A stretch of DNA of 64,000 bases from Deltaproteobacteria bacterium (lineage in GTDB: Bacteria > Myxococcota_A > UBA796 > SXON01). Shown in pieces: positions 1 through 64,000 of this stretch. Made by a program: the position numbers and the translations under genes. The stretch lies in NCBI GenBank assembly GCA_947490345.1, contig CANLGL010000011.1, positions 49,384-113,383 of the forward strand, in the 5' to 3' direction. The notes beneath the pieces were generated by a model. It made no database searches. It had not been told where the DNA came from and saw only the letters and a list, made by a program, of their open reading frames with translations. The number at the start of each line of letters is the position of its first letter. The stretch's first letter is position 1.

Positions 1-2
1 TG

Positions 3-908
3 GCTCCCGACTGTGATCTACCGGTGGTCCTCGACGACGTGCTCCTCGACGAGGACACCCAACAACTCGCTCCCCCCGACACCGACATGATGCAGCTCAT
101 GGGCCGGCTCGGCACCGTGCTGATGGCCAACGGGCGGAGCGATCGTTCGATTGGATGGACGGCAGGCCAGACCACGCTGCTCCGCCTCGTCAACGCCAGC
201 AACGCCCGCTACTGGGACTTGCGCCTCGAAGATCACGAGTTCACGGTCGTCGGGAGCGATGGTGGTTTCCTCGCGGAGCCGTACACCGCCGATCACGTTG
301 TGTTGGCTCCCGGCGAGCGCACCATGCTCGTTGTCGAGGCCACCGGCACCCCCGGGGCCACCTACCGCCTGATGAATCGCCGGTTCCAGCTCCACGAAGA
401 AGACGGCGACATGATCGAGTACGACCCCATGGGCGAGGGCGAAAACCCGGTGATGAGTTTTGTCTACGACGACCAAGCGCTCGCGGGGTCGGGCTGGACC
501 CAACCTACGCCCGACGTCCCCAGCTGGACCGGCGCCGTGCCGAACCTCGGCCATCATTGGCTGCTCGAAGAAGACATGATGGGCGGCACCGTCACCATCG
601 ACGGGGCGAGTTTCCCGGACGTGCCCATGGTCGAGGTGATGACCAGCGTTGACACCACCTTCGAAATCGAAAACGCCTCGGAGATGCACCACCCCTTCCA
701 CATCCACGGCAACCGCTTCCAGGTGGTCGACGTCGACGGCGCTCCGCCGGCCCAGGCGCAAGGTTGGAAGGACACCTTCGATATTCCTCCTCGCACCACC
801 GTCACGATTGTCTCAGAACTCGACAATCCGGGCGAGTGGATGTACCACTGTCACATCCTCGAGCACGCCGACGAGGGCATGGCGGGGATGATGATGGTGG
901 GGATGTAG
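3..908 (+). CDS. Multicopper oxidase, C-terminal part (5' truncated by window edge)
   Basis: Frame open from the window edge; type 1/2/3 copper motifs HHPFHIHGNRF and HCHILEHADEGMAGMM. Confidence 0.93.
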   Translation, partial: APDCDLPVVLDDVLLDEDTQQLAPPDTDMMQLMGRLGTVLMANGRSDRSIGWTAGQTTLLRLVNASNARYWDLRLEDHEFTVVGSDGGFLAEPYTADHVVLAPGERTMLVVEATGTPGATYRLMNRRFQLHEEDGDMIEYDPMGEGENPVMSFVYDDQALAGSGWTQPTPDVPSWTGAVPNLGHHWLLEEDMMGGTVTIDGASFPDVPMVEVMTSVDTTFEIENASEMHHPFHIHGNRFQVVDVDGAPPAQAQGWKDTFDIPPRTTVTIVSELDNPGEWMYHCHILEHADEGMAGMMMVGM

Positions 909-2471
909 CTACACCCCCGCATAGACCGGCGCCGGACCCACCCCCACGCTTTCGCCCGCCTCCAACCTAGCGCGAAAAGCAAGGTGGCGCCGCCGCGTCC
1001 ACTCGACCAGCGGATGCCAGGCCGCGGCGGTGCTGCGGGTGCGGATCAACCCTTCCCACAGCGGGTTGCTGCGCTTGTAGAGCGCGCTCATGGCCAGGTA
1101 GGGCAACACGGACCGCGCATCTTCGGGTCGACGCGCCCAGATCGAGGCGGGGCTGGTCAGGCGCTGGTACAACCAGGCGTAGCCACGCTCCAGCTCGGCA
1201 GGCGTCATGTGTTTGGGTTGGAACACGGCGTGAGCGGTGTCGTAGAGCCGCCACTCGCGGGTGAGGATGCGCGCTTCGGCGGCCATCTGTCGGAAGAGCG
1301 GGGTGTTCGGGTAGGGGGTCAGGATGTGGTAGGTGCCCGACTCGATGTGGTTGTCCTCGACCCACTGGGCCAGCGTGGAAAAGACATCTTTGCGATCGTG
1401 GTCAAAACCAAGGACGAAGCTTCCGTTTACCTGGATGCCGTTGTCGTGGAGCAACTTGACGCGCCGGGCGTAGTCTTGGGGGCGAGGCGTGCGTTTGTGG
1501 GCGTCGTCGAGGTTCTCGCCGGTCAAGGACTCGAACCCGATGAAAACACCCGTGCAACCGGCACGCGCCATGTCGCGGACCAGCGATGGGTCGTCGGTGA
1601 CGTCGATGGTCACCGCCGCGGACCAGATCTTCTCCAGCGGGCGGAGCGCCAGACACAGGCGACGGAGGTAGGCCTTGTTGGAGCCGAGGTTGTTGTCGGT
1701 GAACACCGCGTAGGGCGTGTCGTCGGCAGCCCACTCCGCCACGACCTGTTCGGGCTCACGCATCCGGTACGGCATGCGGAGGCCTTCGGTCGAGAGGTAG
1801 CAGAAGCCGCAGCGGTTGTGGCAGCCGCGCGTGGCGTTGATCGAGGTGGTGGTGAGGAAGGCCTTGCGGTCGAGCAGATCACGGCGCGGCGCCGGATGTT
1901 GCCGGTAGTCCCCATCGAAGTCGGCGTGGTACCGCGGTTGGAGCGTCCCCGCCTCGACGTCGGCGAGGATCCGTGGCCACAACGGGACCCCGTCGCCCAG
2001 CGCGAGTGCGTCGGCGTGCGGCGCGCACTCGTCGGGACAGGACAGCACGTGGAGCCCGCCGAGGATCACCTTGGAGCCCAGCTTCCGGTAGGCCCGAGCG
2101 AGAGCGAACGCACGTTCGGCGAAGGTCAGGTGCACCGTGATGCCGACGACCTCCGGCACCGGCGCCCACGGCGGCGGCCCCTGGAGCAGGTTCTCGTCCC
2201 AGTACGCCACGCTCCAGTGGTCGGGGGTGGCGGCGGCCACCGAGGTGAGCGCCAACGAGGGGGTGAGGACATGTTTTCCGAAGGAGGCGTGCGGATCCTT
2301 GGGGTAGAACGGGTTCAACAAGAGCGCGGTCCGCCGCGCGAGGGGCGCGAAGAGCGGCGGGCTCAGCCGCGGCGCGTCGGTCATCGCGGAGGTGGCGCGG
2401 ATCCGGGACGGAGGCGCGAGGAAGGGGGCGTCGGGGTGGAACATCGGGACCTCGATCCCAGCGTTAGCCAC
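909..2471 (-). CDS. B12-binding radical SAM protein
   Basis: CHNRCGFCYLS (CxxxCxxC) motif with N-terminal cobalamin-binding-like domain (ILGGLHVLSCPDE); start may be internal at 2381. Confidence 0.9.
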   Translation of the reverse strand: MANAGIEVPMFHPDAPFLAPPSRIRATSAMTDAPRLSPPLFAPLARRTALLLNPFYPKDPHASFGKHVLTPSLALTSVAAATPDHWSVAYWDENLLQGPPPWAPVPEVVGITVHLTFAERAFALARAYRKLGSKVILGGLHVLSCPDECAPHADALALGDGVPLWPRILADVEAGTLQPRYHADFDGDYRQHPAPRRDLLDRKAFLTTTSINATRGCHNRCGFCYLSTEGLRMPYRMREPEQVVAEWAADDTPYAVFTDNNLGSNKAYLRRLCLALRPLEKIWSAAVTIDVTDDPSLVRDMARAGCTGVFIGFESLTGENLDDAHKRTPRPQDYARRVKLLHDNGIQVNGSFVLGFDHDRKDVFSTLAQWVEDNHIESGTYHILTPYPNTPLFRQMAAEARILTREWRLYDTAHAVFQPKHMTPAELERGYAWLYQRLTSPASIWARRPEDARSVLPYLAMSALYKRSNPLWEGLIRTRSTAAAWHPLVEWTRRRHLAFRARLEAGESVGVGPAPVYAGV

Positions 2472-2532
2472 GGCGGGCGCGGCTTCGGTGCCCGCTCCGT
2501 GCAGGGTTGGTGCAAGGGCGTGGGGCTTTTTC

Positions 2533-5500
2533 CTACTCCCCCAACCCCATGAAGTACCACGCCGCCCCGCTGCTGCTGGCGTACGCCGAGGACGACACCG
2601 CGAAGTCGGCGAAGCCGTCGCCCTCCAGATCGCCGATGCCGATCGCGGCGCGACCGAGGTTGTCCGACGAGGTGGGCGCGGTCACCGTCCACTCGGCGTC
2701 GTCGGCGTCCAGGCTGCCCGAGAAGGGCCCGAGGAACAGGTAGGCCGTTCCGCGCACACTCGCGGAGTAGTCGTAGTAGGGTGCGGTCGCGACCAGATCG
2801 GTCTCCCCGTCGCCGTCGACATCTCCGGGGACCGCGACGGCGTACCCGAAATAAGGGCTCGTCGACGTCGTCGGGCCCCCGATGAGCGCGGTGGCGTCGG
2901 TGTACCAGTCGACGGTCCCTGACGGAAGCGTCGCCCCCCCCGACAGGATCACCACCCCGCCGCGGCGGCCACCGAGCGAGAGGCCGTAGCCGCCGACCAC
3001 GAGGTCGTCGTAGCCGTCGCCATCGAGGTCCCCCGCCGCGTCGATGTCGAAGCCGAAGTAGTAGCCGCGCGACGCGAACGACGAGGTGAAGGTCGCGTCC
3101 GCAGTGCTGGCGAAGGTGCCGCTGGCCGCAAGCGAATCGCTCGCCATGTACACGTTTCCCGCATCGCCGGTGGCGGCGTACGGCGCCCCGACGAACAGCT
3201 CGTGGGCGCCATCCGCGTCGAAGTCCACGAAGGCCAGCCCCTGGCCGAGGGAGTCGTTGCTGGCGGACCCGCGGAGCAGCGCGCCGACCGTGCCGTTGGT
3301 GTAGGCGCCGGCGGGCGACTCCACCCACACGATGGCCCCCACGCCCGTTGACGTCGAGTAGTCGTATTCGGTCCCGCCGACCACCATCTCGAGGTTCCCG
3401 TCGCCGTCGATGTCGCCGCCGAGGACGCTCACCGCGCCGAATTCGTCGTACGTCCCGGTGGCGGTGAAGGTCGCCGTGGCCGCGGACATCGCGGTCAATG
3501 AGGTCATCGGCCCATCGAACAGGTAGGCGCCACTGCCGCCCGCGCTGGTGTCCAGCATCACCAACAGGTCGTCATCGCCGTCGTTGTCGATGTCCCCGGA
3601 CGACAGCCCCTCTGCGGGTTCGGAGCTGCTCGAGCCGCCGAGGAGCTGGTCGAGGTCGGCCAGCGCGGTACCGGTGGCGCTGTCGTTGTAGACATAGATG
3701 CCATTCGTGGAATTACCGGCGCTCCGGTTGTAGGCCCAGTACACCAACAGATCGTCATTTCCGTCGTCATCCATGTCGCCGGCGCCGATGCCGTAGCCCA
3801 GGTAGTAGCCGGTCCGATCGCCGAGGAAGCTGGCGCTGGCCTCGGTCGAGGCATCGACGCCCTCCCATTCGCAGGCGTCCCGATCGCCACTACAGTCGTT
3901 GTCCAGGCCGTCGTTGCACACCTCGGTCTCGCCGGGGTTCATGGTCGCTTCGGCGTCGTCACAGTCTCCGCCTGACGAGACCTGCCCGACGACGGGCTCG
4001 CAGCTGATGGTGGCGGTGCCGGTGCCGTAGCCGTCGCCGTCGCCGTCGGTGTACCAGCTGTTCTCGCCGGTGACGCCGGGGTCGTCATCGTCGCTCAGCC
4101 CGTCGCAATCTTCGTCGATGTCGCCAGCGTCGCAGACCTCGGCCTCGCCGGGGTTGAGGTCGGCGTCGGTGTCGTCGCAGTCGCCGGCTAGTGCGGCGTA
4201 GCCACCGGGGCGGTCACAATCGAGGTCGGTGGTGGTGCTGACGCCGTAGCCGTCGGCGTCGACGTCGCGGTACCACGTCGCGACATCGATGGCGCTATCC
4301 TCGTCGGTGGAGCCGTCGCAGTCGTCGTCCTCGCCGTCGCAATATTCGTCGGCGCCCGGATTGACGCCGGCGTCGCCGTCATCGCAGTCGGTGCTGACCG
4401 GGGCGTAGCCGGCGGGCTGGGTGCAGCCGGAGGTAGTGGGGCGTGCGACCCCGTAGTTGTCCCCGTCGCCGTCGGTGTACCAGGTGGGCGCGTCGACGGC
4501 GGTGTCTTCGTCGACGCTGCCATCGCAGTTCTCATCAGCCCCGCCACACACTTCGTCCGCCGCGGGATTGGTCGTCGCGGCGGCATCGTCGCAATCGCCG
4601 GCGGTGGCGAGGTAGCCGCTGGGGAGCGAACAGGCCCGCGTGCTGACGTCGTCGGAGCCGTACCCGTCGGCGTCGCTGTCGGCGTACCAGGTGGAGGCGT
4701 CTTCAGCGCTGTCTTCGTCTACGACACCGTCGCAGTTGTCATCGTCACCGTCACAATACTCGTAGGCCCACGGATTCTCGTTGGCGTCGGTGTCATCGCA
4801 GTCGCTGTCGTCGGAAAGGTAGCCGGCGGGCGCGCTGCAGGCGGTCATCCCCGACGCGGCATCGCCCCATCCGTCCAGATCAGCGTCGGCATACCAACTC
4901 GTGGCATCGAGGGCTGCCTCCTCGTCCGTCTCGCCATCGCAATTGTTGTCGACGCCGTCGCAGTACTCGACCGCGCCAGGGAACGCGTCGCCATCGACGT
5001 CGTCGCAGTCGCCGCCCACCTCCACAAAGCCGCTGAGGGGATCGCAGGACACGCTACTGGTGTCGTCGTCGCCGTAGCCATCGCCGTCGTCATCCACGAA
5101 GTAGGTGAAGGCGTCTACCGCATCGTCCTCGTCGATCTCTCCGTCGCAGTCGTCGTCGCTGCGATCGCAGTACTCCGGGGCGCCGGGGTAGGTCGTGGCG
5201 TTGGCGTCGTCGCAGTCGTCGGGATCGTCGGCGTAGCCGGCGGGTGCGGAACAGCTCACCAGCACGGACACCGTGGTCCCGGAGCCGTCCCCGTCGGTGT
5301 CGAGGTACCAGGTCAGGGCGTTGGCGGCGTCGTCCTCGTCGATGGACTCGTCGCAGTCGTTGTCGATCCCGTCGCACAGCTCCAACCCGGCCGGGGAGAC
5401 GGCGGGGTCGTCATCGTTGCAGTCGCCGCCGACCTCGATCTTGCCCTCCACAGGGTTGCAGTTACGCTCCTCGGTGGCCGGATCGCCGTAGCCGTCGCCG

Positions 5501-5622
5501 TCGGCGTCGGTGCTCCACGCGGGCGCCCGCGCGGCGCCGGGTTCGTCGACCTCACCGTCGCAGTTGTCGTCGATTTCGTTGCATTCCTCCGGCTCGCCGG
5601 GGTTGATCTCGTTGTCCCGCCC
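2533..5622 (-). CDS. MopE-type metal-binding repeat / FG-GAP repeat protein, apparently lacking its native N-terminus
   Basis: About 9 CDG.D.DCDG.iDED / D.DGDGYGD repeats then FG-GAP blades; ORF extends to 5772 but the first ~50 aa are low-complexity Arg-rich and encoded by a repeat-rich intergenic segment. Confidence 0.75.
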   Translation of the reverse strand, partial: GRDNEINPGEPEECNEIDDNCDGEVDEPGAARAPAWSTDADGDGYGDPATEERNCNPVEGKIEVGGDCNDDDPAVSPAGLELCDGIDNDCDESIDEDDAANALTWYLDTDGDGSGTTVSVLVSCSAPAGYADDPDDCDDANATTYPGAPEYCDRSDDDCDGEIDEDDAVDAFTYFVDDDGDGYGDDDTSSVSCDPLSGFVEVGGDCDDVDGDAFPGAVEYCDGVDNNCDGETDEEAALDATSWYADADLDGWGDAASGMTACSAPAGYLSDDSDCDDTDANENPWAYEYCDGDDDNCDGVVDEDSAEDASTWYADSDADGYGSDDVSTRACSLPSGYLATAGDCDDAAATTNPAADEVCGGADENCDGSVDEDTAVDAPTWYTDGDGDNYGVARPTTSGCTQPAGYAPVSTDCDDGDAGVNPGADEYCDGEDDDCDGSTDEDSAIDVATWYRDVDADGYGVSTTTDLDCDRPGGYAALAGDCDDTDADLNPGEAEVCDAGDIDEDCDGLSDDDDPGVTGENSWYTDGDGDGYGTGTATISCEPVVGQVSSGGDCDDAEATMNPGETEVCNDGLDNDCSGDRDACEWEGVDASTEASASFLGDRTGYYLGYGIGAGDMDDDGNDDLLVYWAYNRSAGNSTNGIYVYNDSATGTALADLDQLLGGSSSSEPAEGLSSGDIDNDGDDDLLVMLDTSAGGSGAYLFDGPMTSLTAMSAATATFTATGTYDEFGAVSVLGGDIDGDGNLEMVVGGTEYDYSTSTGVGAIVWVESPAGAYTNGTVGALLRGSASNDSLGQGLAFVDFDADGAHELFVGAPYAATGDAGNVYMASDSLAASGTFASTADATFTSSFASRGYYFGFDIDAAGDLDGDGYDDLVVGGYGLSLGGRRGGVVILSGGATLPSGTVDWYTDATALIGGPTTSTSPYFGYAVAVPGDVDGDGETDLVATAPYYDYSASVRGTAYLFLGPFSGSLDADDAEWTVTAPTSSDNLGRAAIGIGDLEGDGFADFAVSSSAYASSSGAAWYFMGLGE

Positions 5623-5701
5623 GGCCGCAGAGGGGCGATCGCTTGGGGGAAGAGGCCTGCGGCCCCTTCCCCTACCGCGCCGTTCCCGCCCGGCCGCAGA
5701 G
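5615..5701. repeat. 18-bp direct repeats TCCCGCCCGGCCGCAGAG (5615-5632, 5684-5701) flanking a hairpin repeat unit
   Basis: Exact match read by eye; lies at the N-terminal breakpoint of the MopE gene. Confidence 0.85.
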
Positions 5702-5915
5702 TGGTGGGTCGCGTGTGGGCGGCGGGCCGGGCTACGCCTCATCCACCACCCGGTTGGGCTACCAGCGCCCACGGGCGGCCGCCGCTACGCCTCGCCAGGC
5801 TCTCGCTCCGGGCCCCATGTGGCCCTCCACTCGCTCCCTGCCGCGTCGGGACTGAAACACATCAACGTCGCGACAAACCGCCAACTTGTCATGAATATGT
5901 CAAGCCGTTGGACAT

Positions 5916-5933
5916 AGAGAGAGAGAGAGAGAG
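5916..5933. repeat. (AG)9 dinucleotide microsatellite in leader of gene A1
   Basis: AGAGAGAGAGAGAGAGAG; interrupted in the paralogous leader at 17785-17800. Confidence 0.9.
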
Positions 5934-5956
5934 TACGCAAACGATCGAGGTGTACG

Positions 5957-6358
5957 ATGGTTCGTCGAGGTTTCAGCCCGTTCGCATGTGTGTTCACCCG
6001 CGCCGACATCAGTCCCACCACTGGCATCCGGTTCTTCCCGTGCACGATGGCGCGGCCGACCGCCGACATCAAGTCGGTGCACGCGATGATGGACGCGCTG
6101 AACATCACCGGCGACATGCGGCTGACGTTCGGCTACCTGGAGAGCGACGAACCCGACATCTTCACCGGTGCGCCAACGGTCATCGACGCAAACTTTGCCC
6201 GGACGACGGATGGCTTCAGTGGGACCGCAGGCTACATCGGCGTGACCTTCACCAAAGCCCATGTGGTCTTTGGGGTCATCACGCGGAACAACTCCGGCGA
6301 TCCGGCGAAGATCGAGCTCTGCTGGGTCTCGACGCGCTTCGACACCCGCGCCTGCTGA
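5957..6358 (+). CDS. Module protein A1, 133 aa, unknown family
   Basis: RBS-like GAGG; paralogue at 17830-18231 with identical WVSTRFDTRAC terminus. Confidence 0.8.
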   Translation: MVRRGFSPFACVFTRADISPTTGIRFFPCTMARPTADIKSVHAMMDALNITGDMRLTFGYLESDEPDIFTGAPTVIDANFARTTDGFSGTAGYIGVTFTKAHVVFGVITRNNSGDPAKIELCWVSTRFDTRAC

Positions 6359-6366
6359 GCGGCGGG

Positions 6367-7989
6367 ATGGCCGCCGTCTTCCAGTCGTCGATCGAGCTTG
6401 ACGACGCGTGGGTCGAGGGCGGCCCGGCGTTGGTCGTCGTTCCCGAGACGGCGACGAGCGCGGCCGCGGGCGTGGTCACCACGTCGGATTGCACGGTTGT
6501 GGTGAGTGGGACCAGCTACACCGGCGGCACCGATCCGGGGGGCATGGGGGGCGGTGGCGGGGCCGTTCCATTGCCCGGCCAGCCAACCTATCAGCTATGG
6601 ATGTACGGTGTGGGAGCGGGGAGCGTGGCGGCGGCGGTGTCAGGAACCGGAGTGTCGTCCCAACCGCTGCGGCAGACGGCCAACATCTTGGCGACCTACC
6701 TCCCGGCACCCCTGAAGGCGGGGCAACTGAACATCGCCTACGCCGTGTCCAATACGGTTCGGGATCCCGGCCTCGTCAAGGGCGCGGCCGCGTACGCGTT
6801 CGACCTCAGCTTCAGCTATTATCCCCTTATCAGCACCGCGATCCCGAGCCAGACCGAGCCGCGCTCGTTCGACGGCCACGACGCCAGCATGGCCAACTAC
6901 AAGGACGCCCATGTGTTGGAGTTGAAAAAGGGGCGGGGCTGGCTGATGTTGCTGGCGCGGTACACGGCGATCGATGGGGACTACCTTTTCGGACCGGGTG
7001 CAGCCGAAGGCAAGGGCATCCCCGGCCCGGACAACAGCTCGGCGGCGATTGTCGGTTACTGGTGCAGTGACCCATCGTTCCAGAAGGACATCAAGGGACC
7101 CTATTTTCTGGTGGCCCGGTACCATGACAACTTCGACGGCGTGAACCCGGATCAGGTGCCGTTGTGGATCGGAGTGCCGGCAGCGTGTGAGATCGAGGTC
7201 GACGGCGTGGAGTATCTGTACATCTACTACGCCGCTGAGCTTACGGACTACGCCAACTCGACCGAGTGGGGCCCCGACCGTCGGGGCAACTTCATCCCCG
7301 GCACCCATGTCAAGCGGATCCCCACGGAGCATCTCCCTTGGGGAAATACTTGGGGACGGGCGGTCGCGCTGTACATGGGCTGGTACTACCTCACCTCCAC
7401 GTACGAGCCGAACTGGAACAGCAAGAGCGGCCTACACGAGGTCGCCGGGGAGAAACTCGGCAAGGTGAACATCTGGGTGGCCGAAGGCCGCCCCTGGAAG
7501 GCCGGCGACTCCCCGGCGACCAAAGGCAACCGGCTGATCTGGGACGTGTACGTCAAGCTCAAGGACGTGGATGCCGTGCCGGTAGTCTTCGACGAGAGTG
7601 TGGCCCTTTACTTCGCGGGGAACCTCAATGAGGAGGGGACAGGGACCCAACAGTATGCCTGGGGGATATGGCGGAGTGTGCTCGGGCCGGCCGCCAAGGA
7701 CCGGGTGTACGGAACCGACTTTGTCGTTCGTACGGTGACCGACGCCGACCTCGGCGGCAAGGACGATCTGGTGGCTCGTTCGAACCCTACCAACACCGTG
7801 GCGCACTGGTCCGGCAACTCGCAGATGCGCCTCGATCCCGATCCGGTGCCGCTGCCGTCCGGAGAGTGGCTTGTCTTTGCCGGCTCGGAGCCGGCTGAGG
7901 AGCTCAAGAAATTGGGATACAAATTCCCTCTGGAACGGTTCGCCACGACGCAGGATACCGCTGAGCGCAGCTTCAGCGCAGCATGGTGA
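6367..7989 (+). CDS. Module protein B1, ~540 aa, unknown family, possibly beta-propeller / glycosidase-like
   Basis: Start ATG 6367 after A1; extensive similarity to the interrupted ORFs at 18240-19548; motifs KDAHVLELK, VNIWVAEGR, NRLIWDVYVKLKDVDAVP. Confidence 0.8.
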   Translation: MAAVFQSSIELDDAWVEGGPALVVVPETATSAAAGVVTTSDCTVVVSGTSYTGGTDPGGMGGGGGAVPLPGQPTYQLWMYGVGAGSVAAAVSGTGVSSQPLRQTANILATYLPAPLKAGQLNIAYAVSNTVRDPGLVKGAAAYAFDLSFSYYPLISTAIPSQTEPRSFDGHDASMANYKDAHVLELKKGRGWLMLLARYTAIDGDYLFGPGAAEGKGIPGPDNSSAAIVGYWCSDPSFQKDIKGPYFLVARYHDNFDGVNPDQVPLWIGVPAACEIEVDGVEYLYIYYAAELTDYANSTEWGPDRRGNFIPGTHVKRIPTEHLPWGNTWGRAVALYMGWYYLTSTYEPNWNSKSGLHEVAGEKLGKVNIWVAEGRPWKAGDSPATKGNRLIWDVYVKLKDVDAVPVVFDESVALYFAGNLNEEGTGTQQYAWGIWRSVLGPAAKDRVYGTDFVVRTVTDADLGGKDDLVARSNPTNTVAHWSGNSQMRLDPDPVPLPSGEWLVFAGSEPAEELKKLGYKFPLERFATTQDTAERSFSAAW

Positions 7990-9287
7990 CGACCCTGCTG
8001 CTGGCGGCGTTGGGTTGCGCGGTGGAGGCGCCCGACGATTCCGACGCTCACCCCGCCGACTCAGATACAACCACGCCGACCGACCAGGACGGCGACGGGT
8101 GGTTCACGCCCGAGGACTGCGACGACACCGACCCGAACACCTACCCGGGGGCGTTTGACAGCGCCTATGACGAGGATTCCGACTGCAACGGAAACGGGGG
8201 ACCGCTCGCGTGGGGGTGGTCGTCATACGGGCCCTGGCAGCCGGCCGGCGACGTTGACGGGGATGGCGGCGCGGACATCGTCTACAGCTACCACTACAAG
8301 ACCGACGACAGCGAGTACGTGCTCCTAAGCGGTCAAAGCTGGGCGACCCCCCTGTGCTCGCTCGGCCGCGGCTATGCCGGCACCGGGATCGGCGACCTGG
8401 ACGGCGAAGGCCACGGCGACCTTGTCGCGTATCGTGACGGCGGGCTCGGCGTGTACGATGGCGCCGTGGTCGGCGACCACATCGGGCTGCTCAACCTGCT
8501 GGCGCTGCCGACGATGCGCCAAAGGGCCCTGGGCGAACTGGGGGACATCGACGGCGACGGGGCCATCGAGGTGCAGGTGGGCGACCATGTGTTCACCGCC
8601 GCCCACCTTCTCGATTCAGGGTCCGTGGTCGCCGACTCGCGCTGGTTGTTCCCCGACCTGCCGATTCCCGACATCTTCAATTACTCGTGGAGGTACAACG
8701 ACAGCCTGCTGCGGCCTGGCGACCTCGACGGCGACGGCCTCCTGGAGCTGCGGATCGGCGAGGAGGTGTTCGTCGGTGCGGCCCTGCTGGACGGCGGCAC
8801 CTTCCTGCTGGCTGACGCGGTAAACGTTCCCGGGCTCGGAGGGTTCCTGGGGGACGTCTCCGGCGACGGTCGTGACGACGTGTGGCTCTACGACGGCACC
8901 GCCGCGGGCTCGGTGGAAGTGGCGAGCTTCCCCGCTGTCGTCAGCGCCGAACCGGTGGTATTTGCCGCTATCGTCGGCTCGGCCGTGACGTTCGTGCCCG
9001 CAGCGGCGGGCGACATCGGCGATCCGGACCAGGATGGACACGCCGATCTCGGCACTGGCGTGGGGACTGGCGTCCTCAACGGCTTCGACGGCGAGAGCCG
9101 CCTCTTTCGCGGTGCGCGCCTGGTCGGGAGCCTGGACATCGACGACGCCGACCGCCGGATCGCGTACTACGCAACGCGGTTCGACCACCTCGATTTCTAC
9201 GGCGACGGCGAGGACCAGCCGATTGTCTCCTACGAATACTCCTACGCGGGCGTCATCGGCGGCACCGACGTCTTCCCGACGCCCTGA
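7983..9287 (+). CDS. Module protein C1, MopE/FG-GAP repeat lipoprotein
   Basis: MVTTLLLAALGC lipobox, DQDGDGWFTPEDCDDTDP, several GDxDGDG blades; overlaps B1 stop. Confidence 0.85.
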   Translation: MVTTLLLAALGCAVEAPDDSDAHPADSDTTTPTDQDGDGWFTPEDCDDTDPNTYPGAFDSAYDEDSDCNGNGGPLAWGWSSYGPWQPAGDVDGDGGADIVYSYHYKTDDSEYVLLSGQSWATPLCSLGRGYAGTGIGDLDGEGHGDLVAYRDGGLGVYDGAVVGDHIGLLNLLALPTMRQRALGELGDIDGDGAIEVQVGDHVFTAAHLLDSGSVVADSRWLFPDLPIPDIFNYSWRYNDSLLRPGDLDGDGLLELRIGEEVFVGAALLDGGTFLLADAVNVPGLGGFLGDVSGDGRDDVWLYDGTAAGSVEVASFPAVVSAEPVVFAAIVGSAVTFVPAAAGDIGDPDQDGHADLGTGVGTGVLNGFDGESRLFRGARLVGSLDIDDADRRIAYYATRFDHLDFYGDGEDQPIVSYEYSYAGVIGGTDVFPTP

Positions 9288-9432
9288 GGGCGCTCGCGTC
9301 GACCCGCCTCGCAAAAAACCCCCAGCGATCGGTCAGACTGCGATCAGACACGGGGGCTGACTTCCGGGAAGCGGTGCCGTACATGATGGGGGCGGCAACC
9401 AAACAACCAAGCCGCCGCAACCGGAGCCCCCC

Positions 9433-9966
9433 ATGTTCAGCCTCGCCCTCGCCTCCCTGGTCTCCTTCGCCTCTGTCGCCCTGGCCGAGGAGGCCGCTCC
9501 CGAAACCTTCGGCGACGCTCACCCCTCCTCCGCGCAGAAGTGGGACGGCGTCCGGCACGGCGTCCGCACCGGCTACGTGTTCGTCAACGACGCCGCGGAA
9601 GTCGGCCTCCGGGACCCCAACCTGTTCGCCCTCGGGTACGAGATGGAGTTCGTCGTCGCCGGTGACCGCAAGCTCGACTTCATCGTGGTCAACAACTTCC
9701 TGGTCCTCGGCATCAACCAGGGCGAGTTCATCCCGACCTCCAACGTGCTGGTTGGCCTCTCGATGTACGACTACGTGAAGTTCGGCGTCGGCGCCAACGT
9801 GACGCCCGACTTCAGCGGCAACTCCTGGGTCCACATGGTCGCCGCGGTGGAGGTCGCCCCCACCGTCGGCAAGCTCCAACTGCCCGTCGCCGTGAGCTAC
9901 ATCCCCGACGTCAACGGCCACTTCCGCGTCGGCGCCACGGTCGGCGTGAACTGGCCGCGCAAGTAG
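9433..9966 (+). CDS. Secreted/outer-membrane hypothetical protein
   Basis: Signal peptide MFSLALASLVSFASVALAEEA; beta-rich. Confidence 0.75.
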   Translation: MFSLALASLVSFASVALAEEAAPETFGDAHPSSAQKWDGVRHGVRTGYVFVNDAAEVGLRDPNLFALGYEMEFVVAGDRKLDFIVVNNFLVLGINQGEFIPTSNVLVGLSMYDYVKFGVGANVTPDFSGNSWVHMVAAVEVAPTVGKLQLPVAVSYIPDVNGHFRVGATVGVNWPRK

Positions 9967-9974
9967 GCCGATGG

Positions 9975-10128
9975 CCTACGCTTCATCCACCACCTGATCC
10001 CGCCCGCCTCGCGCAACCGGGTGCGCAGGCGGCGGAGGGCGCGGTCCCAGCTCATCCGGTGGCGGCCGGGTCGCGCTTTCCCCAGTGCTCGCCCGCGACC
10101 ACCGGAACGAGGTCGGGCTCGGGATCTA
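9975..10128 (-). pseudogene. Internally deleted copy of the 3' part of the FHA gene at 10697-11590
   Basis: ~100 bp near-identical block (GCCCGCCTCGCGCAACCGGGTGCGCAGGCGGCGGAGGGC...TCATCCGGTGGCGGCCGGG) plus flanking pieces, with two internal deletions. Confidence 0.85.
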
Positions 10129-10460
10129 GGGCACCATGTCCGCCAGGCCCGCATCGTAAGCAGAGTCGTATGGCGTGGTGGTGTACAACGCAGGATCGAC
10201 CGGGCCCGTCCACGCATCCGGAGGGGCGCAGGGCCCGGTGGCTGTGCCGGTGTCAGTGTCCGTACCCGTGTCGGTGTCGCCGCCCGTGTCGCCACCGGTG
10301 TCCGGGGGGCGTGGGCGTCTCACGGCGATCAGCGTTGGCCCAGCAGGCTCAGCGGGGGCGACTGGCAAGCCCAACCTGTGCGGCGGACTCGCCTCAACCG
10401 TCGTCATCGGAACCGTGATGGAATTGGCGTCTCGCAGGGCGGCACTCACGACGGGATGAC
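10126..10460 (-). pseudogene. Possible lipoprotein remnant with Asp/Thr/Gly linker
   Basis: Translation DTGGDTGGDTDTGTDTDTGTATG...ALYTTTPYDSAYD; no signal peptide in frame. Confidence 0.35.
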
Positions 10461-10696
10461 TCACGTCGTCTCCGGGCAGCCGAAATTTGACGCCGGCGAG
10501 CGGGCGCTCGCTTTTCCTCTCCGGAGGTGCTCGCGGCGACGTGCGCCGCGAATCCCGGCGGGATCTACTACAAAATAACAAAATTCAATCTCGTCATCCC
10601 TGGCTCTGTGCTGAGCCGGAATGCCGGGTCGGCGTTCGATCAACTGCTCTTCGGGCCACCCGACGGCGCGGGTTCGCGGTGAAACTTGCTCGTCAC

Positions 10697-11590
10697 CTAC
10701 GCCTCATCCACCACTCGATCCCCCGGGTACAGGAAAACCTCCACGTTCCCCTTGCCATCCGCGCGCACCAGGTCGTCGCGGATGCCCGCCTCGCGCAACC
10801 GGGTGCGCAGGCGGCGGAGGGCACGGTCCCAGCTCATCCGGTGGCGGCCGGGGTCACGCTTTCCCCAGAGCTCGCCCGCCACCACCGTCCACGGTGCCGG
10901 AGCCCCGATGAGCGCCAGCTCGCTGAGCAGATTCGCGGGCAGCCCGTCGAGGGTGACGGGCGGCTTCCGGGCGCGCTGCAGGTGCACCGTGCTGGTGCGC
11001 GCCACGATGGTGAGTGGCTCTACGAGACCCGTGGTGGCGGCACTTCCGACTTCGGCAAGGGTCACCTCCACTGCTTCGACCGTCATGCCCAGGACCTCCC
11101 AGCTCCGGCCCACGCGCACCGCCTCCGGACCCCGACCGAAGTCCGCCGCCCAGCCCTCGGCGGTGCTCCAGACCCGCGCCGGAGCGCCTTCGACGTAGGC
11201 AGGAACGAGGTCGGGCTCCGGATCGGCCACGAACGAGTAGACCGGGGCACACAGCTCGCGTAGCTGGCCCGGAAAGCGCAAGGCGGTCACCCGCTCGGGC
11301 AGGTCCACCTTGCCCACCTCGACGTCGATGATGCCGGCCAGCCGCACGACCAGGCCCTCCTCCAGGATCACGTCGTCTTCGGGGTGGCCGTCCACCTCGA
11401 ACGCGCCGCGTAGCGCGAGAAGGTGCAGCTCGCGGCCGCGCAAGGACACCAACGCCGCCGCCTCAGCCACGCGCGGATCGGGAATGCGGAGCGCGGCGGT
11501 GTGGAGACGGCCGACGATGCCCCCCGGCGCGACGAAGATCGCCGCGGCCGGCGCGACACGAAGCTGTACCTGAGGGCGCGTTAGGCTCAT
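10697..11590 (-). CDS. FHA-like domain protein with C-terminal winged-helix-like region
   Basis: FHA-like N-terminus, DRALRRLRTRLREAGIRDDLVRADGKGNVEVFLYP; divergent from adjacent Ser/Thr kinase. Confidence 0.65.
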   Translation of the reverse strand: MSLTRPQVQLRVAPAAAIFVAPGGIVGRLHTAALRIPDPRVAEAAALVSLRGRELHLLALRGAFEVDGHPEDDVILEEGLVVRLAGIIDVEVGKVDLPERVTALRFPGQLRELCAPVYSFVADPEPDLVPAYVEGAPARVWSTAEGWAADFGRGPEAVRVGRSWEVLGMTVEAVEVTLAEVGSAATTGLVEPLTIVARTSTVHLQRARKPPVTLDGLPANLLSELALIGAPAPWTVVAGELWGKRDPGRHRMSWDRALRRLRTRLREAGIRDDLVRADGKGNVEVFLYPGDRVVDEA

Positions 11591-11594
11591 CGAG

Positions 11595-12899
11595 ATGTCG
11601 GGAGTATCTCGCTACCTCGGGGACTACCGTCTGCTCGGCGAGGTGCGGCGCGGCGGCTGCGCCGAGGTCCAGCGGGCGGTTGGTCCCGACGGGGACGAGG
11701 TGGCGCTCAAGATCGCGCTCGACGATGCGGACAACGGCGCGCGGCTGTTGCGCGAGATCGCCACCTTGGCGTCGCTGTCAGCCCGCGATCCGGCCCTCGC
11801 GGAGTGGTCGGTCGTGCCGTTGTCGAGCGGCGTGGGCCCGGACGCCCGTCCGTGGGTGGCGATGCGTTGGTACCCGCACTCCCTCCGCAGTTGGGTTCAG
11901 ACGACGGCGCCCTCGCTGCCCGAGCTCGTCTCGGCGCTACGCCAGGCCGCCACCGCGGTTTTACGACTTCAGGGGACGGGCGACACCCCCGGGACGCCGC
12001 GGCTCCACCGGGACGTCAAGCCCGACAACTTCCTCGTCGACGCGGGCAACCATCGTGTGCGGGTGGTGCTCGCGGACTTCGGCGGCAGCCGGGCCGACCA
12101 TCTCGCCACAACCTCCCGGCCGACGCTCCACTACACGCCCCGCTACGGCCCTGCGGAGCAGACACTGACACGCGATGCCCCACCCGACCCTTCGCTCGAC
12201 GCCCACGCGCTCGCGGTCACGATGTACTGGTGCCTCACCGGTCGCGAGCCGGACAGCAAGGGCAGCGTGGTGGCGTACACGTCCGATGGGCGCCGATTGC
12301 TCGATCTGCAAGCTGCCACGCGCCTGACAGAGGGAGAGGCAACCGAGTTGCGACGGCTCCGGGGCGTGCCGCTCGGGCAGTTGCTGGACTTCGAGGAGAT
12401 GGTCCCGCTCACCGCTGCGGACGAGGCTCGACTCGGCGCGACGCTGGAGGACGAGCTTCGCCGCATCGGCGGGGACCCGAGCCTCGTGCCGACGCTCATC
12501 GCGCCGCTGGTGTCGGCGCTCCGTCGCGCCCTCCACCCCGACCCGGAGCGCCGCGACGCCGACCTGCGCAAGCTGGTCGCCGCCACCGAGGTGATGGAGG
12601 GGACGTTGCGGCTGGCGGGGCTTGCGGCCGAACTGCCGCGCGTGGCGCCGCCATCCGTCGAGCCGGCGGAGCCCCCCGTCCATCTGCGGGTGGCCGGCGC
12701 GCCGACAGGCGCCTGGGTCCCGGGCCTGTCCACCGTGCCGCCACCCCCGCCCACGGCCGCGGGCTCGCCCCCCGCGCCGCCAGACGCCCCGATCGCCGAC
12801 GAAGCGCGCACGCTCGATCCCGCCGGGATCGCGTTCGCGGTGGGGGCGGTCGTTCTCGCGGTGCTCGTGGTGGGTTGGGTGGCGAGCAGGGCGGGGTGA
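11595..12899 (+). CDS. Serine/threonine protein kinase with C-terminal TM helix
   Basis: LHRDVKPDNFLVD catalytic loop, DFGGS, C-terminal hydrophobic segment. Confidence 0.92.
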   Translation: MSGVSRYLGDYRLLGEVRRGGCAEVQRAVGPDGDEVALKIALDDADNGARLLREIATLASLSARDPALAEWSVVPLSSGVGPDARPWVAMRWYPHSLRSWVQTTAPSLPELVSALRQAATAVLRLQGTGDTPGTPRLHRDVKPDNFLVDAGNHRVRVVLADFGGSRADHLATTSRPTLHYTPRYGPAEQTLTRDAPPDPSLDAHALAVTMYWCLTGREPDSKGSVVAYTSDGRRLLDLQAATRLTEGEATELRRLRGVPLGQLLDFEEMVPLTAADEARLGATLEDELRRIGGDPSLVPTLIAPLVSALRRALHPDPERRDADLRKLVAATEVMEGTLRLAGLAAELPRVAPPSVEPAEPPVHLRVAGAPTGAWVPGLSTVPPPPPTAAGSPPAPPDAPIADEARTLDPAGIAFAVGAVVLAVLVVGWVASRAG

Positions 12900-12923
12900 C
12901 GGCCGCGTCGCGCCGCCCCCGGT

Positions 12924-14168
12924 GTGGTTACCGGGGCCCCGATGCTCGTCGCTGACCGGTGGTACCGCGAGTTCGCTCGGCGCCCCGACCTCCCCTGGGG
13001 GCTGCGCGCGGCGCTGGTGTACATCGCCGTTCTGACCCGAAAAATGAGTCGAGACGCCGTCTTCGTGCGGGCGGGCACCCTGTCGTACTGGTCGTTGGTG
13101 GCGCTCGTTCCGGCGCTCGTGCTGACGGCGCTGGTCCTCCGCGCGCTCGGACTCGAAGCCTGGTTGGACTTCCAGACCTTCGCGGGAAGGGCGTTGGCCA
13201 CCTTGCTTCCCGAGTGGAACGACGTCGGGCTGCCGGCCGAGTTGGATGCCCGCAGCATCGGTGTGGCCGGTTTTGTGGTTGCCTTCGGCGCGAGCACCCG
13301 CATCTTCCTCGCGGCAGAGGAGGCCTACACTCGCATCTGGAACTCCCGCGTGCGTGGTGCGCTGACGACCCGTCTCGCGCTGTACTACGCGACCCTCACC
13401 GCTGGTCCCGCGGTCGTCGCGCTGGGGCTCTCGCTCACAGCGCAGGCCGAAGCGGTCACGACGCCGGCGCTGCACGTGCTTGTGCCCGTCTTCGTATCGA
13501 TGGCGGCGTTCTCGTTTGCCATCCGCGCCCTTCCGGACGCCGATGTCCGCTTTCGCAGCGCGCTGCTGGGCGGCGCGGTGTCCGCAGTGGCTTTCGAGTT
13601 GGCGAAGGCTGGCTTCAACGCCTACGTCGAGATTTTCAGCGGCGAGGGCGCGGCCACCCTCATCTATGGCTCGCTGGCCTTCGTCCCGGTGCTGCTGTTC
13701 TTTGTATTCGTCCTGTGGTTGATCGTGCTCGCCGGGGTCGAGGTTGCCAGCGTCGATCAGCGCTGGCCGGAGCTGTCCAGGGCCGAGGAGCGCATCGTCG
13801 AGGGCGCCGAACATCGCAAGTCGGACGGCTTCTTCGCCTTGCAGGTGATGTTGGTGATCGTACGCAGGTTCCTCGAGGGCGCCGGCCCGACGACGTTGCC
13901 TCAGGCCACCGAAGCCCTGGTTTCCGATGCCGACCACGTGGCGTCGGCCCTCCGCACGCTCGAGGCCGCCGGGCTCATCGACACCACAGCGCGCGGATTT
14001 GCGCCCGCCGGCCCGCCACAGGAGCTCACCGCCGCCGAGGTGGTGCGCCGCTATCGCGACCACACTCGCCCGTTCACCGAGCCCAACGCCTCTGGTGGCG
14101 CGCTCTTCGCCGCCGCCGTGGACGCGCCGGAGCTCTCGCTCTCCCTCGCCGTCCTCGCGACGAAGTAG
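12924..14168 (+). CDS. YihY/UPF0761 family membrane protein
   Basis: Multi-TM protein with YihY-like GTLSYWSLVALVPALVL and LIYGSLAFVPVLLFFVFVLWLIVLAG. Confidence 0.88.
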   Translation: MVTGAPMLVADRWYREFARRPDLPWGLRAALVYIAVLTRKMSRDAVFVRAGTLSYWSLVALVPALVLTALVLRALGLEAWLDFQTFAGRALATLLPEWNDVGLPAELDARSIGVAGFVVAFGASTRIFLAAEEAYTRIWNSRVRGALTTRLALYYATLTAGPAVVALGLSLTAQAEAVTTPALHVLVPVFVSMAAFSFAIRALPDADVRFRSALLGGAVSAVAFELAKAGFNAYVEIFSGEGAATLIYGSLAFVPVLLFFVFVLWLIVLAGVEVASVDQRWPELSRAEERIVEGAEHRKSDGFFALQVMLVIVRRFLEGAGPTTLPQATEALVSDADHVASALRTLEAAGLIDTTARGFAPAGPPQELTAAEVVRRYRDHTRPFTEPNASGGALFAAAVDAPELSLSLAVLATK

Positions 14169-14174
14169 CGACGG

Positions 14175-15698
14175 ATGCGACGCTCTACGATCGCCGCGGG
14201 GGCCGTGCTGGCGGCGCTGGTTCCGATCGGGGTGATGCTGCCGCGGCTGGTGCCCACGGTCGTCCGCTCCCATGGTGTCGCGGTGAGCGAGGCCGGCTGG
14301 TGCCGGAAGGGCCTGTGCATCGGAGGCGCCAGCACGGGACGGGTCACCGCGCGGTCCGCCTACCTCGGCTGGGACGGCGTGCTGCACTTGACCGATGTGA
14401 CGGTCGCCGACGAGACGGCCCGCGCTGGCGTGGTCGCGCGGGCGCAGCCCTCCGCCGAGCTGAGCGCTGCCCGCCTTTCGGACATTCCGTTCGTGCGCCG
14501 GGTTGACGTCGAGAATCTCGTCATCGAGGGCACCCCGCTCCCACCGCTGTCGGGTCAGGTGCTTCCGGAGCGTCACCTGGTCGGCCAGGATGCCCGCGTC
14601 GACGGGGATCAGGCGGAGCTGGTGCTCCACACCGAGTTCGGCGACGTCGAGGTGACCGTGAGCCCTGGTGTTGCCGGTAGCCACGCGCTGGCCGCGCGTT
14701 GTCGGTGCACGCTCGATGTCCCGGCATTGGGCGGCGCGCTCGCCGATCGCGACTTCCGGATCGCCGGAAACCTCGATGGCGCCAAGTTCACGGGGGAGGT
14801 CATGGTGGAAGGCGTGCGGATCGCCGTCGAGGCGCACCTTGGCGGGCCGGCGCGGATGACTGGGCGCTTTTCTCTGCGGGAAACACCCATCGCCCAGGTC
14901 TACGGCATCTTCGCGCCGATCGTACCGGAGCTGGAGCGCGCCGAGCTGCGCGGGACGATCACGGGGTCGGGTCGGGTCACGCTCGAGCCGCTCTCCGTCC
15001 ACTTCGAACCCAAGATCGACGGGTTCGCCGTCGATGGACTCGTCGGGCCGGCGTACCGTTATGGCTCGTTCACCTGGCTCGGCCATGACGCGACCGGCGC
15101 GCCGATCCCGCGCACCGGCGGCGACGAACTGCCCGGCTGGATCTCGTTGCAGAACGCGGGCGAGTTCTTGCCGATGGCGATCATCTCCGCAGAAGACGCC
15201 GGTTTTCTCCAACATCCCGGCTTCGATGTCCAAGGAATGCTGGACGCTGCGGACGCCAACGCCGACGCCCACAAGGTGGTGCGCGGCGGCAGCACGCTCA
15301 CCCAGCAGCTAGCCAAGAACCTCTTTCTGACTGGCGATCGCTCCTACGCGCGGAAGCTCCGCGAGCTGCTGTACGCCGTGGAGATGGAGCGCGAACTTGG
15401 GAAGCCCCGCATCTTGGAGCTGTATCTGAACGTGGTGGAGTGGGGCCCGGCCATCCACGGCGCCAAAGCAGCGTCGGAGGCCTACTTCTTGAAGGAGCCC
15501 CGCGGATTACTGGTTGAGGAAGCGGCATTTCTGGCCAGCATCCTCCGCAACCCCCGCGGCGGCTGGGCCAGGCAGTACGTTGGCGGCCGTCTCAACGCGT
15601 CCCGCCTGGCGTGGATCATCGACAACATGGTGGGATTGCATCCGGTGTTGCGTCGCGAGGCCTTGGCCCGCGAGGTGCACTTCGTTCCGCCGGAGTAG
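14175..15698 (+). CDS. Transglycosylase-domain protein (GT51, MtgA/PBP1 type)
   Basis: ISAEDAGFLQHPGFD, RGGSTLTQQLAKNLFL, ELYLNVVEWG motifs. Confidence 0.92.
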   Translation: MRRSTIAAGAVLAALVPIGVMLPRLVPTVVRSHGVAVSEAGWCRKGLCIGGASTGRVTARSAYLGWDGVLHLTDVTVADETARAGVVARAQPSAELSAARLSDIPFVRRVDVENLVIEGTPLPPLSGQVLPERHLVGQDARVDGDQAELVLHTEFGDVEVTVSPGVAGSHALAARCRCTLDVPALGGALADRDFRIAGNLDGAKFTGEVMVEGVRIAVEAHLGGPARMTGRFSLRETPIAQVYGIFAPIVPELERAELRGTITGSGRVTLEPLSVHFEPKIDGFAVDGLVGPAYRYGSFTWLGHDATGAPIPRTGGDELPGWISLQNAGEFLPMAIISAEDAGFLQHPGFDVQGMLDAADANADAHKVVRGGSTLTQQLAKNLFLTGDRSYARKLRELLYAVEMERELGKPRILELYLNVVEWGPAIHGAKAASEAYFLKEPRGLLVEEAAFLASILRNPRGGWARQYVGGRLNASRLAWIIDNMVGLHPVLRREALAREVHFVPPE

Positions 15699-15701
15699 GG
15701 G

Positions 15702-15739
15702 GAGGGCCCAGCGGCGCCGCGAGGGCCCAGCGGCGCCGC
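15702..15739. repeat. 19-bp perfect tandem duplication GAGGGCCCAGCGGCGCCGC
   Basis: 15702-15720 and 15721-15739 identical. Confidence 0.9.
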
Positions 15740-15743
15740 GTTG

Positions 15744-15804
15744 GTCACCCATGCCGCCCGCAAGTCGGCCCCCGGGGCCATCAAACTGCTGCCGCATGGG
15801 TGAC
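15744..15804. repeat. 11-bp perfect inverted repeat GTCACCCATGC / GCATGGGTGAC
   Basis: Arms 15744-15754 and 15794-15804. Confidence 0.85.
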
Positions 15805-15856
15805 GCCGAAGTGCAGGCGCCCCAAAAAGCCCGCTGGGGACGCTGCGGCCACGCGC

Positions 15857-16036
15857 GTAGCCGCCTCGAAAAGCACGCCGCTGACCCGGAGTGCCCTCGA
15901 AAAGCACAATTGGGGCATTGTCGCGGGTTGGGCGACGAACCAACGCCGATAATTCGAACTCGCCGCGGCGCGATCACCCTCAAAACTGCTTTTCGAGCTG
16001 GCTACGCCGCGGAAAACTGCTTTTCGAGGCGACTAC
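15857..16036. repeat. Nested inverted repeats built on CTCGAAAAGCA
   Basis: Two copies in each orientation; outer arms GTAGCCGCCTCGAAAAGCA (15857-15875) and TGCTTTTCGAGGCGACTAC (16018-16036). Confidence 0.85.
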
Positions 16037-16164
16037 GTTGCCTCGGCGGCGCGCCCGCCTCGTGCACAAACTCAAAAAGCTCGGGTACGCCGTGAAACTA
16101 CCGGCCACCGCGTGGCGGGTGCCACCGACCCGGTTGGCGAGTTTCTGGTTGGTCACCCAGGCCG

Positions 16165-16345
16165 TCGCGACGCCGGCTCCCTGGGGCCATGAAACGGCTG
16201 GCATGGGGGACTGCGGAGAGGGGGAGAGCGCCACGCCCGGCGCGTTATCCAACGCGTCGGGTGCCGAAGGCCGGAAACCGCAGGTTGGAGGCTCGAGGGC
16301 ATGGCGCGGTAGGGGGAGAGGGCCGCGAGCCCGCTCCCCCCATTA
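16165..16345 (+). repeat. Dispersed intergenic repeat, copy I
   Basis: Matches reverse complement of 58936-59150: CCATGAAAC..GGCATGGGGG.CTGCG..GAGGGGGAGAGCG, GCGCGTTATC(C)AACGCGTCGGG, and terminal hairpin. Confidence 0.85.
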
Positions 16346-16365
16346 CATGATAGCCCGCTCCGCCC

Positions 16366-17583
16366 ATGAAGCTCCCCGCGCTCCTCACCGCGCTCCTCCT
16401 CTGGGGATGCGCCGCTCAGGCGGCCCCTGTCCTCGGGGTGCCAACGCCGGTCGTCGATCCAGGCCACAAGGGCCTTTCCCACTGGTTCAGCGCGCTCAAG
16501 GCCGCGGAGGCGAAGACGGGCGTGGCGCGCGCCATCCAGTACGGTGACTCCACCATCGCCGCGGACGGGTTCACCAAGACGATTCGCGCGCGCCTCGCCA
16601 CCCGCTTCGGCGACGCGGGCCCCGGTTTTGTGACCGCCGCGCTCAATCCCGCGTGGCACCAGCGCAGCGACATCTTGTCCACCCGTAGCGGCGGCTGGGA
16701 GTGGCGAACCATCCTCCTTGGCGGTGGGGGTGGTCGCTACGGACTCGGTGGCATCGTCGCGATCGTACGACCAGGCGGATACGCAACCGTACGCGCCATC
16801 GACGCGGCCAAGGCGCCCGCGCCGATGAAGCACGTGGAGCTCTGGTACCAGGGCGGGCAAGGCTACGGCAGCTACTGGGTCACTGCGGACGACAAAGAGC
16901 TCGGGCGGGGCTCGGCGGCCGCCGCGGCAACCGACGACCGCCGCTTCACCCTCGATGTTCCCGAGGGCTTCACCAAGCTCGCGTTCGGCGCCACTGGCGG
17001 GACCGTACCCATCTACGGCGTGGTGTTGGAAACTGGGACGCCGGGCATCACCTGGGAGGCGTTGGGCGTCATCGGCGTCGGGAGCAAGTCCTTCACCACC
17101 TACGCCAAGGATTCACTCCGGCCGCAGGTCGCCCAGCGCGGAGCGGACCTGGTGGTGGTGATGCTCGGCGGCAATGAGGCGGGCTACCCCGCGCTCTTGG
17201 GCAAAGGCGGTGAGGCGTACGCTCCCATCTACGCGGGCGCGCTCGACACCATCCTCGCCGGAAAGGGCGACGCCTCCTGCCTCGTGGTGACCCCGCTGGA
17301 CCAGGGTTTTGCCGACGAGATGGACAATGGCACGGTGAAGGCTCGGCCGGGGATGAAGAACCTCGTCGCCGTGCAAGAACGTATCGCGATGGAGAAAGGT
17401 TGCGCCTTCTGGAGCACCTACGCCGCGATGGGCGGTCCCGGCAGCGCCCTGACGTGGGCGCGCGCCCGGGGCGTCGGCACCGGCGACTATGTTCACGTCA
17501 CCGCCAAGGGCCTCGACATCCTCGGAAACCTCGCTGCGGACGCGCTCTTGGGGGAGTACGACGCTTGGGTGGCGAGGCGGTAG
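16366..17583 (+). CDS. SGNH/GDSL-type hydrolase, secreted
   Basis: Signal peptide; IQYGDSTIAADGFT (block I), VVVMLGGNEAGY. Confidence 0.8.
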   Translation: MKLPALLTALLLWGCAAQAAPVLGVPTPVVDPGHKGLSHWFSALKAAEAKTGVARAIQYGDSTIAADGFTKTIRARLATRFGDAGPGFVTAALNPAWHQRSDILSTRSGGWEWRTILLGGGGGRYGLGGIVAIVRPGGYATVRAIDAAKAPAPMKHVELWYQGGQGYGSYWVTADDKELGRGSAAAAATDDRRFTLDVPEGFTKLAFGATGGTVPIYGVVLETGTPGITWEALGVIGVGSKSFTTYAKDSLRPQVAQRGADLVVVMLGGNEAGYPALLGKGGEAYAPIYAGALDTILAGKGDASCLVVTPLDQGFADEMDNGTVKARPGMKNLVAVQERIAMEKGCAFWSTYAAMGGPGSALTWARARGVGTGDYVHVTAKGLDILGNLAADALLGEYDAWVARR

Positions 17584-17829
17584 CTGCGCGGCGCCGCTCC
17601 AGCCGGGAGGGCGCGAGCGACGCCGAGGGTGAGCGAGCCGAGCGCGAATGTTTGCCTTGATGCGGGAGCGCTCGGTGGAGCGGCGGCGGCGACGCCGGCG
17701 GGGGTGAGCGACGATGAGCGAGGCAGGGCGCTGGCGGCACCCCGCCATCCAATCTGCCAATTGTCAGGCGTACGTCAAATAGGTGGATAGAGCGAGAGAG
17801 GTACAGTACGCGAACGGTCGAAGTATACG

Positions 17830-18231
17830 ATGATCCGTCGAGGCTTTACTCCGTTTGCATGTGTGTTCACTCGCGCCGACAAGACCGACCAGACCGGCTG
17901 GCGATTCTTCCCGCTGACGACGTCGCGGGGGACCGCCGACATCAAGGCGGTGCGCGCGATGATCGAGGTCCTGAACATGACCGCCGACTGTCGCTTTCAG
18001 TTCGGCTACCAGGAGGGCGACGACCCGGAACTCTTTTCCGGGAACGGGGAGGTGCTGGACGTCAACTTCGTCAAGTCCACCGACGGCTACGCCGCGATGG
18101 AGAGCTATCTCGCCGTCACGTTCACCAAGGCCTATGTGCGCTTCGGGATCCGGCTTCGCAACGAAGCTGCGGCGACCCCCAAGATTGAGCTGGCCTGGGT
18201 TTCGACACGCTTCGACACCCGGGCCTGCTGA
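17830..18231 (+). CDS. Module protein A2, 133 aa, paralogue of A1
   Basis: Same length and colinear similarity to 5957-6358. Confidence 0.8.
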   Translation: MIRRGFTPFACVFTRADKTDQTGWRFFPLTTSRGTADIKAVRAMIEVLNMTADCRFQFGYQEGDDPELFSGNGEVLDVNFVKSTDGYAAMESYLAVTFTKAYVRFGIRLRNEAAATPKIELAWVSTRFDTRAC

Positions 18232-18239
18232 GCGCCGCC

Positions 18240-19548
18240 GTGCACGCCGTGGTGATGTCCCCGTTCTCGCTCACCGAAAACGAGTGGATCGAGGGCGGGC
18301 CGGCGTTGGTCGCGGGGGCCTACGGCGTCGTGACCACGTCGACGGCCACGATCTGCGTGGCGGCGGGTTCCGGGAGTCTGGCGGACGAATTGGACTTCGA
18401 CCTCGGGGATGTGTCCGTCTTTGGGATCCCTCCAAGCTCGGGCAGGCATCAGTTGTGGATGTTCGGGATCGGCGCCAAGAGCAACAGCGTGGACGCCAGC
18501 GGCACCGCTGCCAGCACGCTGCTGCTCAAGCAGACGCCGAACATCGAACACGCATATCTTCCCTCGCCCTTTGTCCCCGACCCGCTGCCGCTCGGCGGCG
18601 AGCCCAACCAATACAACATCGCCTACCTCCGATCCAACGAGGTGATCGACCCTGGCGGCGTCGCGCCTGCTTCGGCTTATGTGTTCGACGCATCGGTCGA
18701 CCCGTTGCCACTGAAGAGCACGGCGATCCCGAGTCAGACCGCACCGAGGTCGTTCGACGGACACGCCGACGCGATGGCCAACTACAAGGACGCCCATGTG
18801 TTGGAGCTGAAGGGCGGCAGCGGCTGGCTGATGGTGCTCGGGCGGTACGCTTCGGCGGATGACGAGACGCGCGTCTTCGGTCCGAACCCGCCGCCCGCAC
18901 AGGCCGACGGGGACAACAACCCGGACGCGGGAAACAGCTCGGCCGCGATCGTGGCCTACTGGTGTAGCGAGCCGACCTTTCGGGGCTGGTCAGGGGCCCG
19001 TACTTCCTGGTGGGGCGCTACCACGATGTCGAAGACAACGGAGTACTGCACCGCATTCCGCTGTGGCTCGGGGTCCCGGCCGCCTGCCAACTCGTCGATG
19101 AGGAGGGCCTGTGGCTGTACGTCTATTACACCGCGGAGCTGACCACTCACGCCAACGCCACCCAGTTCGATGGTGCCCCCAAGAGCGCACAGGACCCGGC
19201 GCCGGACCCCGCCCGGGTACCCTCCAGCTTTGTTCCCGGCACCTTCTGCAAGCGATTCAACATGGCTCGTCTCCAGTTCCATAGCGGCGCCCGTCATGTC
19301 TATGACCGGTTCTGGATGCCGGTGTCCACCGACGAGACCACCTGGAACAGCAACACCGAGTATGGCGAGGTGTACGGCGAAGACCTGGGCAAGGTGAACA
19401 TCTGGGTGGCCGAAGGGCGGGAATGGCGGCCGCGCGAGGCTCCGGATGGCGCCGCGGGCAACCGGCTCATCTGGGAGGTGTACGCCAACCTGAAGGACGT
19501 CGATGCGGTGCCCGCGGTGTTCGAAGGGGGGGTTGCACTCTATTTCGC
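18240..19548 (+). pseudogene. Module gene B2, frameshifted and 3'-truncated paralogue of B1
   Basis: ORF 18240-19142 matches B1 until PTFRGWS; similarity continues in another frame (RGPYFLVGRYHD...) consistent with 1-nt loss near 18985; B1-like sequence ends at VALYFAA. Confidence 0.88.
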
Positions 19549-19900
19549 CGCCACGACGACGGGTACTCTCCACCCGAGGACTGCGACGACCAGGACCCAG
19601 GGCGCCACCCGGACGCGACGGACGACACCTACGAGCTTGACGGCGTCGATCAGGACTGCGATGGCAAGGACGGAGTTTTTGTGAGGGTGTTCACCTGGGC
19701 CTCCGACTATCAGGAATGGTTCAGAGGTTGGGCTCCCGCTGGAGATGTGGACGCGGACGGCCTGCCCGATGTCGTGACCAGCTCAGCGACAAATGGCTAC
19801 AATGGCATACTTCGACGGCGACGGGGTCGACGAGCCGATCCTCACCAACATCGGCGCGGGGATGGCTGGCGTGCTCGACCCGGTGGGGTTTTTTCCCTGA
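19549..19900 (+). pseudogene. Module gene C2, internally deleted paralogue of C1 fused to B2
   Basis: HDDGYSPPEDCDDQDP...GWAPAGDVDADGLPDVV then jump near 19805 to YFDGDGVDEPIL...AGVLDPVGFFP*, matching the C1 C-terminus. Confidence 0.85.
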
Positions 19901-19934
19901 AAGGCCGAGCCTCATGTCCCCGCCGTCGTCAGTC

Positions 19935-20339
19935 TCAGCCGCGCAGCGCACCAACCACGTCGGTCTGGGCGAAGTCGTCACCTTTGAACACCAGCTGCGC
20001 CTGTTGCGTCATGGCCAGGCCGTAGCTTGCGCAGTCGCCGAAGTTGAGCCCCGCCGGGTGGCGACCCCGGCCATACCGTGTGTGAGCGGCGTGCGCGGCC
20101 TGCGCTTGTTCCTCATCGAAGGGAGCAATCTGCATTTCACCCGCTCGGAGCAGCGCGTCGATCCGCACCGCGCCCACGGCGCCGAGACGTGTCGTCATCA
20201 CGATGGAGAGTTCAAGCCAGCTCACCGCGCTCAGCAGGTGGCGCCTCGGTGCGGCCAGGAGCCGGGAAAACGCCACGCCCTCCGCTTCGTCCAACAAGAT
20301 TGCCACCAGCGCCGAGGTGTCCCACACGACGACCGTCAT
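19935..20339 (-). CDS. PIN-domain toxin (VapC-like)
   Basis: VVVWDTSALVAILLDE, ELSIVM, NFGDCASYGLA; ATGA overlap with the upstream antitoxin. Confidence 0.9.
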   Translation of the reverse strand: MTVVVWDTSALVAILLDEAEGVAFSRLLAAPRRHLLSAVSWLELSIVMTTRLGAVGAVRIDALLRAGEMQIAPFDEEQAQAAHAAHTRYGRGRHPAGLNFGDCASYGLAMTQQAQLVFKGDDFAQTDVVGALRG

Positions 20340-20605
20340 CGGGGCAAGCCACTCTCGTCCCAAAGCAGCAGCTCGGCAACGCTGCTGTCGTCCAGCACCG
20401 GATCGGACTGCACGTCAGCGACGACTTTCCGGATGACCGCGAGGCGGGACCCCAGCTCGTGCTCGCAATCACGGCCCCCCAGCCGTCGCGCCAGCCGCTC
20501 CCGGAGGCCATCCTCGAGCAGAGACCGCAGCGAATGACCGTGCGTCGCCGCGTACACCTTGGCCTGGCGGAACAGCGCGTCGTCGATCTCGACCGTGGTC
20601 TTCAT
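20336..20605 (-). CDS. VapB-like antitoxin
   Basis: MKTTVEIDDALFRQAKVYAATHGHSLRSLLEDGLRERL; immediately upstream of PIN gene. Confidence 0.85.
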   Translation of the reverse strand: MKTTVEIDDALFRQAKVYAATHGHSLRSLLEDGLRERLARRLGGRDCEHELGSRLAVIRKVVADVQSDPVLDDSSVAELLLWDESGLPR

Positions 20606-20720
20606 GCATAAACCCATACTCCCGTGTACCCGTATCGGCAAGCCTTGCCCGGCCCGCGACATCCAGATCAGCCTGTCGATCGCGCCCGGTCCGGGCTACC
20701 CTGGGGACGTCGGAGCGTTC

Positions 20721-22265
20721 ATGTTGCTTTTGAGCCTGCTCGTCGCCTGCCCGGTCGAAAACGTCATCAATGTCTCGAACAAGGATAAGGGCGACACCGA
20801 GCTGGAGCCCGACATCGAGCTGGAGCCCGATTCCCTGACCTTCGACATGGCGGATCCTGGGTCGGTGGGCACCAAGAACATCGTCATCGAGAATCGTGGC
20901 GACGCGGACCTGCACATCACCAATCTCGTTCTCCAGGGCACCACGGCGTTCACCGTCGGCACCGAAGAGACAGCCGCCACGATCGCGCCCGGCTCATCCA
21001 TCAGCGTGCCCATCAACTTCACCCCGGTAAACCCCGAGGACTTCGCTAGCCTCGTCGTGACCAGTGACGACCCGGACAGCGCCCTTCTCGAAGTGCCGCT
21101 CATGGGCGCGGGCAAGATCCCGCAGCTCTACGTTTCGCCGAACCCCTACACCTTCGGCTCGGTGCTCCTGGAGTGCCAACGCGAACAGCCGCTCACGCTC
21201 ACCAACATCGGCAACGGCACCCTGATCGTCGATCAGGCGGTCACCGTCGCCGCGGGCTTCACCATCGACTCCGACACGCTCCCCGCGTACCTGGGTCCGG
21301 ACGAGTCGGCCCAGGTAATGCTCACCTTCAGGCCCACCGAGGTGGCCGACTACGGCGGTGAGGTCTGGGTGGCCAGCAACTCGCTGGTGCCGAACACCAT
21401 CGCGCCGATCAGCGGGCACGGCACCACGGACAAGGGCGTCGTGGACGAGTTCTGGCAGGGCGACGGGCCGTGGGACCGCACCGACATATTCTTCTACGTG
21501 GACCAGTCCGGGAGCATGGCTGACGATCAAGACAACATGATCGCCAACTTCTCCCACTTCGTCGAAGCGCTGACGCTCCTCGACCTCGATTGGCAGATCA
21601 TCATCTCGACGCGTGACACCGGGTGCAGCAACACCGGCATTCTCACTCCCGAAACACCCAATCTCGAGACGGCCTTCCTCGAAGGGGTCCACGGGGCCGG
21701 CGGGCGTTTTACGGAAGCGGGGCTCGTGGTCGCGTCCGAAGCGATGGAGCGCTCGGTCCCGGGCGAATGCAACGACGGATTCATCCGCGAAGACAGCAAG
21801 ACGTCGATCGTGATTGTATCGGATGAACCAGACCAATCTCCTGGAAGCTACGCCACATACGTCGCGACCATCCAATCCTACGCCCCCACCGCCGCGATCA
21901 CCGCCATCGTGGGCGACATCCCCAGCGGCTGCCTATCCGACGTCGGCAGCGCCGACCCCGGCCACGGATACTACGAAGCGGCGTTGGCCACCCACGGCGC
22001 CTTCCTGAGCATTTGTGAGCAGGATTGGACCACCTACTTCGATGCTATCGCGACGTTGTCGGCGACAGGAAAGACCGACCGCTTCGCGCTGAGCACCCCG
22101 GCGGACCCGGACACCATCGTGGTGTCGATCGACAACGAGGTCGTCACCGTGGGGTGGACCTACGATGCCGACGGACAGGCCATCGTGTTCGACGCGGACC
22201 ACATCCCGGAGTCGGGGGCCTACATCCAGGTGCAATACGAGCTGCTCGGCGATTGCGACGACTGA
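20721..22265 (+). CDS. Lipoprotein with choice-of-anchor-D-like repeats and a VWA-like domain
   Basis: MLLLSLLVAC lipobox; LTLTNIGNGTLIV repeats; DIFFYVDQSGSM (MIDAS-like DxSGS). Confidence 0.8.
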   Translation: MLLLSLLVACPVENVINVSNKDKGDTELEPDIELEPDSLTFDMADPGSVGTKNIVIENRGDADLHITNLVLQGTTAFTVGTEETAATIAPGSSISVPINFTPVNPEDFASLVVTSDDPDSALLEVPLMGAGKIPQLYVSPNPYTFGSVLLECQREQPLTLTNIGNGTLIVDQAVTVAAGFTIDSDTLPAYLGPDESAQVMLTFRPTEVADYGGEVWVASNSLVPNTIAPISGHGTTDKGVVDEFWQGDGPWDRTDIFFYVDQSGSMADDQDNMIANFSHFVEALTLLDLDWQIIISTRDTGCSNTGILTPETPNLETAFLEGVHGAGGRFTEAGLVVASEAMERSVPGECNDGFIREDSKTSIVIVSDEPDQSPGSYATYVATIQSYAPTAAITAIVGDIPSGCLSDVGSADPGHGYYEAALATHGAFLSICEQDWTTYFDAIATLSATGKTDRFALSTPADPDTIVVSIDNEVVTVGWTYDADGQAIVFDADHIPESGAYIQVQYELLGDCDD

Positions 22266-22280
22266 CGGCGTTGGCCCGCG

Positions 22281-23459
22281 CTAGCCCCGCTTCTTGAGTC
22301 GGGCGGCGCCGACCAGGAGCGCCGAGAGCAAGAGGACACCTGACCCGTCTCGGCAGCCGCCGCCACGCAGGCTGAAGCTGTCACAAGCGTCGCCGAGCCC
22401 GTCGCCATCCGTGCCGTCGTCCTGATCAGCGTTCGGCACGCCCGGGCAGTTGTCACAAGCGTCGCCCACCCCGTCCTGATCGACGTCGAGCTGATCAGGG
22501 TCGACCACGTTCGGGCAGACGTCGCATTCGTCCCCCAGACCATCCTCGTCAGAGTCCACCTGGGCAAGGTTCGCGACCGTGATGCAATTGTCACACACGT
22601 CGCCGAGCAGGTCATCGTCGCTGTCGTACTGGTCGGCGTCCCAGGTAAACACACAATCGTCACAAGGGTCGCCAACCCCATCACCATCAACGTCGGCCTG
22701 ATCGAGGTTGATGACATCGGGACAGTTGTCGCACTTGTCTCCGAGGCCGTCCTGATCGCGATCCTGGGTGGTGACGGTGTCGTCTTCCGGGCAGCGATCG
22801 CACTCATCGCCGAAGCCGTCGCCGTCGGTGTCGAGTTGGTCCCCATTCGGCGTCACGATGCAGTTGTCACACGCATCGCCAATCAGGTCGCCATCGCTGT
22901 CGTCCTGCTGGGGGTTGGCAAGATTCGGGCAGTTGTCACAGGCATCCCCGGCGCCGTCTTTGTCGTGGTCCTCCTGACCGATGTCGGGCCAGAACGGGCA
23001 GATGTCACAGGCGTCCCCGATGCTGTCGAAATCAGTGTCGAACTGGTCGCCGTTGGGCTCTACAAGGCAATTGTCACACACGTCGCCGACGTTGTCGCAA
23101 TCCACGTCCGACTGGTCGCGGTTGTAGTCGACCGGGCAATTGTCACACGCGAAGATGGCCATTTTGTCCGGAAAGCCGTGTTCGCCCAAGATGGGTTGGG
23201 CACCGTAGCTCATGCCGTCGCCGTCTTCGTCGTAAGCGGCCACCGGATACAGACACCCGAACGAGAAGTAGTCGTAGTAATAGTCGGCGTTCTCGTAGGG
23301 CTCGCCGGTCATCGGGTCGATGTTCGCCAGGCAATCCGGGTCGGTCAGGTCCACCAGCGTTTCGTCGTAGACCTCGATCGTGTTGCAGTTGAGGTCCTGG
23401 TACAGGTCGTTGGTGCACTCTTCGGCCGCGAAAGCGGACAGGCACAGCGCGAGGATCAT
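22281..23459 (-). CDS. Thrombospondin type 3 repeat calcium-binding protein
   Basis: ~11 repeats of DNCP..xNxDQxDxDxDGxGDxCD; C-terminal TM/Arg-rich tail. Confidence 0.9.
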
Positions 23460-24955
23460 GGAGCCTCCTCGTCGTCAAAGATCTGCTCGTCGGGGAGAGC
23501 GCCCGGCTCGGGCACAGCAGTGGCGGGGATCGGCTTTCCGTCGGGACCGAGCGGGACGGGCGGCGGCGGGAGCGGCGGCGGAGCCGGCAGCGTGGCGGGC
23601 TCGCCCGTCCACGGCTTCTTGATCTCCAGTTTGTAGCCTGGCGGCTGCTCGCCGGGCGCAAGCCGCTTGACGATGTGGAAGATGACCCGGCGGTTTTCGG
23701 CGAGCGAGGCTTCGTCCATTGCTTCGTTTCGCGGCTCGACCTCGCCCATGGAGCGCGTGGAGATGCGCGTGGGGGAGACACCCGCCTCGATGAGCGCCCG
23801 CCAGATGGCGTCGGCGCGCTTCTTGGCCAGGTCATAGTTGTAGTAGAAGCTGCCTTCTTCGCTAGCATGGCCCTCGATGACGAGGTGGACGATCTCCGGG
23901 TGCTTCTCCAGGAGTTTGCCCATGAACGACAGCGTCGGCGCCGAGATCGGGAGGATCACGTCCTTGGCGAACTCGAACTGGATGGGGTCGCGGATGACGA
24001 TCTGGTCCTGCTCTACCCGCGCCAGCTCGGTCGCCCGCCACTCGACCTTCTTCGGCTTGGCGATCTGCTCGATGATCAGCTCGTCGGGGACCGAATCGGC
24101 CGGCAACTCGTACCTGGCGACCACCGGCGCGGGCTTGGGGGGGCGGGGCGAGCGCGACCAGGTGAGCCCGGCGAAGACCCGGTAGCGGGTGGTCCCGTAG
24201 CCCTCGGTGAGCCCGCGGCCGACGCCCAGATCGACCGTCCAGTCCCGCGCCGGCTGAACCTGCGCGCCGACCAGCAGCTCCGCCACGTTCTCAGCGCCGC
24301 CCGCGGTCAGCGTGGCCAGGCCCACCCGGGAGTTGACCGTGGCATGAATGGCGAGGTGGTCGGTCCAGACATCGGCGACGAGCGCCACGTTTTCCACCAG
24401 CTCGGAGCCAAGGGTGAAGTCCGCCCCCGTCTCGACCGCCGGTCGCAGCATGAACGCCGTGTCGGAGCGCACGGAAAGCGGGCCGACCCCCGCGGCGACC
24501 AGCAGGCCGGGCAGCCCGCGGACCATCCCCTCGCCCTTCCACGCCGCTGTCGTGCCGACCGGAACGAGTAGATCCGCATGGGCGCCGAGGTCCAGCGGGC
24601 CCCAGTGCCAGATGTGCGCGCGCAGGCCGATGCCCATGTCGCCCGCGCCGAAGGCCGTGCCCTCGTAGTCCGGCTGGTTTCCGGGCACGTCGTAGGCCAA
24701 CGGGATCGTGAGGCGCGCGCCGAAGTGTTTGCTGAAGTCGAGGCTGGCGCCGACGGTGAGGGCGGCCCGGCCCTCGATCACCGTGCCGTCCTCGTCGCCG
24801 TAGCGGTACAGCACCAACGGTGACTGCTCGTATTGCAGCAACGAACCCACCGTGACGGTGCCGGGAACCCCGAGCCGCGGGGCCTCGACGCCCGGCGTGT
24901 CACCCGGCGTGAACGCCGGACGGACCAGCTCGATGTCGGCGGAGAACCCGGGCAC
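23456..24955 (-). CDS. OmpA-family outer membrane protein
   Basis: C-terminal [30 protein letters not shown]. Confidence 0.9.
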
Positions 24956-26295
24956 TAGAAGCGCCCCGTAACGCCGACCCAGGCGGGACCGAGCAGCGGC
25001 TGCAGCCGGAGCCCCGAGGGCGCACGGATGTCGTCAAAGGTGCTCTCGTCAGGAACACCCTCGTTGCGGTCCGGCACGCGCGGGTCCGACCGCGGCGGGG
25101 CCGAGGCGGGCGGCGTGGTCCCTGCGGGCAGCGCGGCCGGAGGCGCCGCCGCGTCCACGTCGAGCGGCGTCGAGGGTGGCGTCCCGAGCGGCGGCGCCGC
25201 GGACGGGGCCACGTGGGTGCTGTTGTAAGCGGCGACCAGCTCGGCGGCGCGGGTGTGGCTGTAGACGAGGTGGGGCCGCTCTTCCCGCGCCTCGCTGTCG
25301 CGACCTACAAACGGCGCGGAGGCCAACGCCACGCCCCCACTCCCGACCAGAAAGAGCGTGGTTCCTAGCCGCTGAGATTGCCAACTGGCGAGCGCCTTGT
25401 CGTACTGCCCCTGCTCGAAGCTGGCCGCAGCCAGGTAGGAGTCTTCCGAGGTGTAGTCGGTGGGGTCCACCGAGTAGTCGTCGATGTTGGGGACACCGGT
25501 TTCGCCGAGGACCACGATCAGTCCGGCCAGCAAGAGCGCGCCGCCGCCGACGCCCACGGCGATCTGCCCAATCTTGCCGAACTCCCGCTCGTTGTCGAGC
25601 TGTCGCAACATCTCCTTGTCCCCGACGATTCGGGCGAACTGAACGCTGGTGTAGCGGTGATCGGCGGCGTCGTAGACCCGCCAGCGAGCCGCGGGGTCTC
25701 CCTCGACCCGGAGTCCGACCCCCGCCGCGGGCGCAGGCGGGGCGGGTGGGGCGGGTGGCGCCGGCGGGGGGATCGAGACCGAGGGCACCGCCGCGGGTGC
25801 TTCCTTCGGCGGGGGCGGCACGACCACGGCGGCCGGCGGCGGAGGGGGCGTGATGTTGCCGCCGCCTGCAGGGGCTGCCGGGGCGGGCAGCGGCGGCCGC
25901 GCGACGGGCGGGGGCGCGGCGACGGGCGCTGGCGCGGGGGACGTGGACGGCGCTCCAGGTCGGACGACGGTGACGTCGAAGACCGGGGCGTTCGCTTTCG
26001 GGGCCGCCGGAGCGGCTGCGGCGGGTGCTTGTGTCGCGGTTGGCGGGGTCGCGGGGGTCGCGGGGGTCGCCGCGGGCGGGGTCACCGCGGGCGCTGTAGC
26101 CGGGGTAATGTTCCCGCCCGGCGCCCCCTTCTTCACGACGACGACGTCGAAGACCGGGCCGGCCGGCTTCGGCGGGGGTGTTGGGGAGGGTGCGGACTCC
26201 GCTGCGTCTGGCGCGCCCGCATCCCCGGTGTCCGCGTCGGCCGGTTCTTCGGCAAACGCCAAGCGGGCGACAAGGACAAGGACCATCGAGCGCAT
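24955..26295 (-). CDS. Pro/Ala-rich exported membrane protein
   Basis: MRSMVLVLVARLAFAEE signal, Pro/Ala-rich repeats (PVFDVVVVKKGAP / PVFDVTVVRPGAP), one TM segment. Confidence 0.7.
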   Translation of the reverse strand: MRSMVLVLVARLAFAEEPADADTGDAGAPDAAESAPSPTPPPKPAGPVFDVVVVKKGAPGGNITPATAPAVTPPAATPATPATPPTATQAPAAAAPAAPKANAPVFDVTVVRPGAPSTSPAPAPVAAPPPVARPPLPAPAAPAGGGNITPPPPPAAVVVPPPPKEAPAAVPSVSIPPPAPPAPPAPPAPAAGVGLRVEGDPAARWRVYDAADHRYTSVQFARIVGDKEMLRQLDNEREFGKIGQIAVGVGGGALLLAGLIVVLGETGVPNIDDYSVDPTDYTSEDSYLAAASFEQGQYDKALASWQSQRLGTTLFLVGSGGVALASAPFVGRDSEAREERPHLVYSHTRAAELVAAYNSTHVAPSAAPPLGTPPSTPLDVDAAAPPAALPAGTTPPASAPPRSDPRVPDRNEGVPDESTFDDIRAPSGLRLQPLLGPAWVGVTGRF

Positions 26296-26296
26296 G

Positions 26297-27805
26297 CTAA
26301 CCGGGAACCGAACGGTTTCGCGCGCCGTAAACCTCGTCCTGATCGATGGCGGCGAGCACCCAGTCGTAGTCGCCGGTGGTGATGGTCGCATCGCAGTGAC
26401 CGCACACCCCCGTCTCCCCGAGCTTGTCCAGCGGGGCTCCACAGCTCGGACACTTCTGGAGGTCGGGTCGCGCTGCGAGCGAGGCGCCAGCGCTACGAAC
26501 GAAGGTCCAGTATTCGGAGAACCGTCGCGTTTGGGTACGGCTCCCGCCGACGACCGCGCCGGTGCGGTCCTCGGTCCAGTCCAGCATGCTCGCTTGGATG
26601 CGCACCGTGATCGCGGTGACGTAGGCGTCCATCTGAACGCGCACCAGCTCCACTGACTGCACGGCGACGTCGGCGCTTCCGTTGCGCAGGCCGCCGGCGC
26701 GATACCTCTCCATCCAGTAGCGATGGCTCGTGTAGATGGCGTCCGTCTCCAGCGCGCGGACATCCTCGGGACGCAGCGCTGACCAGGCGCTCTGGACGGC
26801 CAGGAAGGTCTCGCCGACGCGGCGCCGGAACTGCCCCTCGTCGAATTCGGGGTGTCGGGCGCCCAAGGTTCGCAACGAGACCGTGAGGTCAGGCGCCAGC
26901 ACGGTGGGCAGCGCAGTGCCCACCTCGACCCCGCCGCCGAGGGTGAGCTCAACGCCCTCGACGAGCCTCGTCCGGTCGACCACGATCTCCTTGACCTGCC
27001 ACAGGAGCGCGGCGTTGGTGAGGGGGGCGTTGCAACTCACGCAGCTGCCGTCCACCCGGACCTGGAGGGCGCTTCCACAGCGGGGACATCGCAGCTCCCG
27101 GACGCCGGCCGGCCCCGGGGAGCGGGTTTCCGCCTCACGACGGAAGGTCCACCGCTCTTCCACGTAGCGGTGGACACCATCCTCGGTGAGGTTGGCCACG
27201 AAGGCCACGTCCAGCTCGGCGTAGACCACGTCGACCCGCACCGCGCACAACCGCGCCGAGCCGACAATCACCTTGTCGACGGTGGCGGCCTTCCGCACCC
27301 GAAGCGCCCGGAGCGCCGCTTCGGAGAGCACCGCTTCCAGGACATGCAGGCGGTCACCGCCTCGCTCTTCCTGCGCCCGGGTGTAGACGAGCCGCGCGAA
27401 GTCGAGGAAGAGCACCTCCGAAAAGCCGGGGTCCCGGCGCACCAGGAGCTGAAGTTCGGGTCCTTGGGAGGTCGGTGGCGGGCGTACCGGATGTTCGATC
27501 CGGTAGACCTGGCGATCGACCACGATTCGCTGGCTCTGAAGGTACAAGTAGCCGACGACGACAACGACAATCACGGGCACGCCGACGAGCGGATGCTCGA
27601 AGACCAGCCAGAAAAGCAGTTCGATGAGGGCGTCTCCCCCGCCGTATTCGCCCCCGCCGCTGCTGAAATCGCCGCCGCCTTCGCTGCCGCCGTAGCTGCC
27701 ACCGCCGCCACCGCCGCCGCCGCTCGAATCGCCGCCGCCACCGAACGAGTCGCCGCCGCCCGCGCGCGCGAACGCCTTGCCGGCCAACAGAAAAATCCCG
27801 ATCAA
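26297..27805 (-). CDS. Membrane protein with TIM44-like region and two zinc-ribbon motifs
   Basis: Gly/Ser-rich N-terminus, TM, CPRCGSAL..CVSCNAPL and CPSCGAPL..CGHCDATI; probable TTG start. Confidence 0.7.
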   Translation of the reverse strand: MIGIFLLAGKAFARAGGGDSFGGGGDSSGGGGGGGGSYGGSEGGGDFSSGGGEYGGGDALIELLFWLVFEHPLVGVPVIVVVVVGYLYLQSQRIVVDRQVYRIEHPVRPPPTSQGPELQLLVRRDPGFSEVLFLDFARLVYTRAQEERGGDRLHVLEAVLSEAALRALRVRKAATVDKVIVGSARLCAVRVDVVYAELDVAFVANLTEDGVHRYVEERWTFRREAETRSPGPAGVRELRCPRCGSALQVRVDGSCVSCNAPLTNAALLWQVKEIVVDRTRLVEGVELTLGGGVEVGTALPTVLAPDLTVSLRTLGARHPEFDEGQFRRRVGETFLAVQSAWSALRPEDVRALETDAIYTSHRYWMERYRAGGLRNGSADVAVQSVELVRVQMDAYVTAITVRIQASMLDWTEDRTGAVVGGSRTQTRRFSEYWTFVRSAGASLAARPDLQKCPSCGAPLDKLGETGVCGHCDATITTGDYDWVLAAIDQDEVYGARNRSVPG

Positions 27806-28410
27806 CCTCGTACCCGGGGCGCGTTGTCCGCTTCGTCGAGGTTGCCGGCGCTTCCGGCGGGCAGGGCAACCGCCAGTCGCTCGCCCAGCCTCGCGAGGCC
27901 GGCCACGGTCTCCGCGACCGTGCCGCACCGCGGCCGGAGCTCGGCCAACTCCAGAGCGGAAAGGACGCCGCTGATCCCCTGGTCGGGCACCAACTCCACG
28001 CGCTGCTCAAGCACGCTCACGAAGACCAGGAGCCCGGTGCGCCCCCGCGTCGCGTGCACCGCCTCGTCCGAGAACGCGGCCGCAGCGGCCTCACGGACCT
28101 GTCGCTCGCGCCGGGCGCGCCCAGCCAAGGCGCACAACAGGCGGGGTGAGCGTGAGACCACCAGCGCGGAAAGCCCGGCTGCGGCCGCCGTCCACAACGG
28201 AAAAAGCGCGCCAGAAAACACCACCGGCGACCAGGAGAGGAAGCCCAGCGCCAAGAACCCTCCCGCCATCGCCACGCTCAACACGATGTCACGGTAGCTT
28301 CCAGAACGGGAAACGATGACGACGATCAGCTCCGCGGACGTGCCCGCCTCGGCGGCGCGCACCGCGTCGGTCACTGCCGAACCCAGGCGGGCGTCCTTCA
28401 GGATCAAAAC
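27802..28410 (-). CDS. TPM-domain membrane protein
   Basis: AVRAAEAGTSAELIVVIVSRSGSYRD, RTGLLVFVSVLEQRVELVPDQGI. Confidence 0.75.
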   Translation of the reverse strand, partial: VLILKDARLGSAVTDAVRAAEAGTSAELIVVIVSRSGSYRDIVLSVAMAGGFLALGFLSWSPVVFSGALFPLWTAAAAGLSALVVSRSPRLLCALAGRARRERQVREAAAAAFSDEAVHATRGRTGLLVFVSVLEQRVELVPDQGISGVLSALELAELRPRCGTVAETVAGLARLGERLAVALPAGSAGNLDEADNAPRVRG

Positions 28411-29741
28411 ATGACTCCCCGCCCGAGGATCCCCGCCGGATCGACCTGCGCCTTGAGCGCCCTCCACCCGTCGACGACCTCGGGCGGCACCATCAGCGCC
28501 AGGTGGGCGCGCTTCAACCGTCCGATGCCGTGTTCACCGCTGACGCTGCCTCCCATCGCCACTACGGCCTTCGCCAGCTCCATGTACAACTCCCGCGCGC
28601 GGACGAGCTCGGCCTCGTCACGGGGCAACAGGTTCAGGTGCAGGTGGCTGTCGCCGATGTGCCCGAAGCAGACCGAGGCCATCGGGACGGCGTCGTACAA
28701 CGCCAGCAGGTCGCCAAGGCGGTCGGCCGGGACCGAGAAGTCAGTGCCGACCTTCTGGACGCCGTGCTGCGCGATGATCTCGTTGACCGTCGCCGGAAGG
28801 GCGTGCCGAACGGCGTGCAGGCGGGCGAGCTGTGGTTCATCGGTTGCGACGATCGAGTGGTCGAGGAGCGCGCCCACGTCGTCCAGAAGCTCAAACCAGG
28901 GATCGAGCGGCGGCTCGCCCTCGTGCTCGACCTCGATCAGGATGGCGCAGTCGGCCTCGGGCACCTCAGGAAGCCGGCCACGGATGAGATCGAGCGCCTT
29001 CCGGTCAAAGCTCTCGAGCGCCCGGGGGCCGAGCGCGCGAGCACGGGGAAGGAACGCCAGGAGGCTTTCCCGCGTCGGCAGGAACACCAGCATCGCCAGG
29101 ACGGCGGTGGGCTTCGCGATCAGACGCAGCCGCGCGCGCGTGACGACGCCGAGGATGCCCTCAGACCCGATCAAGAGGTCCAGAAGGTTTTTTGCGGGGT
29201 ACAAGCCGGCAGCCGTCTTGACCTTCGGCTCGACCCACTGCGGCACCGACCACGGGAGGGGGGTCGACCGGTCGGCGCTGACGCGGGTGCCGTCGGCGAG
29301 GACGGCTTCGACCGACTCCACCCACGGGCGCATGGGACCGTATTTGAAGGTCCGCGAGCCGCTGGCATTGCAGGCGATCGCGCCGCCGATCGAACACTCG
29401 TGTCGCGACGTGGGGTCGGGCGGGAAGAACTGCCCGGCGGCCTCCACCGCCGCTTGGAACTCGCCCAGAAGCACGCCACCATCAACATCGTCGAGACTGT
29501 GCAAACGGTTGAGATGTTCCGTGGAGAGGATGGCGCCGCCCATGGGAACGGGCGCCCCCGTGGTCGAGGTGCGCCGGGCGACCACCGTCACCGGCATCGC
29601 CCGGGCCTGGCACCACCGAAGCACCTCCGCGACCTCGTCGGCGTCGCGCGGCCGGAAAAGCAGCTCGGCCTGACCGTGCAGGTTGCTGGCGTCACGGAGG
29701 TACGCCTCGATGATGGCCGGATCGCGGACGGGTTCGGTCAC
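28404..29741 (-). CDS. FAD-binding oxidase (GlcD/D-lactate dehydrogenase-like)
   Basis: SIGGAIACNASGSRTFKYGPMRPWVESVEAVLADG, GEHGIGRLKR. Confidence 0.92.
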   Translation of the reverse strand: MTEPVRDPAIIEAYLRDASNLHGQAELLFRPRDADEVAEVLRWCQARAMPVTVVARRTSTTGAPVPMGGAILSTEHLNRLHSLDDVDGGVLLGEFQAAVEAAGQFFPPDPTSRHECSIGGAIACNASGSRTFKYGPMRPWVESVEAVLADGTRVSADRSTPLPWSVPQWVEPKVKTAAGLYPAKNLLDLLIGSEGILGVVTRARLRLIAKPTAVLAMLVFLPTRESLLAFLPRARALGPRALESFDRKALDLIRGRLPEVPEADCAILIEVEHEGEPPLDPWFELLDDVGALLDHSIVATDEPQLARLHAVRHALPATVNEIIAQHGVQKVGTDFSVPADRLGDLLALYDAVPMASVCFGHIGDSHLHLNLLPRDEAELVRARELYMELAKAVVAMGGSVSGEHGIGRLKRAHLALMVPPEVVDGWRALKAQVDPAGILGRGVMF

Positions 29742-29851
29742 CGGACACCCTTAGCGCGGCGCCGCGGCAGGGGGCGGAGGGAGCCTCCGGCGACCAGAGC
29801 ACCCGGCGCCGGGCCGGGCCCGGCGGCCGCCGTCGGGTTACCCGAGGGGGG

Positions 29852-30457
29852 ATGACCCTACTCTTCCTGCTCGCGTGCACATCCGGCGCGCCCGATCCCA
29901 GCACGGACTCCGGCGCCGTTGCGGACTCCGACTCCACCACCGACTCGGCCGACTCCGATGACGGCACACCGGTCGACACCGGCCTTGAGCTCAACGGCTC
30001 CTGGGCAACCAATCGCATTCCAGCTCCCGAGTTCGTCGCGACGAACCGGGATAAGACCGACCGAAGCCGCGTCGACCTCATCGGTCACCCCACGGTCGTG
30101 TGGTTCTACCCGGCCGCCGGGACCTCTGGGTGAACCACCGAGGGTTGCGGGTACCGCGACCACCAACTAGAATTCGACGCGCTGGGCATCTCGATCGTCG
30201 GCGTCAGCTTCGACAAGCCGGCCATGAACCAGAGCTGGGCAGAAGAGCAGGGCTACCTGTTCGATCTTTGGACGGACGAGGACAAGACCCTCGCCATCAC
30301 CTACGGCGCCGCGGCCGACGAGTCCGCGATCTGGGCCGACCGGCTCACCATGCTTCTGGACGCCGAGGGCGTGCTGCTTGTCGAGTACGAGCAGGTCTCT
30401 GTCGCCACGCATCCGGCCAAGGTGCTCGAAGACTGCGAAGCTATCTTCGGCGAATAG
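29852..30457 (+). CDS. Putative selenocysteine-containing PrxQ/BCP-like peroxiredoxin lipoprotein (TGA at 30131-30133 = Sec)
   Basis: One continuous frame either side of TGA: MTLLFLLAC lipobox ... VVWFYPAAGTSG-U-TTEGCGYRDHQLEFDALGISIVGVSFDKPAMNQSWAEEQGYLFDLWTD... Confidence 0.85.
30143..30161 (+). promoter_or_regulatory. SECIS-like hairpin downstream of the TGA
   Basis: GGUUGCGG-GUA-CCGCGACC, 8 consecutive pairs (one U-G), starting 10 nt after the TGA, with GGGU in the apical region. Confidence 0.7.
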
Positions 30458-30458
30458 C

Positions 30459-31955
30459 TTAGCGCCGATAAACCGAGCGCAACTTCACCTGCCAACCGGT
30501 CAGTGTCGCGGGGCCAGCGACGCGCGTGGTCGCATCAAGCGTGTAGTGGTTCTTGAACCCGTGACCCAGCGAGTCCGATGGGAGCACGGCCACATCGAAG
30601 TCCGAGGCGATGGCCGCGTCGATCGTCTTGACGTCGGGACGGAAATATCCGCCTTTGTAGTCGATATCCCACAGGCAGATGAGCGCGAAAGATGGCTCCT
30701 TGCCGGCCATCACCGCGTACCAGGGCGCGTGCGGGATGAGGACCCGGCCGTCCAAAGCGCGTATCGACTCGACGACGGACTTCGCCTGCTCGAAGCTGAG
30801 GTCCGTCGGCGTGTACCGGGCGATGCTTTTCTGAGAGTCGCGCCACGCGGCCACGGGGGATTGCGACGCCCGCACCCGTTTGACGAACTTCGCCGGGTCC
30901 AACTGCCATCCCAGAAGTTGTATTGCCACCAACAAGCCAGCGACAACCCTGGCAATGGGCGTGCCCACCGCTTGCGATGCGATGGCGGGCAGCAGACTGA
31001 GCACCCAGAACATCGGGATGAGGACGTTGAGGTACCCGCCGATATGCCCGCGCATGATGATCGCGATGACGAAGGTCATCGCCACAATCCCCGCCCAATA
31101 CCGTCGCCTCCAGAACCAGAGCGGCAGGATCAGCGCGGCGGTCGTCGTCAGCGGCAGGCTACGCCACAGCTCCAACTGCGCGCCAGGGAAAAAGCGATCG
31201 GCGTCCAACCCGTGCTTGCTTGGCACCAGGACCAACCAGGCGAAGAAGCGCCCTCCCGTCGCCGCGCTCATCACGAGCACGAACGCGACGGCGGGGAGCA
31301 CGCTGGCCATGGCAAACCGTCGCGCCTCTTCGCGTCCGCGGGTGTGCCAGACCCACGCCAGCATCGGGATGCCGAGGAGCGCGACATGCTGCTTCGCGGC
31401 GAACGCCAGGGCCAGCAACAGGCCACTGGCCAGGGTCGCCCGACGGTCGGGAATGGGCAGGAGCACCACCGACCAGGTGACGATCGCCAGTGAAAGCGAG
31501 TCGGTGCGGACGAGGTCGTAGAAGGTGCCTCCGTCGTCCCAGCAAGCCGCGAACAGACCCACCAACGACAACGCGAACGGCCAGCTGGCCCCCTCACGTC
31601 GCGCGCCGAACACGAGCGCCCCCGACGCGACCAGCGTGCCGACGATGCTGACCGACCGGCCGAGCGTGTACCCCAGCGGGAAAAGGTGCGAGAGTCCCGC
31701 CAGAATCCACGCGAAGAGCGGCGGGTAGATGAAGGGGATGTACTCGGGCGAGGGCGCGTCGTAGAGCGGCAGGCCATCGCGGGCGCGCATCGCCGAGACG
31801 AGGGTGGCGCCTTCCATCCACTCGATGTCACCTGGAAAGAAGAGGCGCACCGCCATCGCGCTGCCCACCGCCCACACCACCGGTACCGCGCAGGCGAGCG
31901 CGAGCCAAGCGGCGGCGTGCTCCAAGACGCGGACAACGGCAGCGCGGGGCGGCAA
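30459..31955 (-). CDS. Multi-TM glycosyltransferase-like (GT-C type) membrane protein
   Basis: ~10 TM helices, FPGDIEWMEGATLVSAMRARDGLPLYDAPSPEYIPFIYPPLF. Confidence 0.7.
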   Translation of the reverse strand: MPPRAAVVRVLEHAAAWLALACAVPVVWAVGSAMAVRLFFPGDIEWMEGATLVSAMRARDGLPLYDAPSPEYIPFIYPPLFAWILAGLSHLFPLGYTLGRSVSIVGTLVASGALVFGARREGASWPFALSLVGLFAACWDDGGTFYDLVRTDSLSLAIVTWSVVLLPIPDRRATLASGLLLALAFAAKQHVALLGIPMLAWVWHTRGREEARRFAMASVLPAVAFVLVMSAATGGRFFAWLVLVPSKHGLDADRFFPGAQLELWRSLPLTTTAALILPLWFWRRRYWAGIVAMTFVIAIIMRGHIGGYLNVLIPMFWVLSLLPAIASQAVGTPIARVVAGLLVAIQLLGWQLDPAKFVKRVRASQSPVAAWRDSQKSIARYTPTDLSFEQAKSVVESIRALDGRVLIPHAPWYAVMAGKEPSFALICLWDIDYKGGYFRPDVKTIDAAIASDFDVAVLPSDSLGHGFKNHYTLDATTRVAGPATLTGWQVKLRSVYRR

Positions 31956-32046
31956 GCGCGGGCCTTAGCGTTTTTCGAGCGCTGGTGCGAGGGGCTGTAA
32001 GGGCCGCGCGCCGGGCGCCGTTGTGGCCGCGTCCTAAGGAGAAAAC

Positions 32047-33297
32047 ATGACTCTCTCACTGCTTCTCACCCTCGCCACCCCCCACGCCGAAGCCGGTTGG
32101 CAGGAGCGCTTTGCGTCGACCATCCAGACCGTCGAACAGATGGTGTGGAACCCCCATGCCCAGGCCCTCGCCAGCAAGTACGGCCTCAACGTGATGAACG
32201 TCACGTGGGAGGACACCGGTCGCTACAAGGGAAGCTCGGTCGGACCGAACATCTCCGACATGACCATTGGCGTGCGCGACCAGAACGGCAACCTCCACCC
32301 CATGCCGGTCATCCGCTTCGACAACTTCACCGACAAGACGGCGGACGTGCGCTCAGAGGAATTCTATCTGCGCACCGGCAACGAGGACGGGCGTTCGCTG
32401 CGGACGACGTCGCTGGCGAGCTTGCTCCAGAACCCCCGCCGCTTCCTGCACGATCCGGACAGCTGGTCGGGCTCGCGCGACTCGCTCTGGGCGCCCCGCG
32501 ACGAGCACGTGTTGGTCAGCGCGCAGGCGTGTTTCCTCCCCATCCCCGAAAAGGGCGAGGCGACCTTCACCCCGGTGCTCTACAACTACCAGTCTTCGCC
32601 GGGAAACCCCGCCGTGCTCGCCATCCTGGCCACTCGCGAGGGCACCAGCATGCAGGTCGTGGAGAACGACGGCGGCTACCTTTCCGAAGCGCTGTACTTC
32701 AATGACGACGGTGAGCGCGCGCCCTTCGAGGCCGAGCGCGTGAGCCAGTGGGCGGCTGACCGCGGCATCGATGTGGACGCGATCTCAGAGGAGGCTGGCC
32801 TCGACGTGGTGTTGCTCATCCAGGTGCCGTTGAAGCAGCGCGAGCCGCAGCGCCACTGGTACGACTATGGCGGCGACGGCTGGGGCTACCCTGGCAGCGG
32901 CGGCGCGCCTTCCGCGAGCGCCCCGGCGATGGAGAGCTCCGCCAAGAAGTCCAGCGACGTCGAGATGGCGGTCGTCGGGCACGGCGAGACCGAGGGGCCG
33001 TTCGTCGAGTTCCACGATCTCGCGATCGAGCGCGACACCCGCTTCCCGGTGCGCGTCACCGTGCAGTTCTACAAGGCGACCAGCAACGGCGTGGTGAGCA
33101 GCGCGGACATCGCGCATGTGCGCAAGCAGATCGACCGGGTCTACGCAAAGGGCGACTTCGTCGGCAGTCTTGTGACCGGCGGCAACACCGGGCGCCCGAC
33201 CGAATGGGCGCCGCAGCCGAAGCCCCCGAAGACCTACACCAACGACGGCGGCGCCAGTTGGGCCGACCCCTTCTGGAGCTGGCACAAGGCTTACTGA
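32047..33297 (+). CDS. Hypothetical protein, target gene of the integrative element
   Basis: AAGGAG RBS at 32037; C-terminus DPFWSWHKAY* lies inside attL. Confidence 0.8.
   Translation: MTLSLLLTLATPHAEAGWQERFASTIQTVEQMVWNPHAQALASKYGLNVMNVTWEDTGRYKGSSVGPNISDMTIGVRDQNGNLHPMPVIRFDNFTDKTADVRSEEFYLRTGNEDGRSLRTTSLASLLQNPRRFLHDPDSWSGSRDSLWAPRDEHVLVSAQACFLPIPEKGEATFTPVLYNYQSSPGNPAVLAILATREGTSMQVVENDGGYLSEALYFNDDGERAPFEAERVSQWAADRGIDVDAISEEAGLDVVLLIQVPLKQREPQRHWYDYGGDGWGYPGSGGAPSASAPAMESSAKKSSDVEMAVVGHGETEGPFVEFHDLAIERDTRFPVRVTVQFYKATSNGVVSSADIAHVRKQIDRVYAKGDFVGSLVTGGNTGRPTEWAPQPKPPKTYTNDGGASWADPFWSWHKAY
33267..33290. repeat. attL core CCCCTTCTGGAGCTGGCACAAGGC
   Basis: Identical 24-mer at 43904-43927; imperfect dyad CCTTCTG-n7-CACAAGG. 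Confidence 0.93.
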
Positions 33298-33365
33298 GAA
33301 TAGTGTAGGGTAAACCTACGCCGAGAAGCGGGGAAACCGCCCTGTGCCGCCGTCGGATGCCCGTT

Positions 33366-33387
33366 GGTGGCACAGTGGTGGCACAGC
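33366..33387. repeat. Two tandem 11-mers GGTGGCACAGT/GGTGGCACAGC, candidate arm-type sites
   Basis: Share TGGCACA with the att core; TGGCACA also at 43834-43840 near attR. Confidence 0.5.
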
Positions 33388-34133
33388 TATTCACCCGGAG
33401 TTTCGCCAACGCCGATGCCGCCAAGGACCTCGGCGGCCCATTCGGGAGGCTGGTCCATGGCCGTAGCCGTCCGATGAGCTACCGCCCGCGCAATCTCGCT
33501 GACGCTGCCGGGCTTCGCTGCGATGTCGGCGCCGATGAACGCATTCGCTAGTTGGATCAGCGAGCGGACGAACGCGGTGCGCGTTGACTCCCGCGCCCCC
33601 CCGATGAGTTGCAGCGTGGTGAGCGTGTGCATGAGCAGGACGACGGTGCTGCGCTCGGCTGGTCGCTTCGGCGGCCCGTCCATGTAGTCCATCGCGGTTG
33701 TGTCGAACGCCTGCCACGCCTTAATCGTGGCGAGCACGAGGCGCGCCGGTGCGTGAGGGCGGCCCATCAGCTTTCCGAGGCCCTCCAGCGTCGCCACGAG
33801 GTCAGCCGCGGCTGGGTCGAGCGCGCTTTCAGAGAGCCCAGCCCTCCGGGCCCTGTCGTCCCAGAACTCCTGGCGCTCTGGCGGGGTGGTCAGGGGCACG
33901 ACCTGCTCCCACAGCGCCGCGAAGTCGAGTTTCACCGCATCCGCGAGCTTCACGACCCGCCAGCGCTCGCTGGGCATCGCTCGGGCGTGCTCCATGTGGT
34001 TGACCCACGGGCGCGACGCCCCCATGGCCTTGCCGAGCTGTTTCTGACTGAGCGGCGGTCGGACGGCGTTCCGGGCGGTCGACACGGTGGCGGCGAAGGT
34101 CTCCCATTCCTCACGTCGTTCTAGGTTAGCCAT
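33387..34133 (-). CDS. XRE-family HTH transcriptional regulator
   Basis: LSQKQLGKAMGASRPWVNHMEHARAMPSERWRVVKLADAV. Confidence 0.88.
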   Translation of the reverse strand: MANLERREEWETFAATVSTARNAVRPPLSQKQLGKAMGASRPWVNHMEHARAMPSERWRVVKLADAVKLDFAALWEQVVPLTTPPERQEFWDDRARRAGLSESALDPAAADLVATLEGLGKLMGRPHAPARLVLATIKAWQAFDTTAMDYMDGPPKRPAERSTVVLLMHTLTTLQLIGGARESTRTAFVRSLIQLANAFIGADIAAKPGSVSEIARAVAHRTATAMDQPPEWAAEVLGGIGVGETPGE

Positions 34134-34207
34134 GACCTTACCCTGGTGGATATTTCTTATCTAACATGGCGCCCGCCCTCACCCCACTTCGGGAGTACGG
34201 TTGCGGC

Positions 34208-34390
34208 ATGTCAGCGAAGCCCATCTGCATCGCCCTCCCCGACGAGTTGCTCGCCGCGCTCGATCGGCACCGCGCCCGTGACGAGCGCAGCCGCTCCAAT
34301 CTGATCGCGCGGTACGTGCGGCGCGGGCTCCTCGGCGACGGCGCGACGGTCCCGCCCGTCACCGCCAAGGAAGCGGACGATGCCCGCTGA
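34208..34390 (+). CDS. Ribbon-helix-helix DNA-binding protein
   Basis: KPICIALPDELLAALDRHRARDERSRSNLIARYVRRGL. Confidence 0.75.
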   Translation: MSAKPICIALPDELLAALDRHRARDERSRSNLIARYVRRGLLGDGATVPPVTAKEADDAR

Positions 34391-34640
34391 ACGCCCCCGC
34401 GGCCTGTACCCCTGCGACCTGATCGGCCTCGCCGAACTCGCCGCGCTCCTGCGGTGCCGCGAGTCGGCGGCGAAGGCCTGGGCTGAACGGCGTGGGCTCG
34501 TTCTTCACGGCCCCGGCAAGGGCGCCCTGTTCGTAGTCCACGAGGTGCTCGACGCCCTCCGCGACGTTGACACCCCTTCGGCGCCGCCGCCAGCTCATTC
34601 CCGTTCCCGGGGCTCGCTCCTTCCGCGAGTCCGCTTGTAG
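34380..34640 (+). CDS. AlpA/excisionase-like HTH protein
   Basis: IGLAELAALLRCRESAAKAWAERRGLVLHGPGKGALFVVHEVLDAL; overlaps preceding gene. Confidence 0.65.
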   Translation: MPAERPRGLYPCDLIGLAELAALLRCRESAAKAWAERRGLVLHGPGKGALFVVHEVLDALRDVDTPSAPPPAHSRSRGSLLPRVRL

Positions 34641-34709
34641 TCACCCCCAACACGACGACGGGCGGGCCGCCCACACCACACGAACGGCCACGCCCAAGGA
34701 GCACCAAAG

Positions 34710-37337
34710 ATGCACGGTCATTCTACCTCAAACGCCACCGACTCGCCGCCTCCCCCTTCTATCCACGAGACCGCCCTCGCGTGGTGTGCCGATCATCCCG
34801 GCGACTGGCCCGACGAGCACGGGCGCTGTCCCGCTTGCGGTGGCGGGGACTGCTTCGGCCGCATGCCGAATCCCCGCGACCGCACCCGTTGGGTCTGCTT
34901 CGACACGGATCACGTCGCGGCCGCCGCGGGCCGCAAAGGCGACGCGTGCTGGACCGGTGACGCCCTCGACTTGGAGGCGCACCAGAGGCGGATGTCGCGG
35001 ATCGACGTGCTCGTCGCCGATGGCTACCTGCCCGCCGACGGCGACGGACGGGGGGCGGGGCCGGACGGCATGCGGAAGAGGCCCGCGGGGGGGAGGCGGT
35101 CCGGCCCGCCGGCCGAAAGGAAGCCGCAGGGACCGCCGGACCTCCGGGATGATGGGTACTGGATCACGACGTGGCCGCAGCGGAACCGGCCGCGCGCTGG
35201 CGAGCGTCGTGCCTGGGGCGCCGAGGCGCTGGCCGCGGTAGTGCGCGACCCGCCAGCCTTGCCCCCAGCGGGAAAGGAAACTGCTCCTCTGTGGCAGCTC
35301 GCAACCTACAAGGACGACTATCGCTCGAAGGCGACGCTGGAGGCCGTGGGGGCGCTGTACCTCGACGCGGACTCGGAGGCCGGGCCCCCGGAGCGCGGGA
35401 TTCCGTCCCTGACGGTGGCCGTGCTCGTGGGCTGTTTTGGGGCGTACCGACACGTCATTCACACGACCCCGTCGCACAGCCCCAGCGCGGCCCGGCTCCG
35501 CGTACTGCTTCCACTCTCCCGGATGGTCGGCCGTGGCCAGTACCAGCGCCTCGCGGAGTGGGCGTTCCGCGTGGCGAGCGATCACGGCCTCGCCGCCGCG
35601 TTCGCCGTCGACGACACCTGGAGGCAGGCTGACCGCTGGCACTTCGCGCCCGCGCTCACGGAGCACTACGACTACGCGATCGACCTCACGCTGCCGCGAC
35701 TCGACGTGGACGCGGCACTTGCCCAGCTCGACGAGTGGGAAGCCGCGGAGCGCGCGTTCACCCGGCACGAAATCAAGCTCTCGACGGACATCGAACCCGT
35801 GACGCTCCTCGCGGTGGAGGCGTTGCGCGCAGGGGAGCGCAACCTCTACCAGCGCGGCGGCAAGCTAGTGCGGACGCTTCGGGATGGAGTCTCCGCGATG
35901 GCCGGCGCCCGGATGGCCCCCGGAGCCCTCACCGTCGCCGACGTGCCCCCCGAGCAACTGCGCTCGGCGCTCAGCCGGTCGGCGGAGTGGTTGCAGGAGG
36001 TGACCAAGCCGGGCGGCGAGTCCTGGCTCAAGCCGGTCCTCCCGCCGGTGTGGGTCGTGGCCAGCGTGCGCACCCGCGGGGAGTGGTCGTTCCGGCCGTT
36101 ACGCGGTGTGATCGAGGCGCCGACGCTGCGGCCGGACGGAACGCTGCTCACGGAGCCCGGGTACGACTCGCGCACCGGCCTCTACTACGATCCGCCGGTG
36201 GGCTTGCGCGTGCCCGTGCCGGTGGTCCCGACGCACGCGGAAGCGAAGCAGGCCTATGACCTCCTGTTCGACCTTGTGTGCGACTTCCCGTTCGAGCGCG
36301 ACTACCACCGGAGCGCCGCTGTCGCGGCGATCGTGACGCTCGTGTGCCGCGCCGCGGTTGACGGCTGCGTCCCCGCGTTCCTGTTCGACGCCACGACCCC
36401 CGGGAGCGGGAAGACCCTCCTCGCGAACCTCGCCGGAATCATCGCCACCGGCCGCTCGCTGCCCGCCGTTCCGCCGACCGGTGACGACGAGGAGTGGCGC
36501 AAGCGGATCACGGTCGCGTGCCTGGAGGGCTGGCCGGCGGTGCTGATCGACAACGTGGTCGGCGACTTCGGGAACGCCCCGCTAGACGCCGCCCTCACGT
36601 CGCGGGACTGGACCGACCGCGTGCTTGGGGTGTCCGAGTCCACCGGGCGCCTCCCGCTGCTTGCGGTCTGGTTCGTGACGGGGAACAACCTGGAGCTGAA
36701 GGCCGACCTACCGCGCCGCGTGGTCCCGATCCGGCTCACGCCCAAGGAGGAGAGTCCCGAACTGCGTACAGGTTTCGTACACTCCCTCCCGGCCGCCGTG
36801 AACAAAGATCGAACGAAGTACCTGACCGCCGCGCTGACGGTGGTGCGGGCATACATCGTCGCCGGCCGGCCTCGGCAGGAGCTGAGCGCGTTCGGGAGCT
36901 TCGAGGAGTGGTCGGACCTGATCCGGTCAGCGCTCGTGTGGGCGGGGGCCGTCGATCCGTGTGCCGGGTGTGCAGACGTTCGGCGCAGCGGCGACCTGCG
37001 GCGTGCCGACCTGGGCGGGTTGCTGCACGCCTGGTACGTCGCTCAGGGCGGCAACCCGCGCAAGCTATCGGAAGTTCTGCGCGTGCTCACCCCGCCGGCG
37101 CCGCCCATCGACCCGAACGCGGTGCCCACGCCGCGCGCTCGCCCGGAAGACCTCGAATTCCGCGATGCGCTGCTTGGCTTCGCCGCGGCGTGTGGTGTCG
37201 TGAAGCTCGACGGGCACAGTCTCGGGAACGTGCTCCGGCGCTACCGCGATCGTCACGTCGGCGGCTACCGCCTGTGTACGGGGGAGCGTGTCGGCGGCAC
37301 GGCGACGTGGTGCGTTGTCCGCGATGGCGACGGGTGA
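34710..37337 (+). CDS. Primase-helicase-like replication protein
   Basis: N-terminal zinc finger CPACGGGDCFGRMP; prim-pol-like SPSAARLRVLLPLSRMV; Walker A DATTPGSGKTLL. Confidence 0.8.
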   Translation: MHGHSTSNATDSPPPPSIHETALAWCADHPGDWPDEHGRCPACGGGDCFGRMPNPRDRTRWVCFDTDHVAAAAGRKGDACWTGDALDLEAHQRRMSRIDVLVADGYLPADGDGRGAGPDGMRKRPAGGRRSGPPAERKPQGPPDLRDDGYWITTWPQRNRPRAGERRAWGAEALAAVVRDPPALPPAGKETAPLWQLATYKDDYRSKATLEAVGALYLDADSEAGPPERGIPSLTVAVLVGCFGAYRHVIHTTPSHSPSAARLRVLLPLSRMVGRGQYQRLAEWAFRVASDHGLAAAFAVDDTWRQADRWHFAPALTEHYDYAIDLTLPRLDVDAALAQLDEWEAAERAFTRHEIKLSTDIEPVTLLAVEALRAGERNLYQRGGKLVRTLRDGVSAMAGARMAPGALTVADVPPEQLRSALSRSAEWLQEVTKPGGESWLKPVLPPVWVVASVRTRGEWSFRPLRGVIEAPTLRPDGTLLTEPGYDSRTGLYYDPPVGLRVPVPVVPTHAEAKQAYDLLFDLVCDFPFERDYHRSAAVAAIVTLVCRAAVDGCVPAFLFDATTPGSGKTLLANLAGIIATGRSLPAVPPTGDDEEWRKRITVACLEGWPAVLIDNVVGDFGNAPLDAALTSRDWTDRVLGVSESTGRLPLLAVWFVTGNNLELKADLPRRVVPIRLTPKEESPELRTGFVHSLPAAVNKDRTKYLTAALTVVRAYIVAGRPRQELSAFGSFEEWSDLIRSALVWAGAVDPCAGCADVRRSGDLRRADLGGLLHAWYVAQGGNPRKLSEVLRVLTPPAPPIDPNAVPTPRARPEDLEFRDALLGFAAACGVVKLDGHSLGNVLRRYRDRHVGGYRLCTGERVGGTATWCVVRDGDG

Positions 37338-37352
37338 CCCACGCAGGCACTC

Positions 37353-37447
37353 CATGCACTCGATGGACTTCCCGACCGCGCGAGGACTCGTGCACGGTGC
37401 GGGTGATCCACGAGCGGCCGCGCGAGTGCATGAAGTCCGAGGAGTGC
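37353..37447. repeat. Long interrupted palindrome downstream of the primase gene
   Basis: CATGCACTCG (37353-37362)/CGAGTGCATG (37423-37432), plus nested pairing CGCGCGaggaCTCGTG/CACGAGcggcCGCGCG. Confidence 0.65.
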
Positions 37448-37542
37448 ACCGCGGCCCGTCGCGCGATCAGGGATGGCCCCGGCTCGCGCTGCCGGGGTAG
37501 GGTGAACGCAGGATCAGGCTCAAACGCCGGGAGTGACTGCTA

Positions 37543-38025
37543 ATGTCCACGACCGCAGTTGATCTCGCCATCCGCCGCGCCGCGCGCGTTCAGGAAGCCG
37601 TCACGCAGAAGGGTTGGAGCTTGAACACAGCCGCCGCCCTCGCCGACGAGCTGGGCGTCGACGTGCGCACCGTCCGCCGCATCTGGGGTCGGGTGCAACG
37701 GTGGACGCGCGCGGCGCTGAACCCGTCCGATGTCGAAGCGATGCGCGTTCGCCAGCTCATGCGCCTTGAGGCGAACATCGCCGCCGCCGCCGCAGCGGGG
37801 CAGTACGGCGCCGCGTTCAAGGGCGAGCAGGTCTATGGGCAGCTCACCGGGACGATCACCGCGGCGAAGGTTGAGGTTTCTGGCGGGTACTCGGTGACGC
37901 ACAGCGCGGCGATTGCGCGGGTCTCTCAGATGTCGCTCCCCGAACTCCTCGCGGAGATTGACGAGTTGGATGGGATGCAGCGGCGGGTGATCGAGGGGCG
38001 CGCGGCGGCGGCTGCGGAGGGTTGA
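37543..38025 (+). CDS. HTH protein, possible phage-type small terminase subunit
   Basis: ALADELGVDVRTVRRIWGRVQRW HTH plus a TerS-like helical region. Confidence 0.45.
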   Translation: MSTTAVDLAIRRAARVQEAVTQKGWSLNTAAALADELGVDVRTVRRIWGRVQRWTRAALNPSDVEAMRVRQLMRLEANIAAAAAAGQYGAAFKGEQVYGQLTGTITAAKVEVSGGYSVTHSAAIARVSQMSLPELLAEIDELDGMQRRVIEGRAAAAAEG

Positions 38026-38414
38026 TCGGGCGGACCAGCGCCCGGCTGTCTGCGCTGGCCATGGCGCGCGGCAACGATGCCCGGGGAACGACGGCGCGCG
38101 CGGATCGCGCTGTCGAGCCGACGCACACCGACCCGAGCGGGGCGTACACCTTGCGCGGGAATGCCGACGGGCGGGCGTCCCGACCTTCACGCCTCACGGG
38201 GCTCCGGCGCGCTGCCGTCGATTCCCTGCTCCGGGCCGGCGTTGACGTGGGGACCGCATGCGCCATCCTCGGACACTCGCCCGCCGTGATGCTGACGCGC
38301 TACCGGCGCGCCACGCTCGACGACGCGCGCAAGGCGGTGCTGACGGCGCGGCTGGGCTCGGTCCCCGCGGGGGCAGTGCCCGTGCCCTTCGTGGCGAGGC
38401 GCGCTGACTCCTGA
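38022..38414 (+). pseudogene. Truncated C-terminal fragment of a tyrosine recombinase
   Basis: LRRAAVDSLLRAGVDVGTACAILGHSPAVMLTRYRRATLDDARKAV resembles the C-terminus of the integrase at 40903-42081; no N-terminal domains. Confidence 0.75.
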
Positions 38415-38647
38415 TGCTTGCCAGCGCCTCCGTGGCGGCAGCGCGGGCGCGGCTGGGGGTGGTTTTGGTCGTGTGGTACGCTGCGCGAGTGCTCCTCCTC
38501 GCTCTGGCCTGCTACGCCGGCAGTCACGGCGACGACGAAGAGGAGGACTTCTGCGCCGACCTCTACGGCGTGGCCTACGACCTGAGCACCGACCCGCCTC
38601 CTGCGCTGATGCTGGCATCGGACCCGCGGCGGGCGAAGACGGGCTGA
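38414..38647 (+). CDS. Small hypothetical protein
   Basis: 77-aa ORF; ATG overlaps preceding stop. Confidence 0.4.
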   Translation: MLASASVAAARARLGVVLVVWYAARVLLLALACYAGSHGDDEEEDFCADLYGVAYDLSTDPPPALMLASDPRRAKTG

Positions 38648-38707
38648 GCTTACCCGCCACCGCGCAATCGCCGGAGGACACTGGATGCGACCACTGATCT
38701 TCGCAAT

Positions 38708-38998
38708 CTGACCGCAGCGGAGAAGAGCTGCGTGCTGGGTCTGGCCCCCGGGGCAGCGGAGCGAGCAGCCGAAGCAGGGTCGATGGACCCCGCCGAGCCG
38801 TCGTCTGGTCCACGGAAGTTGACCCCTGAGGAGAAGGCGCGCGTCATGGGCAAGGGCGGTTGCCTCCCCTAGTACGTCGGCGCCTGCGTACCGCCGTCGC
38901 CTCCCGATCTCGACTGCAAGGACATCAACGGCCCCGTACAGGTCGTTGGTGTGGACGTGCACAAGCTGGATCGGGATGGGGACGGATGGGCTTGCAGG
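38708..38998 (+). pseudogene. Excalibur-like calcium-binding domain remnant interrupted by TAG (38870-38872)
   Basis: LTPEEKARVMGKGGCLP*YVGACVPPSPPDLDCKDINGPVQVVGVDVHKLDRDGDGWACR in one frame. Confidence 0.6.
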
Positions 38999-39056
38999 GG
39001 CAGCCTTTGGCAGCGCAGACCTCGCCCCGTGGTACGGTTCCGCTGCCGGAGTCTAC

Positions 39057-39626
39057 ATGGACGGAAAGATCCCACGCTTCGCTCATCTATTCTTCGCCGC
39101 GATCGGCGGCGGGGTGGTGTCCCTACTCCTCTCGACGGCCGTGGGGGCCTGGGTACCGGCGGCGGTGGCGGCGGAGGGCAACGACGTTCGCGCGGCACAC
39201 TTCACCGTCGTCGATGCCGCAGGCAAGGTGCGGGCGGTTCTCGATGCGGAAGGTCTACATCTCACGGCTCCGGACGGCGCGCTGACCATGCTGGACGCGG
39301 GAGGCCTCGTCTTTTCGGCCCGGGCAGGGAGCACGCAAGGAACGTCATTCGGGCCGAAGGGGCTCGCCATCTCTGACGCAATGGGGAGGACTCGGGCGAC
39401 GCTGTTCGCCCTTCTCGATGGTCAACCCTCGCTCACGCTGTTGGATGCAGCGGGAAATTCGAGAATGTCTCTATTCTTGGTCGCCGATGGCCACCCGATG
39501 CTCACGTTCAAGGACGCGGCGGGCACAGGTCGCGCCGCGCTGTTTCTTACACCCGACGGGGCGCCGAGACTGTCCTTGAAGGACGCTTCGGGTGCAATCC
39601 GCACCCTACTGGACGCTGAGCACTGA
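39057..39626 (+). CDS. Membrane-anchored beta-repeat protein
   Basis: N-terminal TM; repeats of DAAGxxRAxLFLxxDGxPxLxLxDAxG. Confidence 0.7.
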   Translation: MDGKIPRFAHLFFAAIGGGVVSLLLSTAVGAWVPAAVAAEGNDVRAAHFTVVDAAGKVRAVLDAEGLHLTAPDGALTMLDAGGLVFSARAGSTQGTSFGPKGLAISDAMGRTRATLFALLDGQPSLTLLDAAGNSRMSLFLVADGHPMLTFKDAAGTGRAALFLTPDGAPRLSLKDASGAIRTLLDAEH

Positions 39627-39664
39627 CGGGCGCCCAGCCGGACACCGGCTGGGCGCCCCGTCAG
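39623..39664 (+). terminator. Strong hairpin, ~19-bp stem
   Basis: CTGACGGGCGCCCAGCCGG ACA CCGGCTGGGCGCCCCGTCAG with one bulge; overlaps stop codon of 39057-39626. Confidence 0.75.
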
Positions 39665-39709
39665 CGCGCGTCCCCGCCCTGACAGAATCGGTGCGCCTCA
39701 CGTCGAACA

Positions 39710-39742
39710 GGTTGCATTAGGGTTGCACTATGGTTGCTGTAT
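39710..39742. repeat. Three tandem 11-bp iterons GGTTGCATTAG/GGTTGCACTAT/GGTTGCTGTAT
   Basis: Exact GGTTGC every 11 bp, upstream of the serine recombinase. Confidence 0.75.
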
Positions 39743-39773
39743 GTGGTAAGCTGCATGCAGTCGAGGTTGACGC

Positions 39774-40493
39774 ATGGCCCGCTCCGCTTCCCCCGCCCCG
39801 AACGCGCGCACCCGCGCCGTTGCCTACGTGCGGGTGAGCACCGACAAGCAGGCCGAGCACGGCGTGAGCCTCGACGCCCAGCGCGCGAAGCTCGAAGCCT
39901 ACGCCTCGCTGTACGATGTCGACCTCGTCGCCGTCGAAGTCGATGCAGGCGTGTCCGCGAAGTCGCTGGACCGTCCCGCACTTGACCGGGCGTTGGGCAT
40001 GCTTCGCGCTGGCAAGGCCGACGCGATCCTCGTGGTGAAGCTCGACCGGCTGACCCGTTCGGTGCGCGACCTCGGCGACCTCGTCGAACGGTACTTCGCG
40101 AGCGGGCGGTGGGCGCTCCTGTCGGTGGGCGAGCAGATCGACACCCGCACCGCGGCCGGGCGCCTCGTGCTCAACGTGCTTGCCTCCGTAGCGCAGTGGG
40201 AGCGGGAGGCGACGGGCGAACGGACCTCGGCGGCGCTGGCGCACATGCGCTCGCAGCGGGAGTACACGGGCGGCGAGGCTCCCTACGGCTGGCGCGTCGC
40301 CGCGGATGGCGTGCACGTCGAGGCCGACGCCGGCGAGCAGGGCGTGATCGCCGCCGTCGCCGAACTCCGGGCGGCGGGCCTCTCGCTCCGCGCCATCGCG
40401 GCGGCGTTGCACGAGCGCGGCATGCTCCCCCGTTCGGGCCGGCGCTGGCACGCGGAGACGGTCAAGGCCCTCACGCTCGCTCAGGTGGCGTGA
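39774..40493 (+). CDS. Serine recombinase (resolvase/invertase family)
   Basis: AVAYVRVSTDKQAEHGVSLDAQ, ILVVKLDRLTRSVRDL, ASVAQWERE. Confidence 0.95.
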   Translation: MARSASPAPNARTRAVAYVRVSTDKQAEHGVSLDAQRAKLEAYASLYDVDLVAVEVDAGVSAKSLDRPALDRALGMLRAGKADAILVVKLDRLTRSVRDLGDLVERYFASGRWALLSVGEQIDTRTAAGRLVLNVLASVAQWEREATGERTSAALAHMRSQREYTGGEAPYGWRVAADGVHVEADAGEQGVIAAVAELRAAGLSLRAIAAALHERGMLPRSGRRWHAETVKALTLAQVA

Positions 40494-40873
40494 TGGCGCG
40501 CCGCCGCGCCCCCGTCGACCTCCCACGCGCTGCCGCCGGCCTCGCCACGCTCGACGCAGTCAGGGCTGCGCACCCGGGACTCGCCACGGATCGCGTTGCG
40601 GAACGGACCGCCGCCTACGTCGCGGGCACGCTACCGGGTGGCGCCCATGAGGCCCCCATGAACGACGCCGACGAGGCCGGCTGGATCGCCGTGAAGCTGC
40701 CCGCCGAGTTGATCGCCCGTGCTGATGCGCTCCTGCCGGCGCTGCGCAACGATCCCGAGTTGGGCCCGATGATGGGCCGTAAAAGTCGCGCGGCCGTGAT
40801 CCGCCTTGCGCTCATTCGCGGTCTTGGAAGCTTGGAAACGCGCGTCACTGCCCACGAGTTGAAGCGGCGCTGA
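40493..40873 (+). CDS. Ribbon-helix-helix-like protein
   Basis: WIAVKLPAELIARADALLPAL...RKSRAAVIRLALIRGL; TGATG overlap with the recombinase gene. Confidence 0.65.
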   Translation: MARRRAPVDLPRAAAGLATLDAVRAAHPGLATDRVAERTAAYVAGTLPGGAHEAPMNDADEAGWIAVKLPAELIARADALLPALRNDPELGPMMGRKSRAAVIRLALIRGLGSLETRVTAHELKRR

Positions 40874-40902
40874 ACCGGTCACACTCACCCCAGGGAGTCC
40901 CC

Positions 40903-42081
40903 ATGTCGAAGCCCCGTCGCCCTGCCCCCATCATCGTCGGCGATGCCCGCGCTCGTGTCGTTCGTGGCCCGAACGCTGAGGGGCGCTTCTACTGGCGGTG
41001 GTGGCACGGCGGCTCAGCGGCACGGGATGACGGCGGCGGCGCGTTGGGCTGGCGTACCCGCGAGGAAGCCTCGACCGAACTCGCTTCAGTGGCCACCGCC
41101 TCAACCGTGCCGGCGCATCGCGACGTGAAGACGATCCGCGACGTGCTCGAAACGTGGGCGGCGTCGCAGAAGGCCCGCGCGGACCTTTCGCCCGCCACGG
41201 TGGCCCAGCGGCTCCACGTCGCCGCTATGCTCGCCCGGGTGATCGGCGACGTGCGGATCGAGCGGGTGACCCGGGAGACCCTGGAGACGTACCGCGCCGT
41301 ACGGCTGCGTGAGCCTGCGAGGTACGCCACTACGACGCGCGACGGGCGGAAGCTGTCGGGCACGCTGGACCGGATGACGTCGCTGCGCACCGTGCGGCTG
41401 GAGTTGGAAACGCTGCGGCTGGCTTGGCGGTGGGCCTGCGACGTGGGGGCGATCCCTGCGCATCGGGAGCTTCCCCGCTTCACGGTGCGGCTCAATGGGT
41501 GGACTCGGAATCGCACGACGCCGACGCGCGAGCAGGTGGCTGCCGTGCTCGCGGAGCTCAAGGGTTGGGCCCGGCTCGCGATCGTGCTCCTCGCGTGCAC
41601 CGGCTGTCGCAAGGGGGAGGTGCTGTCGCTCACATGGGCGGATGTGGACCTTGACGGGGAGCGTCTGACGGTTCGCGGGAAGGTGGGCCTGCGGTCCGTG
41701 CCGCTGGGCGGGGCTGCCGTCGAGGCTCTCGCGGAGGCGCTCGCGGCGCTCGACGTCGTCGCGGGTCCCATGTTCGCGGGATCGAAGCACACGACGATGG
41801 GGATCGACCTGCCTGTCGCGCGGGCCTGTGAGCGTGCGGGCGTCCCGGTGTTCGCCGTCGGCGCCCTGCGCCGGTACGCGGTGCGTGAGCTGTACCGGGC
41901 TGGCGTCGATCCCGCCGTCGCGGCCTCGGTCGTGGGGCACTCGCCCGCGGTGGCGATGGCGCACTACCGGCAGGTGAGCGAGGAGGAGCGCGCGGAAGCC
42001 GTGGCGCGGGCGCGTCTCGTGGCGCCGGTGGCTGATGCCGGGAAGGTGTTCGATATCGGTAGGCGCCGTGCGCAACGGTAG
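40903..42081 (+). CDS. Tyrosine recombinase/integrase
   Basis: CTGCRKGEVLSLTWADVDLD, ALRRYAVRELYRAGVDPAVAASVVGHSPAVAMAHYRQ. Confidence 0.93.
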   Translation: MSKPRRPAPIIVGDARARVVRGPNAEGRFYWRWWHGGSAARDDGGGALGWRTREEASTELASVATASTVPAHRDVKTIRDVLETWAASQKARADLSPATVAQRLHVAAMLARVIGDVRIERVTRETLETYRAVRLREPARYATTTRDGRKLSGTLDRMTSLRTVRLELETLRLAWRWACDVGAIPAHRELPRFTVRLNGWTRNRTTPTREQVAAVLAELKGWARLAIVLLACTGCRKGEVLSLTWADVDLDGERLTVRGKVGLRSVPLGGAAVEALAEALAALDVVAGPMFAGSKHTTMGIDLPVARACERAGVPVFAVGALRRYAVRELYRAGVDPAVAASVVGHSPAVAMAHYRQVSEEERAEAVARARLVAPVADAGKVFDIGRRRAQR

Positions 42082-42180
42082 CGGTAGGGCGCCTCTGGGC
42101 CTGCCCGCTGCCGGTGCCGACACACTGGCAAGCATTGGTCAGCCACGCCCCTGGCGGGCTCGCGCTTTCCAGGTCGGGCG

Positions 42181-43023
42181 ATGATGCAGCGCCGGGAATC
42201 GCGCAAATCGCTCGTGACCCGCACGGCATTGTCGCTGGCGTTGAACTACGCACTCGCGTTTGCGGCGACCGTGCTCGCGGGTGTAATCGCAGCCATTTAC
42301 CTGGCGACGGCCACGTTAATACTAGGGTACTACGCAGGTTTTGAGGCTTCCCCGCTTTCGCCGGTCTGGTTCCAAGCCGCCTTCGCCATCGTGACCGTGG
42401 GAGGGTTTGCCTCGGTCTGTTGGGAGACCCTCGGGGGTGCGCGCACGGTCTTTTGCGCCGCGTTGTCGGACGATGGGCTCGGGGCCCATCGCCCTCACCA
42501 CGCCGTGTATTCCTGGCGGACGCTAGCGCTGGTGGGGCTTGGAGTGCTTCTGCTCTTACGCGGCATGGATGTTCCACTATCCACGACTCATCTCGTCGAT
42601 GCCCAGGTTGTTTGGAGGGGGCCTGCCACCGGGGAGCGTTCGCCCTCCAGCTCCATCGTGTCAGACTGGCGACACGAGGACCACTACGTCACGATGGCGG
42701 TGCCATTCGCGATCGACGACTGGGGGTTGCCAGACAGCACGGTACCCGAGCCCGTGTACTTTGATGCGGCCGGGTGTTCTCGGCGCGCTTTCGCGGCAGG
42801 CGTCGACCACATGGGCTCGCCCTACGAAGTTGGCCACGAACTTCACGAGACTCCCGTCGCGCTGCCAGAAGCAGGTGACACGGTGTTTCTCACGTGCCGC
42901 CGGTATCTGATCGGCCCGTTCTACTGGCCTCGCTTCGGCTCAGTGTGTGACTGGTGGTGCGATGCTTCACCCGGGGACGGAAGCCGCGAGTGGCCAACCG
43001 GGCGCGCGGAAACGCCCCCGTGA
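42181..43023 (+). CDS. Membrane protein, unknown function (cargo)
   Basis: Three to four predicted TM helices then a soluble C-terminal region. Confidence 0.6.
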   Translation: MMQRRESRKSLVTRTALSLALNYALAFAATVLAGVIAAIYLATATLILGYYAGFEASPLSPVWFQAAFAIVTVGGFASVCWETLGGARTVFCAALSDDGLGAHRPHHAVYSWRTLALVGLGVLLLLRGMDVPLSTTHLVDAQVVWRGPATGERSPSSSIVSDWRHEDHYVTMAVPFAIDDWGLPDSTVPEPVYFDAAGCSRRAFAAGVDHMGSPYEVGHELHETPVALPEAGDTVFLTCRRYLIGPFYWPRFGSVCDWWCDASPGDGSREWPTGRAETPP

Positions 43024-43781
43024 GGTCGCGGCGGTGTGTCAGACGGCAGGCTGCCGGCGGGTCCAACGGCGAGCCTGCCCACGTCGGGGGTTGCCGTAGC
43101 GGGTGAGCGGAATGGCGCCCTTGAACGGCGTGCGAGAGTCGCTCCGATAGTGAATCGCCGGCTCCCGCACACCGCGTGAACCCCCACGGACATCCAGGGT
43201 CCGCAAGTGTTGAATCGCTCAGAGGCGTAGCGCACTACCTCCGCAGCCAGTTCTGCATGGTGGTGAATGGCGCCGTAGAGTCCCACGAAGGTCTCGACGG
43301 CGCGAACTTTGGGCAGCAGGGCCTTTTCGAGACTTCTGGCCTCGTCCGGGCGCGCTCCGTGCGGGAGCTGTACCAGCGCGAAGGGGGCGGACGCGCCCCA
43401 GGAGTCTCCGTCGGCGCGGACGCAGCGACATCGCACGCGCCGCACCCCCTCAGCGATGGTCTCATAGGTGACGAACCATCCCGTGTCCAAGGCGTAGGTC
43501 GATCGCCACCCAGGATCCCAGCGCTCCCGGGCAGTCCGTTCCTCGTGGACGATGGTTGCGAGTTGATCCGTGTGTTCCACGCCATGTGCTACGAATCGCT
43601 GCTTCACTGCATCAAGGAGGGGGACGTACCCGTATCCGGTGATCAGCCCCGCATCGGAGCGCCACAACTTCACGGCGTCATCGTCGAACGAAGTCGGCGG
43701 GTCGCCAAATGCCGTGCGCGTGTCCGTGCCGATCATGACGAACTCGCCGCAGTGAAGCACGACGGTCGCGGTCACGGACAC
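42921..43781 (-). CDS. Ntn-hydrolase/proteasome-subunit-like protein (cargo)
   Basis: SVTATVVLHCGEFVMIGTDTRTAFGD...DAVKLWRSDAGLITGYGYVPLLDAVK resembles the proteasome/HslV N-terminal pattern; probable GTG start. Confidence 0.55.
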   Translation of the reverse strand: MSVTATVVLHCGEFVMIGTDTRTAFGDPPTSFDDDAVKLWRSDAGLITGYGYVPLLDAVKQRFVAHGVEHTDQLATIVHEERTARERWDPGWRSTYALDTGWFVTYETIAEGVRRVRCRCVRADGDSWGASAPFALVQLPHGARPDEARSLEKALLPKVRAVETFVGLYGAIHHHAELAAEVVRYASERFNTCGPWMSVGVHAVCGSRRFTIGATLARRSRAPFRSPATATPDVGRLAVGPAGSLPSDTPPRPHGGVSARPVGHSRLPSPGEASHHQSHTEPKRGQ

Positions 43782-43903
43782 CTCGGCGGCGGTGTATCGC
43801 GCCGCGGGCGACCGGACGCGCGCGCGCCCCTCGTGGCACACCCGTAGCACAACCCTCGAACCGCCCACGAACAACAACTGTTCAACGACGCGCTTCTTGC
43901 ACC

Positions 43904-43927
43904 CCCCTTCTGGAGCTGGCACAAGGC
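43904..43927. repeat. attR core CCCCTTCTGGAGCTGGCACAAGGC
   Basis: Identical to 33267-33290; followed by GTGGTAG, the inferred native end (WHKAW*) of the target gene. Confidence 0.93.
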
Positions 43928-43962
43928 GTGGTAGGCGCCGCCGCCCGCCCAAAGCGATAGAC

Positions 43963-43993
43963 CGTGGCCTGGATGCAAAGAATCCAGGCCACG
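43963..43993 (+). promoter_or_regulatory. 12-bp perfect hairpin overlapping the start of the sugar-transferase gene
   Basis: CGTGGCCTGGAT GCAAAGA ATCCAGGCCACG; ATG 43973 within the stem/loop boundary. Confidence 0.75.
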
Positions 43994-45406
43994 TCGCTCG
44001 GCTGGTTGGCCCGCGCGATCGATGCCGCGGTGGTGGCAATCACCTTCGTGGCCGTCGCGTTCGTCCGCGAACGCGCGCGTGAGTTCTGGTCTTTCGACGT
44101 CGTGCCTGGAGAGCCGGTGCTCGCCGCGGTCACGCTCCGGAGCCAGTTCCACCTGGTCTTCGCGGTGGTTCCACTCTGGCTCTTCAGTCTGTCCCAGCAT
44201 CGGCTGTACGACGACTTCCGCCGCCTGCGCGCCGACATCCTCTTGTTGCGCATCGCCAGCGCCGTCGCGGTGGCGTTCGGGCTTCTGGTGGCGGTGTTGT
44301 TCGTCTTCCCTCCGGCCGTGCCGACGTCCCGGTCCTTCCTGCTCGGTTTCGCCATCGTCAGCGTCGTGAGCTTGTTCCTGGCGCGCCGTGCAGAGGCGCG
44401 ACGGGCCGGTCGTCGGCAGCCGGCCTGGAACATCCTGGTGGTGGGCGGGGCGCTGGAGGCCTCGCCCTTCGTCGACACGGTGCTCCGCCACCCGCAGTGG
44501 GGACTACGCGTGGCCGGGGTGATTGTTCCTCAAGACGAGGACGTCACCAGCGTCCACGGCGTCAAGGTGCTCGGCCGGCTCCCGCAATTGACCCAGATCA
44601 TCGAGGCCGAGCGCATCGCCCAGGTTTTCATGACCGGGCGCGCGTGGGACACCTCTACACTTCGTTTTGTCGCGGACAGCTGCGAGGAGGTGGGCGTCAC
44701 CTTCTCGATGGACGCGAACTTCCTTGGCCTGTCGATCGCGCGTGCCGACGTGAACGACCTCGGCGGCTGGAGTGTTCTGTCGTTCTCGTCGGTGCCCTCG
44801 GACGGCACGGCGCTCCTGGTGAAGCGGGTTGCCGACGTGCTTTTGGCCTGTTTGGGGCTCCTGGTCCTCTGGCCCGCGATGCTGTTGGCTGCGGTCGCGA
44901 TCAAGCTGGAGGATCGGGGACCGATCCTGTTCGTTCAGGAGCGGAGCGGCCTCTTTGGGCGCACCTTCCCCATGCTCAAGTTCCGGTCCATGGTGGTGGA
45001 CGCCGAGGCCAAAAAGGCGTCGCTCAGTGGTGAAAACGAGATGAGCGGGCCCGTCTTCAAGATGCGTCGCGACCCGCGGGTCACCCGGGTCGGCGCCATC
45101 CTCCGCAAGACCAGCATCGATGAACTGCCCCAGTTGTGGAACATCCTTCGCGGGGAGATGAGCGTCGTGGGACCACGGCCGCCGCTGCCCGCTGAGGTCG
45201 CGCGCTACGAGCGCTGGCAGATGCGGCGGCTGTCGATGCGCCCCGGCCTGACCTGCATCTGGCAGGTCAGCGGCCGCAACAAGGTCGACTTCGACGGCTG
45301 GATGCGCCTGGACCTTGAGTACATCGACAGCTGGTCGTTGTTTCTCGACGCCCGGCTCATCGTGCTCACCGTGCCGGCCGTCGTCACCGGCCGGGGCGCT
45401 TCCTAG
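43973..45406 (+). CDS. Polyprenyl-phosphate glycosylphosphotransferase (exopolysaccharide sugar transferase)
   Basis: [69 protein letters not shown]. Confidence 0.95.
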
Positions 45407-45420
45407 CCCCGGCGTCTGCT

Positions 45421-46950
45421 ATGCTCGCGTCGATGCTGCCCGGCTCCCCAGAAGAGATCTCCGCGTTCACGTCTCTCCAGGCTCACCTGCCCGCCCTGTT
45501 CGGAAAGGTCACCTCCCGCCGGACGCAGGAGCAGACCGTCGTGGTTGTTCCTAGTCTTTCGCTGGACCCCGAAGAGCTGGCCAAGGTGACCGGCGTCCAC
45601 CACTACGAAGAGCGCATGCTCTACATGCTGATGCTCCTGCGTCGGCCGCGTACCCGGGTGATCTTCGTCACCTCCCAGCAGCTCGACCCAATTATCGTCG
45701 ACTACTTCCTGCACCTGCTCACCGGCGTCCCGTCTTCGCATGCGCGCGAGCGCCTGTTGCTCCTGCACTGCTCCGACGCCAGCAAGACGCCGCTGACCGC
45801 CAAGGTTTTGGCGCGGCCGCGCTTGATTGAGCGCATCCGCGCCGCGATCCCCGACGTTTCGCTGGCCCATCTGGTGTGCTTCAACAGCTCGGGCTTCGAG
45901 CGCACGCTGGCCGTCCGCCTGGGCATTCCGTTGTACGCCAACGACCCGGCGCTCTACCACCTCGGCACCAAGTCGGGCTGCCGCAAAGTGTTCCGCGAGT
46001 CGGGGGTGCTTTTCCCCGACGGCTTCGAAGATCTACGTGATGGGAACGACATCACCGAAGCGCTCGCTGTCCTGCGCGAACGCACACCGACGATGCGGCG
46101 CGCCGTGGTGAAGCTGAACGACGGCTTCTCCGGTGAGGGCAATGCGCTTTTCTACTACGACGGCGCCGACGGGCTCAAAGGTGCTGATCTACGGAGCTGG
46201 ATCCACGACCGGCTGCCGAGCCTGCGCTTCGAGGCGCCCGGCGAACACTGGGAGCGGTACCACGCCAAGTTCAAGGAGATGCAGGGGGTCGTCGAGAGCT
46301 TCGTCGAGGGCGAACAGAAGTGTTCTCCGTCCTCCCAGAATCGGGTCAACGCGCGGGGTGAGGCGATGTCCATCTCCACCCACGATCAGCTGCTCGGGGG
46401 TCCCAGCGGGCAGGTCTTCCTGGGGTGCACGTTCCCTGCCGACGACGAGTACCGGCTGCAGATTCAGGAGTCGGGGTTGCGCGTGGCGGAGGCGCTGGCG
46501 TCGCGCGGGGTCATCGGCCGGTTCGCGACCGATTTCGTGTCGGTGAAGGAAAATGGGGTCTGGCAGCACCACGCCATCGAGGTGAACCTGCGCAAGGGCG
46601 GGACGACCCATCCGTTCCTTACGCTGCGGTTCCTGACCGACGGCAACTACTCTACGGACGACGGGCTTTTTTACAGCCAGACCGGCCGGCCCAAATACTA
46701 CTACGCGTCGGACAGCCTCCAGAGCGACGCCTACAAGGGGCTGGGGCCCGCCGATCTCGTCGACCTTGCCGTGCTCAACGAGCTGCACTTCCACTCCAGC
46801 TCCGAGCGCGGGGTGGTCTTTCACCTCATCGGGGCCTTGTCGGAATTCGGGAAGCTTGGGCTGGTTTGCATTGGGGACAACTGGCAGCAGGCGCGCTTCC
46901 TGTATCGAAAGACGAAGGACACACTCGATCAGGCCACGCGCCGCCCTTGA
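45421..46950 (+). CDS. PGM1-related ATP-grasp peptide ligase-like protein
   Basis: RVIFVTSQQLDPIIVDYFLHLLTG, RRAVVKLNDGFSGEGNA, YRLQIQESGLRVAEAL. Confidence 0.8.
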   Translation: MLASMLPGSPEEISAFTSLQAHLPALFGKVTSRRTQEQTVVVVPSLSLDPEELAKVTGVHHYEERMLYMLMLLRRPRTRVIFVTSQQLDPIIVDYFLHLLTGVPSSHARERLLLLHCSDASKTPLTAKVLARPRLIERIRAAIPDVSLAHLVCFNSSGFERTLAVRLGIPLYANDPALYHLGTKSGCRKVFRESGVLFPDGFEDLRDGNDITEALAVLRERTPTMRRAVVKLNDGFSGEGNALFYYDGADGLKGADLRSWIHDRLPSLRFEAPGEHWERYHAKFKEMQGVVESFVEGEQKCSPSSQNRVNARGEAMSISTHDQLLGGPSGQVFLGCTFPADDEYRLQIQESGLRVAEALASRGVIGRFATDFVSVKENGVWQHHAIEVNLRKGGTTHPFLTLRFLTDGNYSTDDGLFYSQTGRPKYYYASDSLQSDAYKGLGPADLVDLAVLNELHFHSSSERGVVFHLIGALSEFGKLGLVCIGDNWQQARFLYRKTKDTLDQATRRP

Positions 46951-46984
46951 GCGCGGGCGCGGTTGGGCGTACAATGCGTCCCCA

Positions 46985-48607
46985 ATGCGCCCAGTGACCT
47001 TGTTTGCGGCCGTGCTCCTTTTAGCTTGCGACGGCGAGGACCACCTGACCGCCGCCGACCGCGTGCTCGACGGCTTCTCCTACGTCGATGCTGGCGCGGT
47101 CGCGGTGAACGACCGGCAGGTCTTCACGGTGCCGTTGTTCTCCAAGGCTTCGCAGGTCCGCATCTTCGAGATCGAGACCGAAGACGTGACCGTGCCCGAG
47201 GGCGCGGTGTCGCCGGCGTTTTTGGTGGATGACTCCACGTGGGCCGATGGCTGCGATTCCGACGCCGACGGGATCTTCGACTGCCGCGACCTTGACAAGT
47301 ACACCGACGAAAGCGACGACGACACCCTGCCGCTCCAGGTGGTCTTCGCCCCCACGGTCAAGGGATACTACGAAGCGCTCCTCACGATCTGGTCCAACGA
47401 CAACACCTCCACCGAGGTCGCCGCGCTCCCCAGCGATGAGACGCGCGAGTGGGCCATCTGGCGCGTTCAGCTCCGCGGTCTGTCCGACTACGCCTGTGGC
47501 AGGGTCTACCCCGACTATGTCGACTTCGGCCCCCGCAACGTCGGCGGCGATTTCAGCACGGCGGTCACCCTGACCAACTGCGGGATCGTGCCCTTGACGG
47601 TGGCCGATATCCAAATCGTCGGCGATGGGATGGAATCGCGGACGCTCCCGCCGCTGACCGTGCTCGCGGGGCGCGTCGCCGAGGTGTCGATCGGCTGGCG
47701 CGTCCCCTCCGCGGCGGCCGTGGATGGGGCGCTCACCTTCGTGAGCAACTCCGAAGCGCTTGGGGGGGCAAGCGTTCGTGTCGTCGGGAACAGCTGCGAG
47801 AACTCGCTCGCGCCGGCGTCGTGGGACAACGACTTCGACGGCTGGCCGGAGTGCGGGGGGGACTGCGACGACGCCGACGCCGACACCAATCCGTCTCGAA
47901 ACGAGTTCGTCGGCGACGCCTTGGACAACGACTGCGACGGTGAAATCGACGAACTGGACGACGACAGCGTCAACGATGACGACGACGAGGATGGCTGCAG
48001 CGAATCCGGCGCCGAGTGTGGCGGGAACGGGGACTGCGACGACAACGATCCGCTCGTCGGACCCGATGCCGATGAGGTGCTCAACCTCCGCGACGACGAC
48101 TGCGACGCGCTGATCGACGAGGGCACCGACGGCTACGATGACGACGGCGACGGTTGGAACGAGCTCCAAGGCGACTGCGATGACACCGACCCGCTGGTCA
48201 GCCTCACCGGCATCGAGATCAAGGACGGTCGTGACAACAACTGCAACGGCACGGTCGACGAGGGTGGACCGGCCATCGACGATGATCGGGACGGCTTCAA
48301 AGATGTGGAGGGCCCCGACTTTGCCTTGAACGACTGCGATGACGAGGACCCGTGGGTATTCGTCGGCGCCCGGGAGTACTGCGACGGCTACGACAACGAC
48401 TGCGACGGTCTCGTCGACGATGGGGAGGCCGACGAGACTGATGGCGCCTGCCAATTCCGGCCGACGCGCTCCACCGAGGGCAACGGGCTGGACACTGGCG
48501 AGGGGAAGGCCGGGGGCGGGTGCACGACGGGCCGTCTCCAGGTGTCGCTGTTCGGCGCCCTCGCCGGCCTCGCGCTTGTCCGCCGCCGTCCCCGTGCCTA
48601 TCGCTAA
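46985..48607 (+). CDS. MopE-repeat lipoprotein with MYXO-CTERM-like tail
   Basis: MRPVTLFAAVLLLAC; DNDCDGEIDELDDDS repeats; GGGCTTGRLQVSLFGALAGLALVRRRPRAYR. Confidence 0.85.
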   Translation: MRPVTLFAAVLLLACDGEDHLTAADRVLDGFSYVDAGAVAVNDRQVFTVPLFSKASQVRIFEIETEDVTVPEGAVSPAFLVDDSTWADGCDSDADGIFDCRDLDKYTDESDDDTLPLQVVFAPTVKGYYEALLTIWSNDNTSTEVAALPSDETREWAIWRVQLRGLSDYACGRVYPDYVDFGPRNVGGDFSTAVTLTNCGIVPLTVADIQIVGDGMESRTLPPLTVLAGRVAEVSIGWRVPSAAAVDGALTFVSNSEALGGASVRVVGNSCENSLAPASWDNDFDGWPECGGDCDDADADTNPSRNEFVGDALDNDCDGEIDELDDDSVNDDDDEDGCSESGAECGGNGDCDDNDPLVGPDADEVLNLRDDDCDALIDEGTDGYDDDGDGWNELQGDCDDTDPLVSLTGIEIKDGRDNNCNGTVDEGGPAIDDDRDGFKDVEGPDFALNDCDDEDPWVFVGAREYCDGYDNDCDGLVDDGEADETDGACQFRPTRSTEGNGLDTGEGKAGGGCTTGRLQVSLFGALAGLALVRRRPRAYR

Positions 48608-48610
48608 GCC

Positions 48611-50440
48611 GTGCGTGTAAACCTCGCGAATGGCCTCGTCATCGGCCTCCTGCTTCTTCTCGCGGTCGCCTTCTTGTGGGCCAAGATGAACTCCGGCGTA
48701 GAAAAGACGCAGACGGAGCTGATCGAGCTCATCCAGAGCGGCCAGGTCCAGAAGGCCACGTTCAACGGCAGCACCCAGGTGGAGGTCACCCTGCCGCCTG
48801 AGCGGCCCGGCGAACCCGCTCGGCGCGTCAATGCCGTCGTCGTCCCCGACGACGACGGAGTGGTCCAGGCTTTGCGCGCGGCCAAGGTGCCCTATGGCGC
48901 GGTCAAAGCGGACGGCTGCGGCGAGGCGATGCCGCTGACGATCCTGCTCATGGTCGTGATGGCGTTCATGATGTTCAATACGCTCCGCCCCCAGGCTGAC
49001 GCGCCGAACGCGGCGCGGATCTCGCGGTCACAGGCCAAGTTGGCGCCCGAGGAGGGGACGGGCGTCACCTTCAAAGATGTCGCCGGTATCGATGAGGCGG
49101 AGGAAGAGCTCAACGAGCTGGTCCAGTTCCTCAAGACGCCGGAGCGCTTCACCCGCCTGGGCGGAAAGATTCCCAAGGGCGTGCTCCTGGTCGGGCCGCC
49201 GGGCACGGGCAAGACGCTCTTGGCCAGGGCCGTAGCGGGCGAGGCGGGGGTGCCCTTCTTCTCCCTGTCCGGCTCGGACTTCATGGAACTGTACGTCGGC
49301 GTTGGCGCCGCTCGGGTCCGTGATCTCTTCAAACAGGCGGCGGAGCGGGCACCAACCATCGTATTCATCGACGAGATCGACGCCATCGGCAAAGCACGCA
49401 TGGCCGGTGTGCCCGGCGGGGGCGAGGGCGAACGCGACCAGACGCTCAACCAACTGCTGGTGGAGATGGATGGCTTCGACGGGCGCAAGGGCATCATCCT
49501 GATGGCGGCCACCAACCGTCCCGACACCCTCGATGCGGCGCTGTTGCGCCCGGGACGCTTCGACCGGCAGGTGCTGGTCGACCGCCCGGACGTGCGCGGC
49601 CGAGAGGCGATCCTCCGCGTCCATGCGGCCAAGCTCGCCTTGGCCCCCGAAGTGGACCTCAAGCGGATCGCCCAGGTCACCCCCGGCTTCGTCGGTGCGG
49701 ACTTGGGCACGGCGCTGAACGAGGCCGCTCTGTTGGCGGCTCGCCGCAACAAGGACCAGGTCGGCCAGATCGAGATCGAAGACGCGGTGGAGCGGATTTC
49801 GATGGGGCTCGAACGACGCAGTCGGCGCCTGTCGGAAGAGGAGCGGCGCTCCACGGCCATCCACGAGGCCGGCCATGCCATCGTTGCGGCGGGCACGCCC
49901 GGCGCGCCGCAGGTGCAGAAGGTGACGATCATCCCCCGTGGCATCGGCGCGCTCGGCTACACCAGCTTCCGCGACCCGGAAGAGCGGTACACCCACTCGC
50001 GCGCCCAACTGCTTGCGATGATGACCATGTCCTTCGGCGGCCGCTGCGCCGAGGAGTTGATCTACGGCGAGCACAACAACGGTGCTGCCAACGACATCCA
50101 GCAGGCCACTGACCTCGCCCGTCGCATGGTCACCGAATACGGAATGTCGTCCGCCCTCGGGCCGATCAACTACTCCACCGAGCGTCGCAGCCCGTTTGGG
50201 ATGACCTCCAGGCACGTGGACAATGAGCGCAGCGAGGAAACGTCACGGCTCATCGACACCGAGATCCGGGCGCTGATCGAGGGTGCGCAGGACCGGGCCC
50301 GGGCGCTACTCGCGCTGAACCGCGAGGTGCTCGAGACCATGGCGGCGGCGCTGTTGAAGGAAGAGTCGCTGTCCGGCGAACGACTCAGCGAGCTGCTCGG
50401 CATGGTCAACCGCGTGGAGCCGGCGCCCGTCGCTGGCTAG
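48611..50440 (+). CDS. ftsH: ATP-dependent zinc metalloprotease FtsH
   Basis: [31 protein letters not shown] zinc site, N-terminal TMs; GTG start. Confidence 0.97.
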
Positions 50441-51438
50441 TTTTCCCAGCGCTCGGACGCCCAGGCGGCGACCTCATCAGCGGGGCGCGTCAGGCGCAAG
50501 AACCCCTCGGTGTAGCCGAAGTCGCGGAGCGTGACGCCGAGCGGCCGGGTGAGGAGGATGCCCACGCAGCACAAACAGTACCCTGGCAAGCTGGCCAGGA
50601 AGCCCAGAAAGCTGAGCACTGCCATGTACAGCAGCAACCAGAAGCGCCCGCCGCGCGTCAGCGCCACCGAACGATCGATCGCCGCCATGATCCCCTGATC
50701 CTCGAGCGCGATTGCGTGGGGCACGAAGGCGAGGCACAGACGCATCCAGATCGTCGCCACAATCACGCCAAGGGCCCACACGCCGCAGGCGATGCCCACC
50801 AGGAGCATCATCGTGGGATCGGTGAGGAAGAAGAACGAGATCATCGGGACGATGGCGAGAACCACTGTCGCGAGCCCCAAGAGGCCCGACAGCAGCACCC
50901 AGCCCAGCGAGCGGAGGAAGACGTCGCCAGCGCCGAAGAGCGTCCCGAAGCGCCCGGTGCCCTCGCGCAGGATCTCGTGGTGCAGGCGGATCCATCCCGG
51001 GGTGATCCAGGCGCCCAGCGCGAGCACCACGAGCACCACGACAACGACCACCGCGACCAGCGCCACGAGGAACCCCACGCCAAGGCCGCCGAAGAGCACC
51101 GCCGGATCGAAGGGGAGCTCCTCGCCAACCCAGGGGCCGGCGGGCAGGCCGATCGTCGCCCCCAGCGACATCTGGCTGGGATCGAAGGAGCCGTCGGAGA
51201 GCTTCTTCAGCGTGTCGAGATCCTCGCCCGACAGGTTGTTCCCGCCGCTGCCGCCGCCGCCCTCGGTGCAGGACTTCAGCAGTCCGCCGACCAGGACCAC
51301 CCAGATGTTCCGCCGGATGGCGTGTACGCCGTTGCGGATGCCGCGCTCGATGTCGAAGGCGGCGCTCATCTCCATCTGTGCGTCGCCACTGGCCGGCGGG
51401 ACGCCCCCGGTCGGTAGTTCACCGTAGGCTGAGTCCAT
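50437..51438 (-). CDS. Multi-TM membrane protein
   Basis: Repeated hydrophobic segments; family not recognised. Confidence 0.7.
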   Translation of the reverse strand: MDSAYGELPTGGVPPASGDAQMEMSAAFDIERGIRNGVHAIRRNIWVVLVGGLLKSCTEGGGGSGGNNLSGEDLDTLKKLSDGSFDPSQMSLGATIGLPAGPWVGEELPFDPAVLFGGLGVGFLVALVAVVVVVVLVVLALGAWITPGWIRLHHEILREGTGRFGTLFGAGDVFLRSLGWVLLSGLLGLATVVLAIVPMISFFFLTDPTMMLLVGIACGVWALGVIVATIWMRLCLAFVPHAIALEDQGIMAAIDRSVALTRGGRFWLLLYMAVLSFLGFLASLPGYCLCCVGILLTRPLGVTLRDFGYTEGFLRLTRPADEVAAWASERWEN

Positions 51439-51441
51439 GCG

Positions 51442-52158
51442 CTACGAGCCGCCCGCGTAGCCCGACGACGTAGCCCCGGGGGTCGAGGTGATCGACGACC
51501 CTGAGGCGGCGCCCACCGCCGCATCCTCGCCGTGGAACATCCTCGCCATCCCCGCCCGTGAGATCGCCACGATCCAGCGGTCCTCGATCCCCTCTGACGC
51601 CGCTTTGGTGTTGACGAAGGTCACGCAGATGTACCCGGTGGCTCCGCCACCGTTGATGTCGCAGGAGAAATCGGTCGCCGGATTGTCAATCTGGCCGCGC
51701 GGATTGAAGACGATGCTGTCGGGATAGCCATCGGCTCCGGCCAGAGCGGCACTGGGGGCCTCCAAGCTGACCCACGGCAGGCTGTCTTCCTGATCCTTCC
51801 CGATGTTGACGTACCCTTCGCCGCTGAGGGTATCGACGCCGCTCATGTCGACCGGGAGAACGTCCCACGCCGTGGATGCGGACGCCAGGTCGCCCTTTTC
51901 CACCGAATACTCCCCTTCGTTGTCTCCAGAGGTCGCGTCACTGTCGGTGGTGATGATGTGGATCCGATACTGCACCGAGTCGGCGATCGCCATCGCGCGT
52001 ACCTGGTTCACCTGGGCAACGAAGTCGAGCGCAGCGCGGCGGGTGCGCCACTTGGGCATGGTCTGGGTGAGCATGCCGGCGCCGATGGCCGCGAGGATGC
52101 CGATGATCGCGATGACGATCGCAATCTCGACGAGGGTTACACCACGACGCCTGTGCAT
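51442..52158 (-). CDS. Type IV prepilin / pseudopilin (GspH/FimT-like)
   Basis: RRRGVTLVEIAIVIAIIGILAAIGAGML prepilin motif. Confidence 0.88.
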   Translation of the reverse strand: MHRRRGVTLVEIAIVIAIIGILAAIGAGMLTQTMPKWRTRRAALDFVAQVNQVRAMAIADSVQYRIHIITTDSDATSGDNEGEYSVEKGDLASASTAWDVLPVDMSGVDTLSGEGYVNIGKDQEDSLPWVSLEAPSAALAGADGYPDSIVFNPRGQIDNPATDFSCDINGGGATGYICVTFVNTKAASEGIEDRWIVAISRAGMARMFHGEDAAVGAASGSSITSTPGATSSGYAGGS

Positions 52159-52202
52159 GATCCGCTCCGCGGGGCGCCCAGTGTACACCATTCCGGAGGG
52201 GG

Positions 52203-52688
52203 TCACGCGCGCTCCAGGAGGATGTCGCGGAGCCGCGCGCCGGCGATGCCGCGCCACTCCTCCGCCCGCCGCGTGTAGAGCCGCGCCAGCACCTTTTCGA
52301 CGTCGGCTCCCTCTTGCTTGAGGGCACGGTAGGTCTTCTCGGGCAACCCGAGCTCGTCGAATCGGGCCTTCACAGCTTCCCAGGCCTTTTTCTCTCGTCT
52401 GCGGACGAATTCGTCACGCGCCTGACCGAGGGCCCGTGCGTCGTGCTTGCGGCCGCCAGCCTCGAGGGCGCGCACCGCCCCGGCAGTCTTCTGCACCCAC
52501 GCCGCCACGGCCAAGCCTCGGTCAAGACGAATGCCGGCGCCCGCCAGGAGCCTCTCCCAGTCACCACCCTCGGGCCGCGGGAGCGCCGCGACGCCCTGCG
52601 GCGGCCCGGCCTCGCGCGCAACCAGCGCCGCGCCCACGGCGGTGACCGGCGCCAGGGCGACCTGCAGCGCATCCTTCAGGCTGTTCAT
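52203..52688 (-). CDS. Hypothetical protein
   Basis: ORF with internal Met start MNSLKDALQVALAP. Confidence 0.55.
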   Translation of the reverse strand: MNSLKDALQVALAPVTAVGAALVAREAGPPQGVAALPRPEGGDWERLLAGAGIRLDRGLAVAAWVQKTAGAVRALEAGGRKHDARALGQARDEFVRRREKKAWEAVKARFDELGLPEKTYRALKQEGADVEKVLARLYTRRAEEWRGIAGARLRDILLERA

Positions 52689-52753
52689 CTGCGCCGCGTA
52701 GCCCGGCTCATGCCCGAACGTGTGGAGGCCGATCTCCGGCGGGAGGTGTGCAC

Positions 52754-53254
52754 ATGGCGCGTGAGACTGGTCGGACCGTGGCAATCGTCGCGACCCCATC
52801 CGCGCTCGCGGAGGTGCGGAGCACGCTGAAACGAGCTGGTGTCGACACCCAGAAGATCGAGATCGCCGAGATCAAGCTCAAAAGGGAAGTGTTGCTTCCG
52901 GAACGCTCCCCGCTTGTCTTCGCGTGGCGGCACGTTGCGCTTGGCGGTATCGCTGCCTTCGTCTTGGCGCTGACGGTGTGCAGCACCCTCGACTTTACGG
53001 TTGCCCGTGCCGCTGCGACGTCGCTCGGGGCCGTTTTCGCCGGAGCAGTGCTCGGCGCCGTCGTGAGCGTGCTCACCTCCAAGCGCGTTGAGACGCTCCT
53101 CCCAGAAGGACCCGCGACCCTCTCTCGCTCCTATTGGAAGCTGCGCGTCGACGCCGACGCCATGGCGATTGCTCGCGCAAAGGGCATCGCCAGCCGCACC
53201 GGCCGAACGCTCCAGGCGCTCGTCAGCGGAGCGTTCGAGGTCCGCAAGGGTTGA
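52754..53254 (+). CDS. Small membrane protein
   Basis: Two TM segments (IAAFVLALTVCS, LGAVFAGAVLGAVVSVL). Confidence 0.6.
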   Translation: MARETGRTVAIVATPSALAEVRSTLKRAGVDTQKIEIAEIKLKREVLLPERSPLVFAWRHVALGGIAAFVLALTVCSTLDFTVARAAATSLGAVFAGAVLGAVVSVLTSKRVETLLPEGPATLSRSYWKLRVDADAMAIARAKGIASRTGRTLQALVSGAFEVRKG

Positions 53255-53257
53255 ACC

Positions 53258-53779
53258 CTACATGCAGGCTGCGGACGGATCGCTGAGCACGTCTTCGGGG
53301 CCCTTGCCGACGTGCGCATCGAAGAACGCGGCCAGGCTCGGCAGGTCGAAGCAGGCCAATTCGAGCTTGTGTTCCCACGCGACCGCGGTGAACTGGGCTT
53401 CGGAGGGCTCGTAGGGTGTCAGGACCGCCCGACCTGGCGTCAGGCCGGAGACCCAGGTCGCGAGCTCCGCGACCTCTGCGTCGCAACCACCGGGGCAGTC
53501 GTATAGAAAGACGATGCCGCCATGTTCGAGGTTGTGGACCCAATTCTCGGCGGCGACGGCCTCGGTGTGCACGCCCCATGCCGTCCAGCACGGATGGTGA
53601 TCGCCGGACGTTGGCGGTTCGTCCGCGTAGGTGAGATCGGCGGTGTCGTGGTCCGCCGCGGCCGCGGGGGTAAAGGTCGTGACACAGTCGCCCTCACACG
53701 CGTCGCAAGCCTCCTCTGTGGGGGGGGTGACCTCGGCGGATTCGGTTTCGCCGAGGCAGCTGAGCAGCGTCAGCAGCAT
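53258..53779 (-). CDS. DUF3105-like lipoprotein
   Basis: [43 protein letters not shown]. Confidence 0.8.
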   Translation of the reverse strand: MLLTLLSCLGETESAEVTPPTEEACDACEGDCVTTFTPAAAADHDTADLTYADEPPTSGDHHPCWTAWGVHTEAVAAENWVHNLEHGGIVFLYDCPGGCDAEVAELATWVSGLTPGRAVLTPYEPSEAQFTAVAWEHKLELACFDLPSLAAFFDAHVGKGPEDVLSDPSAACM

Positions 53780-54249
53780 CAGGGCGCCCGCCAGGCACCC
53801 GAGCGACCACCCGATTTCTGCAGCAAGCGCACCTCCTCGATGATCATGCCTCGGTCCAGCGCCTTCAGCATGTCAATCACCGTGAGCGCCGCCACCGCGA
53901 CCGCGGTCAACGCCTCCATCTCGACGCCGGTGCGCCCGGTGCAGCGCACCGAAGCCTCGATGCGCACGCCACCGTCCACCACCTGGAGCCGCAAGTCCAC
54001 CCCGTCGAGCGGCAGGGGGTGACAGAGCGGGATCAGCTCCCCGGTGCGTTTGGCGCCCTGAATCCCGGCCAACTGCGCGATCGAGAGCACGTCGCCCTTT
54101 TTTGCGGTTCGCTCCACGACGGCGGCGAGCGCCGCCGCCGACATGCGCACCCGACCCTCCGCAACGGCCTCCCGCCGCGTGACGGGCTTGTCGCCGACCT
54201 CCACCATGCGGGCATCCCCGCTTGCGCTCACGTGCGTCAGCTCAGCCAT
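53779..54249 (-). CDS. moaC: Cyclic pyranopterin monophosphate synthase
   Basis: [46 protein letters not shown]. Confidence 0.96.
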
Positions 54250-54640
54250 TGCCGGCCTCGTAATGCGGGTGGAGCTTCTCCTCGACCAGCGCGCTTCCGT
54301 ACCGAAAGTTCACGGCGCGCTTCAGCGCCGCGCGCCGGTCGTTGAGGCGGTACACCGCACGCGCCTGCTGAACAAAGCCTGCGCCGAAGTCGCCCGCCGC
54401 CTCGGCCGCGCGCAAGCGGTCCTCGGTGGCCCACAGCTCGCGGTTCACCAGGTCAAGCGCCGCAAACTCCGGCACGGACTCCGGCGAGGGCAGGCCGGCA
54501 TCGCGCCACGCGGTGGCCAGCGCTGCAAGTTCACGGCCGACATTGGCTGCGGGCGCGCCGACGACCTTCGTACCTTTGTGCGCCAGGATGGTGAGGCGGT
54601 CGAGTACATCCCCGACCGAGGTCGGCGCGAAAATCGTCAC
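54242..54640 (-). CDS. DUF6165-like protein
   Basis: [50 protein letters not shown]. Confidence 0.65.
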
Positions 54641-54688
54641 GACTTACGGTCGGGGGAGGATGCGGCGAGCGTCCTCCCCCATTTGGAC

Positions 54689-55264
54689 CTATAGCCGAAT
54701 CTTATACGCATTTGCCGTCGACTTTTCCTTCTTGACCTCTTCCTTGCCCGCCTTGGCCTTGGCCAGGTATTCCTTGAAGACGTCGTTGTCGGGTTCGAAG
54801 GAGAGCGCGAACTGGATGTTCATGCTGGCCCCGTTGTAGTCCTTGTCCGCCATGCCCTGCAGGGCGAGCTTCCAGAACTTTCCGCCCTTCTCGCTGCGGG
54901 CCGCCTTGTTGGGGTCGGTGCGGGCGGCGGCCTCGGCCTCGGCGACCTTGCGGGCCTCGGCGTCCATCCGGAACCTTCCAGCCCGCAGCTCGTTGTCGTA
55001 ATGACCCCGAGCGTCCGGGTCGCGAAGGACCCGATAGGCGTCGTTGATCGCCTTGAACACCGTGTTGGCGACGCCGCGGAACTCGGGCGGGGCTCCAGCG
55101 ATTACCCGGTCGGGGTGCAGGCGGCGCCCCTCCGTGCGGAAGGCCGAATCCACCTCGCCCTGGGGGCAGCCCGGCTTCACGCCGAGGAGCTGGTAGTAGT
55201 CGAGCTGCGGGAGCAGCTCGTGCATGGTCTCGATCTCGAAGCGTAGGCGAAGGCGCGGGTCCAT
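54689..55264 (-). CDS. J-domain (DnaJ-like) protein
   Basis: DYYQLLGVKPGCPQGEVDSAFRTEGRRLHPDRV...INDAYRVLRDPDARGHYDNEL. Confidence 0.9.
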   Translation of the reverse strand: MDPRLRLRFEIETMHELLPQLDYYQLLGVKPGCPQGEVDSAFRTEGRRLHPDRVIAGAPPEFRGVANTVFKAINDAYRVLRDPDARGHYDNELRAGRFRMDAEARKVAEAEAAARTDPNKAARSEKGGKFWKLALQGMADKDYNGASMNIQFALSFEPDNDVFKEYLAKAKAGKEEVKKEKSTANAYKIRL

Positions 55265-55278
55265 CGGCGCATCCTACC

Positions 55279-56841
55279 CTAGAACTCGATGTCGTCGAAG
55301 CGGGCGGAGCGAAGCTCTTCCGGGGCCAGGCCGGACCGCGCTTCGATCCGGATGGCCTGTTCGGCCCCGTTGGCGTTGTCGAGCGCGCGTACGTGCACGA
55401 TCCCGTCGTTGTCGATCTCGAAGGTGACGCGCACCTTGACCTGGCCACGTGGTCGAGCCGGCAAGCCCTCGAGCACGAACTCGCCCAGGAGTTCGTTGTC
55501 GTCCGAAAGTCGGCTTTCTCCCTGATACGCAGAGATGCGGACCTCGGTCTGTGCGTCGAACGCGGTGTGAAAGACCTTGGCCGACTCCGTCGGAATCGCG
55601 GTGTTGCGCGGGATCAGGACCTCGCAAAAGCCCCCGACGGTGCGAATACCCAGCGATTGTGGGGTGACGTCCAGCAGCACCGAGTCGCCGGCGGCGGACT
55701 CATTCGTGAGGTTGTGGGCCTGAATAGCGGCGCCGACCGCCACCACCTCGTCGGGGTTCAAGCTGGCGTTGGCCGGCTTCCCAAAGAACTCCCCGACGGA
55801 GTCGCGCACCAGGGGCAAGCGGGTCATGCCGCCGACCAAAAGCGCATGGTCGATCTGTCGGGCCGACATATTCGCCGCCTTCAACGCATCTTCACACACG
55901 TCGAGAGTGCGCTGGACGAGCGGCAGCACCCACTGCGCGTAGGTGAAGCGGTCCAGCGTCGTGGAGAACTCGTACTCCTTGCCATCCGGCGAGCGGTACA
56001 GCGCCGGTACGGTGACCTCGACCTCTTCCTCCGAGCAGAGCGCCACCTTGGCGCGCTCCGCGGCCTCCCGCAGCTTCATGCGGACCGTGCGGTTCTCCGC
56101 GAGGTCCAGCGCATTTTGGCTGCAGAACAGGCGCATGAACTCGTCCGCGGCGAGGTAATCGAAGTCATCGCCGCCCAAGAACGTGTCGCCGGCGGTGGCG
56201 ACGACTTCGAAGAAGTCATCGTCGATGCGGAGAATCGAGATGTCGAAGGTGCCACCGCCCAGATCGTACACCGCAACATGCTGGCGCTTGCCCTGCTTGA
56301 AGCCGTAGGCCAACGCGGCGGCCGTCGGCTCATTCAGGATGCGAAGGCAGTCGAGCCCGGCCATCGTAGCGGCATCGCGAGTGGCCTGGCGTTGGTTGTC
56401 GTTGAAGTAGGCGGGCACCGTGATCACCGCTTTTTCTACCGTCTCGCCCAGAGCCTGCTCGGCGATGCGCTTCATGTGGATGAGCACATGGGCGCTGATC
56501 TCGGTCGGGGAAAAGAGCTTTCCCTGGACGCGGATCCGCACGTCGCCGCCATCAGCATCGGTGATGCCGAAGGCGCTCTGGGCCTTCATCTTGAGCACCT
56601 CCTCTGACCCGGCGCGCCGCCCGATCAACCGCTTGACACTTACGACCGTGCTCTCGGGCGAGTACATCAGTTGACGACGGGCCTTCCACCCGACGACCGC
56701 GCTTTTCCCGTAGCCGAAGGCGACCACCGACGGCTGGGTCCGGCGCCCCTCCGGGTCCGCGAAGACCACCACCTCGCCGTCACGAATCGCGGCGACGCAG
56801 GAGTTGCTGGTCCCAAGATCGATGCCCACGGCGACGGCCAT
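55279..56841 (-). CDS. Hsp70-family chaperone lacking most of the C-terminal lid
   Basis: [54 protein letters not shown]; ends at 520 aa. Confidence 0.95.
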
Positions 56842-56853
56842 TGCGGGTGGCTA

Positions 56854-57639
56854 TCACGCGCTCCGGTCACGAGTGGCGAGGTCCGCGAACAGGCTGACCA
56901 CCGCCTCGTGCAGCCACGGGTTGGTCGCCAGAACGCTCGGCGCCCCCGGCCGATGGGGGTTGCCCGACAAGCGCGAGACGATGCCGCCCGCCTCGACCAC
57001 CAGGACCTGACCGGCGGCGGTATCCCAGGCCTTGAGGCCGAACTCCCAAAAAATGTCCACTTGCCCGGCGGCCAGGGTGGCCATGTCCATGGCCGCGCTG
57101 CCACTGCGGCGCATGCCCTGGGTGTGGCGCAGGACGCGCTCCACGTACGCGAGGTAGACGTGGGCGTGCTCGCGGCGGTCGTAGGGGAAACCGGTCACGC
57201 ACAGGGCCTCGTCCAGGGTGCGGACGGCGGCAACGGCTAGCGCCTCTCCATTGCGATGCGCCCCGCAGCCCACCGCGCCGGCGTACAGGTGATCGCGCAC
57301 CGGATCGTAGATGACACCCACCACGGGCCCGCCGCCATGAACGAGCGCGATGCTGACGCAGTAGTGGGGGTATCCATGCACAAAGTTGGTCGTGCCGTCC
57401 AAGGGGTCGACGACCCAGCGGTCGCCCGAGTCGCTGCCGCCCCCCTCCTCGCCCTGGACTGGAATCCCCAACGGTGCGAGCGCCTCGCGGATGCAGCGCT
57501 CGCTGGCGAGGTCGACCTCGGTCACCAGGTCGATGGCGCCCTTGTGGCGCACCTCGCTCGGGCGCTGACGCAGGAGCTCGCCCGCCCGGCGAGCGGCGAC
57601 GGTCGCGTGGTCCATATACGCCACGAGTTCCTTGTTCAT
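56854..57639 (-). CDS. suhB: Inositol monophosphatase family protein
   Basis: [58 protein letters not shown]. Confidence 0.92.
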
Positions 57640-58094
57640 GCACGCTCCGCCCGGGCAAGCACCGGGGAGGTGTCCAGGACGAGCGTGACCGGCCCGTCAT
57701 TCACCAGCTCCACCTGCATGTCGGCGCCGAAGCGGCCCCGCGCTGCTGAAAGCGCGTCCGCGACGGCCTCGTAGAGGGGCTCGGCCACCTCCGGTCGTGC
57801 CGCGCCGACAAACGACGGCCGGCGGCCCTTGGCCACGTCACCGTAGAGCGTGAACTGCGAGATGACCAACACGCCCCCCTCCACCTCTCGCACCGACCGG
57901 TTCATCCTGCCGGCGTCGTCCGCGAAGATGCGCAGGCCGGCGATCTTGTCGCTCATCCACGCCACCTCGGCCGGCCCGTCCAACGGCGCGACGCCCAGGA
58001 GGACGCAAAGACCGCGGCCGATCTCGCCCACCACCACACCCTCGACGCGGACGGACGCGCGCGCCACCCGCTGAACCACTGCCCGCATCGTCAC
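57636..58094 (-). CDS. dtd: D-aminoacyl-tRNA deacylase
   Basis: [53 protein letters not shown]. Confidence 0.96.
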
Positions 58095-58123
58095 CCTCTA
58101 CCCTGCCGGATTAGCAGCGCGGC

Positions 58124-58927
58124 ATGTCCATCGAGACCTACTTCAAAGGCAAACACGTCGTCGTCACCGGCGGCTCCAGCGGCATCGGCCTGGCGGCAGC
58201 AGAGCGCCTCTGCGGCGTCGGCGCCACCGTCACGATCGTGGCCAGGCGCGCCGATGTGCTGGAGGCCGCGCGGGCGAAGCTGGGCGCCAATGCGCGTGCC
58301 CTCGCCCTCGACATCGCCAACGAAAAAGACGTCATCGAGAAGCTCGGAGCCCACGCCGCGGCGTTCCCGGTTGACATGCTCATCAACAACGCGGGCGTGG
58401 TGATGCCGGGTCGTTTCGTCGACCTGCCGACCGAACAGTTCCGCTGGATGATGGACATCAACTACTTCGGAACCGTGCACTGCTGCAAGGCGCTGATCCC
58501 GTCGATGCAAGCCCGCGGCGGCGGCCACATCCTCAACGTCTCGTCGATGGCCGGGTGCATCGGCATCTACGGGTACACGGCCTACTCCGCTACCAAGTTC
58601 GCGCTGTGCGGCTTTTCGCAGTGCCTCCGTGCCGAGATGTGGCCGCACAATATCCACGTCAGCGTGTGCCTCCCGCCCGACACCGACACCCCGCAGTTGG
58701 CGTTCGAGAACCAGTACAAGCCCGCCGAAACCAAGGCGATCGCTGGGAACGTCAAGACGCTACCGGCCGCCGCCGTGGCGGAGGCGATGCTGGCCGGAAT
58801 GGCCAAAGGGTCCTTCGAGATCATCCCCGGCTTCGACGGGTGGAGCTCCGCGCTGGCCCAACGGCTCGTCCCCGGGGTGGTCCGGATGGTGTGCGACGCG
58901 GCTCAGAAAAAGGCGGCTACGCGCTAG
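58124..58927 (+). CDS. SDR oxidoreductase, 3-ketodihydrosphingosine reductase-like
   Basis: VVTGGSSGIGLAAA, NNAGVV, YSATKFAL, LPPDTDTPQLAFENQYKPAETKAI. Confidence 0.85.
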   Translation: MSIETYFKGKHVVVTGGSSGIGLAAAERLCGVGATVTIVARRADVLEAARAKLGANARALALDIANEKDVIEKLGAHAAAFPVDMLINNAGVVMPGRFVDLPTEQFRWMMDINYFGTVHCCKALIPSMQARGGGHILNVSSMAGCIGIYGYTAYSATKFALCGFSQCLRAEMWPHNIHVSVCLPPDTDTPQLAFENQYKPAETKAIAGNVKTLPAAAVAEAMLAGMAKGSFEIIPGFDGWSSALAQRLVPGVVRMVCDAAQKKAATR

Positions 58928-58935
58928 CCAGAAAC

Positions 58936-59150
58936 GGGGGAAGGGGCACCGGCCCCTTCCCCTACCGGGGCGTCCCCTCCGGCCGCCGGCAAGCCGTCGG
59001 CCTGCGGCGCCCGACGCGTTGATAACGCGCCGGGACGCGCCCCTCTCCCCATCCCCGCAGCCGCAAATAACACGCCTGGGCGGCCGCTCTCCCCCTCAAC
59101 GCAGACCCCCATGCCGGATGGCGGTTTCATGGGTCTGGTAGCCGCCCCGC
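58936..59150 (-). repeat. Dispersed intergenic repeat, copy II
   Basis: Reverse complement aligns with 16165-16345; terminal hairpin GGGGAAGGGGC-ACCG-GCCCCTTCCCC (perfect 11-bp stem). Confidence 0.85.
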
Positions 59151-59166
59151 GGGCTACACTCAAGCC

Positions 59167-59712
59167 GTGAGCGTCGTCCTCCTACTGCTGGTCGGGTGCC
59201 CCGGGTCAACCGACAAGCTCGGTGACACCGCCCCCGTGGGTTGCCTCGACGTCGATGCCACCGTGCTCGCGGGGAGCAGCGCCTTTGACGAGCTCGACCG
59301 TCCCATCTGGGTCGAGATGCCCGCGGGGAGCGAGCAGGTGATGGTGCACGGCCCGCAGGGAGGCTGGCACATCCTCGGCGCCGCCGACGTCCGCCACGCG
59401 GGAGACATCGTCACGCTGCAGTACGCGATCACCTGGCCGGCAAGCGACGTGCGGCTCAGCTACGGCAACTTCAAGGTCATGTTGGTTCCGCATGACGACG
59501 GCTGCGGCGGCACCTACGCTGGCATGCTCGGTGTGCTCGACGTCTCAGACGTCAAGTCCGGGGACGCCGACACCCCGCCCGAGCTCCTCGCGGGCGAGAC
59601 GCTCACGGTCTCGATGGACGCGGAAGACCTCGCCGGCCGCACCGCTCACCACGAGGTGAGCGTGATCGCGGCGCTGGACCCGGCGGACATGGACACGGCC
59701 GACGCGCAGTAG
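59167..59712 (+). CDS. Small lipoprotein
   Basis: GTG start, MSVVLLLLVGCPGS lipobox. Confidence 0.7.
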   Translation: MSVVLLLLVGCPGSTDKLGDTAPVGCLDVDATVLAGSSAFDELDRPIWVEMPAGSEQVMVHGPQGGWHILGAADVRHAGDIVTLQYAITWPASDVRLSYGNFKVMLVPHDDGCGGTYAGMLGVLDVSDVKSGDADTPPELLAGETLTVSMDAEDLAGRTAHHEVSVIAALDPADMDTADAQ

Positions 59713-59737
59713 CCGACGGGGGAGTGCCAAAAACGAA

Positions 59738-59761
59738 GACGCCCGACCGAAGCCGGGCGTC
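59738..59761 (-). terminator. Rho-independent terminator of rpsD
   Basis: Minus strand GACGCCCG GCTTCGGT CGGGCGTC followed by TTCGTTTTT. Confidence 0.85.
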
Positions 59762-59777
59762 CAGCGGTGAACCCGAC

Positions 59778-60395
59778 TCAGATCTGCTGCGAGTAGAACT
59801 CGACGATCTTCTGCGGATCACACTCGAGCGGCATGTCCTCGCGCTGGGGCTCGGTCACGATCTTCCCGATGGCGGTGGCCGGGTTGAAGTCGAGGTAGCC
59901 GGGGCGGATGCGGGTGGCGCCGACTTCGAGGGCAGCCTGGATAAACGGCTTGGCGCGCGACTTTTCGTGCACCGAGACCGCCTGGTTGGGCTTGACGTGG
60001 AAGCTGGGGCGATCGACGCGAGATCCGTCGACGGTGATGTGACCGTGCACGACGAGCTGGCGCGCGGCCGGGATGGTCGCGGCAAGACCGAGGCGCCAGA
60101 TGACGTTGTCGAGTCGGGACTCGAGCAGCGTGACCAGGATGCGGCCGGTCGGGCCCTTGCGACGCGAGGCTTCGACCACGTACTTCCGGAACTGCTTTTC
60201 CAGGATGCCGTAATGCCAGCGCATTTTCTGCTTTTCGATCAGGCGGTCTTTATAGTCGGATGACTTGCCCTTGCGGCGAGCGCCGTGCTGTCCTGGAGGG
60301 GTTGCACGGTCGAGCGTTGCCGCCGTGGTCAAACCAGGAAGCACCACGCCCACACGGCGGCAGCGAGCCATCCGCGGTCCACGATAACGTGCCAT
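59778..60395 (-). CDS. rpsD: 30S ribosomal protein S4
   Basis: PPGQHGARRKGKSSDYKDRLIEKQKMRWHYGI, LESRLDNVIWRLGLAATIPAARQLVVHGHI. Confidence 0.97.
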   Translation of the reverse strand: MARYRGPRMARCRRVGVVLPGLTTAATLDRATPPGQHGARRKGKSSDYKDRLIEKQKMRWHYGILEKQFRKYVVEASRRKGPTGRILVTLLESRLDNVIWRLGLAATIPAARQLVVHGHITVDGSRVDRPSFHVKPNQAVSVHEKSRAKPFIQAALEVGATRIRPGYLDFNPATAIGKIVTEPQREDMPLECDPQKIVEFYSQQI

Positions 60396-60557
60396 ATTAT
60401 TGGCTCCTTGAGGTGCGAACTACGGTGCCCGGGGGGTTCGAGAGGAGTCTCGTGGGCCGGTCACCGACCGCTCAGGATCGAGCGGACCCGCGGGCTAACA
60501 CTTGGGGTGGCGATCGTCCACCGGCGGGGCGGCGGCGGCACGGCGGCGCGGCGGGCG

Positions 60558-60944
60558 CTACCAGACCATCGCAACACCGTACGGCGCGAGCTTGGCGTCG
60601 TACGAAACCAGAGCGAGCCCTTCGGCTTGGGCCTGGGCAACCAGCAGGCGGTCGAAGGGGTCGCCATGGTGGGGGGGCAGGTCGGAGACGGCCAGGACGT
60701 GCGCGTGATCGATCGGGAGGAGCGTGAATCCGTGTCGGAGTAATTCCGAAGGGATGACCTCCGACACTGGTCCGTCCAGGTGCAGCTTCCCCAGGCCAAC
60801 CTTGATGGCGACTTCCCACGAGCTGGCGACGCTCCAGAAGACCTGGTTGTCCCGGTCGGCGAGCGCCCGGAGCGCTCCGGCCCCAAGTCGGGACGGCTCG
60901 TAGATCCAGAACAAGAGGGCGTGGGTGTCGAGCAGCAGCTTCAC
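60558..60944 (-). CDS. PIN-domain toxin (VapC-like)
   Basis: MKLLLDTHALLFWI, SWEVAIKVGLGKL, DPFDRLLVAQA. Confidence 0.93.
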   Translation of the reverse strand: MKLLLDTHALLFWIYEPSRLGAGALRALADRDNQVFWSVASSWEVAIKVGLGKLHLDGPVSEVIPSELLRHGFTLLPIDHAHVLAVSDLPPHHGDPFDRLLVAQAQAEGLALVSYDAKLAPYGVAMVW

Positions 60945-61180
60945 GGCGTTTCGCCGGACAAGAAGTCGGCGGGCAGGGGCGCGTCGAAGTCGTCGGCCAT
61001 CCGCATGCGACCCAGACGGGACCCCGGCACCCGCGACCGACCCGCCGCCGGCAGTAGCGGCGTGAGCCTCGCCACCGGAGTGCCCGCCTTGGCGATGATG
61101 ATCTCCTCACCGCCGAGGACACGGTCCAGGAGCGCGGAGAACTGGGTCTTGGCATCGTGGACGTTGATTTGTACCGGCAT
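60941..61180 (-). CDS. Phd/YefM-type antitoxin
   Basis: INVHDAKTQFSALLDRVLGGEEIIIAKAGTPVARLTPL; overlaps toxin start. Confidence 0.92.
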   Translation of the reverse strand: MPVQINVHDAKTQFSALLDRVLGGEEIIIAKAGTPVARLTPLLPAAGRSRVPGSRLGRMRMADDFDAPLPADFLSGETP

Positions 61181-61229
61181 GGAACGTCTCCGTGGACTAA
61201 GTGTGCCCTGATATTAGTCCACTTGGGGC

Positions 61230-63005
61230 TCACCGCAACAGGTAGATCGCGCCGTTCCCTTCCCCAGGTGCGCCCGCGATCAGCTCGTCGCCGGCGACGT
61301 CATCGAGGGGGCCGGCGGTGAGCCACTCGCCAAGATCGGCACCGGCCGCTTCCGCGGCCCAGGCCCGATCCGCGGCGGTCAGCGACCGCGTGCCCGCGCC
61401 GAAGGGCCCGAGGAACAGCCCCACGGCGCCAGTCCCGACGCCCGTTGCCAGGTCAGGAACACCCACCGCCACGTCCGCGTTGCCATCCCCGTCGTGGTCG
61501 AGCACCGCCAGGCCCGCGCCGAACCGCCCGTCCGGGGTGTTCCCCCGCAGCGTGAGTGCGACGCGTTCGGCGTCGATCCAGGCGCCGTCTGTTGCGTCGG
61601 CGGCATCGAACAGGACGTAGACTACGCCGCCGTCGGTGACGTCACCGGTGGCGCCCGGCGCGCTGATGAGGAGGTCGCCATCGCCGTCGCCATCGAGGTC
61701 TCCAGTGGCAAGGCGCTGCCCAAAGCCCGCCCCGCCGTCCAACCCGGCCACGCCGCCGTTGTCGGTCTCCGAAAGGTCGATGGTGCCGATGTCTCCGAGC
61801 GTGCCTCCCACCAGGTACACGTGCCCCGCGTCCTCGACGCGCCGGTTCGACATCGGGGCGGCGAGCACGACCCGGGCAGTGCCGTCGGGGGCGCCGACCA
61901 ACGCCACGCTGCTCCCGAGCCGTTCGCTGGTCACCGGGTCGGCGTAGTCGCTGCACGAGTCCCCCAAGCGCACCACGCCGCCTGCGCTACCCTCGTTGAA
62001 GTAGTCGTCGACGCTGCCGATGTTGCCGATGTCGCTCGGTAGCGGCGTGCGGATGACATAGGCGCCGCCACAGTACCAGCCCTCGTTGGGGTCGCCGGCG
62101 ATGAGCTCGGGTACGCCGTCGTCGTCGATGTCGCCCACCGCCAGCGAGGTGCCGATGGCGCTGTAGGGCTCCTCGCCCAAGCCGTCCAGCCAGAAAGTGG
62201 GCGAGCGAACGCCCGTGGCCGGAAGCGGTAAGAACGCCAGGATGGGCACCGCCCCGTTCGCCGCCGGGGCGCCCGCCACCAGCACCTGGCTGCCATCGCC
62301 GAAGATGTCGCCGACCGCCAGCGAGCTGCCGCCGAGGCTCCCGAAGCCCTCACCGCGCAGAAGGACGTCGTCTTCGGTGATCGGGCTGCCCGCGGTCGCC
62401 GATCCACTGCCGAAGCCGACCAGCGCGCCCAGCGTCGGCACACCGATCAACAGGTCGCCCTGGCCGTCCCCATCCAGATCGGCGCCGATCAACCCCGCCT
62501 GGCCGAACTGCGTCCCAGCGCCGACCCCGCGCGCGAGCGGCTCTCCGGCGCCGCAGTCGTCCGCCGTGCCGTTGCAGTCCTGGTCGATGCCGTCGAAGCA
62601 GTTCTCGAAGGCACCCGGCCGGACGCCCGGATTGTCATCGTCGCAATCGCCGCCCGACCAGGTGCCCCCTTCGCAGCCCACCGAGGGTCCCAAGGCGTCG
62701 CTCCCGGCGCCATCGCCGTCGTCGTCGGGCCACACCTCCACCGGAAACCAGTCGGCGTCAGCGTCGTCGCAGTCGCTGCCGTCGAGGATGCGGCCGCCCT
62801 GGCCACAGCTGAGCTCGCCGCTGGCCGGGTCGCCGAAGCCGTCGCCGTCCGCATCGAGGTAGGTGACGATCGCCGCGGCGCCGATCGCCGGGTCGGCGTC
62901 GTCGCAATCGTCGCCGGCGAACGCCATGGCGATGAAGCCGTCGCGATCCCGATCGCGGAGGGTCTCGCGTTCTACCCAGGGGCAGCCAAGCAGGAGGACG
63001 AGCAT
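61230..63005 (-). CDS. MopE/FG-GAP repeat lipoprotein
   Basis: MLVLLLGC; DDADPAIGAAA; ~7 FG-GAP blades (GDLDGDGDGDLLISAPGA). Confidence 0.85.
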   Translation of the reverse strand: MLVLLLGCPWVERETLRDRDRDGFIAMAFAGDDCDDADPAIGAAAIVTYLDADGDGFGDPASGELSCGQGGRILDGSDCDDADADWFPVEVWPDDDGDGAGSDALGPSVGCEGGTWSGGDCDDDNPGVRPGAFENCFDGIDQDCNGTADDCGAGEPLARGVGAGTQFGQAGLIGADLDGDGQGDLLIGVPTLGALVGFGSGSATAGSPITEDDVLLRGEGFGSLGGSSLAVGDIFGDGSQVLVAGAPAANGAVPILAFLPLPATGVRSPTFWLDGLGEEPYSAIGTSLAVGDIDDDGVPELIAGDPNEGWYCGGAYVIRTPLPSDIGNIGSVDDYFNEGSAGGVVRLGDSCSDYADPVTSERLGSSVALVGAPDGTARVVLAAPMSNRRVEDAGHVYLVGGTLGDIGTIDLSETDNGGVAGLDGGAGFGQRLATGDLDGDGDGDLLISAPGATGDVTDGGVVYVLFDAADATDGAWIDAERVALTLRGNTPDGRFGAGLAVLDHDGDGNADVAVGVPDLATGVGTGAVGLFLGPFGAGTRSLTAADRAWAAEAAGADLGEWLTAGPLDDVAGDELIAGAPGEGNGAIYLLR

Positions 63006-63013
63006 GACGAGCC

Positions 63014-64000
63014 CTACATGTCGATGGTGACTGCGCCCATGCCCGACTGTACGCCTGACGCGGTGGACGTCGAGGTGCCGGAGCTGTCCACGTACGAGCC
63101 ACCGCCGCCCGCGACCCGACCGCCGTCCCCACCCGAGTAGCCGCCACCGCCACCGCCGCCCGCGCAGCCGTTGCCGGAGCCGCCGCCGCCGAAGCCACCG
63201 TCCCCGCGGTAGCACGCCGAGTGGCCCAACCCGCCGTTCATCCCGGCCGAGTAGCGGTAGCCGCCGTAGCCACCCCACGACGGGTAAGTGGTGATCTCCC
63301 CGACGCCGTTCCCGTTGAAGCCCGCGCCGCCCGAGCCCCAAGAGGCGCTGGAAACGATGCCGCCCGTGCCGAGGCCGGTGGTCTTGGCCGCGCACGAGGA
63401 GGTCGTCGAAGCGCCCGACCCCAGGCCGGCGTAGGTCGTGGACCGTCCATTGCATCCGTTGGCGCTGACGGACATGCGCGTGCCACCGCCGCCACCGGCG
63501 GACACGAGCGGGGTGCCGGAGCTGTCGACGACGAAGCTGCCACCGCCCCCACCGCCGTTGTAGATGCTCGTCGTCGGCGCGCGCTGGCCGACGATGATGT
63601 AGAGGGTGTCGCCTGCGGTGAGCGTGAAGGTGCCGGTGGCGTAGGCGCCCAGCCCTCCGGTGCGCGACGGTTCCGCGGCGAAGCCCTGGGCGCCCCAGGC
63701 CTCGATGATGTAGTCGCCGTCGGTGGGCACCTCCCAGGCCTGGATGCCGGCGGAAACGGTGACCTCGCCGTCCAGGGTGGTGCTGGCGTAGGAGGTGTCG
63801 CACTGCGCCTGTGTCGGTCCCGTCGCTCCCGACCCGCTGCAGTTGTCGAATTCCCGGGGGCCTGAGAAGCAGAGGCTGGTGCCGCCGGAGGTGTCGATGG
63901 TGCCATCGCAGTCGTTGTCGACCGAGTCGCAGATCTCGGTCTCATCGGGGCTGATGGTGTCGTCGGCGTCGTCACAGTCGCCGCTGACCGCGGCGTACCC
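63014..64000 (-). CDS. MopE-type protein with C-terminal glycine-rich (PF12810/ALK-like) domain, 5' end beyond window
   Basis: SVDNDCDGTIDTSGG then YIIEAWGAQGF..GAYATGTFTLTAGDTLYIIVGQ..GGGGGGSFVVDSSGTPLVSAGGGGGTR. Confidence 0.85.
   Translation of the reverse strand, partial: GYAAVSGDCDDADDTISPDETEICDSVDNDCDGTIDTSGGTSLCFSGPREFDNCSGSGATGPTQAQCDTSYASTTLDGEVTVSAGIQAWEVPTDGDYIIEAWGAQGFAAEPSRTGGLGAYATGTFTLTAGDTLYIIVGQRAPTTSIYNGGGGGGSFVVDSSGTPLVSAGGGGGTRMSVSANGCNGRSTTYAGLGSGASTTSSCAAKTTGLGTGGIVSSASWGSGGAGFNGNGVGEITTYPSWGGYGGYRYSAGMNGGLGHSACYRGDGGFGGGGSGNGCAGGGGGGGYSGGDGGRVAGGGGSYVDSSGTSTSTASGVQSGMGAVTIDM

Follow-up and report, generated by a model that had tools for sequence, protein, structure and literature searches.

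Simple sequence repeats in the putative promoter spacers of a multi-copy three-gene operon suggest transcriptional phase variation in a GC-rich bacterium

The three-gene module A-B-C, located at 5957-9287 of the window (the whole stretch of 64,000 nucleotides that was analysed), is probably an operon of a multi-copy family that is transcriptionally phase-variable through a simple sequence repeat in the spacer between the -35 and -10 promoter elements, a reading to which we assign a probability of about 0.7. The promoter would lie just upstream of A, with its -35 and -10 elements separated by the repeat, here (AG)9. Replication slippage would change the repeat number and thereby the -35/-10 spacing, and the altered spacing would switch the operon, or tune its transcription, in individual cells. 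As this genome has about a dozen copies, a clonal population could then express different combinations of them. Switching itself is predicted from the DNA sequence. The repeat just 5' of A, which falls outside the originally reported coordinates of the module, is its most informative feature.

All three genes are on the forward strand. A1 (5957-6358, 133 aa), the founding member of an uncharacterised family, ends in RFDTRAC; B1 (6367-7989, 540 aa), also uncharacterised, contains propeller-like motifs and no signal peptide that we could see; C1 (7983-9287, 434 aa) has the lipoprotein signal LAALGC (a lipobox by eye), one MopE-like motif and FG-GAP-like repeats. The tight packing of the genes noted in the preliminary description is confirmed by these coordinates and by the sequence ATGGTGA at 7983-7989, in which the start of C overlaps the stop of B. 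Pairwise comparisons between copies gave dN/dS values of ~0.13-0.62 for A, B and C, a sign of purifying selection, and hence A and B are real genes that are translated and selected. Divergently from A1, the reverse strand carries a gene for a large MopE-repeat, FG-GAP-like protein (2533-5772) with many similar short matches in the genome.

Several elements, all on the forward strand, can be recognised in the leader of A1. The palindrome GTCGCGAC (5867..5874), upstream of the promoter, is common to several other A leaders and occurs within 200 bp upstream of 16 of 61 A genes compared to 17 of 304 other genes, that is, enriched but not general. It is followed by the hexamer TTGTCA (5886..5891), conserved in the leaders of the same genome 69-71 bp before the ATG and an alternative -35 candidate, and by the -35-like TTGGAC (5908..5913), putatively assigned and placed directly before the repeat. 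The (AG)9 tract (5916..5933) is 23 bp upstream of the A start codon. TACGCA (5934..5939), 20 bp after TTGGAC, matches the consensus weakly and is a -10 candidate by virtue of its position and conservation, and GAGG (5947..5950) reads as the ribosome-binding site of A.

When the leaders of this genome are aligned, the GA tract ends 23-29 bp before the A start. GA tracts of at least 15 nt occur at 4 places in the 5.5-Mb genome, all of them A leaders, which rules out a genome-wide tendency to form such tracts. Poly-G runs of at least 14 nt elsewhere in the genome are found at the ends of contigs C21 and C108, look like an assembly artefact and were set aside. In genome G005, a GA 12-mer is confined to A leaders, and some long GA tracts in the relatives G007, G006 and G009 are not accompanied by a detected A gene. 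At the corresponding position of the leader, distant A genes have repeats of other kinds, including G12-13, C9, (CT)n, (GTC)n, AAGC-type repeats such as (GCAA)8, (CTGCCAAG)4 and longer units.

The score of a tract was its length less its period, for tracts no more than 100 bp from the start, and start codons were assigned by rule. A score of at least 10 was reached by 24 of 59 A genes (17 of 48 when distant A genes are taken alone) versus 6 of 279 starts of other genes in the loci concerned. Because this association was found after looking, further A genes were taken as an out-of-sample set, comprising 28 genes from a later profile search, for which the start-codon rule was slightly loosened before the repeats were seen. 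At score 8, tracts precede 13 of the 28 A genes and none of 50 other genes, with a p-value (1.7e-7) that overstates independence since A genes are related; at score 10, the counts are 8 of 28 and 0 of 50. That the repeats are of so many kinds speaks for an association that is maintained rather than merely inherited. Under the scoring rule, fewer than half of the A genes possess a tract, and the signal-peptide-bearing A subfamilies seem to be devoid of it.

The tracts might also represent a fixed regulator-binding site or an element of the 5' UTR, with tract length of no consequence. Within the genome of the window, the leaders look much like that, the tract being of one kind (GA), at an unvarying distance from the start codon and accompanied by conserved GAGTACGC and GTCGCGAC flanks. 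However, G, C, CT, GTC, AAGC and longer repeats occupy the same place in distant A genes, and such unrelated repeats at one position are incompatible with a sequence-specific binding site. Furthermore, repeat number differs between near-identical promoters: in the relative G007, one pair (L187/L221) differs by two whole units (4 bp) and another (L217/L218) by one (2 bp), as read from consensus MAG sequence, and these pairs may be paralogues or strain variants within the bin. We consider a fixed site unlikely. A structured RNA was considered as well and found no support.

The surroundings of the tracts are consistent with a repeat that forms the promoter spacer. A TTGNNN hexamer lies wholly inside the 14 nt before the tract for 27 of 33 short-unit tracts (5/8 mononucleotide, 18/21 dinucleotide, 3/3 trinucleotide and 1/1 tetranucleotide), compared to 9.5% of random windows, and immediately after the tract the highest similarity to TATAAT is likewise raised (p=8e-7). 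Clear frames occur in the CT and some of the poly-G groups. The clearest cases, which resemble textbook promoters, are TTGACA-19(G10)-TATCCT, TTGACA-15-ATTAAT, TTGACA-19-ATTAAT, TTGACG-13/15/17-ACTAAT, TTGACT-17-TAGTGT and GTGACA-18-TAGCGT. The spacers listed for the CT group are all odd, from 11 to 19, and so differ by complete CT units. The GA subfamily represented in the window has the frame TTGGAC-20-TACGCA, and the spacer is 17, 18, 20 or 21 in related copies and 20 or 23 in one of them; promoter assignment is weaker here because TACGCA is poor as a -10 element, and the -35 element is ambiguous between TTGGAC and TTGTCA. The hexamers that would act as -35 and -10 are named as candidates.

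The window contains a second copy of the module. Recurrence of the A-B-C order at 17830-19900, as previously described, holds for A2 (17830..18231, 133 aa), which is intact, with an open reading frame and 59% identity to A1. By contrast, B2 (18240..19552) has a frameshift near 18983-18989 and a truncated 3' end, and C2 is reduced to a remnant of ~75 residues (19558..19782) joined to B2, so that this copy is a decayed one. An interrupted remnant of a GA tract (17794..17800) precedes A2; all of these features are on the forward strand. Directly downstream of the decayed copy, two small overlapping genes on the reverse strand (19935-20363 and 20336-20662) resemble a VapBC-type toxin-antitoxin pair.

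In the genome as a whole (5.5 Mb, 129 contigs), a DNA search yielded 59 matches, and protein searches located A at 10 places and gave 13 matches to B. Several copies stop at contig ends, as is expected of repeated sequence; contig C28 probably joins C83 (108 identical bases) and C106 probably joins C88 (437 bases, 98%). Altogether, we count about a dozen copies or remnants, i.e., the two in the window and those on C106+C88, C28+C83, C7, C4, C12, C67, C74, C117, C85+C102 and C31. On C74, the leader continues straight into the end of B, a deletion fusion, and on C31 an FG-GAP-type protein begins with the first residues of A, with a similar fusion in G009:C10. In-frame fusions of the A N-terminus to FG-GAP-type proteins are seen at L186/L049 and, together with the leader, at L018 (2521-3691, reverse strand). 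These fusions would be either deletion remnants or the mark of a functional signal in the A N-terminus.

Such fusions, of leader to B and of A to FG-GAP proteins, and the mosaic nature of some copies (the first copy of the window and that on C106 are 92% identical in A and ~60% in B) are what one would expect if the leader repeats were a by-product of family duplication, with recombination at the repeats spreading or deleting copies and any regulation being incidental. Yet homology between recent duplicates spans the whole promoter, and in two G007 pairs it begins at GTCGCGAC, not at the repeat; nor would recombination predict the consistent -35-like hexamer before the tract. We regard this explanation as improbable.

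The many dispersed copies, some of them decayed, also recall a mobile element, as does a stretch of 4961 bp that includes a divergent A-B-C copy and is 100% identical between contig C117 (L037, G000:C117:1-4961) and the genome of a congener (L036, G009:C34), beyond which the two diverge abruptly. However, this stretch may reflect either recent transfer or binning contamination, an all-against-all comparison of the loci of the genome uncovered no common ends beyond the leader and C, and the unit has no transposase or integrase. That A-B-C is a mobile element is the least probable of the alternatives, and we give it very little credence.

Beyond this genome, B was found in 9 of the 379 genomes of the phylum, all within one family. 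The named relatives are MAGs that bear the label "uncultured proteobacterium" or "Deltaproteobacteria bacterium"; one of them is from Erken, and judging by sample names we take them to be lake bacteria. A scan of contigs with the A sequence alone as the query returned no match. With a profile, A was detected in 29 of the 379 genomes, confined to one order and at up to 17 places in one genome, and most of these A genes are not followed by B. As read from the sequence, the other partners include proteins designated B', Cys-rich HExxH proteins, and lipoproteins with FG-GAP or beta-helix-like repeats; seven A-partner proteins searched against Pfam had no match. The B' proteins share conserved HIYAHGxHW and NRPH motifs and stand beside A, where B would otherwise be, at L143, L145, L147 and L148, and hhalign detected no relation between B' and B. 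Proteins with a Cys-rich N-terminus and HExxH are encoded downstream of A at L149, L151, L158, L160 and L161; the three that were tried had no Pfam match, and they are possibly a new metallopeptidase family. Some distant relatives of A carry a signal peptide (L152, by eye). At about position 1690 of L189 (G007), a GA/TC tract precedes a small open reading frame that looks A-like by eye and was not found by the profile, and the A family may be broader than counted.

The preliminary description proposed that A, B and C form a functional unit and held that homologues occurring independently would speak against it. B nearly always adjoins an A-type gene, a few bases 3' of A, and the B/C overlap recurs, so the operon does recur; in G015, distant B, C and A are together in the order B-C-A, and in G019 a distant B was found without a detected A. 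Independence was found on the side of A, which is part of a wider family that also pairs with different genes and is not tied to B and C, so that the condition named as refuting holds by half.

Neither A nor B matched anything in Pfam, PHROG, PADLOC or the PDB, in agreement with the initial impression that they belong to no recognised family, and a search of A against NCBIfam revealed no relative. PDB matches of A to chitosanase domains were too weak (E ~1) and were ignored. Structure prediction from few sequences reached a pLDDT of 50 for A, and a PDB fold search with this weak model gave nothing meaningful; the AlphaFold2 model of B, also from few sequences, has a mean pLDDT of 36 and was likewise too weak to use. 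The suggested resemblance of B to five-bladed beta-propeller glycosidases is one of visible motifs. Like enzymes of the GH43/GH32 type, B displays by eye repeated strand motifs with an acidic start and an aromatic end (D-x-V...W-x-V/F), as well as invariant Asp residues (D180, D400, D402, D490 and D492). B has no detectable sequence relation to those enzymes: there was no match in the PDB, in Pfam or to glycoside hydrolase family profiles, and hhalign between segments of B found no internal repeat. A propeller is plausible from the motifs, and B may be a propeller enzyme or a sugar-binding protein.

C looks like a lipoprotein of the MopE/FG-GAP type, sharing with MopE (PF11617) and FG-GAP (PF13517) proteins one DxDGDG-type MopE-like motif and FG-GAP-like repeats. 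It differs from ordinary members in its place in the operon and in that C1 falls below the curated cut-offs (17.6 vs 27 bits for MopE and 16.8 vs 26.9 bits for FG-GAP). Phase variation in general, together with the lipoprotein C, suggests that the products meet the outside world and act outside the cell. No signal peptide is recognisable in A or B, which is unusual for surface antigens and counts against the reading. A role as an anti-phage defence system was dropped as unsupported, since no PADLOC model matched.

Most known cases of repeat-driven phase variation come from host-adapted pathogens and commensals. Among the known systems, the closest in design are those in which repeat number sets the -35/-10 spacing, as in porA of Neisseria meningitidis (poly-G) and hifA/hifB of Haemophilus influenzae, (TA)n (PMC3899988). 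The A leaders share with these a simple repeat that probably lies between -35-like and -10-like hexamers, and whole-unit variation of the spacer around 17-18 bp. In contrast to porA and hifA/hifB, A comprises many paralogues whose repeats are of many kinds and whose products are unrelated, in a GC-rich environmental lineage, and its switching is a prediction. In vlhA of Mycoplasma gallisepticum, (GAA)n is located ~40 nt before the transcription start, and 12 copies are considered necessary (PMC6258824). Compared by design only, vlhA and A-B-C have in common many paralogues, a lipoprotein product and, upstream, a short purine repeat between conserved flanks; unlike in vlhA, the repeat of A-B-C apparently forms the spacer, and it is the third gene of the operon that encodes the lipoprotein. 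In the incompletely covered literature on phase variation in myxobacteria, Myxococcota and Deltaproteobacteria, no description was found, and a prior one is possible; repeat switching in these lake bacteria is apparently undescribed so far.

Most likely, many genomes of the order carry several phase-variable A-family operons. More tentatively, and at somewhat less than even odds, A may define a new order-wide contingency system, in which a small first-gene protein is combined with interchangeable partners (B, B', Cys-rich HExxH metallopeptidase-like proteins, and FG-GAP, MopE or beta-helix lipoproteins), and many operons with repeat-spacer promoters would be expressed in random combinations per cell, perhaps for interaction with predators, prey or phages. 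If repeat-driven switching is true, a GC-rich lake bacterium with about a dozen paralogous operons, of which several have long repeats, would constitute a natural experiment on the evolution of such switches, with the kind of repeat changing between subfamilies and its place in the promoter kept. It would also provide a handle on a protein family without known relatives, whose cells would seem to gain from not all making A simultaneously.
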